Shown piece by piece: positions 1-64,000 of a stretch of 64,000 bases of DNA. The position numbers and the translations under genes were made by a program. Every line of letters begins with the position of its first letter. Positions within the stretch are counted from its first letter, which is position 1. The stretch is from Sporocytophaga sp. GTDB lineage: Bacteria; Bacteroidota; Bacteroidia; Cytophagales; Cytophagaceae. Where the stretch lies: the NCBI GenBank assembly GCA_024707265.1, contig JANQAB010000009.1, positions 434,001 to 498,000 on the forward strand, written 5' to 3'. Under the pieces are notes generated by a model that saw only the letters and a list, made by a program, of their open reading frames with translations, did not search any database and was not told the DNA's origin.

Positions 1-560
1 TAGAATTTATATCTCAGCCCTGGCCCTGGTATGTGGCTGGGCCATTAATCGGGCTGACGGTTCCCATTCTCTTAATCATTGGCAATAAATCCTTTGGAAT
101 AAGTTCAAACCTGCGTCATATTTGTGCAGCATGCATTCCAGCAAAAATACCTTTCTTTCAGTATGACTGGAAGAAAGAAGTCTGGAACCTGTTCTTTGTT
201 GCAGGTATTGTAATCGGAGGATTTATAGCAGCGACTTTCCTAACTAATCCCGAGTCGGTTGTAGTTAACCAGAAACTTGCTACAGATCTGTCTGCATATG
301 GCATTACAAACTATCAAAACGTAGTCCCTGAAGATCTATTTAACTGGAATGCCTTATTCTCACTAAGAGGATTTCTTCTAATGGTTGTAGGTGGGTTCCT
401 TGTAGGTTTCGGAACAAGATATGCGGGAGGCTGTACCAGCGGCCATTCCATCATGGGATTATCAACACTACAATTGCCTTCATTTATAGCAACATGCTGT
501 TTTATGGTAGGAGGCTTTATAATGGCTAATCTTATCCTTCCGCTTATTCTTTCTCTTTAA
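1..560 (+). CDS. YeeE/YedE family sulfur-transport protein, 5' end cut by window
   Basis: Polytopic inner-membrane protein of the YeeE/YedE (DUF395) family, whose characterised members import thiosulfate or related sulfur compounds. The frame is open from the first base and reads [18 protein letters not shown] before the GTG at 33, so the real start lies just outside the window. Hydrophobic segments alternate with short loops. The family cysteine motif [11 protein letters not shown] lies near the C-terminus, and a CAAC motif follows the first membrane segment. The gene is 13 bp upstream of a second, complementary half-protein, so the two probably form one operon and one transporter. The exact substrate cannot be read from sequence. 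Confidence 0.85.
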
Positions 561-573
561 AATTTTAACTAAC

Positions 574-1020
574 ATGACACATCAGAAAATATCTCGATCT
601 GCCCCTTGGTGGCACTACATCAAATATGCAATAGTTGGAATAGCCTTCGGAGTTGTCTTTGTAAAAGCAGAAGTCATAAGCTGGTTCCGCATTCAGGAAA
701 TGTTCAGGCTGGAGTCCTTCCATATGTATGGAGTAATTGGAAGTGCCGTTGCAACAGGACTAATTTCGGTATTGCTTATTAAAAAATTCAATACCAAAAC
801 CATTAGCGGAGAAGAAATAAAATTTCACCCTAAAACCTTCAATAAGGGACAAATATATGGAGGCTTGCTGTTTGGGCTTGGCTGGGCCATGACGGGAGCT
901 TGTCCAGGACCATTATTTGCTCAGATAGGTACAGGAGCAACTGTTATTATAATCTCATTGGTTAGCGCCTTAGCGGGCACATGGGTTTATGGCTATTTCA
1001 GGGAAAAACTTCCTCATTAA
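574..1020 (+). CDS. YeeE/YedE family protein, second half
   Basis: A 148-residue membrane protein and partner of the preceding gene. It carries the second conserved cysteine signature of the family, TGACPGPLFAQIG, about two thirds along, with hydrophobic segments near residues 14-32, 50-68, 90-108 and 120-142. Split two-gene versions of YeeE/YedE are common in Bacteroidota and proteobacteria, and are often found near sulfur-metabolism genes. It starts with ATG 13 bp after the stop of the upstream gene, so co-transcription is likely. The role in uptake of thiosulfate-like sulfur is inferred from the family; nothing in this window gives an independent hint of substrate. Confidence 0.83.
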   Translation: MTHQKISRSAPWWHYIKYAIVGIAFGVVFVKAEVISWFRIQEMFRLESFHMYGVIGSAVATGLISVLLIKKFNTKTISGEEIKFHPKTFNKGQIYGGLLFGLGWAMTGACPGPLFAQIGTGATVIIISLVSALAGTWVYGYFREKLPH

Positions 1021-1056
1021 ACCTAATAAATTATAGCCGTATACAATCTTGTATAT

Positions 1057-1174
1057 CACAATCCTGAGGGGATTGAATGTTTATTGTAGGCTGGACAATA
1101 CCTTGGTGCGACCCGTACAGGGTCGTACGTTATTTGTCTACTCTTTTCTATAAACATTTGACCTCTTCGAGGTC
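1057..1174. repeat. 118-bp hairpin-rich intergenic repeat, copy 1
   Basis: First of two direct copies lying 208 bp apart. It contains three short inverted repeats in a row: AATCC-TGAGG-GGATT, CGACCC-GTA-CAGGGTCG, and GACCTC-TTC-GAGGTC at the end. There is no open frame. The structure resembles REP-like or small non-autonomous palindromic elements, but no transposase or RAYT gene is visible nearby. Confidence 0.8.
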
Positions 1175-1264
1175 AGGACCTTTTCTCAGATTTTCATCCC
1201 TTTTCTATAAGGTAAAAATCTCACCTATCCCCCAATTATAACCGTTATTTCGAAGAATCTTTTT

Positions 1265-1382
1265 CACAATCTTGAAGGGATTGAATGATCATTGCTGGCA
1301 GTACAATGCTTTAGTGCGACCCCTACAGGGTCGTACGTTATTTGTCTACTCTTATCTATAAACATTTGCCCCCTTCGAGGTC
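1265..1382. repeat. 118-bp hairpin-rich intergenic repeat, copy 2
   Basis: Second direct copy of the 118-bp unit, the same length as copy 1 and roughly 85-90% alike by eye. The central CGACCC...GGGTCG hairpin and the block GTCGTACGTTATTTGTCTAC are the best conserved parts. The first and last hairpins carry mismatches (for example CCCCCTTCGAGGTC), so this copy is partly decayed. Confidence 0.8.
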
Positions 1383-1904
1383 ATGACTTTCTCAGACTTT
1401 CATGACTTTGCTTTAAGACATTAATATAACACCAATCCCAGGTAGAAATAATTCTTAACCCTCTGCAAACAAATTTCAACTTTTTTAATCTAAGTATATG
1501 AAAACTTCATTTTGATTCCGGAATTAAAAAAATAAGACAGGGAGAAAAAAAAATTTCGGAAGGAAATGAACAAGTCATAAACAATCTTTTTTCTGGTCAG
1601 TTAAGGCCATATTGAAACACATGAAATATGGGTTTAATACAAGAAAATGAAGAGCAAACAGATTGGATATATACAGGAATACCTGACTATTCCGGTAATT
1701 TCTTCAAAGATATAGTGAATATTGGCTCAAGTATCGAGACGGGATTAATCTACCTGAAAAAAATTGTGTTAAAGAATTTCTAAAAGAAAATTTAAAACTT
1801 GAACCTCTTGAAAAACATCGACACTGCAAAGGCTGGTATTAAAAATTGTGCGGCAAGCAAAACGAGCACAAACACCATTATTTCAGAATGGACTAACATA
1901 TATG
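1383..1904. other. Intergenic DNA without a supportable gene
   Basis: About 520 bp of AT-rich sequence. Short open stretches exist on the plus strand between about 1620 and 1900, interrupted by stops in every frame, and the residues do not resemble a known family. It may be old gene debris, but I cannot assign it. No tRNA, terminator or further copy of the upstream repeat was seen. Confidence 0.5.
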
Positions 1905-1936
1905 AAAAAAAAAGCTCTTCCTATCAGAGAGCTTTC
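1905..1936 (-). terminator. Rho-independent terminator
   Basis: On the minus strand AAAGCTCT, a short loop and AGAGCTTT are followed by a run of T. It lies just past the stop of the small membrane-protein gene on that strand and probably ends its transcript. Confidence 0.7.
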
Positions 1937-1961
1937 AAATATTGTATTAATAAGAACAGGA

Positions 1962-2261
1962 TTAAGCGCCTTGGCGCCTCTTTACTTTTTTATTCTGTTT
2001 ATCTGCCACTACTTTAAACTTCTTGTTTACAACTACACGTCTTCCGTTACGGATTTCTTCCACCTGTCTGTAAATAAATTTGTCTCCTGCCTCAGTACCC
2101 ATTTTCCACTTGAGGTAGTAGACAACCAAAGCCACGATAGCAAGGGCAAAGAACGACCCGATAGCAATAGTTTCGTATTTACGTTCACCCTCGGCATAAG
2201 TGCTTAAGGGAGAAATCACAAATAAGACAAGTAAATAAGGGAGAATTTTAAAATTCTTCAT
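1962..2261 (-). CDS. Small single-pass membrane protein with signal peptide
   Basis: A 99-residue protein that I do not recognise. Residues 1-23 form a signal peptide (hydrophobic core LPYLLVLFVISPLSTYA). Residues about 31-48 form a second hydrophobic helix, followed by a basic C-terminal tail rich in K/R (NGRRVVVNKKFKVV, KQNKKVKRRQ). The mature protein is therefore probably anchored by one helix with a positively charged cytoplasmic end. It stands alone, divergent from the next gene, with a terminator about 25 bp after its stop. The signal peptide, clear start and terminator support a real gene; no function can be inferred. Confidence 0.65.
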   Translation of the reverse strand: MKNFKILPYLLVLFVISPLSTYAEGERKYETIAIGSFFALAIVALVVYYLKWKMGTEAGDKFIYRQVEEIRNGRRVVVNKKFKVVADKQNKKVKRRQGA

Positions 2262-2522
2262 TTCTTATATTTTTTATGATGAGTTTTTATAAACTTAAAA
2301 AAATTAATTATTTGTTAATGAATGCAATATGTCATAGTAAATGTACTAAATGATAAAAAATATTACAAGCATTTGACATAAAAAAAACTAAAGAAATAAA
2401 TACCTGTTTTCCTATCGTAGCCAACATGATAGCGGCGATTTTCTGTAATAAGCGATAAGTTCCCTCACCAAGGAATGTGCTATTTCAGTCATAGAACACC
2501 GTTGTCTTAAGGGAGTATAATT

Positions 2523-4004
2523 ATGAGAAAAGGTATTTTAATGCTGACCATTGTCTTTTGCATGACGATGACAGCCAATGCACAACACGAGATTACCGCG
2601 CTAAACCTTACTATTCAAAATCCGAAGGATGTATATTCTGTAGCTCAGGCTGGTAAAGGGCTTGCATTTTTGTTTAAGACGAACAAACAATATCAAACCA
2701 TTATACTTTCTGATGATTTTAATGAGCAGAGGAAAACTGTTTATAAAAGAAGTGCCGATGAAAAAAAAGAAGAAATACTAGGTGGCCTCATCGATTCAAT
2801 CTATGCTGTATTCTACTTTCATCATCCAAAGTCCAATATTTTATCCCAACTGAAGGTAAACAGAATTACAGGGGAACAATCTTACGAGAAGTTTTTTATC
2901 CTTCAGCCCAAAGAGCAGGTTCTAAAGGGCTTTAACATGGATGGTAAATTCTATGTAATTACTGTGATGCAATATAAGAATGATGTGAACGTCTATACCA
3001 TTTCACCTCACATAGCTACTTTGCAGGCAGATATGTACAATATGCAGTTTCCAACTTTCTACGGAAGACTCAGCAGAAAAAGCGATGGCTCTGAAGAAGC
3101 AAAACCTATCGTAATTGATGACATCAATCCGGAGGCTGTCAATACAATCAGGTCCGTCCATTCAGATAAAAAACTCTACCACTCCAACGGAAAAATATTC
3201 TTCACCTTTGATGATGCAGACAGAACACATCTTATTGAAATAGATACTTATAAAAAAACTTCTGTATACAAAAAGTTGAATTTCACTCTCGAAAGGACAA
3301 CAAATGTATCAAGGCAACAGGGCAATAGCTTCATTTGTGACAATACATTATTCAGAATAAGCATGAATCCGGACCAGATGAACCTGACTGTGCTTAACCT
3401 GGATACGATGAGCATGCTGGCTACTTACAACATTTTCCCGGAAGAAAATGAAGTGAAAATTGCCAACACCCCAATGGTACAGCAGGGCATTATTGTGGGA
3501 TTTGACAATAACGATGAAAAAATAATCAGGAAACCTTCACAGTTTTTCAAAAAAGCTCTGGGTGGAGATATTGCCATCGTTGTAAATAAAACAGATAAAG
3601 GCAAGCTGGCCATTCAAATAGGATCCTATGAAGAATTTACTGTATACAAGGGCGCTGGTACAGGAATGCCGATAAGCTCCGGATCATCCTTTAGCCCTTA
3701 TTCTACCGCATCCCTTGGTTATGGCTATCCTGCCTTTGGATACTCTTCCTATTTTCCAAACAGCGGACCGACTATGACCAGAATTAATATGGTGCATTTT
3801 GAAAGTTTGTTTGACAATACCTTTATGCACATCGAAGGCCATGTGCCAAAAAGTGCGATACAGAAGATTACGGATTTTAAGGAAGATAAATTCGGTCCTG
3901 CAGGGCCGGAAGTCAATAATACAACAGCATACAAACAAAATATGATTTTGGGGTACCTGAATAAAAGGACAAATAAGTTCCAGTTATTAGAATTCAAAAA
4001 ATAA
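2523..4004 (+). CDS. Secreted protein of unknown function
   Basis: A 493-residue protein beginning with a signal peptide (MRKGILMLTIVFCMTMTANAQ, cleavage after ANA). The mature part is rich in beta-strand-like patterns with repeated phrases such as GLAFLFKTNKQYQ and GKIFFTFDDAD, which could suit a beta-propeller-like fold, but I see no diagnostic motif. A Gly/Ser/Tyr-rich stretch lies near residues 380-420. There is no T9SS sorting domain at the C-terminus, so a periplasmic or outer-surface location by another route is more likely. It is monocistronic, with a terminator-like hairpin after the stop. Confidence 0.6.
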   Translation: MRKGILMLTIVFCMTMTANAQHEITALNLTIQNPKDVYSVAQAGKGLAFLFKTNKQYQTIILSDDFNEQRKTVYKRSADEKKEEILGGLIDSIYAVFYFHHPKSNILSQLKVNRITGEQSYEKFFILQPKEQVLKGFNMDGKFYVITVMQYKNDVNVYTISPHIATLQADMYNMQFPTFYGRLSRKSDGSEEAKPIVIDDINPEAVNTIRSVHSDKKLYHSNGKIFFTFDDADRTHLIEIDTYKKTSVYKKLNFTLERTTNVSRQQGNSFICDNTLFRISMNPDQMNLTVLNLDTMSMLATYNIFPEENEVKIANTPMVQQGIIVGFDNNDEKIIRKPSQFFKKALGGDIAIVVNKTDKGKLAIQIGSYEEFTVYKGAGTGMPISSGSSFSPYSTASLGYGYPAFGYSSYFPNSGPTMTRINMVHFESLFDNTFMHIEGHVPKSAIQKITDFKEDKFGPAGPEVNNTTAYKQNMILGYLNKRTNKFQLLEFKK

Positions 4005-4030
4005 AATAATTGTCCTAAAAATTAAAAGCA

Positions 4031-4062
4031 AAAAGACTGCCTCCTTGTGGGGCAGCCTTTCT
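4031..4062. terminator. Hairpin terminator between convergent genes
   Basis: Imperfect stem AAAGACTGCC / GGGCAGCCTTT with a short loop, between two convergent genes. It has A-rich sequence before it and T-rich sequence after it, so it could act in both directions. Confidence 0.6.
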
Positions 4063-4085
4063 CATGAACAAGTGAACGTCCTATA

Positions 4086-4599
4086 TTAAAACTCTTTCCT
4101 GATTTGCTGAGTATGTGCTCCTGGATTTACATCATCAATAATTTCATTGATATGCCCTTTTTCATCAATAATAAAAGTAACTCTTGAGGTTCCCATGAAT
4201 TTCTTTCCATCCCTTTCCTTTTCAACCCATGTCCCATACTTTTCGTGAATAGATTTGTCTACATCTGCAATAAGAGTGAAGGGCAAGGCGTGCTGACTTT
4301 TAAAAAATTTATGAGAAGCTTCGTCATCTGAGCTCACGCCTAAAACTGTGTAACCATCATTTTGCAGAAGCTCATAATTATCTCTAAGGTTACAGGCTTC
4401 CTTGGTACATCCGGGTGTATTGTCTTTCGGGTAAAAATACAGGATTACCTTTTTTTCCACTGTATGAACTAAGTGTGACAGTTTTGCCGTCCTGATCCCG
4501 ACCTGAAAAATCCGGAGCAACGTCTCCCACTTTAAGTTTCCCAGATCTGCTACATGATAAGAAAAATAAAACGAAGATAATTAATTGATATGCTTTCAT
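4086..4599 (-). CDS. bcp: Bcp/PrxQ-type thioredoxin-dependent peroxiredoxin lipoprotein, frame broken by one base
   Basis: Peroxiredoxin that reduces hydroperoxides using thiol partners. The N-terminal part has a lipoprotein signal (LIIFVLFFLSCSRSG) and the Prx start KVGDVAPDFSGRDQDGKTV. After a frame change it continues VILYFYPKDNTPGCTKEAC, which contains the peroxidatic Cys (PGCT) and the resolving Cys five residues later as in PrxQ. Both parts together give about 170 residues, normal for the family plus its signal. The break is at a run of seven T (plus strand 4450-4456); six would restore one frame. A sequencing error is the simplest cause; a true pseudogene is possible. The lipoprotein signal suggests activity at the membrane facing the periplasm. 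Confidence 0.8.
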
Positions 4600-4724
4600 G
4601 GATGATATAATCTGGCTCTGTATTCACAAAATTACTTCAGATATGTCAAACCAAAAAATCGTACCACAAGGGAATAGAAGTCGTTCCTTCAGTATTAGAG
4701 GATTCTTAACTTTAGTTATTTAAA

Positions 4725-5228
4725 TTACCTGATGAAAACAACCTCTTCATGAATCCTTGTCTTGTAATCATCAAGCGTTGTTGAAGGAAATATTTCGATA
4801 AAATCTATCTGACCATGGGTAACAGAAGCAGCAAAGCCATTCTCAGGGTAAACATATAAATTACTTGTTTTACCTGCCCTTGACGAGAGACGATGTCCAT
4901 TGCCATAATCTGTGGTAATCTTCTTGAAGGATATATTACCTAAACGACTTTCATCATTTACATAGATCATTACAAGTTTATCTCCCTCAAAATAAAAATA
5001 CCCTGGAAGTACATCTTCTTTATGAACTCTTGATAAGCCCTTCAACTTTATGTAACCTACCTCTTTATCAATTTCACTATCATTAATTTCAAATTCCTTC
5101 ACCAATGAAGGATAATCATATTTTCTATAGTTCAGCAATTCTTCCATCTCAGAATATTTATAATCAGTTTCGAATGATACAGTAGTAATTATCCAGGATA
5201 GTAACGTAAAGCTGAATAAGAGGTTCAT
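4725..5228 (-). CDS. Hypothetical exported protein
   Basis: A 167-residue protein of no recognised family. Residues 1-19 are hydrophobic (MNLLFSFTLLSWIITTVSF) and probably form a signal peptide. The rest is a mix of charged and beta-prone segments with no cysteine. The ATG lies directly after the T9SS cargo gene on the same strand. As written the two overlap by four bases, but if the upstream gene ends at its likely true stop (5251) the gap is 22 bp. Co-transcription with that gene is likely. No functional motif is seen. Confidence 0.55.
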   Translation of the reverse strand: MNLLFSFTLLSWIITTVSFETDYKYSEMEELLNYRKYDYPSLVKEFEINDSEIDKEVGYIKLKGLSRVHKEDVLPGYFYFEGDKLVMIYVNDESRLGNISFKKITTDYGNGHRLSSRAGKTSNLYVYPENGFAASVTHGQIDFIEIFPSTTLDDYKTRIHEEVVFIR

Positions 5229-6382
5229 CTGGTTAATGAGTGAGGTGTACTTATGGTATTATAATTTTTTCCGGATTTTCTTCCGGAATCTGTTTCAATA
5301 TTCAGAAAATAAACTCCTGAAGTCAAGCCTGAAAGATCATAAACCTTTTTACCTGCAATATCCTCAGTTTTCTTGTTCTCAAGCGGAATATACCTGACCA
5401 TGATATCCGTTAAACTGACATGAATTAAATCATGAGAATGCTCTAGAAAAATTATATTGAGCTCACCTGCGCATGGATTGGGAAAAACTATCATCCGATC
5501 ATTTTCTTCCGATGTCACTATTGAAGAAAATTCCTTTCGGTATTCATCATCATACTCAACAACTCTGTAATAAAAAGGCCCTGGTATTTCTTTTGTATCT
5601 TCAAAGCTGTAGTGAGCAATAGATGCTGAATTACCCTTCGCTTTTACTTTTCCGATAGAATGAAAATTAATTCCATCAGAAGATCTTTGTACTTCAAAAT
5701 AGTTACTCGCTCTTTCAGATATTGTACTCCATTTCAGCTCAGTTGAAGCATTTTTATTAAAGGCACTTATATCCAGAAAATGTGTTGCAAGAGCGCAACT
5801 TTCAATAAACCTGATATCATCTAATCCGAAATCATTTCCTCCTGCCGTTGTATTCTGATCAAGGATTGTAATAGTGGCAGTTGTTGCATTACCGGAGTTC
5901 CACATAATGTCAAAATTTTCCCAGGTATCCACAGAAGATGGAGCATAATAGCTACTACCCAAAACATCTGAATTTATGGAAAACTGGAGCTGCGCCACAT
6001 CTCCTGAAGTTAAGCTGCTTACCCATGCTGAAAAATTATATTCAGTATTAGGATTAACGGTTATAGTCTGAGTCCACACTTCTGTTCCCGGGGTACCGGC
6101 ACCATTTACTATTAAATAGTTTCCGCCTCCACTTGTATGATCTGCCCCTGAAAAATCAGGATGATATTTTTCAACATCCGGAGCAACGGTATATGTATCT
6201 TCTGCATAAAGACATAAGTCTGTGTCACAGAATCGATATGATGAGGAAAAACCCGTATTGCCGGATGAAAAATCACCGTTAACAACGAGATTATTAAAAT
6301 GACATTGCGCAAAAGCCCTGCAGGGTATACAAATGGCTGCCATTATAATAATTATAAACTCAGGGCGGTAAACTGATTTCAT
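5225..6382 (-). CDS. T9SS-exported protein with a jelly-roll-like domain
   Basis: A 385-residue secreted protein. Residues 1-26 are a signal peptide ending in AFAQ. Residues about 30-195 resemble a carbohydrate-binding-type beta-sandwich (LVVNGDFSSGNTGF, TPGTEVWTQTITVNPNTEYNFSAWVSS split over the region, and GLDDIRF). A T9SS type A sorting domain follows (WSTISERASNYFEVQRSSDG, then VFPNPCAGELNI, then LTSGVYFLNIETDSG). The last residues depart from the family pattern. Removing one base from the T6 run at 5265-5270 would give the canonical ending SGKIIIP and a stop at 5251. Surface attachment through the T9SS is inferred from the sorting domain. Confidence 0.75.
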   Translation of the reverse strand: MKSVYRPEFIIIIMAAICIPCRAFAQCHFNNLVVNGDFSSGNTGFSSSYRFCDTDLCLYAEDTYTVAPDVEKYHPDFSGADHTSGGGNYLIVNGAGTPGTEVWTQTITVNPNTEYNFSAWVSSLTSGDVAQLQFSINSDVLGSSYYAPSSVDTWENFDIMWNSGNATTATITILDQNTTAGGNDFGLDDIRFIESCALATHFLDISAFNKNASTELKWSTISERASNYFEVQRSSDGINFHSIGKVKAKGNSASIAHYSFEDTKEIPGPFYYRVVEYDDEYRKEFSSIVTSEENDRMIVFPNPCAGELNIIFLEHSHDLIHVSLTDIMVRYIPLENKKTEDIAGKKVYDLSGLTSGVYFLNIETDSGRKSGKNYNTISTPHSLTR

Positions 6383-6581
6383 AAAAATTACAATTTTATT
6401 ACAACCAAATGTAGTGAAAAAAATGGGGGGTAAAAAAATCTAATTAATAGGATTAGAGTGATAATTTAACTTAATAAGAATGTAATTGATTCTTCTGGAT
6501 GATGATTATTACAGCTAATACAAATTGAAAAAGTAGTTAGGTCAATACCTTTGCTACCAATCAAAGTATCAAATAATATAT

Positions 6582-7133
6582 CTAAGGACAATGTAATCTA
6601 AGTTGTTTTATATTCTGATCCGGACCTATGAGTGATTTATTATTAACAAAAGTATACCCCAGTGTTATTGCTTTTCCATTAACAAAAAAGGAATAATAAA
6701 CAGAATACATTCCATTTGTGATAAACTTATAACTTACCTTGTTCACAATACCTACTTCATCAAGATCAAATTCTACATAAGAAACATCATCTACCTTATT
6801 TAAAGAATTTTGATATTGCTTTATTATTGCCTTTGAAAAGTCCTGTGGTGTTGCAGTCCTTTTTATATTTAAAGCTTCTACTGTAATTGTCAATGAAGGT
6901 AAATCACTTTGGGGTAAATATAACATGTAAGTGCTATCCTTAAATTCAGATTTGTCAATATGAAAGAATCCGTCCTTCTCTTTTATAAACTCTCCATAGC
7001 CTTTATCAATAGGAATAGTTATAGAACAACCATTATCATCAAAGGCCGGGAACTTTAACTTTGCCTCTTGCGCGTTACAGCTTGTCATGCCAGATACAAT
7101 CAGCAGTAAAAAATATATTGATTTAGAATCCAT
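6582..7133 (-). CDS. Hypothetical lipoprotein
   Basis: About 183 residues when started at the internal ATG, which places a proper lipoprotein signal at the N-terminus (MDSKSIYFLLLIVSGMTSC, lipobox ending at Cys19). A longer frame opens upstream at 7172 but would put extra residues before the signal. The mature part (for example DDNGCSITIPIDKGYGEF and VSYKFITNGMYSVYYSFFVNGKAITLGY) has a beta-rich pattern of the kind seen in small periplasmic domains, with no recognised motif. It is a single gene with no clear operon partner. Confidence 0.6.
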   Translation of the reverse strand: MDSKSIYFLLLIVSGMTSCNAQEAKLKFPAFDDNGCSITIPIDKGYGEFIKEKDGFFHIDKSEFKDSTYMLYLPQSDLPSLTITVEALNIKRTATPQDFSKAIIKQYQNSLNKVDDVSYVEFDLDEVGIVNKVSYKFITNGMYSVYYSFFVNGKAITLGYTFVNNKSLIGPDQNIKQLRLHCP

Positions 7134-7345
7134 ATAAGAAAGAGATACCAGGTATGCTAAGATTATCAACAAAAAATAATTATATCTATGTGAACATGTT
7201 CCGATTATTGATCACATATCATTTACTTAAAATGGGCCATTACCAATGGTAAAAATCAATTGACTTATTTACTGAAAGCATCTTGTACATCAAACCTTCA
7301 TTTTTCAAACAGATATTTTATTGATTCACATTGGAAATTCTTAAC

Positions 7346-7557
7346 TTAATTGCTTTCGGCATAATCAGTAAAGTCTTCGTAAGAGACATCACTTTGCATA
7401 GATAGATCAAATAAAAATTTCCTTCTTTCGTCAGATAATTCCTGCTTAATTGATTCTGTCATAAATTGAATCAATAATTCTGACTTTGGTGAATTTGTGT
7501 TTTTACTTATTTCATTAGCCAAATCACAAAGTTTATTTAAATCAGTCCTTACATATC
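7346..7557 (-). pseudogene. Short gene fragment without a start codon
   Basis: An open frame of about 70 codons on the minus strand reads TDLNKLCDLANEISK ... SDERRKFLFDLSMQSD ... YEDFTDYAESN before a stop. It has helical, codon-like composition, but a stop stands directly upstream and there is no in-frame ATG or GTG. It is probably the tail of a decayed gene, although a TTG start inside it cannot be excluded. The rest of 7134-7940 holds no other gene apart from a hairpin near 7790. Confidence 0.35.
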
Positions 7558-7789
7558 CTTACATCTTTTTTCATTGAACAGCTGGAATTAACGAGAGGGC
7601 GTGGTTAATAACACAGCAAGGGGAATTAAATTATTCATAAGATCATTTAATTAAGACTTAAATCTGGATTATACGCTACGTGCGCCCTTCACTAACACTA
7701 ATAAACAGAGGGAGTTGATAAAATTCATAAAGTTTATTTTATAAACACAATTCTCTACTAAATAATCCGTAACTACCACATAATAAAAT

Positions 7790-7823
7790 AAGCCTCGGGA
7801 TTATGTTACATAATTCGGGCCTT
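7790..7823 (-). terminator. Putative terminator after FISUMP gene
   Basis: Imperfect long stem (AAGCCTCGGGATTATG against CATAATTCGGGCCTT with a TTA loop). Read on the minus strand it is followed by TTATTTTATT. It lies about 120 bp after the stop of the first FISUMP gene and may end its transcript. Confidence 0.5.
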
Positions 7824-7940
7824 CTCTTCAGCTGGTATAGGATTGGCTGCCAGGCCAAGCCTATTAATTTTTTTGGGTAATAGTGTCGAAAGGAAGGCTG
7901 GTAATATGATTATCTGTCAGATGTTATTTATATCTTTAAA

Positions 7941-8558
7941 TTAATTCTTTAGACAACGAACACACATTTGACTTCCTTCATAATCTCTTTCACGATCTAG
8001 CGAATTATTATTCTTTATAAAAGTCCTAACCAATATATCTCCATTTATATTACCATTTGAAATTTTGGTCGACGTCCAAACCTTTTGCCTATTAGATACT
8101 GAGGAAATAATAAAATTAAATCCTGTCCCACCCCCATTCTGTAATTTCAACCCAATGCCTTTATCAACACCTCTATTCACCCCATATCCAATTTTAGCTG
8201 TGTCTGCATCTGACATTCCTAAATAATTTTCAAGAGTTCGAAAATCCAAATCAGATGGTAATCTCCACCCATTTGGACATGCAACTTTTGCGCCCTCAAA
8301 ATCATATTCCTTACCGCCTGAGGATGGAATATAAGAATTGCCTTGTGACAATGGACCATCATATCTTAAATCTTCTGCAAACCATACCTGATTTCCTATC
8401 TTTATAGTCTTATAAACTATTTGATCTCTCTCATCTTTAGCCGACCCTACATTCGGATCATTTGATTTATTATTATCATCTTTATCTTTTCCACAAGACA
8501 TGAACGTAAGACCCGCAACAGCTAAAACCAGGGTCCATGAAAGCATTAGTTTTTTCAT
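7941..8558 (-). CDS. FISUMP-domain lipoprotein (copy 1)
   Basis: A 205-residue outer-membrane or periplasmic lipoprotein. The signal peptide MKKLMLSWTLVLAVAGLTFM ends at the lipid-accepting Cys of SCGKDKDD. After a short acidic linker follows the Fibrobacter succinogenes major paralogous (FISUMP) domain: YKTIKIGNQVWFAEDLRY, then CPNGWRLPSDLDF, then the C-terminal CVRCLKN. FISUMP domains are abundant in Bacteroidota and Fibrobacteres, often in large paralogous sets, and their role is not firmly known. This copy differs most from its neighbours in the centre and lacks the CxxxxCxKYG segment seen in copies 2-4. Its leader is nearly identical to copies 3 and 4. Confidence 0.85.
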   Translation of the reverse strand: MKKLMLSWTLVLAVAGLTFMSCGKDKDDNNKSNDPNVGSAKDERDQIVYKTIKIGNQVWFAEDLRYDGPLSQGNSYIPSSGGKEYDFEGAKVACPNGWRLPSDLDFRTLENYLGMSDADTAKIGYGVNRGVDKGIGLKLQNGGGTGFNFIISSVSNRQKVWTSTKISNGNINGDILVRTFIKNNNSLDRERDYEGSQMCVRCLKN

Positions 8559-8740
8559 TTTTTATAAGACATTTTTATTTCAAAAATATATTGGTGGATT
8601 AAATTATTTCTAGCAATTGACACTGTCTTTAGACACATATTAAGAGTACCAACATCATTGACTAGGTTTATTTTCAGCATTAAATTTTAAAGTAATATTA
8701 AGACTACAAGAACTATTAATACTTCCTTGAAAATCCAAAT

Positions 8741-9340
8741 TTAATTTTTCAGACAACGCACGCATGCCCATGATGCTGCTGGATTCCCACTAAAGGTTCT
8801 ATAAACAGAAGAATCCTTAGGATGCAATGCTCTAAAGTACTGGTATGCTGGATAAGCACTTGGTGCGTCTGAAGCCCAAAAAACAACTTGACTTTGAAAT
8901 ATCAATGCATTAAACCCGGATTTTCCGCCTTTTGCTAAATTAATTCCTACAGCTGCATTTACTCCTCTAAGCTCAACAATTTTAGCAGTATCTTCATCTG
9001 GCATTCCTAAATTATGCTCTAATGTTCTCCATTCAGCATCAGTTGGTAAATGGTATCCTGCCGGACAAACAACTTTAGCTCCTGGACCAGTATACAATCT
9101 CCCATATTTATCACAAGAATCATTAGCGCAAACAGAAGATCCTGGCATTTCATAATTTAAATTTTCAGCAAACCACGTCTGACCAGAAATAGTTACCAGC
9201 TTGTAGGTTTTTTGGTCTCTTGGATCTTTAAAAGATGTTGGTGTTGGATTCTTTGGTGAATCCTTGTCTTTTTTACAAGACATGAACGTAAGGCCCACTA
9301 TAGCTAAAAACAGGGTCCAGGAAAGTATTAGATTTTTCAT
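8741..9340 (-). CDS. FISUMP-domain lipoprotein (copy 2)
   Basis: A 199-residue lipoprotein with signal MKNLILSWTLFLAIVGLTFM and lipobox Cys in SCKKDKD. The FISUMP domain has all usual blocks: YKLVTISGQTWFAENLNYE, a cysteine pair in CANDSCDKYGRLYTG, CPAGYHLPTDAEWRTLE and the terminal CVRCLKN. It is the closest relative of copy 3 and was evidently produced by tandem duplication. The 182-bp spacer upstream matches the spacer upstream of copy 1, so the three genes probably share one type of promoter and are expressed similarly. The function of the domain is unknown. Confidence 0.85.
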   Translation of the reverse strand: MKNLILSWTLFLAIVGLTFMSCKKDKDSPKNPTPTSFKDPRDQKTYKLVTISGQTWFAENLNYEMPGSSVCANDSCDKYGRLYTGPGAKVVCPAGYHLPTDAEWRTLEHNLGMPDEDTAKIVELRGVNAAVGINLAKGGKSGFNALIFQSQVVFWASDAPSAYPAYQYFRALHPKDSSVYRTFSGNPAASWACVRCLKN

Positions 9341-9522
9341 CTACTATTAAAAGTTTTCGTTTCAAAAATTTATTGGTTGATTAAAATATTTCTAGCAATT
9401 GACACTCTCTTTAGAAACATGACACAAGTATTAACATCATTGACTAGGTTTATTTTCAGCGTTAAATCCTATAGTAATATTAAGACTACAAGAACTATTA
9501 ATACTTCATTGAAAATCTAAGT

Positions 9523-10128
9523 TTAATTTTTCAGACAACGCACGCATAACTTTGCTGTACTTGAACCTCCACCAATAAAGCTTCTATAAACAGAAGGATC
9601 CTTAACTTTCAATCCTCTATAATACTGGAATTCGGGAAAATTTTTTGGAACATCAGAAGCCCAAAAATAAGTTTCATCTCCAAATAATAGAGCGTTAAAA
9701 CCAGAACGACCTCCATTTGCTAAACTTATCCCAATGGCTTCATTAACACCTCTTGTATACCACCCGACTTTAGCTGTATCCTCATCACTCATTCCTAAAT
9801 TATGCTCCAACGTTCTCCATTCTGCATCAGTTGGCAAATGGTAACCTTGTGGACAAACTATTTTAGCCACAGGTCCCGTATATACTCTACCATATTTATC
9901 ACAAGAATCATTAGCACAAGCAGAATTTCCTGGTATATCATAATTTAAATTTTCAGCAAACCATGTCTGACCTGAGATAGTTACAAGTTTGTAGGTTTTT
10001 TGGTCCCTTGGATCTTTAAAAGAAGTAGGTGTTGGATTAGTATTATCATCTTTATCTTTTCCACAAGACATGAATGTAAGACCCGCAACAGCTAAAATCA
10101 GGGTCCAGGAAAGCATTAGTTTTTTCAT
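9523..10128 (-). CDS. FISUMP-domain lipoprotein (copy 3)
   Basis: A 201-residue lipoprotein with signal MKKLMLSWTLILAVAGLTFM and lipobox Cys in SCGKDKDD. Its mature half (TPTSFKDPRDQKTYKLVTIS, CANDSCDKYGRVYTG, CPQGYHLPTDAEWRTLE, CVRCLKN) is nearly the same as copy 2, while its signal and first linker residues are nearly the same as copies 1 and 4. This mosaic suggests gene conversion between paralogues. The 348-bp region upstream carries its likely promoter, including an ATGTAC-CTC-GTACAT inverted repeat at 10219-10233. Confidence 0.85.
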   Translation of the reverse strand: MKKLMLSWTLILAVAGLTFMSCGKDKDDNTNPTPTSFKDPRDQKTYKLVTISGQTWFAENLNYDIPGNSACANDSCDKYGRVYTGPVAKIVCPQGYHLPTDAEWRTLEHNLGMSDEDTAKVGWYTRGVNEAIGISLANGGRSGFNALLFGDETYFWASDVPKNFPEFQYYRGLKVKDPSVYRSFIGGGSSTAKLCVRCLKN

Positions 10129-10427
10129 TTTCTTTTAAAAGTTTTTAATTCAAAAATTTATTGGTTGATTAAAGTGGATGTTTAGATTCAAAAGTTGTTC
10201 AACTTAATAAACCTCCAAATGTACCTCGTACATGGAATACACTCCTCCCGGCTCTATGATGTATCTTTCTTCATAGCTGTAAAAAATTTAAATTAAATAT
10301 TTTCCTGAAGTTTAATTTCAGAAACCCTTAAAGAAGTAAGATCTGTTGTAGATGACTTTATAAGACACCAATTTGAGTGAACGTTCCATAGCTGTTATAA
10401 ATAATGTTTTAACTAAAAATATGATTT
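10129..10427. other. Intergenic region upstream of FISUMP copy 3
   Basis: No gene is seen. The first 100 bp resemble the region upstream of the FISUMP gene at 15557-16174 (a shared TCAAAAAT.TATTGGT.GATTAAA block and a CCAAATGTACC block), so it is probably the promoter region of copy 3. The palindrome ATGTAC-CTC-GTACAT at 10219-10233 could be an operator; this is a guess. Confidence 0.45.
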
Positions 10428-10458
10428 AAAAAAAGACAGCCATTTACTGACTGCCTTT
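10428..10458 (-). terminator. Rho-independent terminator
   Basis: On the minus strand AAGGCAGTC, a short loop and GGCTGTCTT followed by seven T, with two G-U wobbles in the stem. It lies just after the stop of the lipoprotein gene at 10477 and would end the FISUMP-T9SS-lipoprotein operon. Confidence 0.75.
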
Positions 10459-10476
10459 GATATATTTTATGCCTTT

Positions 10477-11691
10477 TTATTTGACAAGCTTCAAATCAGA
10501 GCTCATCTTGTAGGCAGCCATCATGGAGTTATTTACTGCATAGATAGAACCTATCACAAGGAAACCTCCATCCTTTGTATAGATGATGTGTTTACCTTCA
10601 TCATTTCCTGCCCCGCCAAACTCCGCTGATGCCAGAACTTTTCCTTCTTCAGTGACTTTGGCTACATAGATGTTTTTGTCTCCTACTGCTGTCCTGATAT
10701 AACCAGTAATTCCATAAACACCATTTCCTAATGCTACTATAGAATTAGCCTCTGAGCTATATGCTCCAGGCACAACAAATTTATCATTAACACCTGATAT
10801 ACCATTAAAGTCGGTCTTTACAATATAAACATCCTTTAAACTTGTAGCATCCGCAGTCCTGTTCTTACTACCTGCAATAACATATCCTTCTGTTGTCTTA
10901 ACCATACATCTTCCAAATTCATTAATTCCATTATGAGGAACATAGGTCAGGTTCCACAGGAAGTTCCCATAATCATCAGCGGTTGTAACTGCTATATTGC
11001 ATTCATTATTTCTTTCAGTTGTACCGCACCAAACAAGACGTTTTTCATCCACTATATCAAACGAGCCAATGAGATCATCTTTGTCTAATGTTCCCATCTG
11101 CCTTTTCCAAAGAGTGGTTGTTAAATCTGTTTTTAACAAGTACATATCTAAAAGCGAAGATTTAGTATCTGAGCTTCCATATACTAAATAATTACCATCA
11201 GAAGACTGAACTATATTGTATCCTCTTTCATCTACTGCTGTATCTCCGTAGGTGACAAAAGAAGTATCTACTGGATTGCCATTAGTAAGCTTAAATATGA
11301 GAACGTCTGTTGTTTTATTCTTTGTCCGCTTGTAACCTGTGATAACAATATTTCCATCTCTATCGATGATCATATCGCGGGCGATCTCATCATAGCCATC
11401 TCCAAGATTGTAGTATCTTGTCCATATAGCATTTCCATTGCGATCTGCCTTCACGACAAATATGTTTGTATCTGCTCCGTGTTGATTTGCACGATAAGTA
11501 CTTCCGGAAACATAAAAACCGCCATCTGGAGCTTCAACTACAGAGTAGCCATGATCGTCATAGCTGCCTCCATAAAACTTCACAAACATCCCTGATTCAT
11601 CAGGTTTTACATTTTCATTTTTGTTACAGCCTGGCAACAGAAATAACAATCCCATAAGGACCAAAAATGTAGTGGATAAAAATTGTTTCAT
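10477..11691 (-). CDS. Lipoprotein with repeated beta-propeller-like blades
   Basis: A 404-residue lipoprotein. The signal MKQFLSTTFLVLMGLLFLLPGC gives a lipid-anchored Cys near residue 22. The mature protein consists of about six similar units of about 50 residues with the pattern D.GG..V.G......(D).(N/D)(I/V)(Y/F)(V/L)(V/L)K.(D/N).(N/D)G...W, for example GGFYVSGSTY followed by IFVVKADRNGNAIW. This is typical of SBBP/delta-60-like propeller repeats in Bacteroidota surface proteins. It lies 11 bp downstream of the large T9SS protein and is probably co-transcribed with it. A structural or binding role at the cell surface is inferred. Confidence 0.7.
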   Translation of the reverse strand: MKQFLSTTFLVLMGLLFLLPGCNKNENVKPDESGMFVKFYGGSYDDHGYSVVEAPDGGFYVSGSTYRANQHGADTNIFVVKADRNGNAIWTRYYNLGDGYDEIARDMIIDRDGNIVITGYKRTKNKTTDVLIFKLTNGNPVDTSFVTYGDTAVDERGYNIVQSSDGNYLVYGSSDTKSSLLDMYLLKTDLTTTLWKRQMGTLDKDDLIGSFDIVDEKRLVWCGTTERNNECNIAVTTADDYGNFLWNLTYVPHNGINEFGRCMVKTTEGYVIAGSKNRTADATSLKDVYIVKTDFNGISGVNDKFVVPGAYSSEANSIVALGNGVYGITGYIRTAVGDKNIYVAKVTEEGKVLASAEFGGAGNDEGKHIIYTKDGGFLVIGSIYAVNNSMMAAYKMSSDLKLVK

Positions 11692-11702
11692 TGTTGCTTT
11701 CC

Positions 11703-14700
11703 TTACTTAACTACTGAAAATTTCTTAATAAAGCTGCGACCCTCGCCTTCGAGTTTCAGGTAATACATACCTGTGCCTAGTTGCTCGGTACTGAGCATTT
11801 TAGCTTCTGTACCATAAAGCATTAAGCCAGAGTTTCTCTGATTGCCCAGAACATCTATGATGGACCAGGTATAATCATCCTTAAGTACTCCGTCAAATCT
11901 TACCATCAGGTCGTGAGAGGTAGGATTCGGACTTAAAGTCAGATCATTGAAAGAGGTCTTAGCAGAAGAACCTCCAGGGCGGGTTCCACTATATAAATCT
12001 TTGTAATCATCAAGGTCAATAGAGTCATATTCCGCTTGATAAATTTCTTTTGTATCCTCATCCTGAAGAAATGCAATTATATAAATTTTGCTCTGAGGCT
12101 TTATTGTAGGCTTCCAACTTGTGTTAATCGTAGTAGAGGCCCATACTGAACTTTTATCTATACGGTGACCCGCAGAGTTTGGAAGCATTTTACGAAGCAC
12201 GTTAGTAAACTCTTTACCATTACCTTGAACAACTTTTTCCACAATGGCCACTTGTACTACATAATTTTTCTGCTCCGTAACTGTTTGAGATTTCTCTATA
12301 GTGGTTTCTATCTTAAGACTATCTCCAGTATAAGTAGTGTCCAGTTTAAGGGTATATGGTGATGTAATCAATGAACGCTCTAGCAAAGAGGTATTTATCC
12401 ACCTAGTATAACCCTTATTAAAATCATTGATCTTTGTTATATCGTATGGATCATTATTATTATAAAAGATACCGTCAAGCACAACTCTTGGTAAAGTTTT
12501 ACCTATACCATACAAGAGTCCTCTTGCGCTTGGCTCGTATGGATTTTGACTATTGATTTCATCCTCCTCCTCGGTAGTCAGATCTGATAGATGATATTGA
12601 ATCCTTAATGCCTGAGGATCTATAAAAATTGCTTCGGGTTTATCAAATTCATTTTTATGATCACAGAACTCTTCAACTATAATCTTTCTGTTCCTTTGTC
12701 CGACAAAGAAGTTATCGAAAGCAAAGCCGTCCATATTTTGGCCTATCGTTGTAGTACCGAGAACAATCCGGAAACGGACACGCTTTCTGTTACCAGGATC
12801 CAGAGCTGATAACTTAAGGATGGTATCAAGCCTATATGCTGATAAAGTCCACTTACCGGATTTATTATCTGTCCAGCCATGTCCTTCATTGCCGGGGCTT
12901 CCGCTAACCGAATTAAAATTATACCAGTTAAGTCCTTCGCCATCCATTTCTCCCAGAGTTTGCCATTTCTCCCTTCCAAATGCTGTGGTATCAACAAATG
13001 CAAACTGAACTGCAACACCATCAAATGGGTAATTCATGTCAGTCCAGGTATCCATAGATAACATTGGAAGTTGCAAGTTTCCTATTTCATAAACAGGACT
13101 TTCAACCCAGGACGTTTCACCTGCATTATATCCACCTTTACCAGAAACGCTGGTAAACCATGCTGCGTCCCCAGGAGAAATTGCTTTTATATGGGCTCCG
13201 TTTGGAGGCACATTCCTCCAACTAGACTTGGTTTCATCTTCATAATATTGGCCTGTATGATACCAGCCATTTTTTGATGATGTATTGAATTGTTCCTTAT
13301 CAAAATCATCCGGTGAAACAGTATGAACGGGAAAAATTGGCATACTTAAAATAGCCGTGTCCGAACAACCCCATGATGCAGTCGCGATATGAAGGACCTG
13401 ATATGGGTCTCTCTCTACATCAGGAGCATTAAAGGTAACTGAATCACCTTCCAAATCCGTCAAGTCCCCGGTAAACTTCCAATTCCACGCAATAATTGTG
13501 TCTTTTGCCTCGGGTATATTTGGAGCCAGAATTTTAGAATTTGATTCTAAACGGATTGATTCCCCAAGATAATTGTTGTATATGTCAAAGGATGCGGTTG
13601 GTTTGGCGCCTACAAATACAGAATCTACAATATCATTATTACATAGCGTGTCCGGCAAAAGATCTATATGAGTCTGAAATCTTAAAAGATATTTTCCTGG
13701 ATTTTTATATGTATAATTTAAAATAGTATCAGGCGACAACATTAACTTTTCTCCATCTCCAAAACTCCAAGTAAAAGCGTTTAAAGGGTCGCTGCTACCC
13801 TTTACTTTTAGATTAAGAACATCCCCAAAACAAATGGTATCTTTAGGAAGGGACATAGAAACATCTATCGGTTTTGTAAACTTCAATATTACTTTGACTG
13901 TATCCGAACATGGCTTGGGTGACCAGTATGTAATTCTTATAAGACTGTCATAATCCTCAGAAATAAGTCTCTTGAAAATATCCGAAGGAACAAATTTTTC
14001 TAGTGTAGGATCACCTGGAGTCCCTGTATAACCTACATACCTGATAGATTTATAATCACCAAGTTTTACAAATTTGTATACTCCGTTTTCTTCTATACCT
14101 TTCTCAACTATGTATGAACCCGCATCACCAGACGGAAGGCCTCTAAAAGAAACTGTGTCAGATGAAGAGCTACAAAAATAAGTGATACCACCCTTGGGAG
14201 TGGGCAAACCTGAAATACTGGCTAATCTTGGTGGAGTTAATTTCAATGTAGCATTATATTTGACATCAACAGGAGAACCTGATTCACAAGGAGTAGTAAT
14301 ATTAATGTTCACTGTATCACCACTATACTTATATGGTTCTATATTAAAAACAAATTGACTGGTATTTGTAAAAACATCATCTCCTTTATATGCAATTTCA
14401 TCCCGACTCAACGTCTTTGAAGTCACACCATCTGAAATAGTGATGGTTGGTCTCCATCCTTTAATATCAAAAGGAGGTGGCAATGGAATATCGTCTAAAG
14501 GGAGCTCAACACATTCGCTTCGAATTAACGCTGTAAGTTGAAAGGATTCTGCATTTTTACAAATTGGCAATTCCTTTGTGGATCTTAAAAAAGAAGGAAG
14601 GCTTTCCTTGTCGTTTATTATTGTAATAATAGATTTTAAGACACCATTACTAATTCCGCAAGAATTTGAAATAACAAATTTAATTGAGTCTGTGTAATCT

Positions 14701-15512
14701 CCTTCAGGTAGACCTTCAGGATCAAAGACACTTTCATTCTTAATGTAGTTATAGTTGTTATTATTTACTACCCTCGAAAATTTGATGGTTGTTCCACTTG
14801 GTATATTACCAAAAAGATCCTTCAAATTAATCGTATTGGGGCTGGACATATATATGGTATAAGTCGTAACATTTTCTTTCAAACCATCCGCACCAAGTTT
14901 AAATATAACAGACTGTTCCGATGATGCATTCAGACACTGACCTCCCATTTTCGCTTCTATCTTAAATTTAAGTGTATTTTCGTAGGGACTAGATACAGTA
15001 TAAGTAAAGTTTCCGGATGCGTCTATATTAAAGGTACCGCCCTTAAGGTGGTCTCCAGTAATATTCATAGTGTATTGGAATGAAGAGTTGAAATTAGTTA
15101 TCTTACCCGTAACAGTCTTGGGGACATTCCAACTAAAACAAGCATTTCCTGGAGGAACTTCTACAGTGGGTGTAGGAACGTTTATGACAGTGTAGTGTGC
15201 GTTTTCTGAGGTATCTATTGCATTTCCGTCTTTATATGCTATGGCATAGAAATAACCACTAACAGTAGGAGAATTATCAATTATTAGATCTGTAACATTA
15301 TTTCTAATATTTGTTGAGGTGCCAGAATTATAAAAATATTTATAAACAGTTCCAGAAGGAACCTCTCCATTAGGACTTAAGGTAATTATTACCTTTGAAC
15401 CGGAACATCCTGAAGATTTATCAATAGAAATCTCGATTTCAGGAGTAGCCCAAGCCAAATGAAATCCAATTAAACTAAAAATTATACAAAGAAAAAGTTT
15501 CCCACTTTTCAT
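11703..15512 (-). CDS. Large multidomain T9SS-exported surface protein
   Basis: About 1,269 residues when started at the internal ATG that opens a signal peptide (MKSGKLFLCIIFSLIGFHLA, cleavage after AWA); the frame extends 20 codons further upstream. The first 600 residues are Ig-like/PKD-type repeats typical of Bacteroidota surface proteins, including a clear PKD motif (FTWSFGDGEK ... YTYKNPGKYLLRF). The middle contains a beta-sandwich segment (SWVESPVYEIGNLQLPMLSM). The C-terminus is a type A sorting domain (LSPNPTSHDLMVRF, then LGTGMYYLKLEGEG, ending KKFSVVK). It is likely exported by the T9SS and surface-attached. It shares an operon with an upstream FISUMP gene and the downstream lipoprotein. 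Confidence 0.8.
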   Translation of the reverse strand: MKSGKLFLCIIFSLIGFHLAWATPEIEISIDKSSGCSGSKVIITLSPNGEVPSGTVYKYFYNSGTSTNIRNNVTDLIIDNSPTVSGYFYAIAYKDGNAIDTSENAHYTVINVPTPTVEVPPGNACFSWNVPKTVTGKITNFNSSFQYTMNITGDHLKGGTFNIDASGNFTYTVSSPYENTLKFKIEAKMGGQCLNASSEQSVIFKLGADGLKENVTTYTIYMSSPNTINLKDLFGNIPSGTTIKFSRVVNNNNYNYIKNESVFDPEGLPEGDYTDSIKFVISNSCGISNGVLKSIITIINDKESLPSFLRSTKELPICKNAESFQLTALIRSECVELPLDDIPLPPPFDIKGWRPTITISDGVTSKTLSRDEIAYKGDDVFTNTSQFVFNIEPYKYSGDTVNINITTPCESGSPVDVKYNATLKLTPPRLASISGLPTPKGGITYFCSSSSDTVSFRGLPSGDAGSYIVEKGIEENGVYKFVKLGDYKSIRYVGYTGTPGDPTLEKFVPSDIFKRLISEDYDSLIRITYWSPKPCSDTVKVILKFTKPIDVSMSLPKDTICFGDVLNLKVKGSSDPLNAFTWSFGDGEKLMLSPDTILNYTYKNPGKYLLRFQTHIDLLPDTLCNNDIVDSVFVGAKPTASFDIYNNYLGESIRLESNSKILAPNIPEAKDTIIAWNWKFTGDLTDLEGDSVTFNAPDVERDPYQVLHIATASWGCSDTAILSMPIFPVHTVSPDDFDKEQFNTSSKNGWYHTGQYYEDETKSSWRNVPPNGAHIKAISPGDAAWFTSVSGKGGYNAGETSWVESPVYEIGNLQLPMLSMDTWTDMNYPFDGVAVQFAFVDTTAFGREKWQTLGEMDGEGLNWYNFNSVSGSPGNEGHGWTDNKSGKWTLSAYRLDTILKLSALDPGNRKRVRFRIVLGTTTIGQNMDGFAFDNFFVGQRNRKIIVEEFCDHKNEFDKPEAIFIDPQALRIQYHLSDLTTEEEDEINSQNPYEPSARGLLYGIGKTLPRVVLDGIFYNNNDPYDITKINDFNKGYTRWINTSLLERSLITSPYTLKLDTTYTGDSLKIETTIEKSQTVTEQKNYVVQVAIVEKVVQGNGKEFTNVLRKMLPNSAGHRIDKSSVWASTTINTSWKPTIKPQSKIYIIAFLQDEDTKEIYQAEYDSIDLDDYKDLYSGTRPGGSSAKTSFNDLTLSPNPTSHDLMVRFDGVLKDDYTWSIIDVLGNQRNSGLMLYGTEAKMLSTEQLGTGMYYLKLEGEGRSFIKKFSVVK

Positions 15513-15556
15513 AACGCATTGGAAATTAAAAATTATTAAAACTAACAATTTATACT

Positions 15557-16174
15557 TTAATCCTTTAGACACCTAACACAAGTGGGCGTACCATCTCCAG
15601 ATTCAAATCTATAAACAGCGTTTTCATTTGGGGTAATCGATCTTGCATATTGCATGGTGGGCGAATCTGTTGAAGTCCAAAAGATTGCTTGTGGTCCATT
15701 TTCATTTAATGCCTCGAACTTTGAACTTCCACCTTTAGTTAACTTTCCTGCTACATTATTATCCTCTCCCCTTTGAAAATCAAAACCCACTTTATCTAAG
15801 TCTGCATCCGACATACCAAAATATTTTTCAAGTACTTTCCACTCAGCATCTGAAGGTAAATGCCATCCGCTAGGACAAGCTACTTTTGCTGCATCTCCTG
15901 TATATCTTCTTCCATATTTTGCACACGAATCTACACTTCCATTTTTACATTCAGAAGAACCAGCACTTAATGGACCTACATAAGCTAAATTCTCTGCAAA
16001 CCATGTCTGATTTCCAATTCTAATTGTTTTATACTCCTTACTATCTCTTGGATCTTTAAAAGTAGACTCTGCAGGATTGTCAGGTTTATTATCATCTTTA
16101 TCTTTTCCACAAGACATGAACGTAAGGCCCGCAACAGCTAAAACCAGGGTCCAGGAAAGCATTAGTTTTTTCAT
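15557..16174 (-). CDS. FISUMP-domain lipoprotein (copy 4)
   Basis: A 205-residue lipoprotein with signal MKKLMLSWTLVLAVAGLTFM and lipobox Cys in SCGKDKDD. The FISUMP blocks are YKTIRIGNQTWFAENLAY, SCAKYGRRYTGDAAKVACPS, WHLPSDAEWKVLEKY and CVRCLKD. It is 44 bp upstream of the large T9SS gene and probably heads that operon. Its signal-peptide DNA is almost identical to copies 1 and 3. About 134 bp upstream of its start is the 22-bp sequence that also stands before two DUF4157 effector genes, so this gene may share regulation with them. Confidence 0.85.
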   Translation of the reverse strand: MKKLMLSWTLVLAVAGLTFMSCGKDKDDNKPDNPAESTFKDPRDSKEYKTIRIGNQTWFAENLAYVGPLSAGSSECKNGSVDSCAKYGRRYTGDAAKVACPSGWHLPSDAEWKVLEKYFGMSDADLDKVGFDFQRGEDNNVAGKLTKGGSSKFEALNENGPQAIFWTSTDSPTMQYARSITPNENAVYRFESGDGTPTCVRCLKD

Positions 16175-16307
16175 TTTTTATAAGAAGTTTTTATTTCAAA
16201 AATATATTGGTCGATTAAAATAGATGTTTAAACTCAAAAGATATTCAACTTAATGAACTCCCCAAATGTACCAATTTTAGTAAAAATAGTAATCTTCAAC
16301 TCTAAAA

Positions 16308-16329
16308 TTTTTCGGGAATGCCAAAATAG
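16308..16329 (-). promoter_or_regulatory. Shared upstream motif, copy A (before FISUMP copy 4)
   Basis: A 22-bp sequence containing TCGGGAATGCCAAAATAG (plus-strand reading), identical at 21186-21207 and 27073-27094. Similarity to the 27-kb copy continues for about 100 bp away from the gene (AGGATGAAAAATTT, GAAAGCAAAGGGG). All three copies lie 103-134 bp upstream of a minus-strand start codon. The rest of 16175-16596 holds no gene. Whether this is a promoter, an operator or a short dispersed repeat is unknown. Confidence 0.5.
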
Positions 16330-16596
16330 AGAATAGTTTCTAAAAATCAAGGGCTTAAAAGGAAAAATATCCGAGTGTCTATGCCAAGGATGAAAAATTT
16401 GGGGCATTTTATGATAAATTAATTTTTTGAAAGCAAAGGGGTTAGGGCGTGTGGTCGGGAGAAGATTCCAATTGCCTCACCAATAATAATACTAATAATC
16501 ACCTATAACAAACCTTATTAGCTCCTAAACTACAATGTTAGAATCTCTTAGTTTTGAAAAATTCTCTTTGTCTTCTGTTTACAAACTGATTGTTGC

Positions 16597-17256
16597 TTAT
16601 TCCTTATATAACCCTAAGTGCTTATCTACCTTGTCTATCTTCCATTCTCCATCTTCTTTAACTAAATGTACTGCAAAAAGCCACTTTTCACCCTGCTCAC
16701 CAACTTCTGACATCCATTCGAACCCATCTACATTATAGGGAGCTTCATTTAATACATTGTAAAACTCTGTTATATACATTGCTGAATCCCCTTTTATTAC
16801 CAGATTCTTGATTATTTCATTTGTATCCTTTTTACAAAATGAATTCATTAAGCCTCCTATAACTTTATTATTGTAATAGTAACAGCCAAAATGTAGAAAG
16901 CCGAACTCCATGTTTTTCTTATTTTCTGAATTTATACAGATAATTTTATACATATTCTTAGAAAATTTCCCACTCTTTAATGCCTCATTTAAAACAATTG
17001 ATTTAATGGTATCTCCTTTTTCCTGCCAGGTACTAATCCAAGCTTCCCTTTGGTTATTAAACCAGAAACTTGATTCTAAAAGGACATTAATTTGATCCAT
17101 AAAATCTAGTGAATCTGATGAAATTATCTTGTTTGTGATAGTATCATTAATACTTGTCTCAACTGTATCAAAACCGTGTAAAATTTCATTATTGGTCCCT
17201 TTCTTAACACAAGAAATTGCCATTGTCATTCCAAGTAAAATAAGGTATTTTCTCAT
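16597..17256 (-). CDS. Lipoprotein, candidate immunity protein for the peptidoglycan-hydrolase effector
   Basis: About 219 residues when started at the ATG at 17256, which opens a lipoprotein signal (MRKYLILLGMTMAISC). A longer frame from 17295 lacks a sensible N-terminus. No family was recognised; the mature part is mixed alpha/beta (LESSFWFNNQREAWISTWQ, GFEWMSEVGEQGEKWLFAVH). Its start lies four bases after the stop of the M15-peptidase part of the upstream effector, so the two are co-transcribed and probably translationally coupled. A lipid-anchored periplasmic protein directly behind a peptidoglycan-degrading toxin fits an immunity role, but that is inference from position and localisation. 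Confidence 0.6.
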   Translation of the reverse strand: MRKYLILLGMTMAISCVKKGTNNEILHGFDTVETSINDTITNKIISSDSLDFMDQINVLLESSFWFNNQREAWISTWQEKGDTIKSIVLNEALKSGKFSKNMYKIICINSENKKNMEFGFLHFGCYYYNNKVIGGLMNSFCKKDTNEIIKNLVIKGDSAMYITEFYNVLNEAPYNVDGFEWMSEVGEQGEKWLFAVHLVKEDGEWKIDKVDKHLGLYKE

Positions 17257-17260
17257 ATAT

Positions 17261-18850
17261 TTATCTTTTCTCTGTTTCAATAATTTCCTGTTCACTCGCA
17301 GAAGCCCTTAAATCCGCGCATTCAAAATGCCACTGTTCTCCTGGAGCTGCTCGCACAAGTCCAAAATTAAGCGCAACTAAATCTGTTATTCCACCATCTC
17401 TATATACAAATCCTTTTGAATTGACATCAAGAGCATTTCCTGTTGTATGCAAACTTTTTCCAGGTTTCCCATTAACTGGTAATGGTTTTCTTTCTTCTCT
17501 TCCAGAATCATATCCTTCTGCAGCAACAGAAGCAGGGTTGGATCTATACTTTTTACTCGCTGCCTCCTTTTTCACTTTCTCATAATCAACGATCTTAGCA
17601 TTATCTTTTCCTTCTTCGAATAAAAAATGATTTTTATGGGCCCAGACATTTCCATCTAAATCAGTTACATCGTTGCCGTTCCTATATTTAGAATTATTAA
17701 ACATGTCCACCAAATTCTTTTTTATTTGATCCTCATGTTCATTCGTATAACCAATATAATGTTCAGTGCTATATCTATGAGCAGTTTTTGGAGGCCTTAC
17801 AGCATCCATAATTAACATATCGCCATTATACAGTCCTGCTGCTACACAAAATTTATGGAATTTAGTAATCCGAGTTTCAAGAAGAGAATTTAGAGAATGC
17901 CCTTCAAGGCTTTTTGTTGCATTACCCCAATTCAGCTTTGCCTTAATACCTTTTGTAAATTCATCAAAAAATTTAGAATTACCATGAGCTTCTCTTGCTG
18001 CATGCAATAAATATTCTTCTTTACTCCCTTGTTTTACCCCAATATTCTTTTCTATCAAATCAACCTTCTTATAATAATCAGCCGTTTCAGTGCCTTTTCC
18101 ATAAACATATTCTCCTTTTGAATTCTTAGTTCTTTCCACACGCCCAATTGTGACTGCACTGCTCATTGACAATCCTAATGCCTCAGCAGTTTTTCCTGAT
18201 GGAGAAATATTTCCATCCGGATTTTTGATCTTACCTTTTTGAAACTTCTTAATTGCCTCAACTAAAGAATCCAATTCCTTTGTACAGACTATATTATGGA
18301 CCTTTAGTGCCGCAATAACAAGCGCTACATCATCCTCATTATTTATTCCACCGTTCCCTATAGATGCATTCAACTTATTCTCCTTTAAATATGGATTAAA
18401 ATTAGCCCTTGAGCCATAAACCTTTGGCAAATTGCCGCTATTCTTCCCTCCATTAAAATGTTCATGCAATTCCTTTTGAGATTTAACTGGATTGAGATCA
18501 CTCGTTCTTTCAGTTTCAACTTTCCTAAGTTCAGCATTGCCTTCCTGTACCTTCGCTTCCTTATTTAAAATCTTGTTTATCCTAGCCGCTTGTTCTGCGT
18601 TTTCTCCCCAACTATGAGTATTAAAATAACCACTTAAATATTCTGCCATTTTACTCAATAGAGCACTGTTAAACCTAGAAAGCGTACTATCATTACTTGA
18701 TTTGGCCATTACATATGCAAGATCATCCTGGGTCAAATAGTCCATTTGCTCAAGCACCTGCAGTACCTGCCCTCCGTTATTATGACCATGAGGTATTAAT
18801 CCCTTTCCAAGTGCTATGATATTTATTTCTCCTTTATTATATTTTTTCAA
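17261..18850 (-). CDS. M15-type D,D-peptidase; C-terminal half of a split effector
   Basis: A 529-residue frame beginning at a TTG with no nearby ATG. The C-terminus has the M15/VanY zinc-peptidase signature: S.H..G.A.D in [11 protein letters not shown] (about residues 466-476) and the second histidine in EQWHFE (about 508). This is a D,D-carboxypeptidase/endopeptidase fold acting on peptidoglycan stem peptides. Residues 150-235 resemble a peptidoglycan-binding-like domain also present in the preceding frame. The frame overlaps the end of the preceding gene by 14 bp. Removing one base from the T6 run at 18842-18847 would join both smoothly ([16 protein letters not shown]), so this is most likely the second half of one protein of about 1,270 residues. 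Confidence 0.75.
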
Positions 18851-21083
18851 ACCAATCTTTTACAGAAGGAAACTCTGCAGCTGCCACATGGAGCTTCTTA
18901 TCTTCTGCTTTAATGGTATTCTCCGTCTGCTTCTTTATTTCTTCTTTTGATACAGGGGCCTTATTTTTAGATGCCTTATTTGTATGAGCAACTTCTTTTT
19001 TATCTCCCTTTTCCAATTTCTCTTTATCTCGTTCAAGAGTTAAATCCGGAATTTTATTATTCAATACCGTCTGATAATAGAGCAGGCCTATAGTCTGTCC
19101 TCTGGTACCAATGCAACCATCCGCAAATTTATTCTTTTTAGTTTCAACATTGTCCTTATCAGTTTGATCTTTTACTTCCTTCTCCCGCTCTTTAAACCAT
19201 TTTTCATCTTTAGGAACCATTTCTTTCTTCTGATAAGCCAATATAGCTGAACTGACAGCTTGCAAATTTTCAATTTTATCTTCGCTAAGGAAACCTGCTT
19301 TATTCAACAAGGATCCTACAATTTTTACATCACCAGGTTTATTCATTCCACCAGCTCCCACGCTGGCAGATAATATATAATCTGATGCCCTATAATACAT
19401 GAAGCCTATTTCTGATTTTATTTCAATCTCATAAAAAGGATTGGTTGCATAAACGCCTCCGTCTTTATTAAGAAATTTGCCGCTTTCAAGCAGGGAATCT
19501 GCTCCTTTATCAGTTAAAAATCTTTCAGCAATAAGGCTGTAATATGCTGAAAATCCTTTTTCAAGGGTATCAATCTCTTTCTCTTCTTTGGTGACCCCAC
19601 TATCATAAGCATGAACATTGAATACATTAGATGCAGATCTTTGCGCACCCTTTAAACCACCTTCAAGTTTTAATTGTGCTAATGCATACTGTATAGGTAC
19701 CACATATTTCAGATCTCCTTTCTCCTTATATATTCTTCTTGCTTCTTTGGAGAAATAGGAAGCATCAATTCTCTTGTATTTAGGGACATTGTCTTTAGAA
19801 TACCAATGATTGAGTTCTATTCTTGCGAAATTTTCATAATTCACAAAAAAAGGCTCTAAAGATTGGGGATCATTTTTTCGATCAGAACTTGTCGGAACTT
19901 CCTTAATATTATCTGCCTGAGGTAATGCAGACACAAGATTATCAATCAAAGAATTAGTTGATGCGTCTACATTCCCTGTTTCGACTAACTGATGATCACG
20001 CTGAAAATTCTTGATCGATTTTACAGTGGCACTTTCCTTTCCATCTTTCCTTGTAATATAACCATCCTCAGAGCCTTGATAATATCCTAATGCTCTAAGA
20101 AAAGACTGTATTTTCATAATCTCTTCTCTACTACCAACAGGCATATTGCCATTAACACCTACAATTATTATCGTACCAGATTCACTTTGTTGCTCCCCTA
20201 CATTTGAAGTTTCATTATTGTGTTCAGCTGGTGTATTCGAATCCTCTGTAATAGACTCTCCCTTCGCCACCTTCTCTCCCATCTCATCTGCTTCTTTCTC
20301 CAACCCTTCGTCATTATTGATGTTTACGCCCTTCTTCTGAACAGTTGGCTGAACTCTTCCTTGCCTCTGCTGCACCACATGAGTCAGCTCATGTCCAATA
20401 AGCTCCTGGCCTTTCTGAGATTCAGGATTGTATTGGCCTGGAGCAAAATGAATATTGCTGCCTTGTGTATAGGCATGCGCATTAAGGTCCTTTGATTGTA
20501 ATGAATTTTTATGGATGCTAACATCGGAGAAATCTTCATCGAAAGACCTCTCCATTTTAGCTTGCACTGTCGGTGGAAGTTTATCTGAGGCTATTTCATG
20601 ATTTTGTTCATTGCTTGTTTCATGCTCCTCTGATATCGGCGGAACTGGACCTTTGCGTTGAAGCGGCTCCTCTTCTGTTTCAGTTGTATAAAACTGCAAT
20701 GGAACCGGACCCTTTCTTTGAATAGGCTCTTCTTCCTCACTTGCATGGAACTGCAATGGAACAGGGCCTTTCCTCTGTACTGGCTCTTCTTCCGTTTCTG
20801 TTTCAAAAAACTGTAACGGCACTGGTCCCTTGCGCTGAACAGGTTCTTCTTCCGACTCTGCTATGGGTGGAACAGGTCCTCTGCGCTGATTTCGTTCATC
20901 TCCACCTTCATCGCTGTCCCATTTTCTCTGCAATACCGATTCGAAAGAGGATTCATTGGAAGACTCCTCTTCAGGTTTTGCTTCTGTCTTGTTCTCCGAT
21001 GGCTTTAATTGCTTCTGTTGAGACTGGTGAAGATTCTGATTCTTGTCAGAACTCTGACGACTCCGGTGTAAAAATTCTCCCAT
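18837..21083 (-). CDS. DUF4157 effector 1: leader, QRKGPVP repeats, DUF4157, PG-binding and glucosaminidase-like domains
   Basis: 748 residues. It starts with the [10 protein letters not shown] leader shared by all effectors here, followed by a Q/K/E-rich disordered stretch. Five RGPVP/QRKGPVP repeats (about residues 65-155) are separated by acidic runs. Next comes a DUF4157 domain (about 170-275) with the intact zinc-peptidase motif HELTHVVQQ and the distal acidic EKEADEMG. A peptidoglycan-binding-like domain (about 315-380) precedes a glucosaminidase/muramidase-like region (about 420-560: [42 protein letters not shown]). DUF4157 is known from eCIS cargo. The frame probably continues into the downstream M15 peptidase after a one-base error, giving a toxin able to cut both glycan and peptide. 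Confidence 0.8.
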
Positions 21084-21185
21084 AGCTAAGTGAATTTGAT
21101 AAAAAAGTTAACTTCAAAAAACTGGTATATCCCTGAAAAACCAATGAGTCAAATACAGCAAAAATATTAATACACTTGATCTAGT

Positions 21186-21207
21186 TTTTTCGGGAATGCC
21201 AAAATAG
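21186..21207 (-). promoter_or_regulatory. Shared upstream motif, copy B (before effector 1)
   Basis: Same 22-bp sequence as at 16308 and 27073, 103 bp upstream of the effector 1 start. The whole interval 21084 to about 21270 is close to 26972 to about 27150 upstream of effector 2 (about 90% alike by eye), so the two promoters are duplicates. Between this region and 21431 nothing else was seen. Confidence 0.55.
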
Positions 21208-21431
21208 GAAAAAAAATGTTTGAATTGGGATTTTCAGGATTAAAAATTCTGGGAATTTTTTTGAGAATTATTTCATTGTATGTAATTGGAGCAGGGGATT
21301 GACTGGATAACCAAAATAACCTCGATTGCAAATTTTATAATTAAAATCAATTTTCGCTCAAAATATTATCTACTCATTTTTCTTTAATATTTATTCCAGA
21401 CACCAAACCAACATAGCCAATGGATAAAACA

Positions 21432-21471
21432 AAGAAGACCTTTCATGCATCCTTTGTGAATTAGTCTTCTT
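21432..21471 (-). terminator. Putative terminator
   Basis: AAGAAGAC and GTCTTCTT form an eight-base outer stem, with an inner TTCA/TGAA pair. Read on the minus strand it is followed by TGTTTTATC. It lies about 70 bp after the stop of the gene at 21544 and probably ends the effector 2 cluster transcript. Confidence 0.5.
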
Positions 21472-21543
21472 AAAAAAAAGAAAGGACTTCACAAAATGGA
21501 ATCCTCTCTACCTTATATCTTTGATCGTTGATGTCTAACTTTC

Positions 21544-22677
21544 TTATTTAATCTTTAGACTACCTGCATCTTCTGGAAAATTGTCTAAAAGTACATTAGG
21601 TTTGTACCCAATAGAGGTTTCATTGTCTTCATACCAAAAATCAATGCCTGGAGATGCTTTACACAATCCGCCACATAAATACTCAACAGGCGCATCCTTC
21701 CAAATCAAGTTAACAATCTTTCCTTCTTTATATTCACCTATTATAAATTTGGTCTTGTATTTATACTTCTTTTCGTTAACAATAACGAATGCCAAATACT
21801 TGCCGTCAGCACTCCATAATGGATTACTGATCCCATTATTCTCCTCGGAAAAAAGAACCTGCGCTATAGAATTTTGAATATTATACAGCTTTACAGAATT
21901 ACCTGCCTGATATATTAGAGACTTCTTGTCAGGGGTAATTACCAATAATGAAGGACAATTTAAAATACTATTTACTTCTTCAGATAATTTTACAGTATTA
22001 CCATTTTCATCCTTCACACTGTACTTTATTCTACACTTAGGAAAATTTGCGTTTTCACTTACCAGTTTATATCCTTTGATAGAACTTGCATCAATTTTAC
22101 CAGGAGTAGGTGAATTCTTTATTAATTCAAACTTACCATTTACCCATTTAAGTCTATATCCTATCTCCTTTTTAGAATCACATGCAATTATTTTTATATC
22201 AGTTCCAAATTCAGGAAGTTGAAACCCCGGAATAGATCCGCTTTCCTGCTCTACCTTTGTAAACACACTTTCCAAATTAACCAACTCTTTGGTAACATTT
22301 AACCATTGCTTATTTTTATATGTCCAAAAATCATATCGTGGAGGGCATTGACCTCCAATGTTGCAGCCACGGCTAAAGACAGCAATTATGTCCCTACCGT
22401 TAATTTTGTCTTTGAATAAGGCCATTTCTATACTAAAATCATTCTTATCAGAAGCTACCAAATAACCATTTTTGACATTACTTTTTATGATATACTTCTT
22501 TCTAAAAGCAGCATCTGGCATTGGATTAAATTCACAGTTAAAATAATCCTCTGCAGGAAGCATAAAATAATATTGTTCAATTGTGTAAGTATCTGATTGG
22601 TCAACATTAACAATAGTAGCAATTGAAAATGATGAAGAGAATAGAGAAGCAATAAATATTAGTAAAATTTTATACAT
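21544..22677 (-). CDS. Exported protein, candidate immunity protein with extra C-terminal domain
   Basis: About 377 residues from the ATG at 22677, which gives a signal peptide (MYKILLIFIASLFSSSFSIA); an upstream extension is unlikely. Residues about 25-175 are clearly related to the protein encoded at 22947-23591: both have VKNG(Y/F), MALFK, a run of the type Y.YKN..W and LP..GT.IKI. The second half (about 200-377) has WD-type strands (LLVITPDKKSLIYQAG, NPLWSADGKYLAFVIV). It lies directly behind an orphan toxin tip. Pairing of paralogous exported proteins with toxin pieces suggests immunity, but no biochemical motif proves it. Confidence 0.55.
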   Translation of the reverse strand: MYKILLIFIASLFSSSFSIATIVNVDQSDTYTIEQYYFMLPAEDYFNCEFNPMPDAAFRKKYIIKSNVKNGYLVASDKNDFSIEMALFKDKINGRDIIAVFSRGCNIGGQCPPRYDFWTYKNKQWLNVTKELVNLESVFTKVEQESGSIPGFQLPEFGTDIKIIACDSKKEIGYRLKWVNGKFELIKNSPTPGKIDASSIKGYKLVSENANFPKCRIKYSVKDENGNTVKLSEEVNSILNCPSLLVITPDKKSLIYQAGNSVKLYNIQNSIAQVLFSEENNGISNPLWSADGKYLAFVIVNEKKYKYKTKFIIGEYKEGKIVNLIWKDAPVEYLCGGLCKASPGIDFWYEDNETSIGYKPNVLLDNFPEDAGSLKIK

Positions 22678-22688
22678 GATAATAGATT

Positions 22689-22940
22689 TTATTTTGTAGC
22701 ACGATTTAAATAAGCAATCCATCTAAACTGATGTTTTTCCACTGAACTCCAACTCCAAAGTACATCTTCTCCGACATTGTTACTTTGTTTTGAATTATAA
22801 TTTCTTTCACTATGGTTAGTGGGTGTATTATAGCCCTCCCAGGATCTATTTGCCCCCTCCTTAAGCACAGATTTTCCAAACGGATCATCAACTATAATTC
22901 CAGAATCTGTTATCGTTTGAATCCATCCCCGACCTATCAC
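22689..22940 (-). pseudogene. Orphan C-terminal tip of a C39-like peptidase effector
   Basis: An 83-codon frame (GRGWIQTITDSGIIVDDPFG ... WSSVEKHQFRWIAYLNR) that matches the ends of the two large C39-like effectors in this window: the aspartate box (I)I(V/L/N)DDP(Y/F)G, a GE(D/N)V...W segment and the closing RW...L. The catalytic Cys and His parts, the leader and DUF4157 are absent. It sits between two paralogous exported genes, 7 bp after one and 12 bp before the other. It is either a remnant of a lost effector or a recombination cassette like the orphan toxin tips of polymorphic toxin loci. Confidence 0.65.
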
Positions 22941-22946
22941 AGGAAT

Positions 22947-23591
22947 TTATTCAATGGTGAATCGATTTGACTTATTATTCCAATTTAAGTATATTATCAT
23001 CCTTTCATTAACCAATCTTTTATATTGATCATCTGTTACTTCCGGATGATCCTCTTGTAAATAGTCACATATATCTATCTCGATTTTAATCTTTGTTCCA
23101 TTTTGAGGCAACATATAATTATAACTATAATACCTATACTTATTTAATAACTCATAATTGTATGAATCCTTATAAAAGTTTTCAGGTGTGATTTTGGGAA
23201 AAATTTTATTGTCAGCAGGAATCCAAACATTGTTTTTGTATTGATAAAAATAAGATGTTGGCGTAAAACAAGCAAAGGCCTCACACTCTCTGTTGCTTAC
23301 TACAATCACATCTATATTATTAGAGCCCTTAAAAAGAGCCATCTGGAAAAAATCAGGAAAATCCTTATCTCTTTTAAAGGATATAAAACCATTCTTGACA
23401 TCTACGATTTTTTCAAAATAATGCCTGTCAGGATCTCTCCAGTTACATAATTTAAAACAGGAATCAGGCAAATGATCAAAATAAAATTTGATATCCCTTG
23501 GGGATCCGGATGATTGTGCAAATGAATTAAATCCAATCAGGATAAAAATGTTAATGAAAATTATGAATTTGAAATGTGCTTTCATTCTCAA
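22947..23591 (-). CDS. Exported protein, candidate immunity protein
   Basis: 214 residues with a signal peptide (FKFIIFINIFILIGFNSFAQ). The mature protein resembles the N-terminal half of the protein at 21544-22677 (VDVKNGFISF, QMALFKGSNNIDVIVVSNRE, YFYQYKNNVWIPAD, LPQNGTKIKIEI). It has four cysteines, which may form disulphides after export. It lies downstream of effector 2 on the same strand, with a decayed gene between. The small exported form, position and paralogy suggest an immunity role; the family itself is not recognised. Confidence 0.55.
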   Translation of the reverse strand: MRMKAHFKFIIFINIFILIGFNSFAQSSGSPRDIKFYFDHLPDSCFKLCNWRDPDRHYFEKIVDVKNGFISFKRDKDFPDFFQMALFKGSNNIDVIVVSNRECEAFACFTPTSYFYQYKNNVWIPADNKIFPKITPENFYKDSYNYELLNKYRYYSYNYMLPQNGTKIKIEIDICDYLQEDHPEVTDDQYKRLVNERMIIYLNWNNKSNRFTIE

Positions 23592-23767
23592 ATTTTATTA
23601 ATGTTAAACGCTTGACCAAAATGAGTTCCGGCATAACTTATAGCTTGTACTAAACAATTAAGAGCTACGAAATATTCCAACATCTTATGTTTGGTATTTT
23701 CAGTCAAAGTACCACCAAATGGAATACATCTTTTTAAAATTTATTGGCCTGTAAAAGGGTCAGATTT

Positions 23768-24248
23768 TTATTCATACATACAATCCTTTGTGGCGCATTC
23801 GAACTGATAATTCTTGCCATTCTTCTCAATATCTTTAATCTTACCTTCTATAAGCTCCTTGCAAGAAGCATCAAATTCTGCTATTAAGGTTAGATCTTCA
23901 ATTACTTTTTCCTTATTACACTCAAAACTATGTTACTATTGTATATCTTCATTAATTTTATTGGCCAAGACCATTATATTTTCCGAAAACAATCGATTCT
24001 CTTTTTGCTCCAAATAGATATTTTTGAAAAAATAGAAAATAGTATCTAATGATGCTGATAAATATGTTTTTTGTCTCTCATAAGATGCCCTGGACTACTT
24101 ACTTCTCCACTTATTTCAAGTTCAGTGATCAAAGAAAAATATCTGTTGTCAAAGTCTCCAGTGTTTTTAAAGCTTTTTCCAGAAAAGATCTTTGATAGTA
24201 TATCAAAGAAAACATTGTCCCATCGGCAACCAAATATATTTTACTCAT
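23768..24248 (-). pseudogene. Decayed gene directly behind effector 2
   Basis: An ATG at 24248 overlaps the stop of effector 2 by eight bases and opens [12 protein letters not shown]. Coding-like sequence then continues through at least three frame changes or stops: FDNRYFSLITELEISGEVSS, then YFFKNIYLEQKENRLFSENI, then KVIEDLTLIAEFDASCKELI, ending FECATKDCMYE. Joined together this is a protein of about 150-160 residues. The overlapping start suggests it was translationally coupled to the toxin, as an immunity gene would be. It now appears inactive unless the assembly is wrong here. Confidence 0.5.
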
Positions 24249-26971
24249 CTTTATTAGGTTCTAAAACAATTATATAATAGATTACATCCATATCTGATTC
24301 ATTAAGAACCTTCCATGGTAGTACTTTAGAGTCGCCACGCGATTCATTTTCTTTTAAATTCTGGCCAGCTGTATAGGAAAAATCTCGTTTTGTATAGTCT
24401 GGTTCAGTTGATGAATAATCAGGGACATTCTTGTAATTGTAATCATTTCTTCCGCTATCTTTTCCCATAGGAAGATAAAAATCTCCTATTTGTTTGCTTG
24501 TTCTCCTGTAATCAGGATTAAGTCCACCGTATGGGTCATCTAATATTATTCCTTCGCTGTCTATTGTTTGAACGGATATGATATGAGTGCCGGTAGAGCC
24601 TTTGCCTTTGTGATAGACTGAAAGACTTAACACGCATCCTTTATCTAAATAATCTTTCAGCTGTTTTCTTAATTCAGAATCCCAACTTTTTGGCCAGATT
24701 TGTTTATATTTAAAATTGCTGTCTTTCGCTGTATCATTATTATATTCAATCCCAGATCTTAACTTGTCATTATTAGATTTAGATGACATTATTGTTTTGC
24801 TATCACTATTATTTAAAAGGTATTGATAAAAATGTATGAGATCCTCTAGTTGTCCAAATTCTTTGAATTTTTCACCTAACTCTTTCGATTTTGTTAATAA
24901 ACCTTCTTTGGCGCCTCGTATCTTTTGGTAATCATCAGAAGCGGAATTATTGAGCCAATTGAAAAAATCCTTAGACTTCTTTTTCCAGGCCTCATCTGTT
25001 GAAGAATATTCTGTATACGATCCTAACTTTGTTGTTATTGCGTCTATTACATCTTTTCGATTATACCCCATTCTTTCAACCATCATAGCAAAAGTGGTAG
25101 CCGCGCAAGTTGCTTCAGGTGCAGTTAAATTGTCGCTTTGGGTTCTATACTGATTTACTTTCAATCTCGAATTCCAATCTCTGTCCGAATATAAAGATCC
25201 AGCATTATCTATAGTAGTTGTGGGAGAAACGGTATTCGTATTTTGAGCTGGAGTGCTTCCACCTTGAACTTGGTTTTGAGAAACCAGTGTTGCAAGTGGG
25301 GTAGGAGCAGGCTCCTCTGTATTCTCCTGTTGTTCTGCCGGAGCATTATTAATTTCAATACCTTCTATTGTTCTTTCGGTTAAAACAATAAATTTTCTTA
25401 TAGACGATACCAGTTCGTGTGGAGTAATGGATTTAGTGGCATTATCTATAAACGCAGGCTCTTTTTCCAGTTCAGTAATGGATGGATAAGAACCGTTTTC
25501 AATCTGTGCAAAATTCCTTTCTGCCTGAGATAAAATCCCTTCAATTCTGTCTAATTTGTTTTGCCCGGATAAACTTGTAATTTCTGTATACCTTTCGTCT
25601 AACCAGTCTTTATAAGATTTCATGAAAATTGCGCGATCATTATCTGCCTTGCTTGCCAGGTCATCTTTGTAAATCCATCCTACATCTGTTGATCCTTGCT
25701 TAATATTAACAAATTTTCCGCATTGTTCGGTGATGGTATATTCTGTTGTAGTAGATACATCAAGTACTTTATTTGTGGTTTGTTCATTAATCTTAACGGT
25801 TTCATTCAAGCCAAAAGGCGATTTATAAACCATTGTGTCAGAAAACTGAACAAAATAATTTCCTGTGTCCAATACAGCAGATTTACCTGTAACATTACCA
25901 TAGGATGTCCAATACTTAGCTCCTGCAGTAACAGTGGAGCTTCCAAAAGTATCAAGTATTTCAACATAAGCCACCTCAATCGACTTATTGCCTGATGTTG
26001 CCGACCCTTTTCTGATTCTTTTTATTTTACACCCCGAGGGAATCTTCGTACTTCCAGCGGCAAAACTTGCTCCGCTTCTAATTCTAGCATCATCATTGTT
26101 AATATAATATTCCGTATTATCCGTCACGGCTTCTCCCAAATTTTCATCAGTTTGTGTCGATTTTTGGATCATACTAGCTGTTGCCAACGAGATGTTTTTA
26201 ATTTTCTCTCCCTTCGCCGCCTTCGCTCCCATCTCATCCGCTTCCTTCTCCAATCCCTCGTCATCATTGATGTTTACTCCCTTCTTCTGAACAGTTGGCT
26301 GAACTCTTCCTTGCCTCTGCTGCACCACATGAGTAAGCTCATGGCCAAGTAGTTCTTGTCCCTTTTGTGATTCCGGATTATACATGCCTGGAGCAAAGTG
26401 TATATCATTGCCCTTCGCGAATGCATGTGCTTTGAGTTCCGTTGATTGGGTTGAATCCTTGTGAATGTTTACGTCTGAAAAATCCTCACCAAAGGATGAT
26501 TCCATTTTTCTTTGTACTAAAAATGGCATTCGATCGGGTGATGAAAAAGCTGAATCAGATTGATCATCTGAATCAATATTCATTGATGGCACAGGGCCCT
26601 TCCTTTGGATAGGTTCTTCCTCTTCTTCCGTTGAATGGAATTGTAAAGGAACTGAACCAAGTCTTTGAATCGGCTCTTCCTCTTCAGTTTCCTCCAACGG
26701 AACAGGACCACGACGTTGTATTGGCGGCTCATTATCTTCTACCACAATTGGTGGAAGCGGCCCCCTACGTTGAGTCCTAATTTCATCTTCTCCTCCAAAG
26801 CTATCCCACTTTCTTTGCATTACCGATTCGAAAGAGGATTCATTGGAAGACTCTTCTTCAGCTTTTGCTTCAGTCTTTTTTTTCCGATGGCTTTAATTGT
26901 GTCTGTTGAGACTGATGAAGATTCTGATTCTTGTCCGAACTCTGACGACTTCTGTGTAAAAATTCTCCCAT
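24241..26971 (-). CDS. DUF4157 effector 2: leader, repeats, DUF4157, SH3-like and C39-like cysteine peptidase; one frame break
   Basis: About 910 residues once joined. The first 31 codons from the ATG at 26971 encode the [10 protein letters not shown] leader. The frame breaks at a run of eight T at 26876-26883, where seven would restore it. The rest has four QRRGP(L/V)P/QRLGSVP/QRKGPVP repeats, DUF4157 with HELTHVVQQ and EKEADEMG, an SH3-like region ([20 protein letters not shown]) and a C-terminal cysteine-peptidase-like domain with Cys in [14 protein letters not shown], His in [10 protein letters not shown] and Asp in ILDDPYGG. The catalytic fold (papain/C39-like) is inferred from this C-H-D order. 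The promoter region duplicates that of effector 1. A decayed gene and two exported genes follow. Confidence 0.78.
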
Positions 26972-27072
26972 AGCTAAGTGAATTTGATAAAAAGTTAATC
27001 TTTAAAAAACTGTTATATCCCTGAAAAACCAATGAGTCAACTCTAGCAAAAATATTAATACACTTGATCAAG

Positions 27073-27094
27073 TTTTTCGGGAATGCCAAAATAG
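27073..27094 (-). promoter_or_regulatory. Shared upstream motif, copy C (before effector 2)
   Basis: Third identical copy of the 22-bp sequence, 103 bp upstream of the effector 2 start. Flanks match copy B on the gene side and copies A and B on the far side. Nothing else was found in 27095-27370. Confidence 0.55.
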
Positions 27095-27370
27095 GGAAAA
27101 AATGTCTGAACTGGGATACTCAGGATGAAAAATTTCGAAATTTTTCTAATGAATTATTTTATTGAAAGGAAAGGGATTAAGGGGGACAGGATAAGTCAAG
27201 TTTGATGTTGACTTGAACAAATGAAATTGGTTGAGAAGATAGGTAATGAAGGCGATCCTCTATAAAGTTGAACACCTTCTAAAATGGCTTTTCAAATTTG
27301 GGCCAAATAATTTTAAAACAATACATACGGAATTAAACCAAAAGAGAATTCTAAACTACCGCTGTATTTA

Positions 27371-27405
27371 AATCAGAGGCCATTATAACCTAATGGCCTC
27401 TGATT
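27371..27405 (-). terminator. Terminator-type perfect hairpin
   Basis: Perfect 15-bp stem (AATCAGAGGCCATTA / TAATGGCCTCTGATT) with a 5-base loop, 17 bp after the stop of the delta-60 repeat gene. A strong T tract is missing, but the position and stem strength suit a terminator. Confidence 0.65.
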
Positions 27406-27421
27406 AATATTATATACTCTA

Positions 27422-29875
27422 TTACTTCTGCTTATTGATTATTATCCTCCCTGTATTGTACTCTCCATCTTCATTACTGATTTTATAAATATATATACCC
27501 ATTGGAAATTTATATGTATTAATTACAGATTGTCCTGAAGGGATTTCTGTATTAAGAATCTCCAGTCCCGTCATTGAATAGATTGATAAATCGTACGTGT
27601 TACTCGTTCCGCTAACAGTAAAGTTTAAATTATCAGTCGTAGGAATAGGATAGACAGATGAAAAGGACTGAAACTCTTTTGTTGAGAAAATACCACTAGG
27701 GGTTGTTATGTCACCGCCTTCAATTCTGCAGATATTACCTATCATTGTATTATTATAATAATGGAAGGCCCCTCCTATTAAAAATTTTCCGTCTGGTTGG
27801 ATAGTAAGCTTATTAATATACTCGATATCATCTAGGTTAAAGTCATTATCAATAGACCCATCATAATTTAATCTTTTAAATGGAGTAGTAGTTATTATTT
27901 TTCCATTAGGCTGTATCGTGATATCTCTTACATAAATATTGCCGTGAAAAAATTGAGCAACGAATTCTTTGTCTACACTTCCATCTTTATTCAAACGAAC
28001 GACTCCGTCAGTTGTATGGCCATTGAAGGAATCAAAACTTCCTCCCAAATATATTTTATCCTTATCCAGAGATATACAATAAATTTCATCAGCAGCACCA
28101 ATGCCAGATTTAAACTCTGAATTTATACTACCATCATCATTTAAAAGTACAATGCGATTGACTAGATTATCATCAAAGTAATTAAATCTACCTACTACAA
28201 GCACTTTATTATCGGGCATAACTTCGATATCATAAATATCCAAATCAGGCCCCTTTCCCGGGTTGAAGCTTTCATCAAGGCTACCATCGGAATTTAACCT
28301 CGCTATATTATTTGCACTTTTCCCATTATAAGACGTGAATATACCAGCAATCACAATTTTACCATCAGATTGAACTTTGACACAACTTATATTTTGATCA
28401 GGTCCTGTTCCTTCTTTAAAGGTTTCATCTAATGAACCGTCTGAAAGAAGTCTTATTATTTTATTTGCTGGCTTACCATTAAAAATGCTAAACCCTCCTA
28501 CTATAACAAACTTTCCATCAGGTTGTCTTTCTATTGCACTTACAGAAGTCTCACTACCAATGCCATCAAAAGCAGTTCCGGTATTAAAAGAAGGATCAAG
28601 AGAACCATTATTTAATATTCGAGCAATTCCCCAGGTCCTGACCTGATTATATGAAGTAAATGACCCAACAATAACAATCTTTCCGTTAGGAAGTAAAACA
28701 AAGTCACTAATCCCGGCATCAGCACCATCTCCAGGATTAAAATCAATATCAAGACTGTAATCAGTATTTAGAAGAAATATTCTGTTTCTCGGTTTATCAT
28801 TGACAGATTGAAAAGAACCATAAACTAATAATTTCCCATTTTTTAGTAATTCAGTTCCTTCTATATAACTTATGGAAGCAGTAGTAATATTTTTATCAAA
28901 AGCTCCATCCGATTTAATCTGGAAAAGACCTAAAGCTCTTTTATTATTATAGACTGGAGAAAAGCATGAAATAATAATTCTACCATCCTGAAGTTCCTTT
29001 AAACTCGAAACATGGACTGAAGTAACGTAAGGATAAGTAGACCCACTTCCAGGATTGAATTCTTTATCTAATGTTCCATCCAAATTAAGTCGAGCATAAT
29101 TATTTATTTCTTGGCCATCATATTCTGAAAATTCTCCTGCTATAAGTACTTTACCTGATGATAAAATAATCAATTTAGATATTCGACCATTTGGTCCTTC
29201 TCCGCCATTGAAGCCATCGTCTAAAGATCCATTAGAATTAAGTCTTGCTATTTTTGTTGTATAACCATCTTCAAATTTTAGGTTTCCACTCAGAATAACT
29301 TTGTTATCATTTTGAACAACACAATTGTCTAAAGAAACCTCCTCTAGAGTAAACTGGCTTCTAAAAGAATCATCAAGTATTCCATCACTATTTAAAAGTG
29401 CTATTCCTGTGATTGAACTTTTAGTATATTCTTGGAAATTCCCTGTAATTAAAATTTTCCCGTCTTGTCTTATCTTAATGAAAGAAATTGAGTTTGCATT
29501 CCTGTCACCTTTAAATGTTAGATCTATAGTACCATCACTATTTAACCTAACAAAGCGACCATAGAATGAATCATCCATATTTTTTAGGTATCCGCTAACT
29601 AATATTTTTCCATCTGGCAGAACCTCCATTGCATATAAATTACTGGATAAACTAAATGCATATAAAAATGTATTATCCATTGTTCCATCCGTATTGAGTC
29701 GTCTTAGTCCTCTATCAGTTGCTATAAGTATCTTTCCATCTGATAGTTCTTTTGCTGCTTTAACTCTGAAAGCAGCATAACCATATGATTGAAAGGTTGA
29801 GTCAAGCTTTCCCAATTGACAAAAAGCTTGAGTGATGGAAAAAACACAAAGTATAGTAATAAAGAGTTTTTTCAT
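27422..29875 (-). CDS. Delta-60 repeat protein with T9SS sorting domain
   Basis: 817 residues. The signal peptide is MKKLFITILCVFSITQAFC. The body is built of about fourteen delta-60 repeats (TIGR02608/DUF5122) with the unit LPDGKI(L/V)(I/V)(G)...(Y/F)NG......(I/L)ARLNSDGS(L/I)D.(S/T)F, for example VQSDGKIVIAGIFTSYNG then ARLNSDGSLDESFNPG, giving a beta-propeller-like arrangement. The C-terminus is a T9SS sorting domain (VYPIPTTDNLNFTVSG ... GIYIYKISNEDGEYNTGR, ending IIINKQK). It is a surface protein of unknown ligand, monocistronic, with a terminator after it. It interrupts the effector island without obvious connection to it. Confidence 0.85.
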   Translation of the reverse strand: MKKLFITILCVFSITQAFCQLGKLDSTFQSYGYAAFRVKAAKELSDGKILIATDRGLRRLNTDGTMDNTFLYAFSLSSNLYAMEVLPDGKILVSGYLKNMDDSFYGRFVRLNSDGTIDLTFKGDRNANSISFIKIRQDGKILITGNFQEYTKSSITGIALLNSDGILDDSFRSQFTLEEVSLDNCVVQNDNKVILSGNLKFEDGYTTKIARLNSNGSLDDGFNGGEGPNGRISKLIILSSGKVLIAGEFSEYDGQEINNYARLNLDGTLDKEFNPGSGSTYPYVTSVHVSSLKELQDGRIIISCFSPVYNNKRALGLFQIKSDGAFDKNITTASISYIEGTELLKNGKLLVYGSFQSVNDKPRNRIFLLNTDYSLDIDFNPGDGADAGISDFVLLPNGKIVIVGSFTSYNQVRTWGIARILNNGSLDPSFNTGTAFDGIGSETSVSAIERQPDGKFVIVGGFSIFNGKPANKIIRLLSDGSLDETFKEGTGPDQNISCVKVQSDGKIVIAGIFTSYNGKSANNIARLNSDGSLDESFNPGKGPDLDIYDIEVMPDNKVLVVGRFNYFDDNLVNRIVLLNDDGSINSEFKSGIGAADEIYCISLDKDKIYLGGSFDSFNGHTTDGVVRLNKDGSVDKEFVAQFFHGNIYVRDITIQPNGKIITTTPFKRLNYDGSIDNDFNLDDIEYINKLTIQPDGKFLIGGAFHYYNNTMIGNICRIEGGDITTPSGIFSTKEFQSFSSVYPIPTTDNLNFTVSGTSNTYDLSIYSMTGLEILNTEIPSGQSVINTYKFPMGIYIYKISNEDGEYNTGRIIINKQK

Positions 29876-30019
29876 ATTTTGTTATTTATATGGTTGAAAA
29901 ATTTTATAAAAATTGAGGTAAATAAAAATTAGCAATAGACTTCGTTTTAATAAGATTAAATCTACATATAATCATTTTCCAATTAATGTTAAATAGGTTA
30001 TGCTATTCAAGTAATCTCT

Positions 30020-30634
30020 TTAATTATTCTGAAGACAACGAACACACGCTTCACGAGAAATAGGTTCTAGAGATCTAAACACTGCAGGTACTTGGATATT
30101 AATTGACCTTAAAAATTGATCTGAATCAACAACTGTGGATGTCCAATAAAATCCAAATCCATATATATTCATTGATTCAAACTTAGAAGATCCTCCTTTA
30201 TGTAGCTTCAAAGCCACATTTTTATCTTTCCCTCTTAGGTGAGAAAAACTAACTTTGCCTAAATCTTCTTCTGACATCCCCAAATATTTTTCAAGTTCTT
30301 TCCACTCTTCATCTGAAGGCAAATGCCAACGATCAGGACACGCAATATTTGCAGCATCTCCTGTATACATCATGCCATACTTCTTTACCGAATCCAAACT
30401 GGAATAAGGATTAGAAGAAGAGCCAACATCAAATGTTCCTTCATAAGCTAAATTCTCTGCAAACCATGTCTGACTTCCTATCCTAATCGTTTTATAAATC
30501 TTACCATCTCTTGGATCTTTAAAGGTTGATTCTGCTGGTTGTTGGGGCTTATTATCTTTATCCTTTTTGCAAGACAAAAAAAGAATACCAGCCATAGCAA
30601 AAACTATGGACCATGAAAAGAGTTGTTTTTTCAT
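30020..30634 (-). CDS. FISUMP-domain lipoprotein (copy 5)
   Basis: 204 residues. The signal MKKQLFSWSIVFAMAGILFLSC gives a lipid-anchored Cys. FISUMP blocks: YKTIRIGSQTWFAENLAYEG, KKYGMMYTGDAANIACPD, WHLPSDEEWKELEKYLGMSE and CVRCLQNN. It is closest to copy 4 (shared AESTFKDPRDGK and the WHLPSDEEW region). Its upstream region lacks the 22-bp motif seen before copy 4. It stands alone between the delta-60 protein and an orphan lipoprotein. The function of FISUMP domains is not established. Confidence 0.83.
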   Translation of the reverse strand: MKKQLFSWSIVFAMAGILFLSCKKDKDNKPQQPAESTFKDPRDGKIYKTIRIGSQTWFAENLAYEGTFDVGSSSNPYSSLDSVKKYGMMYTGDAANIACPDRWHLPSDEEWKELEKYLGMSEEDLGKVSFSHLRGKDKNVALKLHKGGSSKFESMNIYGFGFYWTSTVVDSDQFLRSINIQVPAVFRSLEPISREACVRCLQNN

Positions 30635-30827
30635 TTTTATTAAAAGTTATTTGGGTTAAAAATATATTTTACAAAGTTTATTTTCATCATAGCTATTTTA
30701 TGGTTGAACTATTGTTCAAATCGAAAAAATTGAAATTATATATGGCCAAAATTATGAGATATACTTATGTTCTAAGACGAATTTCATACAGGCACAACCA
30801 TTTTGAACTTTTCAAAAATTAAAGTAC

Positions 30828-31280
30828 TTATTCAATAAATTTTAAATTAGTTAAGACCTCCTCATTATTATATACTTGTATTGGTTCAATAAATATATTC
30901 TCTCGCTTCCATGAAACCTCTACCTGTTTGTCTTTGTATTTCCCTTCCATCATTGCATCCCAGAGATCATCATCAATGTGATAAGATAATACATAAAAAG
31001 AAGCGAATCTACCTAATGTATCCAAAACAGAAACATGCGCATAATCTCCGAATTCTGCGCCCAAGAAAAGACCTCTTAAAACACCAGAGTCACCCTCGAA
31101 TTTTACCATTTCTGGTTCTTCAGGAATTGGAATACTCTCTTTAATAGTGGCTTCTGGCTCTTTTATTAAACTATTATTAACTGTGTCAACAGTTATTGGT
31201 TCTTGTTTAGTTAAATTTCCTTCATACGAACATGAAGAAATCATAAAAAGAATAAATAAGGTTTCTATTTTTTTTATCAT
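30828..31280 (-). CDS. Orphan lipoprotein, possibly an immunity gene left behind
   Basis: About 150 residues from the ATG at 31280, which begins a lipoprotein signal (MIKKIETLFILFMISSC). The frame is open to 31370, but that start gives no signal. Mature part: an acidic/Pro-rich linker (IPIPEEPEMVKFEGD), then a compact beta-rich domain (GLFLGAEFGDYAHVSVLDTL, YKDKQVEVSWKRENIFIEPI). It does not match a known family. About 110 bp upstream, on the same strand, is a 33-codon remnant of a DUF4157-effector leader. This is the arrangement expected if the toxin body was deleted and its downstream lipoprotein kept. Confidence 0.55.
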   Translation of the reverse strand: MIKKIETLFILFMISSCSYEGNLTKQEPITVDTVNNSLIKEPEATIKESIPIPEEPEMVKFEGDSGVLRGLFLGAEFGDYAHVSVLDTLGRFASFYVLSYHIDDDLWDAMMEGKYKDKQVEVSWKRENIFIEPIQVYNNEEVLTNLKFIE

Positions 31281-31393
31281 ATCTAAAATTTTAACATTGG
31301 TTACTTGTATCATATTGTAGGATAACCTTTGACCTTCCCTCCAATACTCTTTATTAAAACTCCTTATCAAAGTGAATTTCTTGCAAACTCTAC

Positions 31394-31495
31394 CTAAAGT
31401 TTTGCATCTTTCTTTTTTGATGACTTAATCTGTATCTGCTGAAAATGCTGACGAATATCAGACTCTTGATGGTTCTTATATAATAATTCTCCCAT
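31394..31495 (-). pseudogene. Orphan leader of a lost DUF4157 effector
   Basis: A 33-codon frame beginning MGELLYKNHQESDIRQHFQQ and ending in a stop. It parallels the leaders of the intact effectors ([20 protein letters not shown] and relatives): MGE-L, a basic/His patch, Q-S-D at positions 10-13 and Gln-rich continuation. The ATG context CCCATAGCTA (plus strand) is the same as in effectors 1 and 2. No repeats, DUF4157 or toxin sequence follow, so it is read as a deletion scar. Confidence 0.6.
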
Positions 31496-31820
31496 AGCTA
31501 TTTGAATAAAAGTTAAATGAAAAAGCTGTTAATTTTCCGGAACCAACATCAAAAATTCATTCAAAAAACCGGAACTAATAAAGAAAGAGTTTTAACATAA
31601 ACTCTAGCGCTTGCAGATTATCCAACAGCTGGTAGTATAATTACAAACTTGTACACAAAATTTTGTACAAAAAAACTGTACTTGAAAATGAGTATCAAAA
31701 GTAGAAAGTTTTATTTAAAAGTCAAGGAGTTAGTAAAAAAATAAATCTTAAATGAATAAAAATTATTCTGATAATGATAGTAAAATATTTCAGGCATTCA
31801 AACAGATTAACAGAACAAAT
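31496..31820. other. Intergenic region upstream of the orphan leader
   Basis: No gene is seen. It presumably contains the old effector promoter. At 31649-31670 an almost symmetrical sequence, TTGTACACAAAATTTTGTACAA, could be an operator; it is preceded by AT-rich DNA and followed by ACTGTAC. The 22-bp motif of effectors 1 and 2 is absent. Confidence 0.4.
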
Positions 31821-31856
31821 AAAAAAAGAGGTTACCTCATCCCTGAAATAACCTCC
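31821..31856 (-). terminator. Rho-independent terminator
   Basis: Minus-strand GAGGTTA and TAACCTC form a stem around a 14-base loop, followed by seven T. It lies 26 bp after the stop of the lipoprotein gene at 31883 and ends the effector 3 operon. Confidence 0.75.
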
Positions 31857-31882
31857 CTCTAACTAAGACACTGCTCTTTAAA

Positions 31883-32587
31883 TTACTTCTCAACTACAAA
31901 CTTCCCCGAACTCAGATCAAATTTATATTGAGTTTTTATAGGATTCTTTTTAGTAACTTTTCCCTCTGCCTTATAATGCTTTTCAATATAATTTGTATTC
32001 AGAACCGCTGTATTCTCTGACTTCTCAAGCATACCTGTCAATATCATTCTTACCTGAGACCCTCCTTCTTCTTCAGCTGCCATTTTCCCGTCAAGGATGT
32101 TTCCGTCTTTATCATAAGCTATAACCCCAATAAAAGTATAACTCTCATAAAATAATGAAAATACCGCCAAAGCTATGTTCTCACTTAATGTCAGTTTTCC
32201 TATTGCTTTATAATTGCTGCTATTAAAATCCGGATAATTGAAATTAAACGGATAGTCGTTTTCCGATATTTTACTTGTAAATGGCTTGATGAATTCACTT
32301 TGATAGTTTGTATCAATAGCTATAAGCTGATCCTCTTCAAGGTCTCGAGGGACCAATTCTACAGGTGTAGTAAGTTCTTTGAATTTAGAAATAAAGGAAG
32401 TGTAAGAACCAACTTCACCAGTTGAAGGAGAATCAGGAGAAGTAGTGGCGGTGTCCTCCATATGCTGGGGAGCTGTTTCAATAACCGCTGAGGTGTCTGT
32501 CTTTACTTCTTGCTGATCATTTTTCTTTTCATTGGAGCATGAATAAATCATTATTGAAAGCAATAAAAGGATTGAAATACGTGACAT
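31883..32587 (-). CDS. Lipoprotein, second candidate immunity gene of effector 3 operon
   Basis: 234 residues with a lipoprotein signal (MSRISILLLLSIMIYSC, Cys17) followed by a Ser/Thr/Asp-rich linker to about residue 60. The folded part contains LSENIALAVFSLFYESYTFI, IAYDKDGNILDGK and a final strand KTQYKFDLSSGKFVVEK. It resembles the upstream lipoprotein at 32627 in length, in the long acidic linker, in a segment just before the middle that responds to similar spacing, and in the closing (K)FxVxK motif. It is 39 bp behind that gene and ahead of a terminator. Immunity is inferred from position and periplasmic location only. Confidence 0.6.
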   Translation of the reverse strand: MSRISILLLLSIMIYSCSNEKKNDQQEVKTDTSAVIETAPQHMEDTATTSPDSPSTGEVGSYTSFISKFKELTTPVELVPRDLEEDQLIAIDTNYQSEFIKPFTSKISENDYPFNFNYPDFNSSNYKAIGKLTLSENIALAVFSLFYESYTFIGVIAYDKDGNILDGKMAAEEEGGSQVRMILTGMLEKSENTAVLNTNYIEKHYKAEGKVTKKNPIKTQYKFDLSSGKFVVEK

Positions 32588-32626
32588 TTTACTAAGGTTA
32601 TTAGATTATAAAATTTAGATAAGATT

Positions 32627-33349
32627 TTATTTCACAATAAATTTGCATGCATCAGAAGACCATTCCAGCTTAAGTCTTTTATTCCATTCTTCCTCCGTAG
32701 TTTTTAGTATCGGATCATCTGCGTTGGATTCTTTAAAGGATGGACCAAGCTTAGAAGGATTCAACTTTACATTGATTGAATACTTTTCAATCTGATAGTG
32801 AAAGTCGTCTTTTGTAATATTTGCTGTGGTAATTGCATTCAAATCGTTTTGGTTTAACACTTCGCCAGTCACGTCCATAAATTTTTCATTATCAAGTCTG
32901 AACACTTTGAGTGTATAAGATTCAAAGTTTCCCATCAATTCTGAAATCAGAAGCGTTGCATAAGATTCACCTTTACAAGATTTCAACGCTACTGCTCTTA
33001 TTGAATAATCCCCTGAGGTGTATGCAATACTATCCTTAGCAGGTGAAACGACAGCCTGATCAACAGGTTCCTCATAAGCAGGATCATATACTGCATACTT
33101 ACCATCTTCCTCTTTAATATCCGGTAAAGTATATGAGGCATTATGATTAAGTCTTAGAGGAGTTGCCTGAAGTTGTTTATGAAAAGCCAGGATATCCATA
33201 TGATCGTTTTCAATATTGTTGTCTGGACCAGCAGAAGATGCTGCTGTATCTTTAATTGAATAAGCTGTGGTGTCTTTCATTTCAGTCTTTTCTGAAGGAG
33301 TTGAGCAGGCTACAAAAATAGCCATTAATAATGGTGTATATTTTTTCAT
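32627..33349 (-). CDS. Lipoprotein, candidate immunity gene of effector 3
   Basis: 240 residues. The signal MKKYTPLLMAIFVAC ends in the lipid-accepting Cys15; a Thr/Ala/Ser-rich linker follows to about residue 50. The folded region has HKQLQATPLRLNHNASYTLP, IRAVALKSCKGESYATLLIS, NFESYTLKVFRLDNEKFMDV and a final LEWSSDACKFIVK. The ATG lies four bases after the stop of effector 3, so the genes are co-transcribed and probably coupled. A periplasmic lipid-anchored protein directly behind a muramidase-bearing effector is what one expects of an immunity protein, but the family is unrecognised. Confidence 0.62.
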   Translation of the reverse strand: MKKYTPLLMAIFVACSTPSEKTEMKDTTAYSIKDTAASSAGPDNNIENDHMDILAFHKQLQATPLRLNHNASYTLPDIKEEDGKYAVYDPAYEEPVDQAVVSPAKDSIAYTSGDYSIRAVALKSCKGESYATLLISELMGNFESYTLKVFRLDNEKFMDVTGEVLNQNDLNAITTANITKDDFHYQIEKYSINVKLNPSKLGPSFKESNADDPILKTTEEEWNKRLKLEWSSDACKFIVK

Positions 33350-33353
33350 CTTT

Positions 33354-36215
33354 CTATTTTACTTTTAAAATTACAAGCCATCTGAATATGGAGAAAGTTT
33401 TTACATCATCCCAATCTACGAAAACATTTTCGCCGAGATTATGCGCAAATACTTTTTCCGTTGATGTCAGATAGGCTTTAGTCTGGGTCAGTAATGCTGA
33501 GTTATATTTTAAGCGTTTTTCTATTGTTGTTAAATTATCCGTAATCTTTTGTTTGTTATCAGCGATCTTTGCACCGTTCTTTAAATAACTTCCCTTAACT
33601 CCCAGTATCAATCCATATGGATCATTTATAATTAGTCCGTCTGCTACGACCTTTACCAGGTTTACCACATGCCCCCCTGTTAGATAAGTTCCTCCAAAAC
33701 CTGTGTTACCCTTATCAAGCTCAGGAGCAATTTTCTCGTATTTTGTTTTATCAAATACATCATAATAATCCAGGGTTTTCTGAACTCCGGAAATAATCTG
33801 TTTTCCAACATGTGAAAGGCAAGCTCCAAACTGATGAGGAGGATTTTTATCAAACTCAAAATCTTTGCCCATTACATTTTTCTTGAAGTAATCAGCACCC
33901 AATTGTACAAACCTTCTTATAATAAGATCTTCCAGATCAAATCCCATTAGCTCAGCGCGCTTCGTTTCATCATAACCGCCTCCGTTAATTAAAAGATTGA
34001 TTGTGTTCGTCTTAAGGTCGTGTTCTGATGCATGACTTTTTAGCGTCATAGCAAGAGATGTCACGTTACACATATTGTCTGCTGAGACATTTCCACCTTT
34101 TGTTCCAGCTCCATAAATATCAGTGCCACTATATTTGTTATCTCTCTGACTTGAATAGATACTTTTCTTTTCCGCTTCCTGAGTAGCAGGGGCAGGAGCA
34201 GCTGTTTTAATTTCTGTTTTCTCGGCTGCAACAGAGCTTGATTTTGTCTCCTGTGTTTTTTCCGGAGTAGTTGATTTATCTACGCTTGCACTGGAACTGA
34301 AGAGACTTCCCACACTTTTTGTAAAAGAATCCCAGCTGTCTTCTACATAATCCTTTGTTGTTTCAATGACATCATTCAATAAATCAAATGAGCTTTCCAC
34401 AATTCCTTTGTCTTCTGTCAATGGTGACTTGGTAATAGACTCAGATGGTTTCTGCATTTTAGGAACCTTAATCTTATCTCCGGCAGCAAAACCTTCTACC
34501 ACCTTTCCCGATCTAGTTGGCCATTGCTTTAATTTGTCCTTGTTCAGATTCTTTATAGATGTCTCATCTGACTTAAATTTGGCAGCAATAACTTCGAGAG
34601 ACTCTCCGCTTTTAACCACATATTCGCTATCACCCAACTGATTACCGGATGAGGCTGGAACTGCGGCAGTGGCTGCTGGAGTCGTTTTGCTTGCATTTCC
34701 ATTTACACCAAGCGCAGCTTCTATGGCTTTAACACGGCGATTAAATCTGTCTTCCGGAACATTCTTCCATTTCGATTTGTCCTTCATCACTTTGTATAGT
34801 GCCTGAAGGTCATTCTTCACCATTGGCTCCTGAACATACTTCCTTGTTGCTCCATAATAATCTCCACGAAATCTCAAATCGACAATAATGTCGCGAATGG
34901 TAGGATCAAGTTTTTCAAAATCTACTTCTCCATACTTTTCAACTACATCTGCTTTAGTTGAAATTCTTTTTACATCGTTCTCAATACTTGAATAGCTCAG
35001 GTTAAATAATTTCTCCTGCTGCTCCAGCGTAATTTCCGGCAGACTATCTTTATGGTCATCAAGCCACTCTTTGGCTTCTTCTCCTTGTAGACCAATTGCA
35101 CCTGAAAACTTAGTGTAATCAATACCTATAGATGTAAATTCGTCTTTTATAAGTTGTTTTGATCCTCTATGTGCAAGATCATATCCTCTACCTATAGTAA
35201 CACCAGACGGTCCGCCCGGCCAGTGTGCTCTTCTTGAATAATATTTGCTTCGGGAGTCATTGTTACCTTCAGCATCAAATGTTATTTGTCCTTTGTCCAC
35301 TTTCAGAGGATCATTAACCGCTTGCTTTTGTACAATAGAACCAGCAGGTTCTGTTGAATGAGAGGCAGAACTGGACGACTGAATTGTGTCCTTTGCAGCT
35401 TTCTCTCCCATCTCATCCGCTTCTTTTTCCAGCCCTTCATCATCATTGATACCAATACCTTTCTTTTGTACTGTAGGCTGAACTCTGCCTTCCCGCTGCT
35501 GGACCACATGAGTCAGTTCGTGACCAAGAAGCTCTTGTCCTTTCTGAGACTCAGGGTTGTATTGACCGGGAGCAAAATGAATATTGTTGCCTTGGGTATA
35601 AGCCAGTGCATTAAGGTCTTTAGATTGTACTGAATTTTTATGAATGCTGACATCTGAGAAATCTTCTCCGAAGGAAGTTTCCATTTTAGCCTGGACAGAT
35701 ACCGGCATTTTATCTGAAGCTGTATTATTGTCAGTATCATATTGGCATTCAGGCTCCTCGGTCATGGGTGGAACAGGGCCTTTACGCTGAATGGGCTCTT
35801 CTTCTTCCTCTTCCACCATCGCTTGTACAGGACCTTTTCGCTGAATCGGTTCTTCATCCTCTTCCGATTCCTGGAGCTGAATTGGAACAGGTCCCTTTTT
35901 CTGCACAGGTTCTTCTTCTACATCTGAAGCATAAAATTGCAATGGTATAGGCCCCTTGCGTTGAATAGTATTTTCAGAAACCTCAGACATGGTAGGAACA
36001 GGACCTCTTCGAATGTTATTATCCTCACTGCTATAAGAGTTATCCCATTTCCTCTGAAATACCTCAGCTACCGGAGATTCCGCAGAAATGTCCTGCTCAT
36101 TCTCTGATTCCTTCTTTTGAATCTGATTATCCTTTGCACCTTGCTTTGAATTCTGCGACTGATGGGCATTCTTGGATTTATTTTCCTGACGGCGATTTTG
36201 TAAAAATTCTCCCAT
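33354..36215 (-). CDS. DUF4157 effector 3: leader, repeats, DUF4157, pesticin-type muramidase, LysM, C39-like peptidase
   Basis: 953 residues in one intact frame. Order: leader [10 protein letters not shown]; five RGPVP/QRKGPVP repeats (about residues 68-155); DUF4157 (about 170-275) with HELTHVVQQ and EKEADEMG; a pesticin/T4-lysozyme-like muramidase (about 310-500: [33 protein letters not shown]); a LysM-like domain (about 525-590: [17 protein letters not shown]); a Ser/Thr/Lys-rich linker; and a cysteine-peptidase-like end (about 690-900) with Cys in [10 protein letters not shown], His in [10 protein letters not shown] and Asp in IINDPYGL. Predicted to cut peptidoglycan glycan strands and bind the wall. 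Two lipoprotein genes follow directly and are probable immunity partners. Delivery by an eCIS is suggested by DUF4157 but not shown. Confidence 0.82.
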
Positions 36216-36358
36216 GGCTAACTCACTCCGATAAAATTTATAAGAAAAAAACTGATTACTGCTTAATCCCTTTAGTACGACATCTCAAACCAAAGGATTC
36301 ATTGGGAAACATACTAAAATTATTCTTACTGAAAAACCTGCATTTGTCAGAATCTATT

Positions 36359-36556
36359 CTATTTTATTGAACTAAAAATATAATCGGCTATGGGTTTATA
36401 TATTTGAATACTGTCAGCAGGAAATTTCATGGTAAAATTTATGCAAGAGTTATTTCTTACAAACATCTTTCTCACCTTGTCTTCATTGTCCTTCCTTTTA
36501 TAATGCTTTAGAATTTCCTCCATAATCATATCTCTCAAAATTCTTCCATCTATCAA
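36359..36556 (-). CDS. Small hypothetical protein
   Basis: A 65-residue frame starting at a TTG (or at the ATG ten codons in), one base after the stop of the WG-repeat gene. It is charged and helical (MIMEEILKHYKRKDNEDKVRK) and ends PADSIQIYKPIADYIFSSIK. No motif is seen. Tight spacing to the upstream gene supports co-transcription, but the weak start makes it uncertain. It could also be the displaced end of another gene. Confidence 0.4.
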   Translation of the reverse strand: MIDGRILRDMIMEEILKHYKRKDNEDKVRKMFVRNNSCINFTMKFPADSIQIYKPIADYIFSSIK

Positions 36557-36557
36557 A

Positions 36558-37895
36558 TCATCTTACAAAAAGTATTGCCTCTTCTGACTTTGCAGGAAAT
36601 AATATTTTTCCATCCATATTCATTAAACCATACTTGCCTTTCTTCCAAAACAACAAAGTATTAGTGCCCTGAACGGGGTGATGAACATATGCTCCTTCTT
36701 TGTCAGTCACAGGAAAATTTGCAAGTCTTACTTTTCCTGTTTTATCTATCAGATGATACTTCCCATTTTGATTGATAAGGGCATAACCTAACCTGAACTC
36801 CGTTACATAATCATAAACAAAATCCGTTGTCTGCGTTCCATCTGTTTTAAAGTAAGCCCATTTGTCATTCTTCTTAACTGCAACAATATTATCACCATAG
36901 ATTTCAACAAAATCATAAGTCAAAGGAATTTTTACATTGCCAAGACTATCCACTAAACCCCATTTATCTTTCTTCACTTCAAGATACCCGCCATTAACTT
37001 CTCCCACATCAACATAACAACATGCAGTCTCCTTTCCATTTTTAGTATCTACAATACGCCAGCCTTCTTCCCTGATGTTACACGCTATGTAATTTTCAAG
37101 CTTCAGCTCATAACATTCATTGCCTTTGATATACAAATGCTTTTGTCTTAACTGAATGGAATCATACTTAAAGGGAACAACTATTTCATTCCTGCTATTC
37201 ACACAACCCATGGCATAGTGATAATCCGGTTGACCGAAATTGAAAAACTTACCAGCATAATAAAGATCATTATATTGGTATTCAAGATAGTTATATTCTA
37301 AAGGTATCTGAACATTGTTGTTCTTGTCTATGGTGCCATAGAGAGTAATTGACCAATTGTCTTTTTGGCCTACAATGGCTTTGTTATCCAAAAACAATTC
37401 CGCTTCTTCATAAACATAAGGAATAACAGTTTCATCAATACTATTCACATATCCAAACATCATATCATTAGCCTTTCTTATTAATCCTGAAGAATAAATG
37501 CTCGTGAAAGAACTGAAAGTAAATGCATCGTATATAATAGGTATTTTAATATTTCCCATTTCATCAATATAGCCAGTATTACCCTGCACATCATTAACAA
37601 TAGCTAATCCATTATGAAATGAAAAGGTAAGTTTGTAAATAAGAGGTATTTTAATATTTCCCCTTCTGTCAAGATATCCAAACTTTTCACCAATTGATAC
37701 AGATAACAATGAGTCTCTACAACTGACACTTATACGTTCATACGAAGGGGGTAAAACGATTATACCTCCATTGTTAATGATTCCGCTCTTTTTACCAACT
37801 TTAAAAGAAGCAATATTGTCATAATACAGGTTCTGACTTATTGCTAATGATGATTGAAAGATCACCAGCAAAAATAAAAACTTTAAATACCTCAT
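36558..37895 (-). CDS. Exported WG-repeat protein behind effector 4
   Basis: 445 residues with a signal peptide (MRYLKFLFLLVIFQSSLAIS). The body consists of about eight WG/KWG-type repeats (GKKSGIINNGGIIVLPPSYE, GEKFGYLDRRGNIKIPLIY, NDKWAYFKTDGTQTTDFVYD, KGKYGLMNMDGKILFPAKSE), each a beta-meander unit of about 45 residues. It lies 69 bp downstream of the HET-C effector on the same strand. WG-repeat proteins are widespread and not specific to immunity, so a protective or binding role towards effector 4 is only suggested by position and export. Confidence 0.75.
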   Translation of the reverse strand: MRYLKFLFLLVIFQSSLAISQNLYYDNIASFKVGKKSGIINNGGIIVLPPSYERISVSCRDSLLSVSIGEKFGYLDRRGNIKIPLIYKLTFSFHNGLAIVNDVQGNTGYIDEMGNIKIPIIYDAFTFSSFTSIYSSGLIRKANDMMFGYVNSIDETVIPYVYEEAELFLDNKAIVGQKDNWSITLYGTIDKNNNVQIPLEYNYLEYQYNDLYYAGKFFNFGQPDYHYAMGCVNSRNEIVVPFKYDSIQLRQKHLYIKGNECYELKLENYIACNIREEGWRIVDTKNGKETACCYVDVGEVNGGYLEVKKDKWGLVDSLGNVKIPLTYDFVEIYGDNIVAVKKNDKWAYFKTDGTQTTDFVYDYVTEFRLGYALINQNGKYHLIDKTGKVRLANFPVTDKEGAYVHHPVQGTNTLLFWKKGKYGLMNMDGKILFPAKSEEAILFVR

Positions 37896-37964
37896 TTGTT
37901 AAACAAAACTTTTACAATGTAGAATTGCTTGAGAGCAAATCAATGGTTATGCTCCCCTCCGAAA

Positions 37965-40900
37965 TTAGCATAACCAGCATTCCTTGCTTTTAATTTCTTC
38001 TAGTATCTGATCATGATGCTGATTTATGAAGCTTATGACATGCTGTCTCCACCAGGTGGAATCGAAAGGATGATCTATTATTTCTCTTGATGTTTGCAAT
38101 AACTCTTTGATTGCTTGTTTTTTACTATCATCTACTGCCAATGAATCCACTCGTGAAAGCGATGGAAGGACAATAGTTGACCTTGGTAATGCTTTGGCTG
38201 GATTTGGATCATTTAATAGTTGGAGTTGCTCTGTTGTATAGGCAGGAGCCACTAAAGCCATTTCTCTATCTACCAGAACTAACAAAGTTGCAAATGCTGG
38301 TAAACTATATGCATCTTTATTTTTGCTACTTGCTATATCTTTAATTATCTGTATCAGCTTTACTTTAGCTTCCCCCAAAGTTTTGTATGCCACCTCTCTC
38401 TTTTTTAAAGTATCAGCATTTCTCACCAGCACGGATGACTGTTCAAACTGATTGGCTGAGCCTATTAATTCATTTACAATTTCCTCCTTATTTATCGAAT
38501 CCTGTGAACTTTTAGTCACCGCCATCGATTTATCCAAAACCTTATTAGCCTCAGCGTTATCGATTTTGTTATTACCCATTGCTTTTTTAAGCTCGCCTAT
38601 GGATTTTGATGCATCACCAGGAGCATTCGCAATTCCTCTTATAGTAGCAGAAATGGCTAAAATCCTGTTGGCAGAATCATCACGCATCTCCTGAAGATTA
38701 TACTCCTGACCTGGTTTTTTACCTGCAGCATAAACTTCTTTACCAAATTTTAAGGATTCTGATTCCTGCTTAGATCTGGCTTCTGCCATCTTGACGTTAT
38801 CACTGGCTTCGGGAGCGAGCCAGTTTTTCACAGGCTTAAGGAAACTATCGTCCTGGGCTCTTTTTGCTTCTTCCTCTTTGAATGCCTTTGCTTCTTCAAC
38901 ATGAGGGTCCTTTGCCTTTGGAGATCCGGCCCATACTGCCAGCATTTTATCTCTTAGCTTTTTATCTGCCTCAACAGCAAGCTTGAATGCTAGTCCAAAA
39001 AATATACTGTTGGTATGATCTTTTGCCAATTGCGAATGTGATGCATTAGCAAGTACTTTTGATGGTGTATTATTAAGAAGTGCTTGTCGTTTCTGTGCAT
39101 CTGCAAGATTTTTCTTTGGATCTGGCGCCTCTCCTGTTATTGAAGCTGTCATTTCCTGAACGGGAGAAAACTTATTTCCTCCACTGTTTACAATTTCATC
39201 CACCTCCTTCTTTCCTTTATAAAGAGGGGTGTCCTGAACCTTTACACCGAGCATCTGACTTTCTATTCTGTCGGATGTAGGCTTAAGCACTGTAGTATTT
39301 ATGGTTGCGACAATTAAATTATGGACAGGTGCAAGAATATCAAGCACTGGAACAAACTTGTTTATTTGCCTGATGAGTTCATATAGATCACTCACATTGC
39401 CGGATTTAACAACTGTTTCAATGTTATCATTACCAAGTCCGGAAATAATTGGAATTTTTGCATCCTCAATCGCCTTTACCATTTTGGCCCTTAACGCAGG
39501 ATTAGATTTAAGCGTATCCATTTTCTTCAAAGAGGCGCTCACAAGTGCCTCCTGAGCCTTTCTCTCTCCCTCTGATCCCGCAGGCGCCAGCCCCATCCGC
39601 AGCATTTTAACACCTTCACTGCCGACAGACTCAAGTGTATCAAGACTGGTAAATGTACCTGTCACCAAAGTTGGCCTTCCATCTGATGTCTTAGATGAAA
39701 GTGTCTGTACCTGCCTGTTATCTCCAGTAAGCTCTGGCAATAAGCCCGGACTTCCATCTGACTTTACAGCAGGATTTTCCTGAAGAATTTTATTGAGTGC
39801 AATCTCAACATAGTTGGAGTGCGAGAACAAATCTTCTACAGCATGCATAGCTGCTCCAAAATGTACGAGTCCTTCAGAAGTTCTTCCTTTCAGCGCGGCC
39901 AGCTCAAGTCTCTTTTCTACATGAAGATTGGTTCTTCTTATATATGCCATTACTCCGCTATCGTCCACAGAGAATATATTTGCCCCTAACACGCTACCAG
40001 TAAGCGGATCTGTGTTCTCCTGTGATGTTGCATATTGAGATGGCCGGGCAGAATAATCCTGAGTATTGAATCTGTCTTTTTCCTTTGCATTGTTAAGGTC
40101 AGGACTTACTGTCGGCGGAGAGGTAAAGTAATCTGCCCCCGGAACCTGGCCACCAGGATTATCTATGTGCTCTGACGGAATATAATACCCGAATAATTCA
40201 GGATTAATTTCTCTTCCAAACTTTTTAAGTGCAAGAATCTTGATAAGGGCAAAGGCTCCATCATTTCCAATCGCATCAGCAAAAGCCGGTACCATGACCT
40301 GATTCATATCTCTCATCCAGTTTCCGAAATAAGTCATGGATGCTTCTTCATTACTAAACTCCTGCCCATCTGCCCTCTTCTCCGTTAAAGCTCTTCTTTC
40401 TGCAGCTTCATGGCCTGGTGCTTCAAACCTTTGTATCGGATTATCTTCAGAGGATGAGCCTGAGGCCATAGCTCCATAAACTCCGGTCTTTTCTCCCTTA
40501 GCAGCCTTTTCTCCCATTTCATCCGCTTCTTTCTCCAGCCCTTCATCATCATTGATGTTTACACCTTTCTTCTGCACTGTTGGCTGCACTCTTCCTTCCC
40601 TTTGCTGAACTACGTGAGTCAGTTCATGGCCAAGCAACTCCTGTCCTTTCTGTGAATCCGAATGATACATACCCGGAGCAAAGTGTATATTGTTGCCCTG
40701 TGTATGGGCATAGGCATTAAGTTCTTTTGATTGAGATGAATCTTTGTGAATGTTTACATCAGAAAAATCTTCTCCGAAAGACGCTTCCATCTTTCTTTGT
40801 ACTATGGATGGCATCTTGTCAGATGAAGAAGGTGAGTCATTTTGAGAAACCTCTTCCCCTTGGTTCATCAATGGAACAGGGCCTTTGCGCTGTAAAGGCT

Positions 40901-41303
40901 CTTCTTCTTCAGATTCCAGCAGTTGTATTGGAACAGGGCCATAACGCTGCACGGGCTCTTCAGCATCCGAACTCATTAATGGAACAGGACCTTTACGCTG
41001 AATAGGTTCTTCTTCTAAATCCGTTTGTAATTGCACTGGTACCGGACCATATCTCTGAACCGGAGCCTCTTCTTCCTCACGCATTGACAGAACAGGACCA
41101 CGAGGTTTATTCTTATCTTCTCCTCCTTCATCTCCATCCCATTTCCGCTGAAAGACTTCCGATACTGGTGATTCTGTTATTGACTCCTGTTCTGCTTTCT
41201 GAACATCTTTTTGTTCAGGCCCTTGGTTCTGAGTCTGATTGGTCAGATGAAGATTTTGATTTCTGTCGGAATTCTGGCGACTCCTATGCAAAAACTCTCC
41301 CAT
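37965..41303 (-). CDS. DUF4157 effector 4: leader, repeats, DUF4157, HET-C-like domain
   Basis: 1,112 residues in one frame. It begins [20 protein letters not shown] and has five repeats of the form (Q)R(K/Y)GPVP (about residues 68-150), then DUF4157 with HELTHVVQQ and EKEADEMG (about 165-275). The next 300 residues match the HET-C family: [36 protein letters not shown] and [20 protein letters not shown]. The last motif, rich in His and acidic residues, is typical of zinc-dependent, phospholipase C-like all-alpha folds. The final 450 residues are long Lys/Ala/Glu-rich helices with no clear family. An attack on membranes is possible, but activity is not known for bacterial HET-C proteins of this type. 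A WG-repeat gene follows. Confidence 0.8.
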
Positions 41304-41579
41304 AACTGAGTAATTTTCCTCTTAAAAATTTAGATAAAAGCGAGCGCAATCAAGACCGATAATTGTACCTATGGTCTATGTTTCAAAAAAACCAACGCTC
41401 TGTGTGAATATGAAAATATAATAACTGATCTCTAATGTATCAATTTACGAGGGAAATAAGAAAAACTTTGATTCTGATTTTAGATCCTACTGTCTACGAC
41501 TAATATGTCGAATCGGAAGTTGCTGATTATCAAAACCAATAATCCTGAAAAATTAGAAATTTCAGATCTAATTTTCTTT

Positions 41580-42038
41580 TTAAAACTGAATATCATCAGG
41601 AGAGAAATGCTCCTTCATATCAACCGGAACTCTCTTGCGAAAAATGAAAACTTTAGCTGTGATATATCCTTTTACGTTGAGTACTGCTGTTTTTGTAATC
41701 ATCAATACAGGTAATGACATCATGAGTTGAGTAACATCTGCGGTAAATGACATCGTGTAGCTCTTTTCTGACTTGGCGTCCAGCACGATTCTATTTGTTA
41801 TATTTACTTTACCTACTGACTTTCCATTAAGAAAACCTTCCAGATCACTTTTCTTGATTTTAATTCGAAAGTTATTCGGATTATTGATTTTCATCCCCAC
41901 ATCGACCTTTACCATTGTATTCGTTCTTTCAGCCAACGCAACTGATTCGATCTGGGTTACTTTTACCTCCTGAAAAGGCTTGCAGCAAACGAATAGCAGA
42001 ACAAATAACAGCGGATAAAGATTGAGTATTCTTTTCAT
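41580..42038 (-). CDS. LEA14-like lipoprotein
   Basis: 152 residues. The lipoprotein-like signal ILNLYPLLFVLLFVCC is followed by an LEA type 2 (LEA14/water-stress) beta-sandwich: VKVDVGMKINNPNNFRIKIK, with the family's NPN motif, then FLNGKSVGKVNI and SYTMSFTADV. In bacteria these small periplasmic domains are associated with stress tolerance, but no biochemical role is established. It stands just outside the effector island and is transcribed in the same direction, probably from its own promoter. The call rests on the NPN motif and fold-like pattern. Confidence 0.75.
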   Translation of the reverse strand: MKRILNLYPLLFVLLFVCCKPFQEVKVTQIESVALAERTNTMVKVDVGMKINNPNNFRIKIKKSDLEGFLNGKSVGKVNITNRIVLDAKSEKSYTMSFTADVTQLMMSLPVLMITKTAVLNVKGYITAKVFIFRKRVPVDMKEHFSPDDIQF

Positions 42039-42092
42039 GGTATACTTTGGATAAAAAAATAACTTCTGACTCTTAATGTATGTTTAATATTT

Positions 42093-42557
42093 TTATAACT
42101 CTTTATTCAGATAGGCTTCCAGACGATCTATAAAAGAGATCTGAGCTTCCATAATTTTTTTTCTTGATTCTGTCGGAGTGAATAACTCTATCCTGTCAAC
42201 TTCCACAAAAACAGATGTCTTTCCTGATCTGGGAGGCCATTCCATTTCGAAAGAGTTTGAAGTAAAGTTTCCAACGGATTTTTCTTCTCCTTCAAAAGCC
42301 CAGCAATATACTTTTTTTCCTGATTTCTGCCGAACAAATGAAAGGTCAATCAATGGATCCTTTACCGGAATTCCAGTTTCTTCAATAAACTCCCTTTTAG
42401 CTGCAGACATAATTTCCTCCTCTGTTTCCACCTCTCCCTTAGGAATTGTCCAGCTGCCTTCATCTTTATTCTTAAAATAAGGACCGCCTGGATGCGCAAG
42501 CAACAACCGGAATTCAGGTTGAAGAACATACATTAAAAGACCTGCGCTTACTTTCAT
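42093..42557 (-). CDS. Nudix hydrolase
   Basis: 154 residues with a complete Nudix box, G-x5-E-x7-REUxEExGU, seen as GEVETEEEIMSAAKREFIEETGI split over residues about 41-63. This is a metal-dependent pyrophosphohydrolase of nucleotide derivatives or related molecules. The N-terminus KVSAGLLMYV and the phrase WTIPKGE are typical of a Bacteroidota subgroup annotated as diadenosine-polyphosphate-type or NTP pyrophosphohydrolases. The substrate cannot be decided from sequence. It is located upstream of the LEA14-like gene on the same strand with a 54-bp gap. Confidence 0.85.
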   Translation of the reverse strand: MKVSAGLLMYVLQPEFRLLLAHPGGPYFKNKDEGSWTIPKGEVETEEEIMSAAKREFIEETGIPVKDPLIDLSFVRQKSGKKVYCWAFEGEEKSVGNFTSNSFEMEWPPRSGKTSVFVEVDRIELFTPTESRKKIMEAQISFIDRLEAYLNKEL

Positions 42558-42680
42558 GAGATTTTATTTAAAAAGGAATGGCCGGATAGCCCTTTCTTTA
42601 TCACTTATACTCAAAAGCCCCAGCTAATCCCTTATCGCCAAGGAGTCGCCAGCATGGCGTCTCTACAGCTATTGCCATTT

Positions 42681-42712
42681 CGCTTTACGCCTTACGCTTT
42701 CAGCTTTATGCT
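42681..42712. repeat. Short imperfect tandem repeat
   Basis: Near-repeats CGCTTTACGC, CTTACGCTTTC, AGCTTTATGCTT in the spacer between recG and the Nudix gene. No hairpin or gene is apparent. It could be replication-slippage DNA or part of a dispersed intergenic repeat. Confidence 0.4.
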
Positions 42713-42718
42713 TACAAC

Positions 42719-44806
42719 TCAACTTATCCTGCTCCAGTTTAAATCATTTTTGGAGAAAGAATCAATCTGTCGTTTAATATTTTTGTTTTCGTCACTGTCC
42801 AGATTAGGGTCCTTATCAATAATCTCTTCAGCAGCTTTCCTGGCTTCCTTGACGATCGCAGCATCCTGCGATAAGTCCGCAATCATAAGATTAGGCACTC
42901 CGCTTTGTTGTGTCCCCGCAAGATCTCCAGGTCCTCTTAGCTTTAAATCCACATCAGCAATCTCAAATCCATTGTTGGTTTTAACCATTGTCTCTAAACG
43001 CACTTTGCTATCCCGGCTGAGTTTATAATTGGACATAAGTATACAGTATGATTGGTCAGAACCCCTTCCTACACGTCCCCTCAATTGATGTAATTGCGAA
43101 AGACCAAATCTCTCCGCATTTTCAATAACCATTACACTTGCATTGGGAACATTCACACCAACCTCTATAACAGTAGTAGAGACAAGTATTTTAGTTTCTC
43201 CCTTTACAAACCGTTTCATCTCATAGTCTTTTGCATCAGGAGTCATGCGGCCGTGAAGAATCCCAAGCGCATAATCCGGAAAGGCTCTGCTGATGCTTTC
43301 ATATCCATCCATCAAATCTTTAAGATCAAGTGTTTCGCTTTCTTCTATCAATGGATAAACCACATACACCTGACGCCCTTCTTCAATCTGATTTCTCATA
43401 AAGCCGAAAAGTTTTATCCGATCTTTGTCGAACTGATGCATTGTCTTTATTGGCTTTCTTCCTTTCGGCAATTCATCAATCACAGATATATCAAGATCTC
43501 CATAAAGCGTCATGGCCAGGGTCCTTGGGATCGGCGTTGCTGTCATCACGAGTATATGAGGAGGGATTACATTTTTCTTCCAAAGCTTGGCCCGTTGCGC
43601 TACACCAAAACGATGTTGCTCATCAATGATGACAATACCCAGGTTTTTAAACTTAACATTGTCTTCAATGAGTGCATGAGTACCTACTATAAAATTTAAC
43701 CTCCCCTCTTCCAGATCCTTAAAAATAACCTTTCTGTCCTTTTGTTTTGTGGACCCGGTAAGCAAAGCCATTGAAAGTCCAAGCTTGTCAGCGAATTCTT
43801 TTAATCCTTTGAAATGCTGATCTGCAAGGATTTCCGTAGGCGCCATCAATGCTGCCTGAGCTCCGTTATCGACAGCCATAAGCATGCACACAAATGCCAC
43901 AATGGTTTTCCCACTTCCTACATCTCCCTGAAGAAGCCGGTTCATTTGTTTACCTGAACAGAGATCTTTATATATTTCTCTTACAACTCTTTTCTGTGCT
44001 TCCGTAAGGTCAAAAGGCAAGTGATTTTTGTAGAACTCATTCAGTAAAGGAATATTTCTGAAAACCTGACCTTTGAAATTTTCCTTACGCACCAGTTTCT
44101 GCATGAAGAGCCGGAGTTGTATAAAAAACAACTCTTCAAACTTGAGCCTTCGTTTAGCTTCATCAAGTAGCCTTGGAGAACCGGGAAAGTGGATATTTTT
44201 CATTGCTTCTCTTTTTGAAAGAAGCTTATAACGCGTGATCAATTCAGTTGGCAGAGTCTCCTGAATTGAAGGCATTGCTATCTCAAGAAGCTTTTCCTGA
44301 AGTGCTGCAATTGCCCTGCTGTCGAGATGTTTGCGTTTTAGATTTTCAGTACTACTGTAAACCGGCTGTAATCCTTTTTCCAGAGACTTCTCCAAAAACA
44401 GCTCCATCTCGGGATGGACTATATTAATTTTCCCGTTAAAAACATTGGGTTTTCCATAAATCAAATAATCAACGCCTGTCTTTAAGGAACTCACAACCCA
44501 TTTTGCTCCCTGAAACCATACAAGCTCAATAATACCGGTACCATCAGAAAACTCAGCCATGATCCTTTTCTTGGCCATAGAGCCAGCAGAGGACATACCC
44601 GTAATTCTTCCCTTTATCTGAATATAGGGAAGCTCTTCATGGACTTCGGAAATTTTATAGATTTTTGAGCGATCTTCGTACCGGAAAGGATAATGCTGAA
44701 TCAGGTCGGCATAGGTAAATATAGATAGCTCCTTATTCAGAGAAGCTGCCTTCTGCGGACCAATTCCTTTTAAAAATTCGATTCTGGTTTCGAAAAATCC
44801 AGCCAT
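42719..44806 (-). CDS. recG: ATP-dependent DNA helicase RecG
   Basis: 695 residues, full length. RecG unwinds and remodels stalled replication forks and Holliday junctions. It has an N-terminal OB-fold wedge region (about residues 60-150), Walker A GDVGSGKT, the DEQH box in IIIDEQHRFGVAQRAKL, the TATPIPRT motif, and the C-terminal helicase domain with VGVNVPNA and QLRGRVGRG. It ends with the RecG-specific region DVDLKLRGPGDLAGTQQSG. The start ATG reads MAGFFETRIEFLKGIGPQKA, as usual in Bacteroidota. It is downstream of gldD on the same strand with a 54-bp gap. Confidence 0.97.
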   Translation of the reverse strand: MAGFFETRIEFLKGIGPQKAASLNKELSIFTYADLIQHYPFRYEDRSKIYKISEVHEELPYIQIKGRITGMSSAGSMAKKRIMAEFSDGTGIIELVWFQGAKWVVSSLKTGVDYLIYGKPNVFNGKINIVHPEMELFLEKSLEKGLQPVYSSTENLKRKHLDSRAIAALQEKLLEIAMPSIQETLPTELITRYKLLSKREAMKNIHFPGSPRLLDEAKRRLKFEELFFIQLRLFMQKLVRKENFKGQVFRNIPLLNEFYKNHLPFDLTEAQKRVVREIYKDLCSGKQMNRLLQGDVGSGKTIVAFVCMLMAVDNGAQAALMAPTEILADQHFKGLKEFADKLGLSMALLTGSTKQKDRKVIFKDLEEGRLNFIVGTHALIEDNVKFKNLGIVIIDEQHRFGVAQRAKLWKKNVIPPHILVMTATPIPRTLAMTLYGDLDISVIDELPKGRKPIKTMHQFDKDRIKLFGFMRNQIEEGRQVYVVYPLIEESETLDLKDLMDGYESISRAFPDYALGILHGRMTPDAKDYEMKRFVKGETKILVSTTVIEVGVNVPNASVMVIENAERFGLSQLHQLRGRVGRGSDQSYCILMSNYKLSRDSKVRLETMVKTNNGFEIADVDLKLRGPGDLAGTQQSGVPNLMIADLSQDAAIVKEARKAAEEIIDKDPNLDSDENKNIKRQIDSFSKNDLNWSRIS

Positions 44807-44860
44807 TATTCCTTAAGAATTTTTTAAAGGAATAAAGGTATAAAAAGAAAACTAAATTTT

Positions 44861-45460
44861 TTAGTTTTTCCACTCCAAGGTATTCATCATATGAACTATG
44901 TCGTTTTTCATATATTCAATGACGGGAGAAAGGGAGTCATTTTTAGTTGCTGTCCTGAAATACAATGCCCCTCTCAGGAAATGTTTGGTGGAGTCAGTAA
45001 CATAAAACTGAAATTGACTCGGGACTTCACCTTCCAATTCAAAGTAGGTAACATACTTTCCATTATCCGTTTTGGTAACCAACTCATCTATGGAAGTAGC
45101 TTTTTTCTGGTGGCCACCTTTTAACCTGTGAGAGTCAGAAAAGAGTTCGTTTAGGGTTTGTTTATTATTGTGCAGTGGCTTGTAGGTAATCTGCACATTG
45201 CATTTATATTCAGGATAATAAATGTCTATCCAATGGGGCTCAGCAATAGGAGAAGTGTCTTTCAGCACCTCAGCAAATTTCGAAATTTCGAAAGTATAAG
45301 GATGGTCTTCTGTTAACGCTACATACTCCGGCTTAGGAAGATCGATACGGTTGTACCCCTTTGGTTTTGGTGTATATTCATCTTGATCTGTGCAGGAATA
45401 TAATGCAGCTACGGATACAATAACTGATAAAAATTTAGCTGCCTGTTTCGTTAACCTCAT
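44861..45460 (-). CDS. gldD: Gliding motility lipoprotein GldD
   Basis: About 199 residues from the ATG at 45460 (a TTG four codons earlier is possible). The lipoprotein signal ends at SCTDQDEYTPKPKGYNRI; the PKPKGYxRIDLP segment and the end IEYMKNDIVHMMNTLEWKN are characteristic of GldD. It is required for gliding in Flavobacterium johnsoniae and is linked to the T9SS; its precise activity is unknown. Its start overlaps the end of gldE by 26 bp, so the two are translationally coupled. This gldE-gldD order is conserved in the phylum. Confidence 0.92.
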   Translation of the reverse strand: MRLTKQAAKFLSVIVSVAALYSCTDQDEYTPKPKGYNRIDLPKPEYVALTEDHPYTFEISKFAEVLKDTSPIAEPHWIDIYYPEYKCNVQITYKPLHNNKQTLNELFSDSHRLKGGHQKKATSIDELVTKTDNGKYVTYFELEGEVPSQFQFYVTDSTKHFLRGALYFRTATKNDSLSPVIEYMKNDIVHMMNTLEWKN

Positions 45461-46307
45461 TTGCCTCAACAATTGATACTTTTACTTTTTTTATAGTTTT
45501 ATTATTCACGGATTCCACTGTGAAAAGGAATCGTTCAAACATAATTTTATCTCCCAGCTCCGGAAGGTCAGAGTTCAGCTGAAGCAGTAAACCGCCCAGA
45601 GATTCTGCCTCACCTTTCACTTCTTCGAACACAGAAGGATCCAGGTCAAATACTTTACAGAAATCATTAAGAGAAATTTTCCCTTCGAAAAGCCAGGAGT
45701 TATCATTGATCTTAATATAAGTTTGATCTTCTTCGTCAAACTCATCTGCAATTTCTCCTACAATTTCTTCAATAATATCTTCAAGCGTAACCAGCCCGGC
45801 AACTCCTCCATATTCATTCACAACAATAGCCATATGTTGACGCATCTGTTGGAAATCCTTAAGAAGTTCTTCAATTTTTTTTGTTTCGGGTATAAAATAA
45901 GCGGGACGCAAAAGTTTAAGCCAATCAAATTCAGGATTGTCCTGTTCTTTGATATAAGGGAACAAATCCTTTATATTAAGGATACCTTCAACATTGTCAA
46001 TGCCATCCTTGTATACTGGTATTCTTGAGAAACCATGTTTGCTGATTTTTTCTAATACCTCCCCAAATGTCTGTTCAGAACTAAATGCGGTAATATCAAT
46101 GCGGCTCTTCATGATTTGCTTTACCGAAGTTTTACCAAATTTGACCAAACCTTTGATCATTTCCTTTTCTTCAACGGTAGTCTCTTCCCCGGTTGCCGCC
46201 TCAAATTCTTCGTTAATCTTATCTAAGGGTGATTGGTTATTTTTTACCAATCTCTTTTCAAGCAACGACATTGACTTTATTACCCAAGAAAACGGATTAT
46301 AAGCCAT
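45435..46307 (-). CDS. gldE: GldE, CBS/CorC_HlyC part only (membrane domain missing)
   Basis: 290 residues containing a CBS-domain pair (TAFSSEQTFGEVLEKISKHG ... MAIVVNEYGGVAGLVTLEDI) and the C-terminal CorC_HlyC domain, as in gliding protein GldE. A normal GldE has about 440 residues with an N-terminal DUF21 membrane domain. Here only its last residues (AYNPFSWVIKSMSLLEKR) remain. About 200 bp upstream an ATG at 46515 opens MDSDEPGP, the usual start of GldE in this group, but the DNA between does not encode DUF21 in any frame and contains a 61-bp palindrome. This suggests an internal deletion or assembly collapse. GldE acts with GldD. Confidence 0.8.
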   Translation of the reverse strand: MAYNPFSWVIKSMSLLEKRLVKNNQSPLDKINEEFEAATGEETTVEEKEMIKGLVKFGKTSVKQIMKSRIDITAFSSEQTFGEVLEKISKHGFSRIPVYKDGIDNVEGILNIKDLFPYIKEQDNPEFDWLKLLRPAYFIPETKKIEELLKDFQQMRQHMAIVVNEYGGVAGLVTLEDIIEEIVGEIADEFDEEDQTYIKINDNSWLFEGKISLNDFCKVFDLDPSVFEEVKGEAESLGGLLLQLNSDLPELGDKIMFERFLFTVESVNNKTIKKVKVSIVEANEVNETGS

Positions 46308-46350
46308 AATTAGTTGTCATTAATTGTGAACCGTATTGGCAAAAGAATAA

Positions 46351-46411
46351 GTTCCTGAAATTATTTTTATTCAAAACAAGGAACCTTGTCTGGATAAAAA
46401 TAACCAGGAAC
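46351..46411. repeat. 61-bp imperfect palindrome inside the damaged gldE region
   Basis: Arms GTTCCTGaaaTTATTTTTAT and the complementary ATAAAAATAAccAGGAAC flank an inner ACAAGG/CCTTGT pair around a 3-base centre, with a few mismatches. It lies exactly where the DUF21 coding sequence of gldE should be. It could be a small mobile hairpin element, a terminator-like structure or a scar. Confidence 0.65.
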
Positions 46412-46548
46412 TTACAATGAAATCTTTTTGAAATTAATGATTCGATGAAAAAGTCAAGACGCACATAATCTGGTAACTTACATAAATTCGCGGGGCCAGG
46501 TTCATCCGAATCCATATTCTAATTTGTTAAATTAAACTTAAATATTAT

Positions 46549-46983
46549 TTAAAAAGGTAGATCGTCCATATCATCGTCTACTGAAGCGGACTGTGCTACA
46601 GGCTCAGAGCTGTATGAAGCTCTCGCTTCTCCTCCATCTGCCTGCCTTCCTCCACCGCCTCCAAGCATGGACATATTTTGTCCGATAATCTCCGTGGTGT
46701 ATTTTTTCACTCCTTCTTTATCTTCATAAGAACGAGTTCTCAGCTTACCTTCGACATAAAGCTGATTACCTTTTTTCAGATATTTTTCAATTACATCTGC
46801 GATAGGCCCCCAGAAAGACACATTGTGCCATTCGGTTTGTTCTACTCTTTCTCCGTTTTTGTCTTTGTAGACTTCTGAAGTAGCTAAGGTAAAGCTTGCC
46901 ACCTTTCTTCCGGATTCCATTACTCTGATTTCAGGATCCTTCCCAAGGCGTCCTACCAGAATTACTTTGTTTACACCGCTCAT
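46549..46983 (-). CDS. ssb: Single-stranded DNA-binding protein
   Basis: 144 residues. An OB-fold (MSGVNKVILVGRLGKDPEIR, EWHNVSFWGPIADVIEKYLK, LYVEGKLRTRSYEDKEG) binds single-stranded DNA as a tetramer in replication and repair. The Gly-rich linker is short and the acidic tail ends DDMDDLPF, the partner-docking tip used by RecG and other repair enzymes. It lies between mutY and gldE on the minus strand, as in many Bacteroidota. Confidence 0.97.
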   Translation of the reverse strand: MSGVNKVILVGRLGKDPEIRVMESGRKVASFTLATSEVYKDKNGERVEQTEWHNVSFWGPIADVIEKYLKKGNQLYVEGKLRTRSYEDKEGVKKYTTEIIGQNMSMLGGGGGRQADGGEARASYSSEPVAQSASVDDDMDDLPF

Positions 46984-47038
46984 AGCTGATTGTTTTTAAG
47001 GTTTATTAATTAATATATAATAATAGAGCTAAAGATAA

Positions 47039-48094
47039 TTAAAATTCACATTGCTTCAAAAATCTTTGAATCAAAACCGGTTTTGGAAGGTCATTTATCT
47101 GATTAATAGAGAATTCCTTCATCTCCAAAGCACCCTTTATAGCATTAAATGCAGTCTTTGTATTTACATTTATTATATGTCCCTGGCAAAAAAGTATCTG
47201 ATGGGTTAAAATATGTTTCATCACTTCTGATGACTTTACTATGGTTAATTCATCAGAAGGAAGTTTTTTCAATAATTTTCCTGGATCCAGTATTTTAGTA
47301 GATTCATTATTATAAAATTCATATAATCCCTGCCAGATGTCCTTACTTTTCCTTTCTTTCATTAAAATCTTATCCTTCCATCTAAAAGCCAGGTAATTAA
47401 AGTGTCTGTTCTTTTTTACTATTTTTTTATTTTTCACAGGAAGGGAAGATTGTTCATTTGCTCTGAAAGCATAGCATCGGGCCGAAACCGGACAATCTTC
47501 ACATTTTGGTTTTGCCGGAACACAATGCAAGGCTCCAAATTCCATTATCGCCTGATTGTAAGTGGCAGGATCATTTTGAGGAATTAAAGCATTTGCCAGT
47601 TGGCGAAACTTCTTAACCCCTGAAGGAGAGCCAATATCATCAGTGATTCCAAAAAAACGGGAAAGAACTCTAAAGACATTTCCATCCACCACAGCGACGG
47701 GTTCATTAAATGAAAAAGAGGCAATGGCAGCAGCGGTATATGGACCTACACCTTTAAGTTTTAATAATTCATTATAAGTCTGGGGAAAATTTCCACTATA
47801 TTTTTCCACAATTAATTTTGCGGTTGCATGTAAGTTTCTGGCCCTTGAATAATATCCCAGCCCCTCCCATAATCTCAAAACCTCCCTTTCTTCCGCTTTT
47901 GCCAACTTACTCACATCAGGATATTTATCTATGAATTTGTAAAAATAGGGTAAACCCTGATCGACTCTTGTCTGCTGAAGAAGTATCTCTGAAAGCCATA
48001 TTTTATAAGGATTTTCGGTTTCTCTCCAAGGCAAATCCCGCTTGTTTTTTGAGTACCAGGTAATTAATTCACAAACGAATTCTTTGTTTTCCAC
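47039..48094 (-). CDS. mutY: A/G-specific adenine glycosylase MutY
   Basis: 351 residues. It removes adenine mispaired with 8-oxoguanine. Visible: the helix-hairpin-helix with the catalytic aspartate (LKGVGPYTAAAIASF then VAVVDGNVFRV), the [4Fe-4S] cluster pattern C-x6-C-x2-C-x5-C in CVPAKPKCEDCPVSARC, and a C-terminal Nudix-like recognition domain (RHFNYLAFRWKDKILMKERK). It is of normal length and starts with ATG. The gene precedes ssb and is divergent from the HU gene. Confidence 0.96.
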   Translation of the reverse strand: MENKEFVCELITWYSKNKRDLPWRETENPYKIWLSEILLQQTRVDQGLPYFYKFIDKYPDVSKLAKAEEREVLRLWEGLGYYSRARNLHATAKLIVEKYSGNFPQTYNELLKLKGVGPYTAAAIASFSFNEPVAVVDGNVFRVLSRFFGITDDIGSPSGVKKFRQLANALIPQNDPATYNQAIMEFGALHCVPAKPKCEDCPVSARCYAFRANEQSSLPVKNKKIVKKNRHFNYLAFRWKDKILMKERKSKDIWQGLYEFYNNESTKILDPGKLLKKLPSDELTIVKSSEVMKHILTHQILFCQGHIINVNTKTAFNAIKGALEMKEFSINQINDLPKPVLIQRFLKQCEF

Positions 48095-48233
48095 GTTATT
48101 ATATTACAAAAGTAAGATTTATAGAGAATTAGGAACGCCGTGCTAATTTTTATTTCCCAAATTTGCTTACGAAGTAAATCAGCTCAGTATTCAGTATTAA
48201 AAATTCCCTATTAATTAAATATAATTTATAATT

Positions 48234-48545
48234 ATGACAAAAGCAGAAGTAATCGCAGAAATTGCTGAAAAAACCGGCGTAGATAAAACAGATGTTTCTG
48301 CAACGGTAGAAGCTTTCTTCAATGTTATCAAATCAACAATGTCTGAAGGCGAGAATATTTATGTAAGAGGTTTTGGAAGCTTCGTAAATAAGAAAAGAGC
48401 AAAGAAAGTTGCAAGGAACATTTCAAAAAATACAGCTATCATAATTGATGAGCATTATATTCCTAGCTTTAAGCCTTCTAAAACTTTTGTAGAAAAAATT
48501 AAAACTTCTGTTAAAGAAGGTCCTGTTAAAGAAGAAAGAAATTAG
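48234..48545 (+). CDS. HU-family DNA-binding protein
   Basis: 103 residues. A histone-like protein of the HU/IHF fold: MTKAEVIAEIAEKTGVDKTD at the N-terminus, the beta-arm region NIYVRGFGSFVNKKRAKKVA, and the post-arm motif IPSFKPSKTFVEKIK. It is slightly longer than classical HU (90 residues) owing to a Lys/Glu tail. It bends and compacts DNA. It is upstream of the TPR gene by 23 bp on the same strand and probably heads the HU-TPR-COX24-rng operon. Confidence 0.93.
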   Translation: MTKAEVIAEIAEKTGVDKTDVSATVEAFFNVIKSTMSEGENIYVRGFGSFVNKKRAKKVARNISKNTAIIIDEHYIPSFKPSKTFVEKIKTSVKEGPVKEERN

Positions 48546-48568
48546 TAATTTTGAACAAAAATAAACTA

Positions 48569-49396
48569 ATGACAAAACCACAAATAACTCTGATAATAAC
48601 CTCGGTCATATTTGTGGTTTTGATTTTCCAATTGCCGAAGGTCATTATCAAAAATGACAAGCAGTTAAAATCATCGACACAAACAGCCCAAAACACCTCT
48701 GGATCTGCACCTGTTGCTCCGGACGAGCATACTAAATCTGTTAATAAGGAGGACCTTGAAAAAATAGAGGTTCTTAGAAAGAATTATTATTCCTTTTCAA
48801 ATAAAGAAAAAAAGCTTAAATTTGCGGACTCAATTTCCAGGCTGTATTTAAAAGCTATGGTTTTTGACAGTGCAGCCAAATTTTCAGCAGAAGTTGCCGC
48901 TTTGGATCCAAAGCCAGAAACCTGGGAAAAAGCAGGAGACGCCTACAACCAGGCTGCAATTGTTGCCGGAGATGCTGAAAAAGCTGATTTCAGTGCTAAG
49001 TCCAGATCTTTTTACGAAAAAATTCTGGAGAACAATCCGAAATCTTATGATGTTAAAGCCAAGATGGCTATGACATATGTCGGAGGCCCTGAACCAATGA
49101 AAGGTATTACGATGCTGAGAGAAATTCTAAAAGATTCACCTGAAAATGAGGTTGCGATCTTTGATCTTGGAATTCTTTCTCTTCAATCCGGTCAGCATGA
49201 AAAAGCAATATCCAGGTTTAATGATCTTTTGAAAATTAACCCAAACCATACTGCGGGTCTTATATATATGGGAGTTGCGCAGTACGAAATGGGAAAAAGA
49301 TCTGAAGCAAAGCAATATTTTGAAAAAGCTAAGATGCTTAATACAGATCCTGTATTTGCTTCGACCATAGATAGTTATTTAAAGGAATTAAAATAA
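48569..49396 (+). CDS. Membrane-anchored TPR protein
   Basis: About 275 residues from the ATG at 48569; a TTG 18 bp earlier would add six residues. An N-terminal helix (ITLIITSVIFVVLIFQLPKV) anchors the protein and a Ser/Thr linker follows. The remainder is tetratricopeptide repeats (AKFSAEVAALDPKPETWEKA, FDLGILSLQSGQHEKAISRF, IYMGVAQYEMGKRSEAKQYF), probably for protein-protein contact. It is co-directional with HU upstream and the 29-residue ribosome-type protein downstream. The function is not known beyond scaffolding. Confidence 0.8.
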   Translation: MTKPQITLIITSVIFVVLIFQLPKVIIKNDKQLKSSTQTAQNTSGSAPVAPDEHTKSVNKEDLEKIEVLRKNYYSFSNKEKKLKFADSISRLYLKAMVFDSAAKFSAEVAALDPKPETWEKAGDAYNQAAIVAGDAEKADFSAKSRSFYEKILENNPKSYDVKAKMAMTYVGGPEPMKGITMLREILKDSPENEVAIFDLGILSLQSGQHEKAISRFNDLLKINPNHTAGLIYMGVAQYEMGKRSEAKQYFEKAKMLNTDPVFASTIDSYLKELK

Positions 49397-49422
49397 AGTT
49401 TACAAATAAAAATTTACAGATT

Positions 49423-49512
49423 ATGCCTTGCGGAAAAAAAAGAAAGAGACATAAAATTGCTACTCACAAAAGGAAAAAACGTCTAAGAAAAAACAGACAC
49501 AAGAAAAAATAA
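49423..49512 (+). CDS. 29-residue AURKAIP1/COX24-domain (mS38-like) protein
   Basis: The frame starting at ATG 49423 encodes MPCGKKRKRHKIATHKRKKR followed by LRKNRHKKK: 29 residues, more than half Lys, Arg or His. This is the short COX24/AURKAIP1 (DUF1713) motif of the mitochondrial ribosomal protein mS38, found as tiny conserved proteins in Bacteroidota. A ribosome-associated role is inferred from the mitochondrial relative. It lies between the TPR gene and rng. Annotation pipelines easily miss it because of its size. Confidence 0.85.
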   Translation: MPCGKKRKRHKIATHKRKKRLRKNRHKKK

Positions 49513-49611
49513 TCCTTTTCAGTTTCCAGTTTTCCACTTTTCCGCCAGTTCAATAGATTCTTTTGGACTGGTAATTTCTATTTGTTTATTTTTTAAAACA
49601 AAATAACTGGT

Positions 49612-51165
49612 TTGAGTAACGAACTCCTAATTAATGTTACTCAGAAAGGGAATCGTATTGCCCTTCTGAAAGACAAACGTTTAATTGAATGCCACTTTGA
49701 AACAAGTGGCCATCAGTTTAACGTGGGAGATATTTATCTGGGAACTGTTAAAAAACTTGTACCTGGTTTAAATGCTGCCTTTATAGATCTGGGATATGAG
49801 AAAGACGCCTTTCTTCATTATCTAGATCTTGGCCCCCAATTTAAATCCCTGACCAAATATTCAAAATTTGTTCAGACTAACTCTAAAGCGACTTCCAAGC
49901 TCAATAAATTCTCCTTGGAAAAAGATATTCCCAAAGATGGGAAAATCAGCCAGGTGCTGACCAAAAATCAGCAAATTCTTGTGCAGGTAGTCAAAGAGCC
50001 TATATCCAGCAAAGGACCGAGATTGTCTTGTGAAATCTCTCTTGCTGGAAGATACATTGTGCTTGTCCCCTTCTCCGATGTAATCAGTGTCTCTAAAAAA
50101 ATCACCGAAAAAGACGAAAGACTCCGCCTTACCAGACTTGTAACTTCTATTAAACCCGAAAACTTCGGCGTTATTATAAGAACAGTCGCGGAAGGAAAAG
50201 ATGTCGCCGAACTTGACAGGGATCTTAGAACGCTTGTTAAAAAGTGGGAAGACGGATTTAAAGCTCTTAAAACTGCCAAACCCAGAGATCTGGTTATCGG
50301 GGAACTGAGCAGAGCATCTTCCATTCTGAGAGACATGCTGAATGAAAGCTTTGATAGTATTTCCATTGATAGCAAAGAAAGCTACGATGAGATCAGAAAT
50401 TTTATCAAGACAATCGCTCCCGATAAAGAGAAAATAGTAAAACTACATCAAGGAAAAATAAAGTTGTTCGAGGCTGCCGGAATTGAAAAACAGCTGAAAG
50501 GCCTTTTTGGAAAATCAGTAAGTCTGCCTGGTGGTGGATATCTCATCATAGAACACACTGAAGCACTTCATGTAATTGATGTCAACAGCGGAAATAAATC
50601 CAATGCGGAAAGTGATCAGGAAAATACTGCCCTTGCCGTAAACCTTGAAGCCGCCAAAGAAATCGGACGTCAGCTCAGGCTGAGAGATATGGGCGGTATC
50701 ATCGTAGTGGATTTCATAGACATGAAGAAGGCTGACAATAGAAGGATCGTCTATGAAAAAATGAGGGAAGAAATGAAGGACGACAGAGCCAAATTTGTTA
50801 TTCTTCCTTTATCCAAATTCGGTCTTATGCAGATTACCCGTCAGAGGGTAAGACCGGAAATGAACATCAGCACTCTGGAAACCTGTCCGACCTGTAACGG
50901 CACCGGAAAAATTACAGCCAGCATTCTTGTTTCCGATCAGCTGGAAAACAATCTTGAATACATCATTAACAAGCAAAACGAAAAACATATTCGTATTGCT
51001 CTGCACCCATACCTGCACGCTTACTTCACTCAAGGAATAATGTCCCGCCGGGTAAAATGGTTCTTCAAATATCAGAGGTGGATAAGAATGGAGAAAGATA
51101 CTTCTCTGGGAATTACTGAATTTAAGTTTAAAAACGAACAGGGAGAAGAAATCGAGATTGTCTGA
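49612..51165 (+). CDS. rng: Ribonuclease G/E
   Basis: 517 residues starting at TTG, which gives the family N-terminus MSNELLINVTQKGNRIALLK. An S1 RNA-binding domain (VGDIYLGTVKKLVPGLNAAF, FIDLGYEKDAFLHYLDLG) is followed by the RNase E/G catalytic core with the metal-binding aspartates in HVIDVNSGNKS and GGIIVVDFIDM, and the zinc-link CPTCNGTG. It cleaves single-stranded RNA, taking part in 16S rRNA 5'-end maturation and mRNA decay. The length is typical of RNase G without the long RNase E scaffold tail. Confidence 0.95.
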   Translation: MSNELLINVTQKGNRIALLKDKRLIECHFETSGHQFNVGDIYLGTVKKLVPGLNAAFIDLGYEKDAFLHYLDLGPQFKSLTKYSKFVQTNSKATSKLNKFSLEKDIPKDGKISQVLTKNQQILVQVVKEPISSKGPRLSCEISLAGRYIVLVPFSDVISVSKKITEKDERLRLTRLVTSIKPENFGVIIRTVAEGKDVAELDRDLRTLVKKWEDGFKALKTAKPRDLVIGELSRASSILRDMLNESFDSISIDSKESYDEIRNFIKTIAPDKEKIVKLHQGKIKLFEAAGIEKQLKGLFGKSVSLPGGGYLIIEHTEALHVIDVNSGNKSNAESDQENTALAVNLEAAKEIGRQLRLRDMGGIIVVDFIDMKKADNRRIVYEKMREEMKDDRAKFVILPLSKFGLMQITRQRVRPEMNISTLETCPTCNGTGKITASILVSDQLENNLEYIINKQNEKHIRIALHPYLHAYFTQGIMSRRVKWFFKYQRWIRMEKDTSLGITEFKFKNEQGEEIEIV

Positions 51166-51180
51166 TTTCTTCCCCCTGTT
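51137..51180. terminator. Long hairpin at the rng 3' end
   Basis: AACAGGGaGAAGAAATC pairs with GATTTCTTCcCCCTGTT around a 10-base loop, starting inside the last codons of rng and lying between convergent genes. On the minus strand it is followed by CGTTTTTAAA. Probably a bidirectional terminator. Confidence 0.6.
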
Positions 51181-51205
51181 CATTCAGGATTTCTATTTCT
51201 ACCTC

Positions 51206-51871
51206 TTAGAATCTTAATCCAAGATCAAGCGAAATTAAGTCAGTGTTAATTTTCAACTTTGGATCAATTGGATTTCCGTTAACGTCTGTAAGGTCAAATC
51301 TTCTCTTTGTGGCAGCATTGACAAGACCTCTGTTATAACTTATCCCGGCAAGAAGAAAAGTACTTTCTCCCATTTGTAGTTGAATACCAGTACCAAGAAG
51401 AATGCTTGCATCAAAAGGTCTCCATTTGGTAATATATTCATCGGGAAGGTCGGTTTTAATTACATTGTCTTTTATTTTAATATCAAAAGAACCTCCGACA
51501 TTAAAATAAACCTTCATATCAGTTGCAATCTCATTGGTATATAATTTTAAATATGCTGGCAGTGAAATGTACTGAAGGTTATAAGCCTCCTTTGACGAAG
51601 TACCTGCTCCTACATATTTAATGCCCACTCTTCTTGATGAAAACCAGACTCCCGTTACAAAAGCAGCATTATCCCCCATCATAAAGTAAACTTCAGGACC
51701 AGCAATAAATCTTATCCCAAGTCCGCTCTTTTTGTAATCGATACCAGCCTTATCATCTGCTGCAACCCTGTTAAAACTGAAGCCCGGAGCAAACTTAAGA
51801 CCCAACTTCACTTGCGAATATGATGTAATACTTAAAAACAGAATACAACATAATAAAAATGCTTTTTTCAT
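51206..51871 (-). CDS. Outer-membrane beta-barrel protein
   Basis: 221 residues with a signal peptide (AFLLCCILFLSITSYSQ). The mature part is a PF13568-type small barrel: alternating strands such as VKLGLKFAPGFSFNRV, PEVYFMMGDNAAFVTGVWFS, LQYISLPAYLKLYTNE, STFLLAGISYNRGL and a C-terminal strand ending SLDLGLRF with terminal Phe. Related proteins in the phylum include PorT and many uncharacterised barrels; I cannot say which. Divergent from gldB and convergent with rng. Confidence 0.82.
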   Translation of the reverse strand: MKKAFLLCCILFLSITSYSQVKLGLKFAPGFSFNRVAADDKAGIDYKKSGLGIRFIAGPEVYFMMGDNAAFVTGVWFSSRRVGIKYVGAGTSSKEAYNLQYISLPAYLKLYTNEIATDMKVYFNVGGSFDIKIKDNVIKTDLPDEYITKWRPFDASILLGTGIQLQMGESTFLLAGISYNRGLVNAATKRRFDLTDVNGNPIDPKLKINTDLISLDLGLRF

Positions 51872-51933
51872 AGTTTTACGATTTGATAAAAGTAATTTTG
51901 TTCAGTGTAAATATATACTTAATTTCTAATAAC

Positions 51934-52953
51934 ATGTTACCCAGGTTTTTCATTTTTACCTTTTTAGTACTTGCTCTTTTCTCCTGCAAAGAGGATAATC
52001 AGGAAAAGAATAGGATCACAATTCCTCAAGACGAAAAGCCAAAACTTAAAGTACATTACGAAAATCTTTCGCAAGAACTGTTTAACGTGAAGAGCGCTGA
52101 AGATGTTAGGGTTTTTTTGGAAAAGCACCCGCGCTTTTCTGCTGAATTCCTGGAAGTACCAAATGCTGCTGCTGATCCCAAAATGGTCGATTTCATGTTT
52201 AACCTTTATAGCAATCCACAGCTTAAAGCATTTTATGAAGAGTCCGAAAAATATATCAACCAACCTCCGTACCTGAAAGATCAGCTTACCGACCTTTTTG
52301 AAAACATCAAATATTATTATCCGACCTACAATGCTCCGGAAGTAAACACTATTGCAACCGGATTCAAATTCAACAAAGATATTTCTGTTTCTGATAGCCT
52401 GGTGGTAATAAGCACAGATTATTTCCTTGGACCTGATGCTCAATTCCGACCAGTAACTTATGAATATTTCCTAAACCGCTATGACAAGCCATTCATTGCA
52501 CCGATGATCGCAATGGCGCTTTCCAATAAATTCAACGAAGTGGATGCAAAAGATGAGACCATGCTAGCACATATGATCTACCATGGCAAAACACTTTATT
52601 TTATGGAAAGGGTATTGCCTGAAACCCCGGACAGTCTTTTGATCATGTATCCGGAAAAGACAGTAGAGGATATTGAGAAAAATCTGGATGTAATCTGGGG
52701 TCATTTTATTGACAAAAAACTGTTTTACGAAACCAAGCCAAGGATCATAGAGAAGTATATTGGTGAATCTCCAAAGATCAGCGAAATAGGTGAGAAATGC
52801 CCTGGACGCATTGGTCGTTGGCTGGGATGGCAGATCGTAAGAAAATATATGAAAGATCACCCAGATGTTACTCTACAAGATCTGATGGCGGATAAAAATG
52901 CCAGGAAGATTTTTGAAGAATCCAAATACAAACCAAAGAAGTCTGAAAAATAA
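51934..52953 (+). CDS. gldB: Gliding motility lipoprotein GldB
   Basis: About 339 residues from the ATG at 51934, where the lipoprotein signal begins (MLPRFFIFTFLVLALFSC); the frame opens 51 bp earlier. Conserved GldB features: YYYPTYNAPEVNTIATGFKF, ISTDYFLGPDAQFRP, MLAHMIYHGKTLYFMERVLP with its His-containing segment typical of a zincin-like fold, and PGRIGRWLGWQIVRKYMKDH. Needed for gliding in Flavobacterium johnsoniae; linked to the T9SS motor but of uncertain activity. Confidence 0.92.
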   Translation: MLPRFFIFTFLVLALFSCKEDNQEKNRITIPQDEKPKLKVHYENLSQELFNVKSAEDVRVFLEKHPRFSAEFLEVPNAAADPKMVDFMFNLYSNPQLKAFYEESEKYINQPPYLKDQLTDLFENIKYYYPTYNAPEVNTIATGFKFNKDISVSDSLVVISTDYFLGPDAQFRPVTYEYFLNRYDKPFIAPMIAMALSNKFNEVDAKDETMLAHMIYHGKTLYFMERVLPETPDSLLIMYPEKTVEDIEKNLDVIWGHFIDKKLFYETKPRIIEKYIGESPKISEIGEKCPGRIGRWLGWQIVRKYMKDHPDVTLQDLMADKNARKIFEESKYKPKKSEK

Positions 52954-52971
52954 CCAATGGAGGTTCTTTCT

Positions 52972-54145
52972 CTATCTGAAGAGAGTCAGAAATTTTGAAA
53001 CCAGTTCTTTCTTTGAAAAGCTTTCAAGCGCAAGTCGGCGGGAATTAATTTGTGCCTTTTGTAATAGTTCTGAATTATTAAGATACGGTTCAAGTTTTTT
53101 CCAAAACTCTTCTGGTTTGTGTTGGTCATAATACAAGCCACAGCCATATTCTTCAACAATATCTTTTATCCAACCTTCAAAATTCAGGATAATGAGTTTT
53201 CCTGCAGCAATTCCATCAAAGAACTTGTTTGGACTTCCCGTCCAAAGGGAAGGATAATCCGCATATGAAACATAAGATGCATCACACAAAGTCAGCGCAT
53301 CACGGATATTTTCTTTATCCTGAAATTCTGAAAAAATGATATTATCAAGATCATGCACTTTTGCATAGCTTTTAATACTTTCAAGCTCCGAACCTGCAGA
53401 TATAAGCAGAAAAACAACATTCCTTATTCCCGTATTTTTTAAATACGCTGCTGCTTCTGCCAGTCGTAACAGGTCATTTGCTTTCCCTGCAGCCCCAAAA
53501 TATCCGATAACAAATTTCCCATTAAGAAATGGGAACTTCTCAGAATGAGAATTTCTGTCGGTTACAAAATATTCACAATCTGAAAAATTAGGAATACATA
53601 CTACTTTTCGCTCACCATTAATCTTTGCGGAGACGTACGCTTCAATAGGAGGTGAAAGAGCTATAATTTTCTCCGAGTTTAGATAGATCCTTTTCTCACA
53701 AAAATAAGTTGCTTTAAGAATAAATCTATTCTTGATAATTCCCATCTCCTCTGGTACCAAAGGCCAAAGATCCCTCACTTCAAAAAAATAAGGAATGCCT
53801 TTGAGCTTCCTTATCGCCAATGCCAGGATACCAACTGTAAGAGGAGTAGAAGTAGCAAATAAAAGATCTGGTCTTTTTTCAGAAATGATAATTCTTATGG
53901 CCTTGTAAAAAAAAAGACAAGAACGCTTTTATTCTTTTACCAAAACTAAAAGTGTTGTCATAAGCTACCTTAACATAATGGACCTTCAGATTTCCAAAAT
54001 ACCGAACTCCAGATTCTTTATTGTGAGAAGTAATGACTAACACTTCATGTCCATCAGCAGCTAAGGCGTTTGTCAGATGCCATGATCGGACAGCTCCACC
54101 TTCCTGTGGGGTCTTAAAATATTGATGAATGTAAAATATCCTCAT
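52972..54145 (-). CDS. Family 4-type glycosyltransferase, one frame break
   Basis: About 390 residues once joined. N-terminal piece: MRIFYIHQYFKTPQEGGAVR and HLTNALAADGHEVLVITSHN, the start of a GT-B fold. C-terminal piece: PYFFEVRDLWPLVPEEMGII, FVIGYFGAAGKANDLLRLAE and WTGSPNKFFDGIAAGKLIIL, the donor-binding half of GT4 enzymes. The pieces join at a run of nine A (plus strand 53907-53915); eight gives the continuous FFYKAIRIIISEKRPDLLFA. The ATG overlaps the asnB stop, so nth-asnB-glycosyltransferase form one operon. Likely makes a surface polysaccharide or glycan. Confidence 0.82.
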
Positions 54146-55985
54146 TCAAAATTGAATTTAAGCCAGCGGCTTAGAATAATGAGGGCCCATAGCTCAGCAG
54201 TGTAATCTGCAGACCTCCGTTCCTGATGTTCGATCATTTGATCTACTTTGTAATATGGAAAATACCGATACAAAAGTTGATTTTTTTCTTTAAGCTGATT
54301 TAGTAAGTTTTTTCCTTCACCTTTTTCAAACCAGCTCTTAAGAGGCAAACCAAAGCCTTCTTTTTTTCCTCCGCACAAAGTCCCCGCCGTCTTTTTCTTT
54401 GCAGCAATTCTTTCAGAATCCATTTGGGGCCATTTTTAAGTAATGTGTTTGCTCCCAACGCTTCGCCCCATGCAACAATATTTTTATCCAGATAAGGAAT
54501 CCGAGCTTCTAGGCAATGTGCCATAGTCATCTGATCTGTAAGACACAAAATGTCATTTATCAGGTAATAATTTTTATCATAGTTCAAAGCTGAATCAAGC
54601 AACTGGTCTTTATTCCAGACTTCTCCAAATTCTTGTAAACGAAGAAAATCTCTGAACTTTAAATTTGAAAAATTATAGAATGTCGTTTGAGGGTCCTGAT
54701 CAATGTCATTTAAAAACCGGGAAATCAAACGAAGGGATTTTGATTTATATGAATGAATTTCACCTAAAAGTTGACCTGTAAGAATGGCCATAGAATTCCT
54801 GAAATATTTCAGATAAATGTTGAAAGCCTTATGCCTGTTATATCCTGCAAATATCTCATCCGCTCCAGCCCCGGACAGGATGACTTTTACATCTTTAAAA
54901 GCTTTCTCAGATAATAGATATGTTAGCAATAATGCACTATCTGCAATGGGCTGATCAAGCTTTTGGATGATATCATCCAGGCGTCCAAGATCACTTGAAG
55001 AAATCTGGACTTCCGTATGCGACGATTGATATTTTTTTGCAGCAAGCCTGGAGTATGAGAAGTCCTGGGTACCTGCCCATGCCTCCGCTTTACTATTTAC
55101 GATACTATACGTTTTTACCCCGCTTCCAAACAACTCCTTTGAAACAGCTAAAAGCAAAGTGGAATCTACGCCTCCGCTGAGAAAAATTCCTGATGTTCCG
55201 GTTGAATAAGTCTGTTCTCTAATCGCCTGTTGAATTAACTCTTCAGACTTTTCCAGGATTTCTTCTTTTGAGTAATGCTGTTTCTTAAATGGGTAACCAA
55301 TGCAAGTGTTCGGTTTAAAGGATATCGATTCTTTCTGAAAACGATTATTCAACTGAAGAAATGTTCCGGGCTCCAGCTCAAAAATGTCCTTGTAAAAAGT
55401 ATTTGGTCTCTGGGCATATTTAAAATGAAGATAGTTATATATTTCTCTGTCATTCAGTTCTTTTCTAACAAGTCCTGTTGCCAGAATTCCCTTTATTTCC
55501 GATGACGCAATAAAGTATTTTTCATCTTCAAAATAATAGATAGGCTTAATTCCTCTTTCGTCTCTGCAGATACTTATTGTTTCCTTGGCATGATCATAAA
55601 ATGCGAACGCAAACATTCCATGAAATTCACCTGCACTCAGAATTCCGCTTTTAATTATCTTAAAAAAAACGGCTTCTGTATCTCCCTCTGTTTTGAAATC
55701 AAAATCAGAAAGTATAGTATTCTTTAATGACTTAAAATTATAAACTTCGCCATTGTATGAAATGGCATAATTCTGATCCGCGCTTATCATTGGCTGATCG
55801 GCCCGACTAAGAGGATCTGTAACTTTCAGCCTGTTGTTTCCTAAAAATATGTTGAATGAAGAATTCTCAAAAAAACATACACCTGAATGATCCGGTCCCC
55901 GATGAACCGTAGCTGCATTCATTTTTTTGATGTAGCTATCATCAAGAAGACGTGTCTTATCTACGATTACATTAATTCCACACAT
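54142..55985 (-). CDS. asnB: Asparagine synthetase (glutamine-hydrolysing), one frame break near the 3' end
   Basis: About 614 residues once joined. Class II amidotransferase with catalytic Cys2 (MCGINVIVDK), the glutaminase motifs HRGPDHSG and ISYNGEVYN, and the synthetase domain with the ATP motif SGGVDSTLLLA and SGAGADEIFAGYNRH. The last 80 residues (KKEGFGLPLKSWFEKGEG) are in another frame; one base appears to be missing near the T5 run at 54392-54396. The position beside a glycosyltransferase suggests it may serve amidation in glycan synthesis instead of bulk asparagine supply; this is inference. Its ATG is 3 bp after nth. Confidence 0.85.
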
Positions 55986-55988
55986 AGG

Positions 55989-56657
55989 TCAAAACTTCAT
56001 TTCTTCTTGTTTAGCTGAAGGCAACTTTTGGTAATACTTACAGATAGAAGTAAGCGGACAAAGGTTGCATTGAGGATTTCTTGCCAGACAAATATACCTG
56101 CCATGCAAGATCAGCCAGTGATGACTTTTATGAATAAGGTCTTTGGGAATATGTTTGACTAGTTCCTTTTCTACTTCAAGAGGAGTTTTCGACTTCTCTG
56201 AAACTAGTCCAATGCGTTTGGAAACCCTGAACACATGGGTATCTACGGCCATAGTAGGCTGATTATAGATAACGGAGGCTATAACATTGGCAGTTTTCCT
56301 CCCTACTCCTGGCAATTTCTGAAGGTCTTCCACCTTCTCAGGCACCTCTCCATTAAAATCGTTAATAAGCATTCTTGCCATTCCGGCTAAATGCTTGGAT
56401 TTATTGTTCGGATAAGAAATGCTTCTGATTAATTCAAAAATCTCTTCAGCAGAAGCATTTGCCATAATTTCCGGAGAAGGATACCTTTCAAATAACTTTG
56501 GTGTAACCATATTTACCCTCTTATCAGTACACTGCGCACTGAGAATAACGGCAACAAGCAATTCATAGGGATTGTTATAATTTAATTCGGTTTCGGGTTC
56601 GGGAAAATTTTTGCTAAAATGATCCAGGAATTTTTCAAATCGTTCTTTCTTCAGCAT
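55989..56657 (-). CDS. nth: Endonuclease III
   Basis: 222 residues. A DNA glycosylase/AP lyase for oxidised pyrimidines. Helix-hairpin-helix LPGVGRKTANVIAS with its catalytic Lys, catalytic Asp in MAVDTHVFRVSKRIGL, and the [4Fe-4S] loop C-x6-C-x2-C-x5-C in CLARNPQCNLCPLTSIC. Full length with an ATG start. It opens the nth-asnB-glycosyltransferase operon and follows a strong terminator. Confidence 0.96.
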   Translation of the reverse strand: MLKKERFEKFLDHFSKNFPEPETELNYNNPYELLVAVILSAQCTDKRVNMVTPKLFERYPSPEIMANASAEEIFELIRSISYPNNKSKHLAGMARMLINDFNGEVPEKVEDLQKLPGVGRKTANVIASVIYNQPTMAVDTHVFRVSKRIGLVSEKSKTPLEVEKELVKHIPKDLIHKSHHWLILHGRYICLARNPQCNLCPLTSICKYYQKLPSAKQEEMKF

Positions 56658-56725
56658 CTGAGAACTGGAATGTTCAATTTTAGAAAAATAGAGGATTTTC
56701 AGATTATGAAAAAACTTTTTAAAAG

Positions 56726-56756
56726 AAAAAAGGGTCTTGAATCAAGACCCTTTTAG
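56726..56756 (-). terminator. Rho-independent terminator of the sigma-factor operon
   Basis: Perfect palindrome AAAAGGGTCTTGA / TCAAGACCCTTTT with T-rich sequence on the minus strand, four bases after the stop of the 75-residue regulator gene. Symmetric, so it could also work in the other direction. Confidence 0.85.
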
Positions 56757-56760
56757 TTTT

Positions 56761-56988
56761 TTAGCGATGAACGTAAGTTTTTGAAAAGTTGATGATGTCA
56801 TTGATAGACTTTTGAGAAGGCTCAACTTTAAGACTTAGCATTGAACTTTCCAGTTCAAGCAGCTCAGCATAAAAGAGCGCCAGGTCGTTATCCTTAATGA
56901 GGGCATGTAAAATTTCATCCCTTTCTTCATCATTTACTTCATTGTAAACTAAACGGATTACATCATTCTGGGTAAAAATTTTTATCAT
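56761..56988 (-). CDS. Small protein behind ECF sigma factor, possible anti-sigma factor
   Basis: 75 residues without membrane segment: MIKIFTQNDVIRLVYNEVND followed by a helical acidic middle (EILHALIKDNDLALFYAELL) and a polar tail. It overlaps the 3' end of the sigma gene by 26 bp and ends at a strong terminator, so it is co-expressed with it. The N-terminal TQNDVIRLVYNE pattern resembles the first helix of small anti-sigma proteins in this phylum. There is no zinc-binding Cys/His set, so it is not a ZAS-type anti-sigma. Confidence 0.7.
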   Translation of the reverse strand: MIKIFTQNDVIRLVYNEVNDEERDEILHALIKDNDLALFYAELLELESSMLSLKVEPSQKSINDIINFSKTYVHR

Positions 56989-57565
56989 AGGCTACATTTT
57001 GTTTTTCGAGCTTTTTCCTCAGATTAATGAGAGCGTAGCGCATTCTTCCCAAAGCCGTGTTGATACTAACTCCTGTCGCATCAGCAATTTCCTGGAAACT
57101 CATTTCGCCATAATGTCTCATTAAGAGAACCTCTCTTTGAGGCTCCGGGAGGGTTTGAATCAATTTCCTGAGAATAGCGTGGGTCTCGTCTTTTATCTGC
57201 AACGATTCCGTTGAATCCTCTGAAAAATCGAGTGAATTGAAAATATTCGACCCATCCTCCATTATTATAGTAGGATAACGTTTTTCTCTACGGAAATAGT
57301 CTATCGCCAGGTTATGAGCAATTCTCACAATCCAGGGTAAAAATTTTCCTTCCTCGTTATAATCTCCGGATTTAAGTTTTTTAATAGCCTTGATAAAAGT
57401 CTCCTGTAGTAGGTCTTCGGCTATGTACTGATCTTTAACAATGAGATAGATGGTAGTGTAAACCTTTGCTTTATGCCTTTTAAGCAGTTGAGCAAAAGAA
57501 TTCTCGTCACCACTGATGTAAAGCGATACCAATTTAGCATCACTAATTATAGCAGCGTTTTTCAT
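56963..57565 (-). CDS. ECF-type RNA polymerase sigma factor
   Basis: About 200 residues from the ATG at 57565; four more codons are open upstream. Region 2: YIAEDLLQETFIKAIKKLKS and WIVRIAHNLAIDYFRREKRY. Region 4: LPEPQREVLLMRHYGEMSFQ then EIADATGVSINTALGRMRYA. It belongs to a sigma-E-like group that is common and highly conserved in Bacteroidota. It is paired with a small overlapping downstream gene, a likely regulator. The target regulon cannot be read from the window. Confidence 0.93.
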   Translation of the reverse strand: MKNAAIISDAKLVSLYISGDENSFAQLLKRHKAKVYTTIYLIVKDQYIAEDLLQETFIKAIKKLKSGDYNEEGKFLPWIVRIAHNLAIDYFRREKRYPTIIMEDGSNIFNSLDFSEDSTESLQIKDETHAILRKLIQTLPEPQREVLLMRHYGEMSFQEIADATGVSINTALGRMRYALINLRKKLEKQNVAYDKNFYPE

Positions 57566-57769
57566 TTTCAATTCCACGTTTAGTTAACGTAGTAGTCTAT
57601 CTCGATATTGTAGGGGTTTAGGGTGGAACAATTGTTCAAATGAATAAATAATTGAACTAATGTATTTTAAAGTTAATTATTATTTTTGGATATTCCAAAA
57701 ACTCAACGGATATATATATACTTATTTTGGGAAAAATTGTTACGAAACAAACAATAGTCTATTCAATTT

Positions 57770-60592
57770 ATGGGAAAAGTAGTTACGGCGGAAAAATCAG
57801 ATGTTTTAGATCAGCTTGATCCCAAAAAATACATCATTATTAAAAATGCCCGGGTAAATAATCTGAAAAATCTTTCTGTTGCAATTCCCAGAAATAAACT
57901 GGTAGTTATTACAGGATTATCAGGATCCGGAAAATCCTCATTGGCATTTGACACCTTATTTGCTGAAGGTCAGAGAATGTATGTGGAAAGCTTAAATGCT
58001 TATGCACGTCAATTTCTGGTAAGAATGGAAAAACCTGAAGTAGATTATATAAAGGGAATTTCTCCGGCCATTGCTATTGAACAGAAAATCAACAGTAAAA
58101 ACCCCCGCTCAACAGTAGGGACAACAACAGAAATTTATGATTATTTAAAACTTCTTTTTGCCAGAGTTGGAAAGACTTTCTCTCCTGTTTCAGGAAATGG
58201 AGTCAAAAAACATTCTGTGGAAGATGTTTTAAATCATATCAACAGCTTACCAGAGGGGAAAAAATTCAAATTCTCTCCCCACAAAAATTCCCGGAAAAAA
58301 AGAAAAAAGAAGATGTTCTCAACCTGCTTTTGCAAAAGGGGTTTTCAAGAATTCTGATAAATGAAGAGGTACTTGCAATTGAAGAGTTAACGGAAAATGC
58401 CTCCTCTGTTAAAAAAGGTAAAAGATTTTTATCTATTAATAGATCGGGCGATGGTAAATAAAAATGATGAAGACCTAAACTTCAGATTGGCCGACTCTAT
58501 ACAGACAGGATTTACAGAAGGTGAAGGTTATTGTATCATAGAAGTACCTGGGAAAAAAAGAGAAACCTTTTCGGATAAATTTGAACTGGACGGAATTTCT
58601 TTTGAAGAACCGTCTGTTAATCTTTTCAGCTTCAACAATCCCTTTGGCGCTTGTAAACGATGTGAAGGTTTTGGTCATGTTCTCGGCATTGATGAGGATC
58701 TCGTATTTCCTGATAAGTCTTTGTCTGTTTACGAAGGAGCAATAGCTCCCTGGAGAAGCGAAAAGATGCAAAAGTGGGCTGAACCACTTTTAAAAAACGG
58801 GATAAAATTCGACTTTCCAATTCACAGATCTTATTCGGATCTGGACGAAAAAGAAAAAGCCTTACTATGGGAAGGCAATAAATATTTTGACGGGTTAAAT
58901 GACTTTTTCAATTACCTCGAAAGCAAAACTCATAAAATTCAATACAGAGTAATGTTGTCCAGATACAGGGGAAGAACTACCTGTCCGGATTGCAGAGGAA
59001 CCCGATTAAGAAAAGATGCATCTTATGTTAAAATAGATGGGAAGTCTATCGTGGATTTGGTACTAATGCCAATAAGCAAGGGAATTGAATTTTTTAATCG
59101 GATAAAACTGAGCTCTCACGAAAAGCAAGTGGGGGGTAGAATTTTAAAAGAAATTTCCAGCAGGTTAAATTACCTGGACAGGGTTGGACTTGGCTACCTG
59201 ACATTAAACAGAGTCTCTTCTACTCTGTCAGGGGGAGAGTATCAGCGAATAAGACTCGCTACATCTCTTGGTAGCGCGCTGGTAGGATCTATGTATATAT
59301 TAGATGAACCAAGTATCGGTCTGCACCCGAGAGACACGAGAAAATTGGTTTCGGTTCTTGAAGATTTAAGAAATATTGGAAATACAGTTATAGTTGTAGA
59401 GCATGAAGAAGAAGTGATGAGGGCTGCAGACCAGATTATTGATATAGGTCCGGACGCAGGTGCTCACGGAGGCCAGCTGATCTTTCAAGGTAGCATTGAA
59501 GAAATGAAGGATGAAAATGTCTCTCATACATCAAGATATCTGCATGGAGCAGAGGGCATATCGGTTCCTAAAAGAAGACGTGCGTGGCATGATTTTGTAG
59601 AAATTAAAGGAGCAAGAGAAAATAACCTGAATAATCTAACCGTTAAATTTCCCCTCAATACACTTTGTATGATTACAGGTGTGAGCGGTTCCGGAAAATC
59701 TACACTTGTTAAAAAAATTCTTTATCCCGCTCTTAAAAAGCTTCATGGAAACATGGGCGAATTCACTGGCCGCTATGACGGGGTCGGAGGATTATTGGGG
59801 AAAATTTCACAGGTAGAATTTGTTGACCAAAACCCGATTGGCAAAAGCTCTCGTTCAAATCCCGTTACTTATGTAAAAGCCTACGATGCTATCAGAAACC
59901 TTTATAGCGAACAACCTCTGGCGAAAGCCCGCGCTTATAAACCTGGTAATTTCTCATTTAATATTGAAGGTGGCAGATGCGAAATTTGCCAGGGAGAGGG
60001 AGTCGTAACAGTTGAAATGCAGTTTATGGCCGACATTCATCTAAAATGTGAAGGCTGTAACGGCAAACGATTCAAACAGGAAATTCTGGATGTTATTTAT
60101 AAAGATAAAAACATCACAGATGTGCTTGATATGACGATAGATGAAAGTCTTAAGTTCTTTGGAGACAAACCTAAAATTTTTGAAAAGCTTAAACCTCTCG
60201 CTGATGTTGGACTTGGTTATATTAAACTGGGTCAATCTTCCAACTCACTAAGCGGAGGAGAAGCACAAAGAGTTAAACTGGCTAGTTTTTTAGGAAAAGG
60301 ATCTTCCGAAGCAAAAGATCATATCCTCTTTATCTTTGACGAACCTACAACAGGACTTCATTTTCATGACATCAAAAAACTATTGACGGCCTTAAATGCT
60401 CTTGTTGAACAAGGAAATTCAGTTATTGTCATAGAGCATAATATGGATATGATCAAGTGTGCAGATTGGATCATTGATATGGGACCGGAAGGAGGAGACG
60501 GAGGAGGAAATGTTACCTTTGAAGGCGTACCTGAAGATCTGGTTAAGCTGAAAAATAATTACACTGCTTCGTTTCTGAAAGATAAGCTCTAA
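57770..60592 (+). CDS. uvrA: Excinuclease ABC subunit A, with two frame breaks
   Basis: About 940 residues once joined. DNA-damage recognition ATPase of nucleotide excision repair. First ABC: Walker [10 protein letters not shown]; signature [12 protein letters not shown]. Second [28 protein letters not shown]. Zinc modules: [28 protein letters not shown] and CEGCNGKRF. The frame is lost near 58259-58271 (one base too few; the expected [20 protein letters not shown] is in the +1 frame) and regained at the A6 run 58411-58416 (one base too many), leaving a stop at 58355-58357 between. The two errors cancel. DUF434 follows immediately. Confidence 0.9.
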
Positions 60593-61315
60593 ATGCCAGA
60601 CAAAAGAAAGCATAGGGGCGCTCATCCTGATGATGAAAGCAATTTTAATGAGACAAAATTGCCAGATTTAAGGAATGCAGTGGAAGACCTTTCATGGTTA
60701 GTTTCAAAAAGGTATAATGAAGCTTCTTCTCTTAAATTGGTAGGAGACAGGTACCGTCTTAACCTCCGTCAACAAATGGCAGTGCGCCGAAGCTGTTGCT
60801 CTCATGAATCTTTGAAACATCGGTTGTCGATTCAGAAAGATACGGCATCTCTTGAAAAAGCAGACTTATTTATTGACGGATTTAACACCTTGATAACCAT
60901 TGAGTCCTTTTATTCGGGAGCATGTCTTTTTACTGGAATGGATGGGTGTATAAGAGACCTTGCTTCCATTCATGGCAGCTATAAAAAAGTGATGGAAACA
61001 CCTGAGGCTTTGTCTCAGATAGGTTCTTTCTTGTGGAATTTGAAACCGAGATCTGTCACCTGGTACTTTGACGCTCCTGTTTCCAATAGTGGCAGGATTA
61101 AGACCCTTCTCCAAGAAATTTCTCCTAAAACAAATGTGGAACTTGTTCCTGATGCAGACAAACAATTAATTCTTTCAAAAGGAATAATAGTAACTACCGA
61201 TGGCCCATTGCTTGACAAAATGACGGCCTGGTTCAATCTAAGCTCTGCTCTTATACACTCATTGTCAAATTCTTTCGGGGCAAAACTTTTCGACCTGAAT
61301 CCTTTTGAAATTTAG
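60593..61315 (+). CDS. DUF434-domain protein
   Basis: 240 residues; ATG directly after the uvrA stop, so certainly co-transcribed. Contains the DUF434 pattern (LRNAVEDLSWLVSKRYNEAS, LVGDRYRLNLRQQMAVRRSC) and a downstream region with FIDGFNTLITIES, CIRDLASIHGSYK and WYFDAPVSNSGRIK that looks like a nucleotide-binding or nuclease-like fold with acidic residues (DGFN, DAPVSNSG). No established function; linkage to uvrA hints at a nucleic-acid role, which is inference. Confidence 0.82.
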   Translation: MPDKRKHRGAHPDDESNFNETKLPDLRNAVEDLSWLVSKRYNEASSLKLVGDRYRLNLRQQMAVRRSCCSHESLKHRLSIQKDTASLEKADLFIDGFNTLITIESFYSGACLFTGMDGCIRDLASIHGSYKKVMETPEALSQIGSFLWNLKPRSVTWYFDAPVSNSGRIKTLLQEISPKTNVELVPDADKQLILSKGIIVTTDGPLLDKMTAWFNLSSALIHSLSNSFGAKLFDLNPFEI

Positions 61316-61368
61316 CTTCTTAACAATCCATTACCCTTGCGGGTTGATATATAGGAGAGTAAAAAGCA

Positions 61369-61671
61369 ATGGAGAGAATGACAAAAGTAATGATCAGACA
61401 TAATGAAGAAGAAAGAAAATTCTTCACTACGGTAGAAGGGGTTGAATGTACTTTGAAATACATTAAATGGAATGACCTTGTCTGGGATTTTATAAGTTCT
61501 TTTATTCCTCAGACCTTAAAACAGGCCAACGAGCTTCGTTCAACCATTGTTGAATATGCACTCAATTTTGCCAAAACAAAAAATGCACGGATCAAGGCAT
61601 CCTGCTCTTGTGTCCAGGATTTTCTTGTAGAACATCCCGAATACAGAAGCTTGATTTATTATCCATATTAA
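61369..61671 (+). CDS. Small GNAT-like (YjdJ-type) protein, probably without acetyl-CoA loop
   Basis: 100 residues resembling the small Acetyltransf_CG family (PF14542): HNEEERKFFTTVEGVECTLK at the start and VEYALNFAKTKNARIKASCS then VQDFLVEHPEYRSLIYYP at the end. The usual acetyl-CoA-binding Gly-x-Gly loop is replaced by QANELRSTI, so catalysis is doubtful. The start is likely the first ATG; other ATGs follow within eight codons. Single gene with a terminator hairpin after it. Confidence 0.7.
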   Translation: MERMTKVMIRHNEEERKFFTTVEGVECTLKYIKWNDLVWDFISSFIPQTLKQANELRSTIVEYALNFAKTKNARIKASCSCVQDFLVEHPEYRSLIYYPY

Positions 61672-61693
61672 AAAAATTAACCAATATAATATA

Positions 61694-61726
61694 AAAGGCC
61701 GAACAGTGAAGTCATTGTCCGGCCTT
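61694..61726. terminator. Bidirectional hairpin between convergent genes
   Basis: AAGGCCG...CGGCCTT outer stem with an inner ACA(G/A)TGA match around a short loop. It lies between the GNAT-like gene (plus) and the anti-sigma gene (minus), with A/T-rich flanks. Confidence 0.75.
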
Positions 61727-61750
61727 ATATTTATATCAGTTTTAGACTAT

Positions 61751-62611
61751 TTAATCCAGAGTAATAGTAGCATAAATGTTTTCAAATGAAGGGTCTGTAA
61801 TTTCTCCTTTCGATTCGATTGTCAGCGAAAATGCTTCAGCATTTGAAGTTCCTTTCATTTTCTGCAAATATCTTTTCTTGGGTGTTACAGTTCCGGAATT
61901 ATCAGGAATCCCATCGTTTATTGCCCAAAGCTGATAGGTTTTATCTTCACTCAATTCATGCATATTTGTACCATCCACAAAAACCTCTCCGTTTGATTTA
62001 TTCCAGTATAAAGGAACTTTAAAAGTACCATCAGGACTAATCATATCAATTTTTGTAAAACTAGAATCTTTCAGTACTTCAACACTTAGCAATGCAAATT
62101 CCAGGTTACTTTTGACTGCAACCATCTCATGCAGAAGAGCTTCTTTCTCTTTTAATGAAGATTCCTTAACCAGGGAATTATCCGAACTCAAATACTCCAG
62201 GTCATTATTTGCGTTTTGCATTCTGTAGGCAAAAAATGCCGCAGCAATCATTGAAATAACAGAAGTAATAATAAATATTGGAAGTAAAATTTTAGACGCT
62301 TTGCTTTTTTCCTCTAATATTTCAAACTTCTCTACTTTTTCTTTGTCCGCTTTTTTGGAGCTTTCTTCTGCTTGCCGTTCTTCATTCTGCCTTTCCAAAT
62401 CCTCAAGTACCTGTCTCTTATAGCCTAAAGGAGGTGTCTTTTCAAAACACATCACATATTTTCTCAATGCATTTTGAAGTGTTCTAATTTCCTCATTTAC
62501 ATCCGGATTTCCAGCACTAGCTATTTCAATTTCACGAGCCTCTGCTTCTGATAGCTCTCCCAGAACATAAAGCTCTAGTTTACCGGAATTAATTAATTCT
62601 TGTGAAGTCAT
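61751..62611 (-). CDS. RskA-type anti-sigma factor
   Basis: 286 residues. The N-terminal cytoplasmic part (ELINSGKLELYVLGELSEAE, AREIEIASAGNPDVNEEI) is the sigma-binding region without a zinc motif. A single membrane helix follows (ASKILLPIFIITSVISMIAA, about residues 105-127). The periplasmic domain is of the anti-sigma-K (RskA) C-terminal type (YWNKSNGEVFVDGTNMHELS, KTYQLWAINDGIPDNSGTVT, FSLTIESKGEITDPSFENIY). It lies two bases after its sigma gene, so the two are coupled. The inducing signal is unknown. Confidence 0.88.
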   Translation of the reverse strand: MTSQELINSGKLELYVLGELSEAEAREIEIASAGNPDVNEEIRTLQNALRKYVMCFEKTPPLGYKRQVLEDLERQNEERQAEESSKKADKEKVEKFEILEEKSKASKILLPIFIITSVISMIAAAFFAYRMQNANNDLEYLSSDNSLVKESSLKEKEALLHEMVAVKSNLEFALLSVEVLKDSSFTKIDMISPDGTFKVPLYWNKSNGEVFVDGTNMHELSEDKTYQLWAINDGIPDNSGTVTPKKRYLQKMKGTSNAEAFSLTIESKGEITDPSFENIYATITLD

Positions 62612-62613
62612 TT

Positions 62614-63162
62614 TCAGGAATGTAAAGCTTTTAACATGTGCAAAGCTCCCTTAGCTTTATTTCTTACGGTATTTGCAGGTTGATTAAACTTTTCAGCAAT
62701 TTGATCAATAGTCAAACCCTGAAAATAAATAAGGTCAAGATAATGTTTCTGTTCTGGATTAAGGTTGTTTAGAAAATCCCTTGAAACAGCAGGCTCTGAA
62801 TTACCAAGAATTCCTTCCTGAACTTTCAACTGCACTATATCTGATAAATTATTTTGCTTGAAACCTCTTTTGCTAACCAATTCTAAAGCAGTACTTCTGG
62901 CAATTCTCAAAAGCCAATCAAAAAATTTTTCTGTCTTATGATTGAATTCCGTAATCCTCTTTAATATTTCAGAAAATACTTCTTTAAATATCTTTTCTGC
63001 AGCTTTTTCAGAATTCGCTATACGTAAAACAATTCCAAATACAGCAGGGGAGTAGTGGTCATAAAGATATTCCAATGCTTTCTGGTCTTTGCCTCTTAAC
63101 AGGCCAACAAGAGCTTCTTCGGGGATGTGATCTTGAATTTTTTCTTTAGCAGTATTAGCCAT
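62614..63162 (-). CDS. ECF-type RNA polymerase sigma factor
   Basis: 182 residues. Region 2: QKALEYLYDHYSPAVFGIVL, then FFDWLLRIARSTALELVSKR. Region 4: LNPEQKHYLDLIYFQGLTID then QIAEKFNQPANTVRNKAKGA. A SigK-type ECF factor, consistent with the RskA anti-sigma gene that follows after two bases. Likely released when the anti-sigma is cleaved in response to an envelope signal; targets not visible here. Confidence 0.9.
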   Translation of the reverse strand: MANTAKEKIQDHIPEEALVGLLRGKDQKALEYLYDHYSPAVFGIVLRIANSEKAAEKIFKEVFSEILKRITEFNHKTEKFFDWLLRIARSTALELVSKRGFKQNNLSDIVQLKVQEGILGNSEPAVSRDFLNNLNPEQKHYLDLIYFQGLTIDQIAEKFNQPANTVRNKAKGALHMLKALHS

Positions 63163-63300
63163 CGTCTAAAATTACGAAACCTTTTTATCGTTCGATGGCT
63201 TTTTTCCGAAAAATATTTGTGATCACATATAAAATGCTTGTGGTCATATATTTATTCCTGTACTTATTTATCCTGATATGTTATTTTATTGAACTTTTAA

Positions 63301-63996
63301 TTATGGATTGAAAAATTTATAGAGGTAATCATTAAGCATATTTTCCTGGTGTTTTGCTGCAATGAAGGCTTTCGAAGGATTCGGATAGACCTGGTCAAAA
63401 TAATTGCCGTTGCCGATTTTTACAATGTAAGATTTATAGGAATGGGTAAGAAACAAATCATTAAAAGGAACTTTAACCCCGGAAAAACTCAAACTATATG
63501 CTCTTTCGTCCTGATGAAAGATCTTAATACAATCAGTATATTTAAAATAGGCAAGTGCCTCCGTTAAACCTCTGTAATTTGCTGATTGAGGAATGATTAA
63601 AGCAATATATTTTTGCTGAAAAGTAAATTCCGATCTATGCTTATCAAAGATAATATCTTCACCCAACTCTATTTCCTTTAATGAATGCGGAAAAATAAAG
63701 CCAACAGTATCTTCATCCGACATTATAACTTTAGCTAATATTTCATCTCTCAGTATCTTCTCATTACAAGACCTGTCTTTATAAGCTAAAAGATCACCCT
63801 TTTCAACAGCATTTAGTAAAATTTCTGGCAGAACTGCATTTTCCCCGAAAATCTCAACATTTCGTGGATCTTTTAAAGAAAGCGCTCTCACCAGATGCTT
63901 TCTGAAGATTACATCCTGTTCTCTGGTATTTAGGTTTTGTCCAAATGCAAAACTTGATATTTCAAGAAAAACCAAAATTAAACCTATTGCTTTCAT
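63301..63996 (-). CDS. GldN/PorN-like exported protein
   Basis: 231 residues with a signal peptide (MKAIGLILVFLEISSFAFGQ). It resembles the T9SS component GldN/PorN: a start of the form REQDVIFRKHLVRALSLKDP, then LPEILLNAVEKGDLLAYKDR, and the typical KEIELGEDIIFDKHRSEFTF and YIALIIPQSANYRGLTEALA. It is shorter than usual GldN (about 300) and lies away from the normal gldKLMN cluster, so it is probably a paralogue and not the core ring protein. The call rests on these motif matches only. Confidence 0.6.
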   Translation of the reverse strand: MKAIGLILVFLEISSFAFGQNLNTREQDVIFRKHLVRALSLKDPRNVEIFGENAVLPEILLNAVEKGDLLAYKDRSCNEKILRDEILAKVIMSDEDTVGFIFPHSLKEIELGEDIIFDKHRSEFTFQQKYIALIIPQSANYRGLTEALAYFKYTDCIKIFHQDERAYSLSFSGVKVPFNDLFLTHSYKSYIVKIGNGNYFDQVYPNPSKAFIAAKHQENMLNDYLYKFFNP

Positions 63997-64000
63997 AAAA

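Follow-up and report, generated by a model that had tools for sequence, protein, structure and literature searches.

A GldE protein without its DUF21 membrane domain is kept in Sporocytophaga and relatives

Introduction

The gliding-motility gene gldE of a Sporocytophaga sp. genome encodes a protein that has the CBS and CorC_HlyC domains but not the transmembrane DUF21 domain that precedes them in other GldE proteins, raising the question of whether this reflects an error in the assembly, a gene in decay, or a shortened protein that is still in use. The locus was analysed within a stretch of 64,000 nucleotides, referred to here as the window (G000:C2:434001-498000). The original prediction, made from the letters of the window, had proposed either a deletion associated with a hairpin or a collapse of the assembly, and a gliding and type IX secretion (T9SS) apparatus dependent on a soluble GldE.

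Results

The gldE reading frame (45435..46307, minus strand) encodes a protein of 290 aa with a short N-terminal helix, a CBS pair at about residues 62-183 and CorC_HlyC at residues 199-280. Pfam searches matched only CBS (1.5e-17) and CorC_HlyC (7.8e-17), with no match to CNNM/DUF21 (PF01595) in the protein or elsewhere at the gldE locus, and the frame is open for only three further codons upstream of the start. Against the NCBIfam GldE profile, TIGR03520, the protein aligned to positions 132-407 of 408 (1e-107) with a score of 360.8 bits, lower than the cut-off of 376.05 bits, which applies to the whole protein. The remaining half is nonetheless nearer to GldE than to CorC (1.9e-51) or PaeA (8.3e-38), and its score of 175.1 bits against the CorC profile NF011675 does not reach the cut-off of 379 bits. 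As predicted, the CBS/CorC part is intact and coupled to gldD, the gene for a gliding-motility lipoprotein (44861..45472, minus strand), which was clearly recognised by TIGR03512 (9.6e-69) and whose frame overlaps the end of gldE. The order on the minus strand is mutY (47039-48094, named from HhH-GPD and NUDIX_4 matches), ssb (46549..46983), a 241-nt gap, gldE, gldD and a gene that we take from its translation to be recG (42719-44806). Measured against the full-length GldE of a relative (G008, 451 aa), about 160 residues are missing, rather than the roughly 190 first estimated.

The short form extends well beyond this genome. Three other Sporocytophaga assemblies contain a GldE with 97-98% identity and an identical start of the 290-aa frame, and a TIGR03520 search of the 19 genomes of the family found 14 whose GldE enters the profile at position 116-161, in a frame of 290-321 aa. 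The one full-length GldE in the family, that of G008 (profile positions 2-407), is 58% identical to the window protein over the shared part. Three genomes (G005, G012, and G015) are without gldE, their TIGR03520 matches being only to other CNNM proteins (E ~1e-70), and one that is 69% complete (G011) gave no TIGR03520 match, leaving its state undecided. At the 15 family loci inspected, ssb stands before gldE and gldD after it, an order common to the family; in G005, gldD follows ssb after 170 nt with gldE absent between them, and gldD lies among different genes in G012 and G015. GldD was found in 19 of 19 family genomes and GldL in 18, missing in G016.

This distribution bears directly on whether the missing segment was lost from the assembly rather than from the gene. 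The assembly does contain at least one likely frameshift, as rpoB (G000:C9:749201-753041, outside the window) is split into two frames here and is a single frame of 1299 aa in three congeners, a split that is probably a sequencing or assembly frameshift. Against an error at gldE, however, the short gene is present with different flanks in three further assemblies of the genus and ten of the family, including the single-contig genome G014, which rules out an assembly collapse and leaves a local sequencing error with practically no chance of being the cause. The truncation is real and ancient.

In a class-wide sample of 295 genomes, 226 had a GldE at E<=1e-82, and all 225 of the GldE genes other than that of the window carry DUF21. 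Nine of nine re-examined class GldE proteins start at profile positions 1-6 and 66 of a further 67 at positions 1-4; for the approximately 149 that remain once the window's own and these 76 are set aside (one genome, G306, being in both sets), a start at positions 1-3 was judged by eye. A candidate for a DUF21-less GldE outside the family, in G114 (L252), was rejected, as in this single-contig genome a frameshift separates DUF21 from the CBS half and leaves DUF21 in another frame. Among 80 loci from named genomes, 78 had 146 or more open codons ahead of the match, and the remaining two were a Sporocytophaga locus and one running off its contig. Within the class sample, the DUF21-less form is therefore limited to this family. 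No description of it was found in the GldE literature, an absence that is weak evidence given that most subscription journals lay outside the search.

The gap upstream of gldE contains remnants of the lost part. The start codon of an older GldE, beginning MDSDEPGP, is present at 46515, which is 208 nt ahead of the present gldE start, just as predicted, and it now opens a 72-aa leader ORF (46297..46515, minus strand) that overlaps gldE by 11 nt and belongs to no known protein family. The first 30 nt of this leader (46486..46515, minus strand; MDSDEPGPAN), a relic of the GldE N-terminus, are identical at 29-30 of 30 positions in four Sporocytophaga species, and MDSDEPGP resembles the starts of other GldE proteins, namely LESDDPGAY in G008 and MDDPYPS or LDPEPS elsewhere. 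At the other end, a stretch in the gldE frame immediately before the new ATG (46308..46346, minus strand) matches TIGR03520 positions 116-131, broken by TGA and TAA; across the genus, the profile match extends as far as position 116 or 117, reading over a single TGA and a single TAA. Remnants thus survive from each end of the lost part, which supports an internal deletion.

Between these relics lies a hairpin (minus-strand nt 46415-46347). The predicted palindrome is real (-28.6 kcal/mol, z -6.1 against 200 shuffles), although it extends over about 69 nt and not 61, and the same hairpin in the three congeners gave z of -4.3 to -9.4. In all 4 of the genomes of the genus, a search for further copies recovered the complete palindrome at gldE alone, with a next best match of 25 nt (38 bits), so a dispersed or mobile palindrome of the REP or MITE type was rejected. 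Gap folding in other groups of the family gave z of -2.9 to -6.6 in g2, g5, and g8 and z above 0 in g4 and g7; other genera with the DUF21 loss have different hairpins or none. In-frame relics support a real deletion; the hairpin as its cause is not supported, because it is a single copy and because g4 and g7 share the loss without such a hairpin. Searches for an Rfam family returned only miRNA-type matches of 17-21 bits, compared to gathering scores of 63-100, a scan for intrinsic terminators, which covered the window only, found none there, and covariation gave no support, with one pair changed on both sides and this equalled in 123 of 500 shuffles.

The order of events was examined with a tree of six proteins encoded around rpoB (22 genomes, 3662 columns; G034, G000, G011, G013, and G016 left out). 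G008 falls outside the 14 genomes with a short or absent gldE, with an SH-aLRT of 95 in a quick tree and support of 82/72 in a careful tree, giving moderate support for a single loss. In the careful tree, G005 is the sister of Sporocytophaga (99/100) and G012 and G015 group together (100/100). Parsimony fits one loss of DUF21 followed by two losses of the whole gldE gene. A constraint uniting the 11 short-GldE genomes could not be rejected (p-AU 0.16), and events may therefore have followed a different order.

The short gldE is under purifying selection, with dN of 0.009-0.022 and dS of 0.27-0.46 within the genus (dN/dS ~0.02-0.05). Residues T174, E176, and D177 of the second CBS motif, and also E180, E181, and G184, do not vary among the 10 family members aligned, and T174-x-E176-D177 is presumably the nucleotide-holding site. 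The complete absence of gldE from G005, where gldD comes straight after ssb, and from G012 and G015 might indicate that the short form is a pseudogene in the course of being lost. Set against this are the dN/dS values, the conserved functional residues, and the intact frames in 14 of 14 short-form family genomes that keep gldE, all of which make decay very unlikely.

An AlphaFold2 model built from a 37-row alignment had a mean pLDDT of 78.3, with the CBS and CorC blocks mostly at 84-95 and the blocks of the first 40 residues at 44-53. The first Foldseek match of this model was CorC (4hg0, E 5.6e-23), followed by MtCorB and the CBS domains of bacterial CorC proteins, and phmmer agreed in finding 4hg0 to be the best solved relative (E 2.3e-44), indicating that the fold is CorC-like. 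For a possible membrane anchor formed by an amphipathic N-terminus the picture was mixed, as the N-terminal helical moment lay above that of shuffles (p<0.05) in only 8 of 14 proteins.

The relic at the head of the leader is not peculiar to Sporocytophaga. In the four species of the window genus (g1), the leader start lies 208-211 nt before gldE, and in the four species of g5 it lies 133-139 nt before gldE, always at 1 mod 3; the leaders of both end 11 nt inside gldE (14 nt in G018). In the three species of g8, a leader of 24-26 aa ends 78-82 nt before gldE, and its first 30 nt are identical at 26-28 of 30 positions where gldE four-fold sites are 31-49% identical. The sequences of g1, g5, and g8 fit a putative short leader ORF with early acidic and proline codons; no acidic-proline start was seen by eye in g2, g4, and g7, and the gap of G005, which has no gldE, shows no such leader. 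Gap windows conserved as highly as the leader head numbered 11 of 156 in g8, 45 of 217 in g1 and 48 of 125 in g5, which places the head among the best conserved windows in g8 only; since so many windows match the head in g1 and g5, the whole gap is conserved there. Binomial values for head conservation carry no weight as probabilities, as the head was chosen post hoc, the pairs are non-independent and, in g5, four-fold sites of ssb are highly alike in their own right. Separately, the ssb genes of g5 (G007, G013, G016, and G018) are 73-91% identical at four-fold sites compared to 35-50% for the adjacent gldE, a likeness that may reflect strong codon constraint or a recent exchange of ssb.

In full-length GldE, 32 of 72 loci encode the motif [DE]P.P ahead of the first membrane helix, compared to a shuffled mean of 1.4 and a highest value of 6; this count covers loci L147-L225 less 7 of the 79 (six without an anchor, and one at a contig edge). 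Some of these acidic-proline starts of full-length proteins apparently begin from TTG. The literature searched on GldE contained no remark on such a start.

Discussion

We propose that the ancestor of most of the family (Sporocytophaga, Cytophaga, and relatives) lost the internal piece of gldE encoding the transmembrane DUF21, that a downstream in-frame Met would have become the new start, and that the CBS-pair/CorC_HlyC half would have been retained as a separate protein within the ssb-gldE-gldD row. The loss itself, its spread, the selection on what remains and the CorC-like fold are direct results of the analysis. The short GldE would most likely sense Mg-ATP as a regulator that is soluble or bound peripherally to the membrane, in the manner of enterobacterial CorC, and would not transport ions. 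Its solubility and its Mg-ATP binding are inferred. In the MtCorB report (PMC8242095), ATP binding by the CBS pair is described as likely regulatory, and binding by the short GldE may by analogy be so too; another report (PMC12421838) describes Salmonella CorC as also without a transmembrane domain. Taken as a whole, this explanation is held with fair confidence.

An alternative is that the short GldE acts in trans, forming a mixed dimer with a full-length CNNM paralogue. The genome that contains the window encodes two full-length CNNM proteins, and one or two are present in 17 of the 19 genomes of the family. Most members of the family could form such a dimer; G006 could not, being 99% complete and having a short GldE with no PF01595 match anywhere in the genome, and as a general account the mixed dimer seems improbable.

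The predicted dependence of gliding and T9SS function on a soluble GldE is doubtful, as the three genomes without gldE retain gldD and GldL. Two branches have lost gldE with gldD and GldL kept, showing that it is dispensable in some settings and suggesting that the T9SS motor has no strict requirement for GldE. The family has intact, truncated, and deleted states of gldE side by side, offering a natural test of the role of the CBS/CorC half without a pore and of the need for GldE in gliding or type IX secretion, and it would present a member of a transporter family that has become a free-standing soluble regulator within a known lineage.

The relic upstream of gldE may have been retained as a leader with a regulatory role; its acidic-proline head resembles GldE N-termini and is conserved in three genera. 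A simpler reading, to which we give about an even chance, is that the gap holds only the ssb terminator and the gldE promoter and that the leader ORF is non-functional. Strong hairpins followed by T runs were read by eye in the gaps of g2, g5, and g8, the whole gap rather than the leader alone is conserved in the genus, and the genus leader has dN of 0.035-0.076 and dS of 0.023-0.062, about equal, with no sign of selection at the amino acid level. As dN is not below dS in g1, the leader was rejected as a protein-coding gene. Other features fit this reading poorly: the window hairpin is without a terminator-like T run, leader frame lengths in g1 and g5 differ only by multiples of three and end 11-14 nt inside gldE, and in g8 ATG, GTG, and TTG starts occur at one place before the same ERSxDPYPI. 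Two reports describe ribosomes destabilised by early acidic codons, in mgtL through an EPDP motif (PMC11282234) and in mgtQ through early Asp or Glu codons (PMC8092293). By analogy, the acidic-proline start might have been kept, when the membrane domain was lost, as a separate leader ORF on which faltering ribosomes would refold the hairpin and set GldE-GldD output, a speculative and rather unlikely scheme that, if true, would make GldE N-termini across Bacteroidota a Mg-responsive translation brake.

Among known systems, the full-length GldE of Bacteroidota (TIGR03520) is orthologous to the window protein, shares the ssb-gldE-gldD order and is its best family match, whereas the window GldE is without DUF21 (profile positions 1-131) and scores below the family cut-off. 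Enterobacterial CorC/YbeX (NF011675, PDB 4hg0) is similar in its CBS pair and CorC_HlyC, its length of about 290 aa and its lack of a transmembrane domain, but here DUF21 was lost within the GldE lineage, beside gldD, and the NF011675 score is below cut-off. The CNNM/CorB Mg transporters have homologous CBS-pair and CorC halves, with a CBS fold matching MtCorB and CNNM2-4, but the window GldE lacks the DUF21 pore domain through which they act as transporters. The Mg leaders mgtL, mgtQ, and yoaL are likewise short ORFs that precede a member of a Mg-related gene family, with early acidic codons in mgtL and mgtQ; unlike them, the putative leader described here, recognised from sequence, would descend from the start of the very gene that lies downstream.
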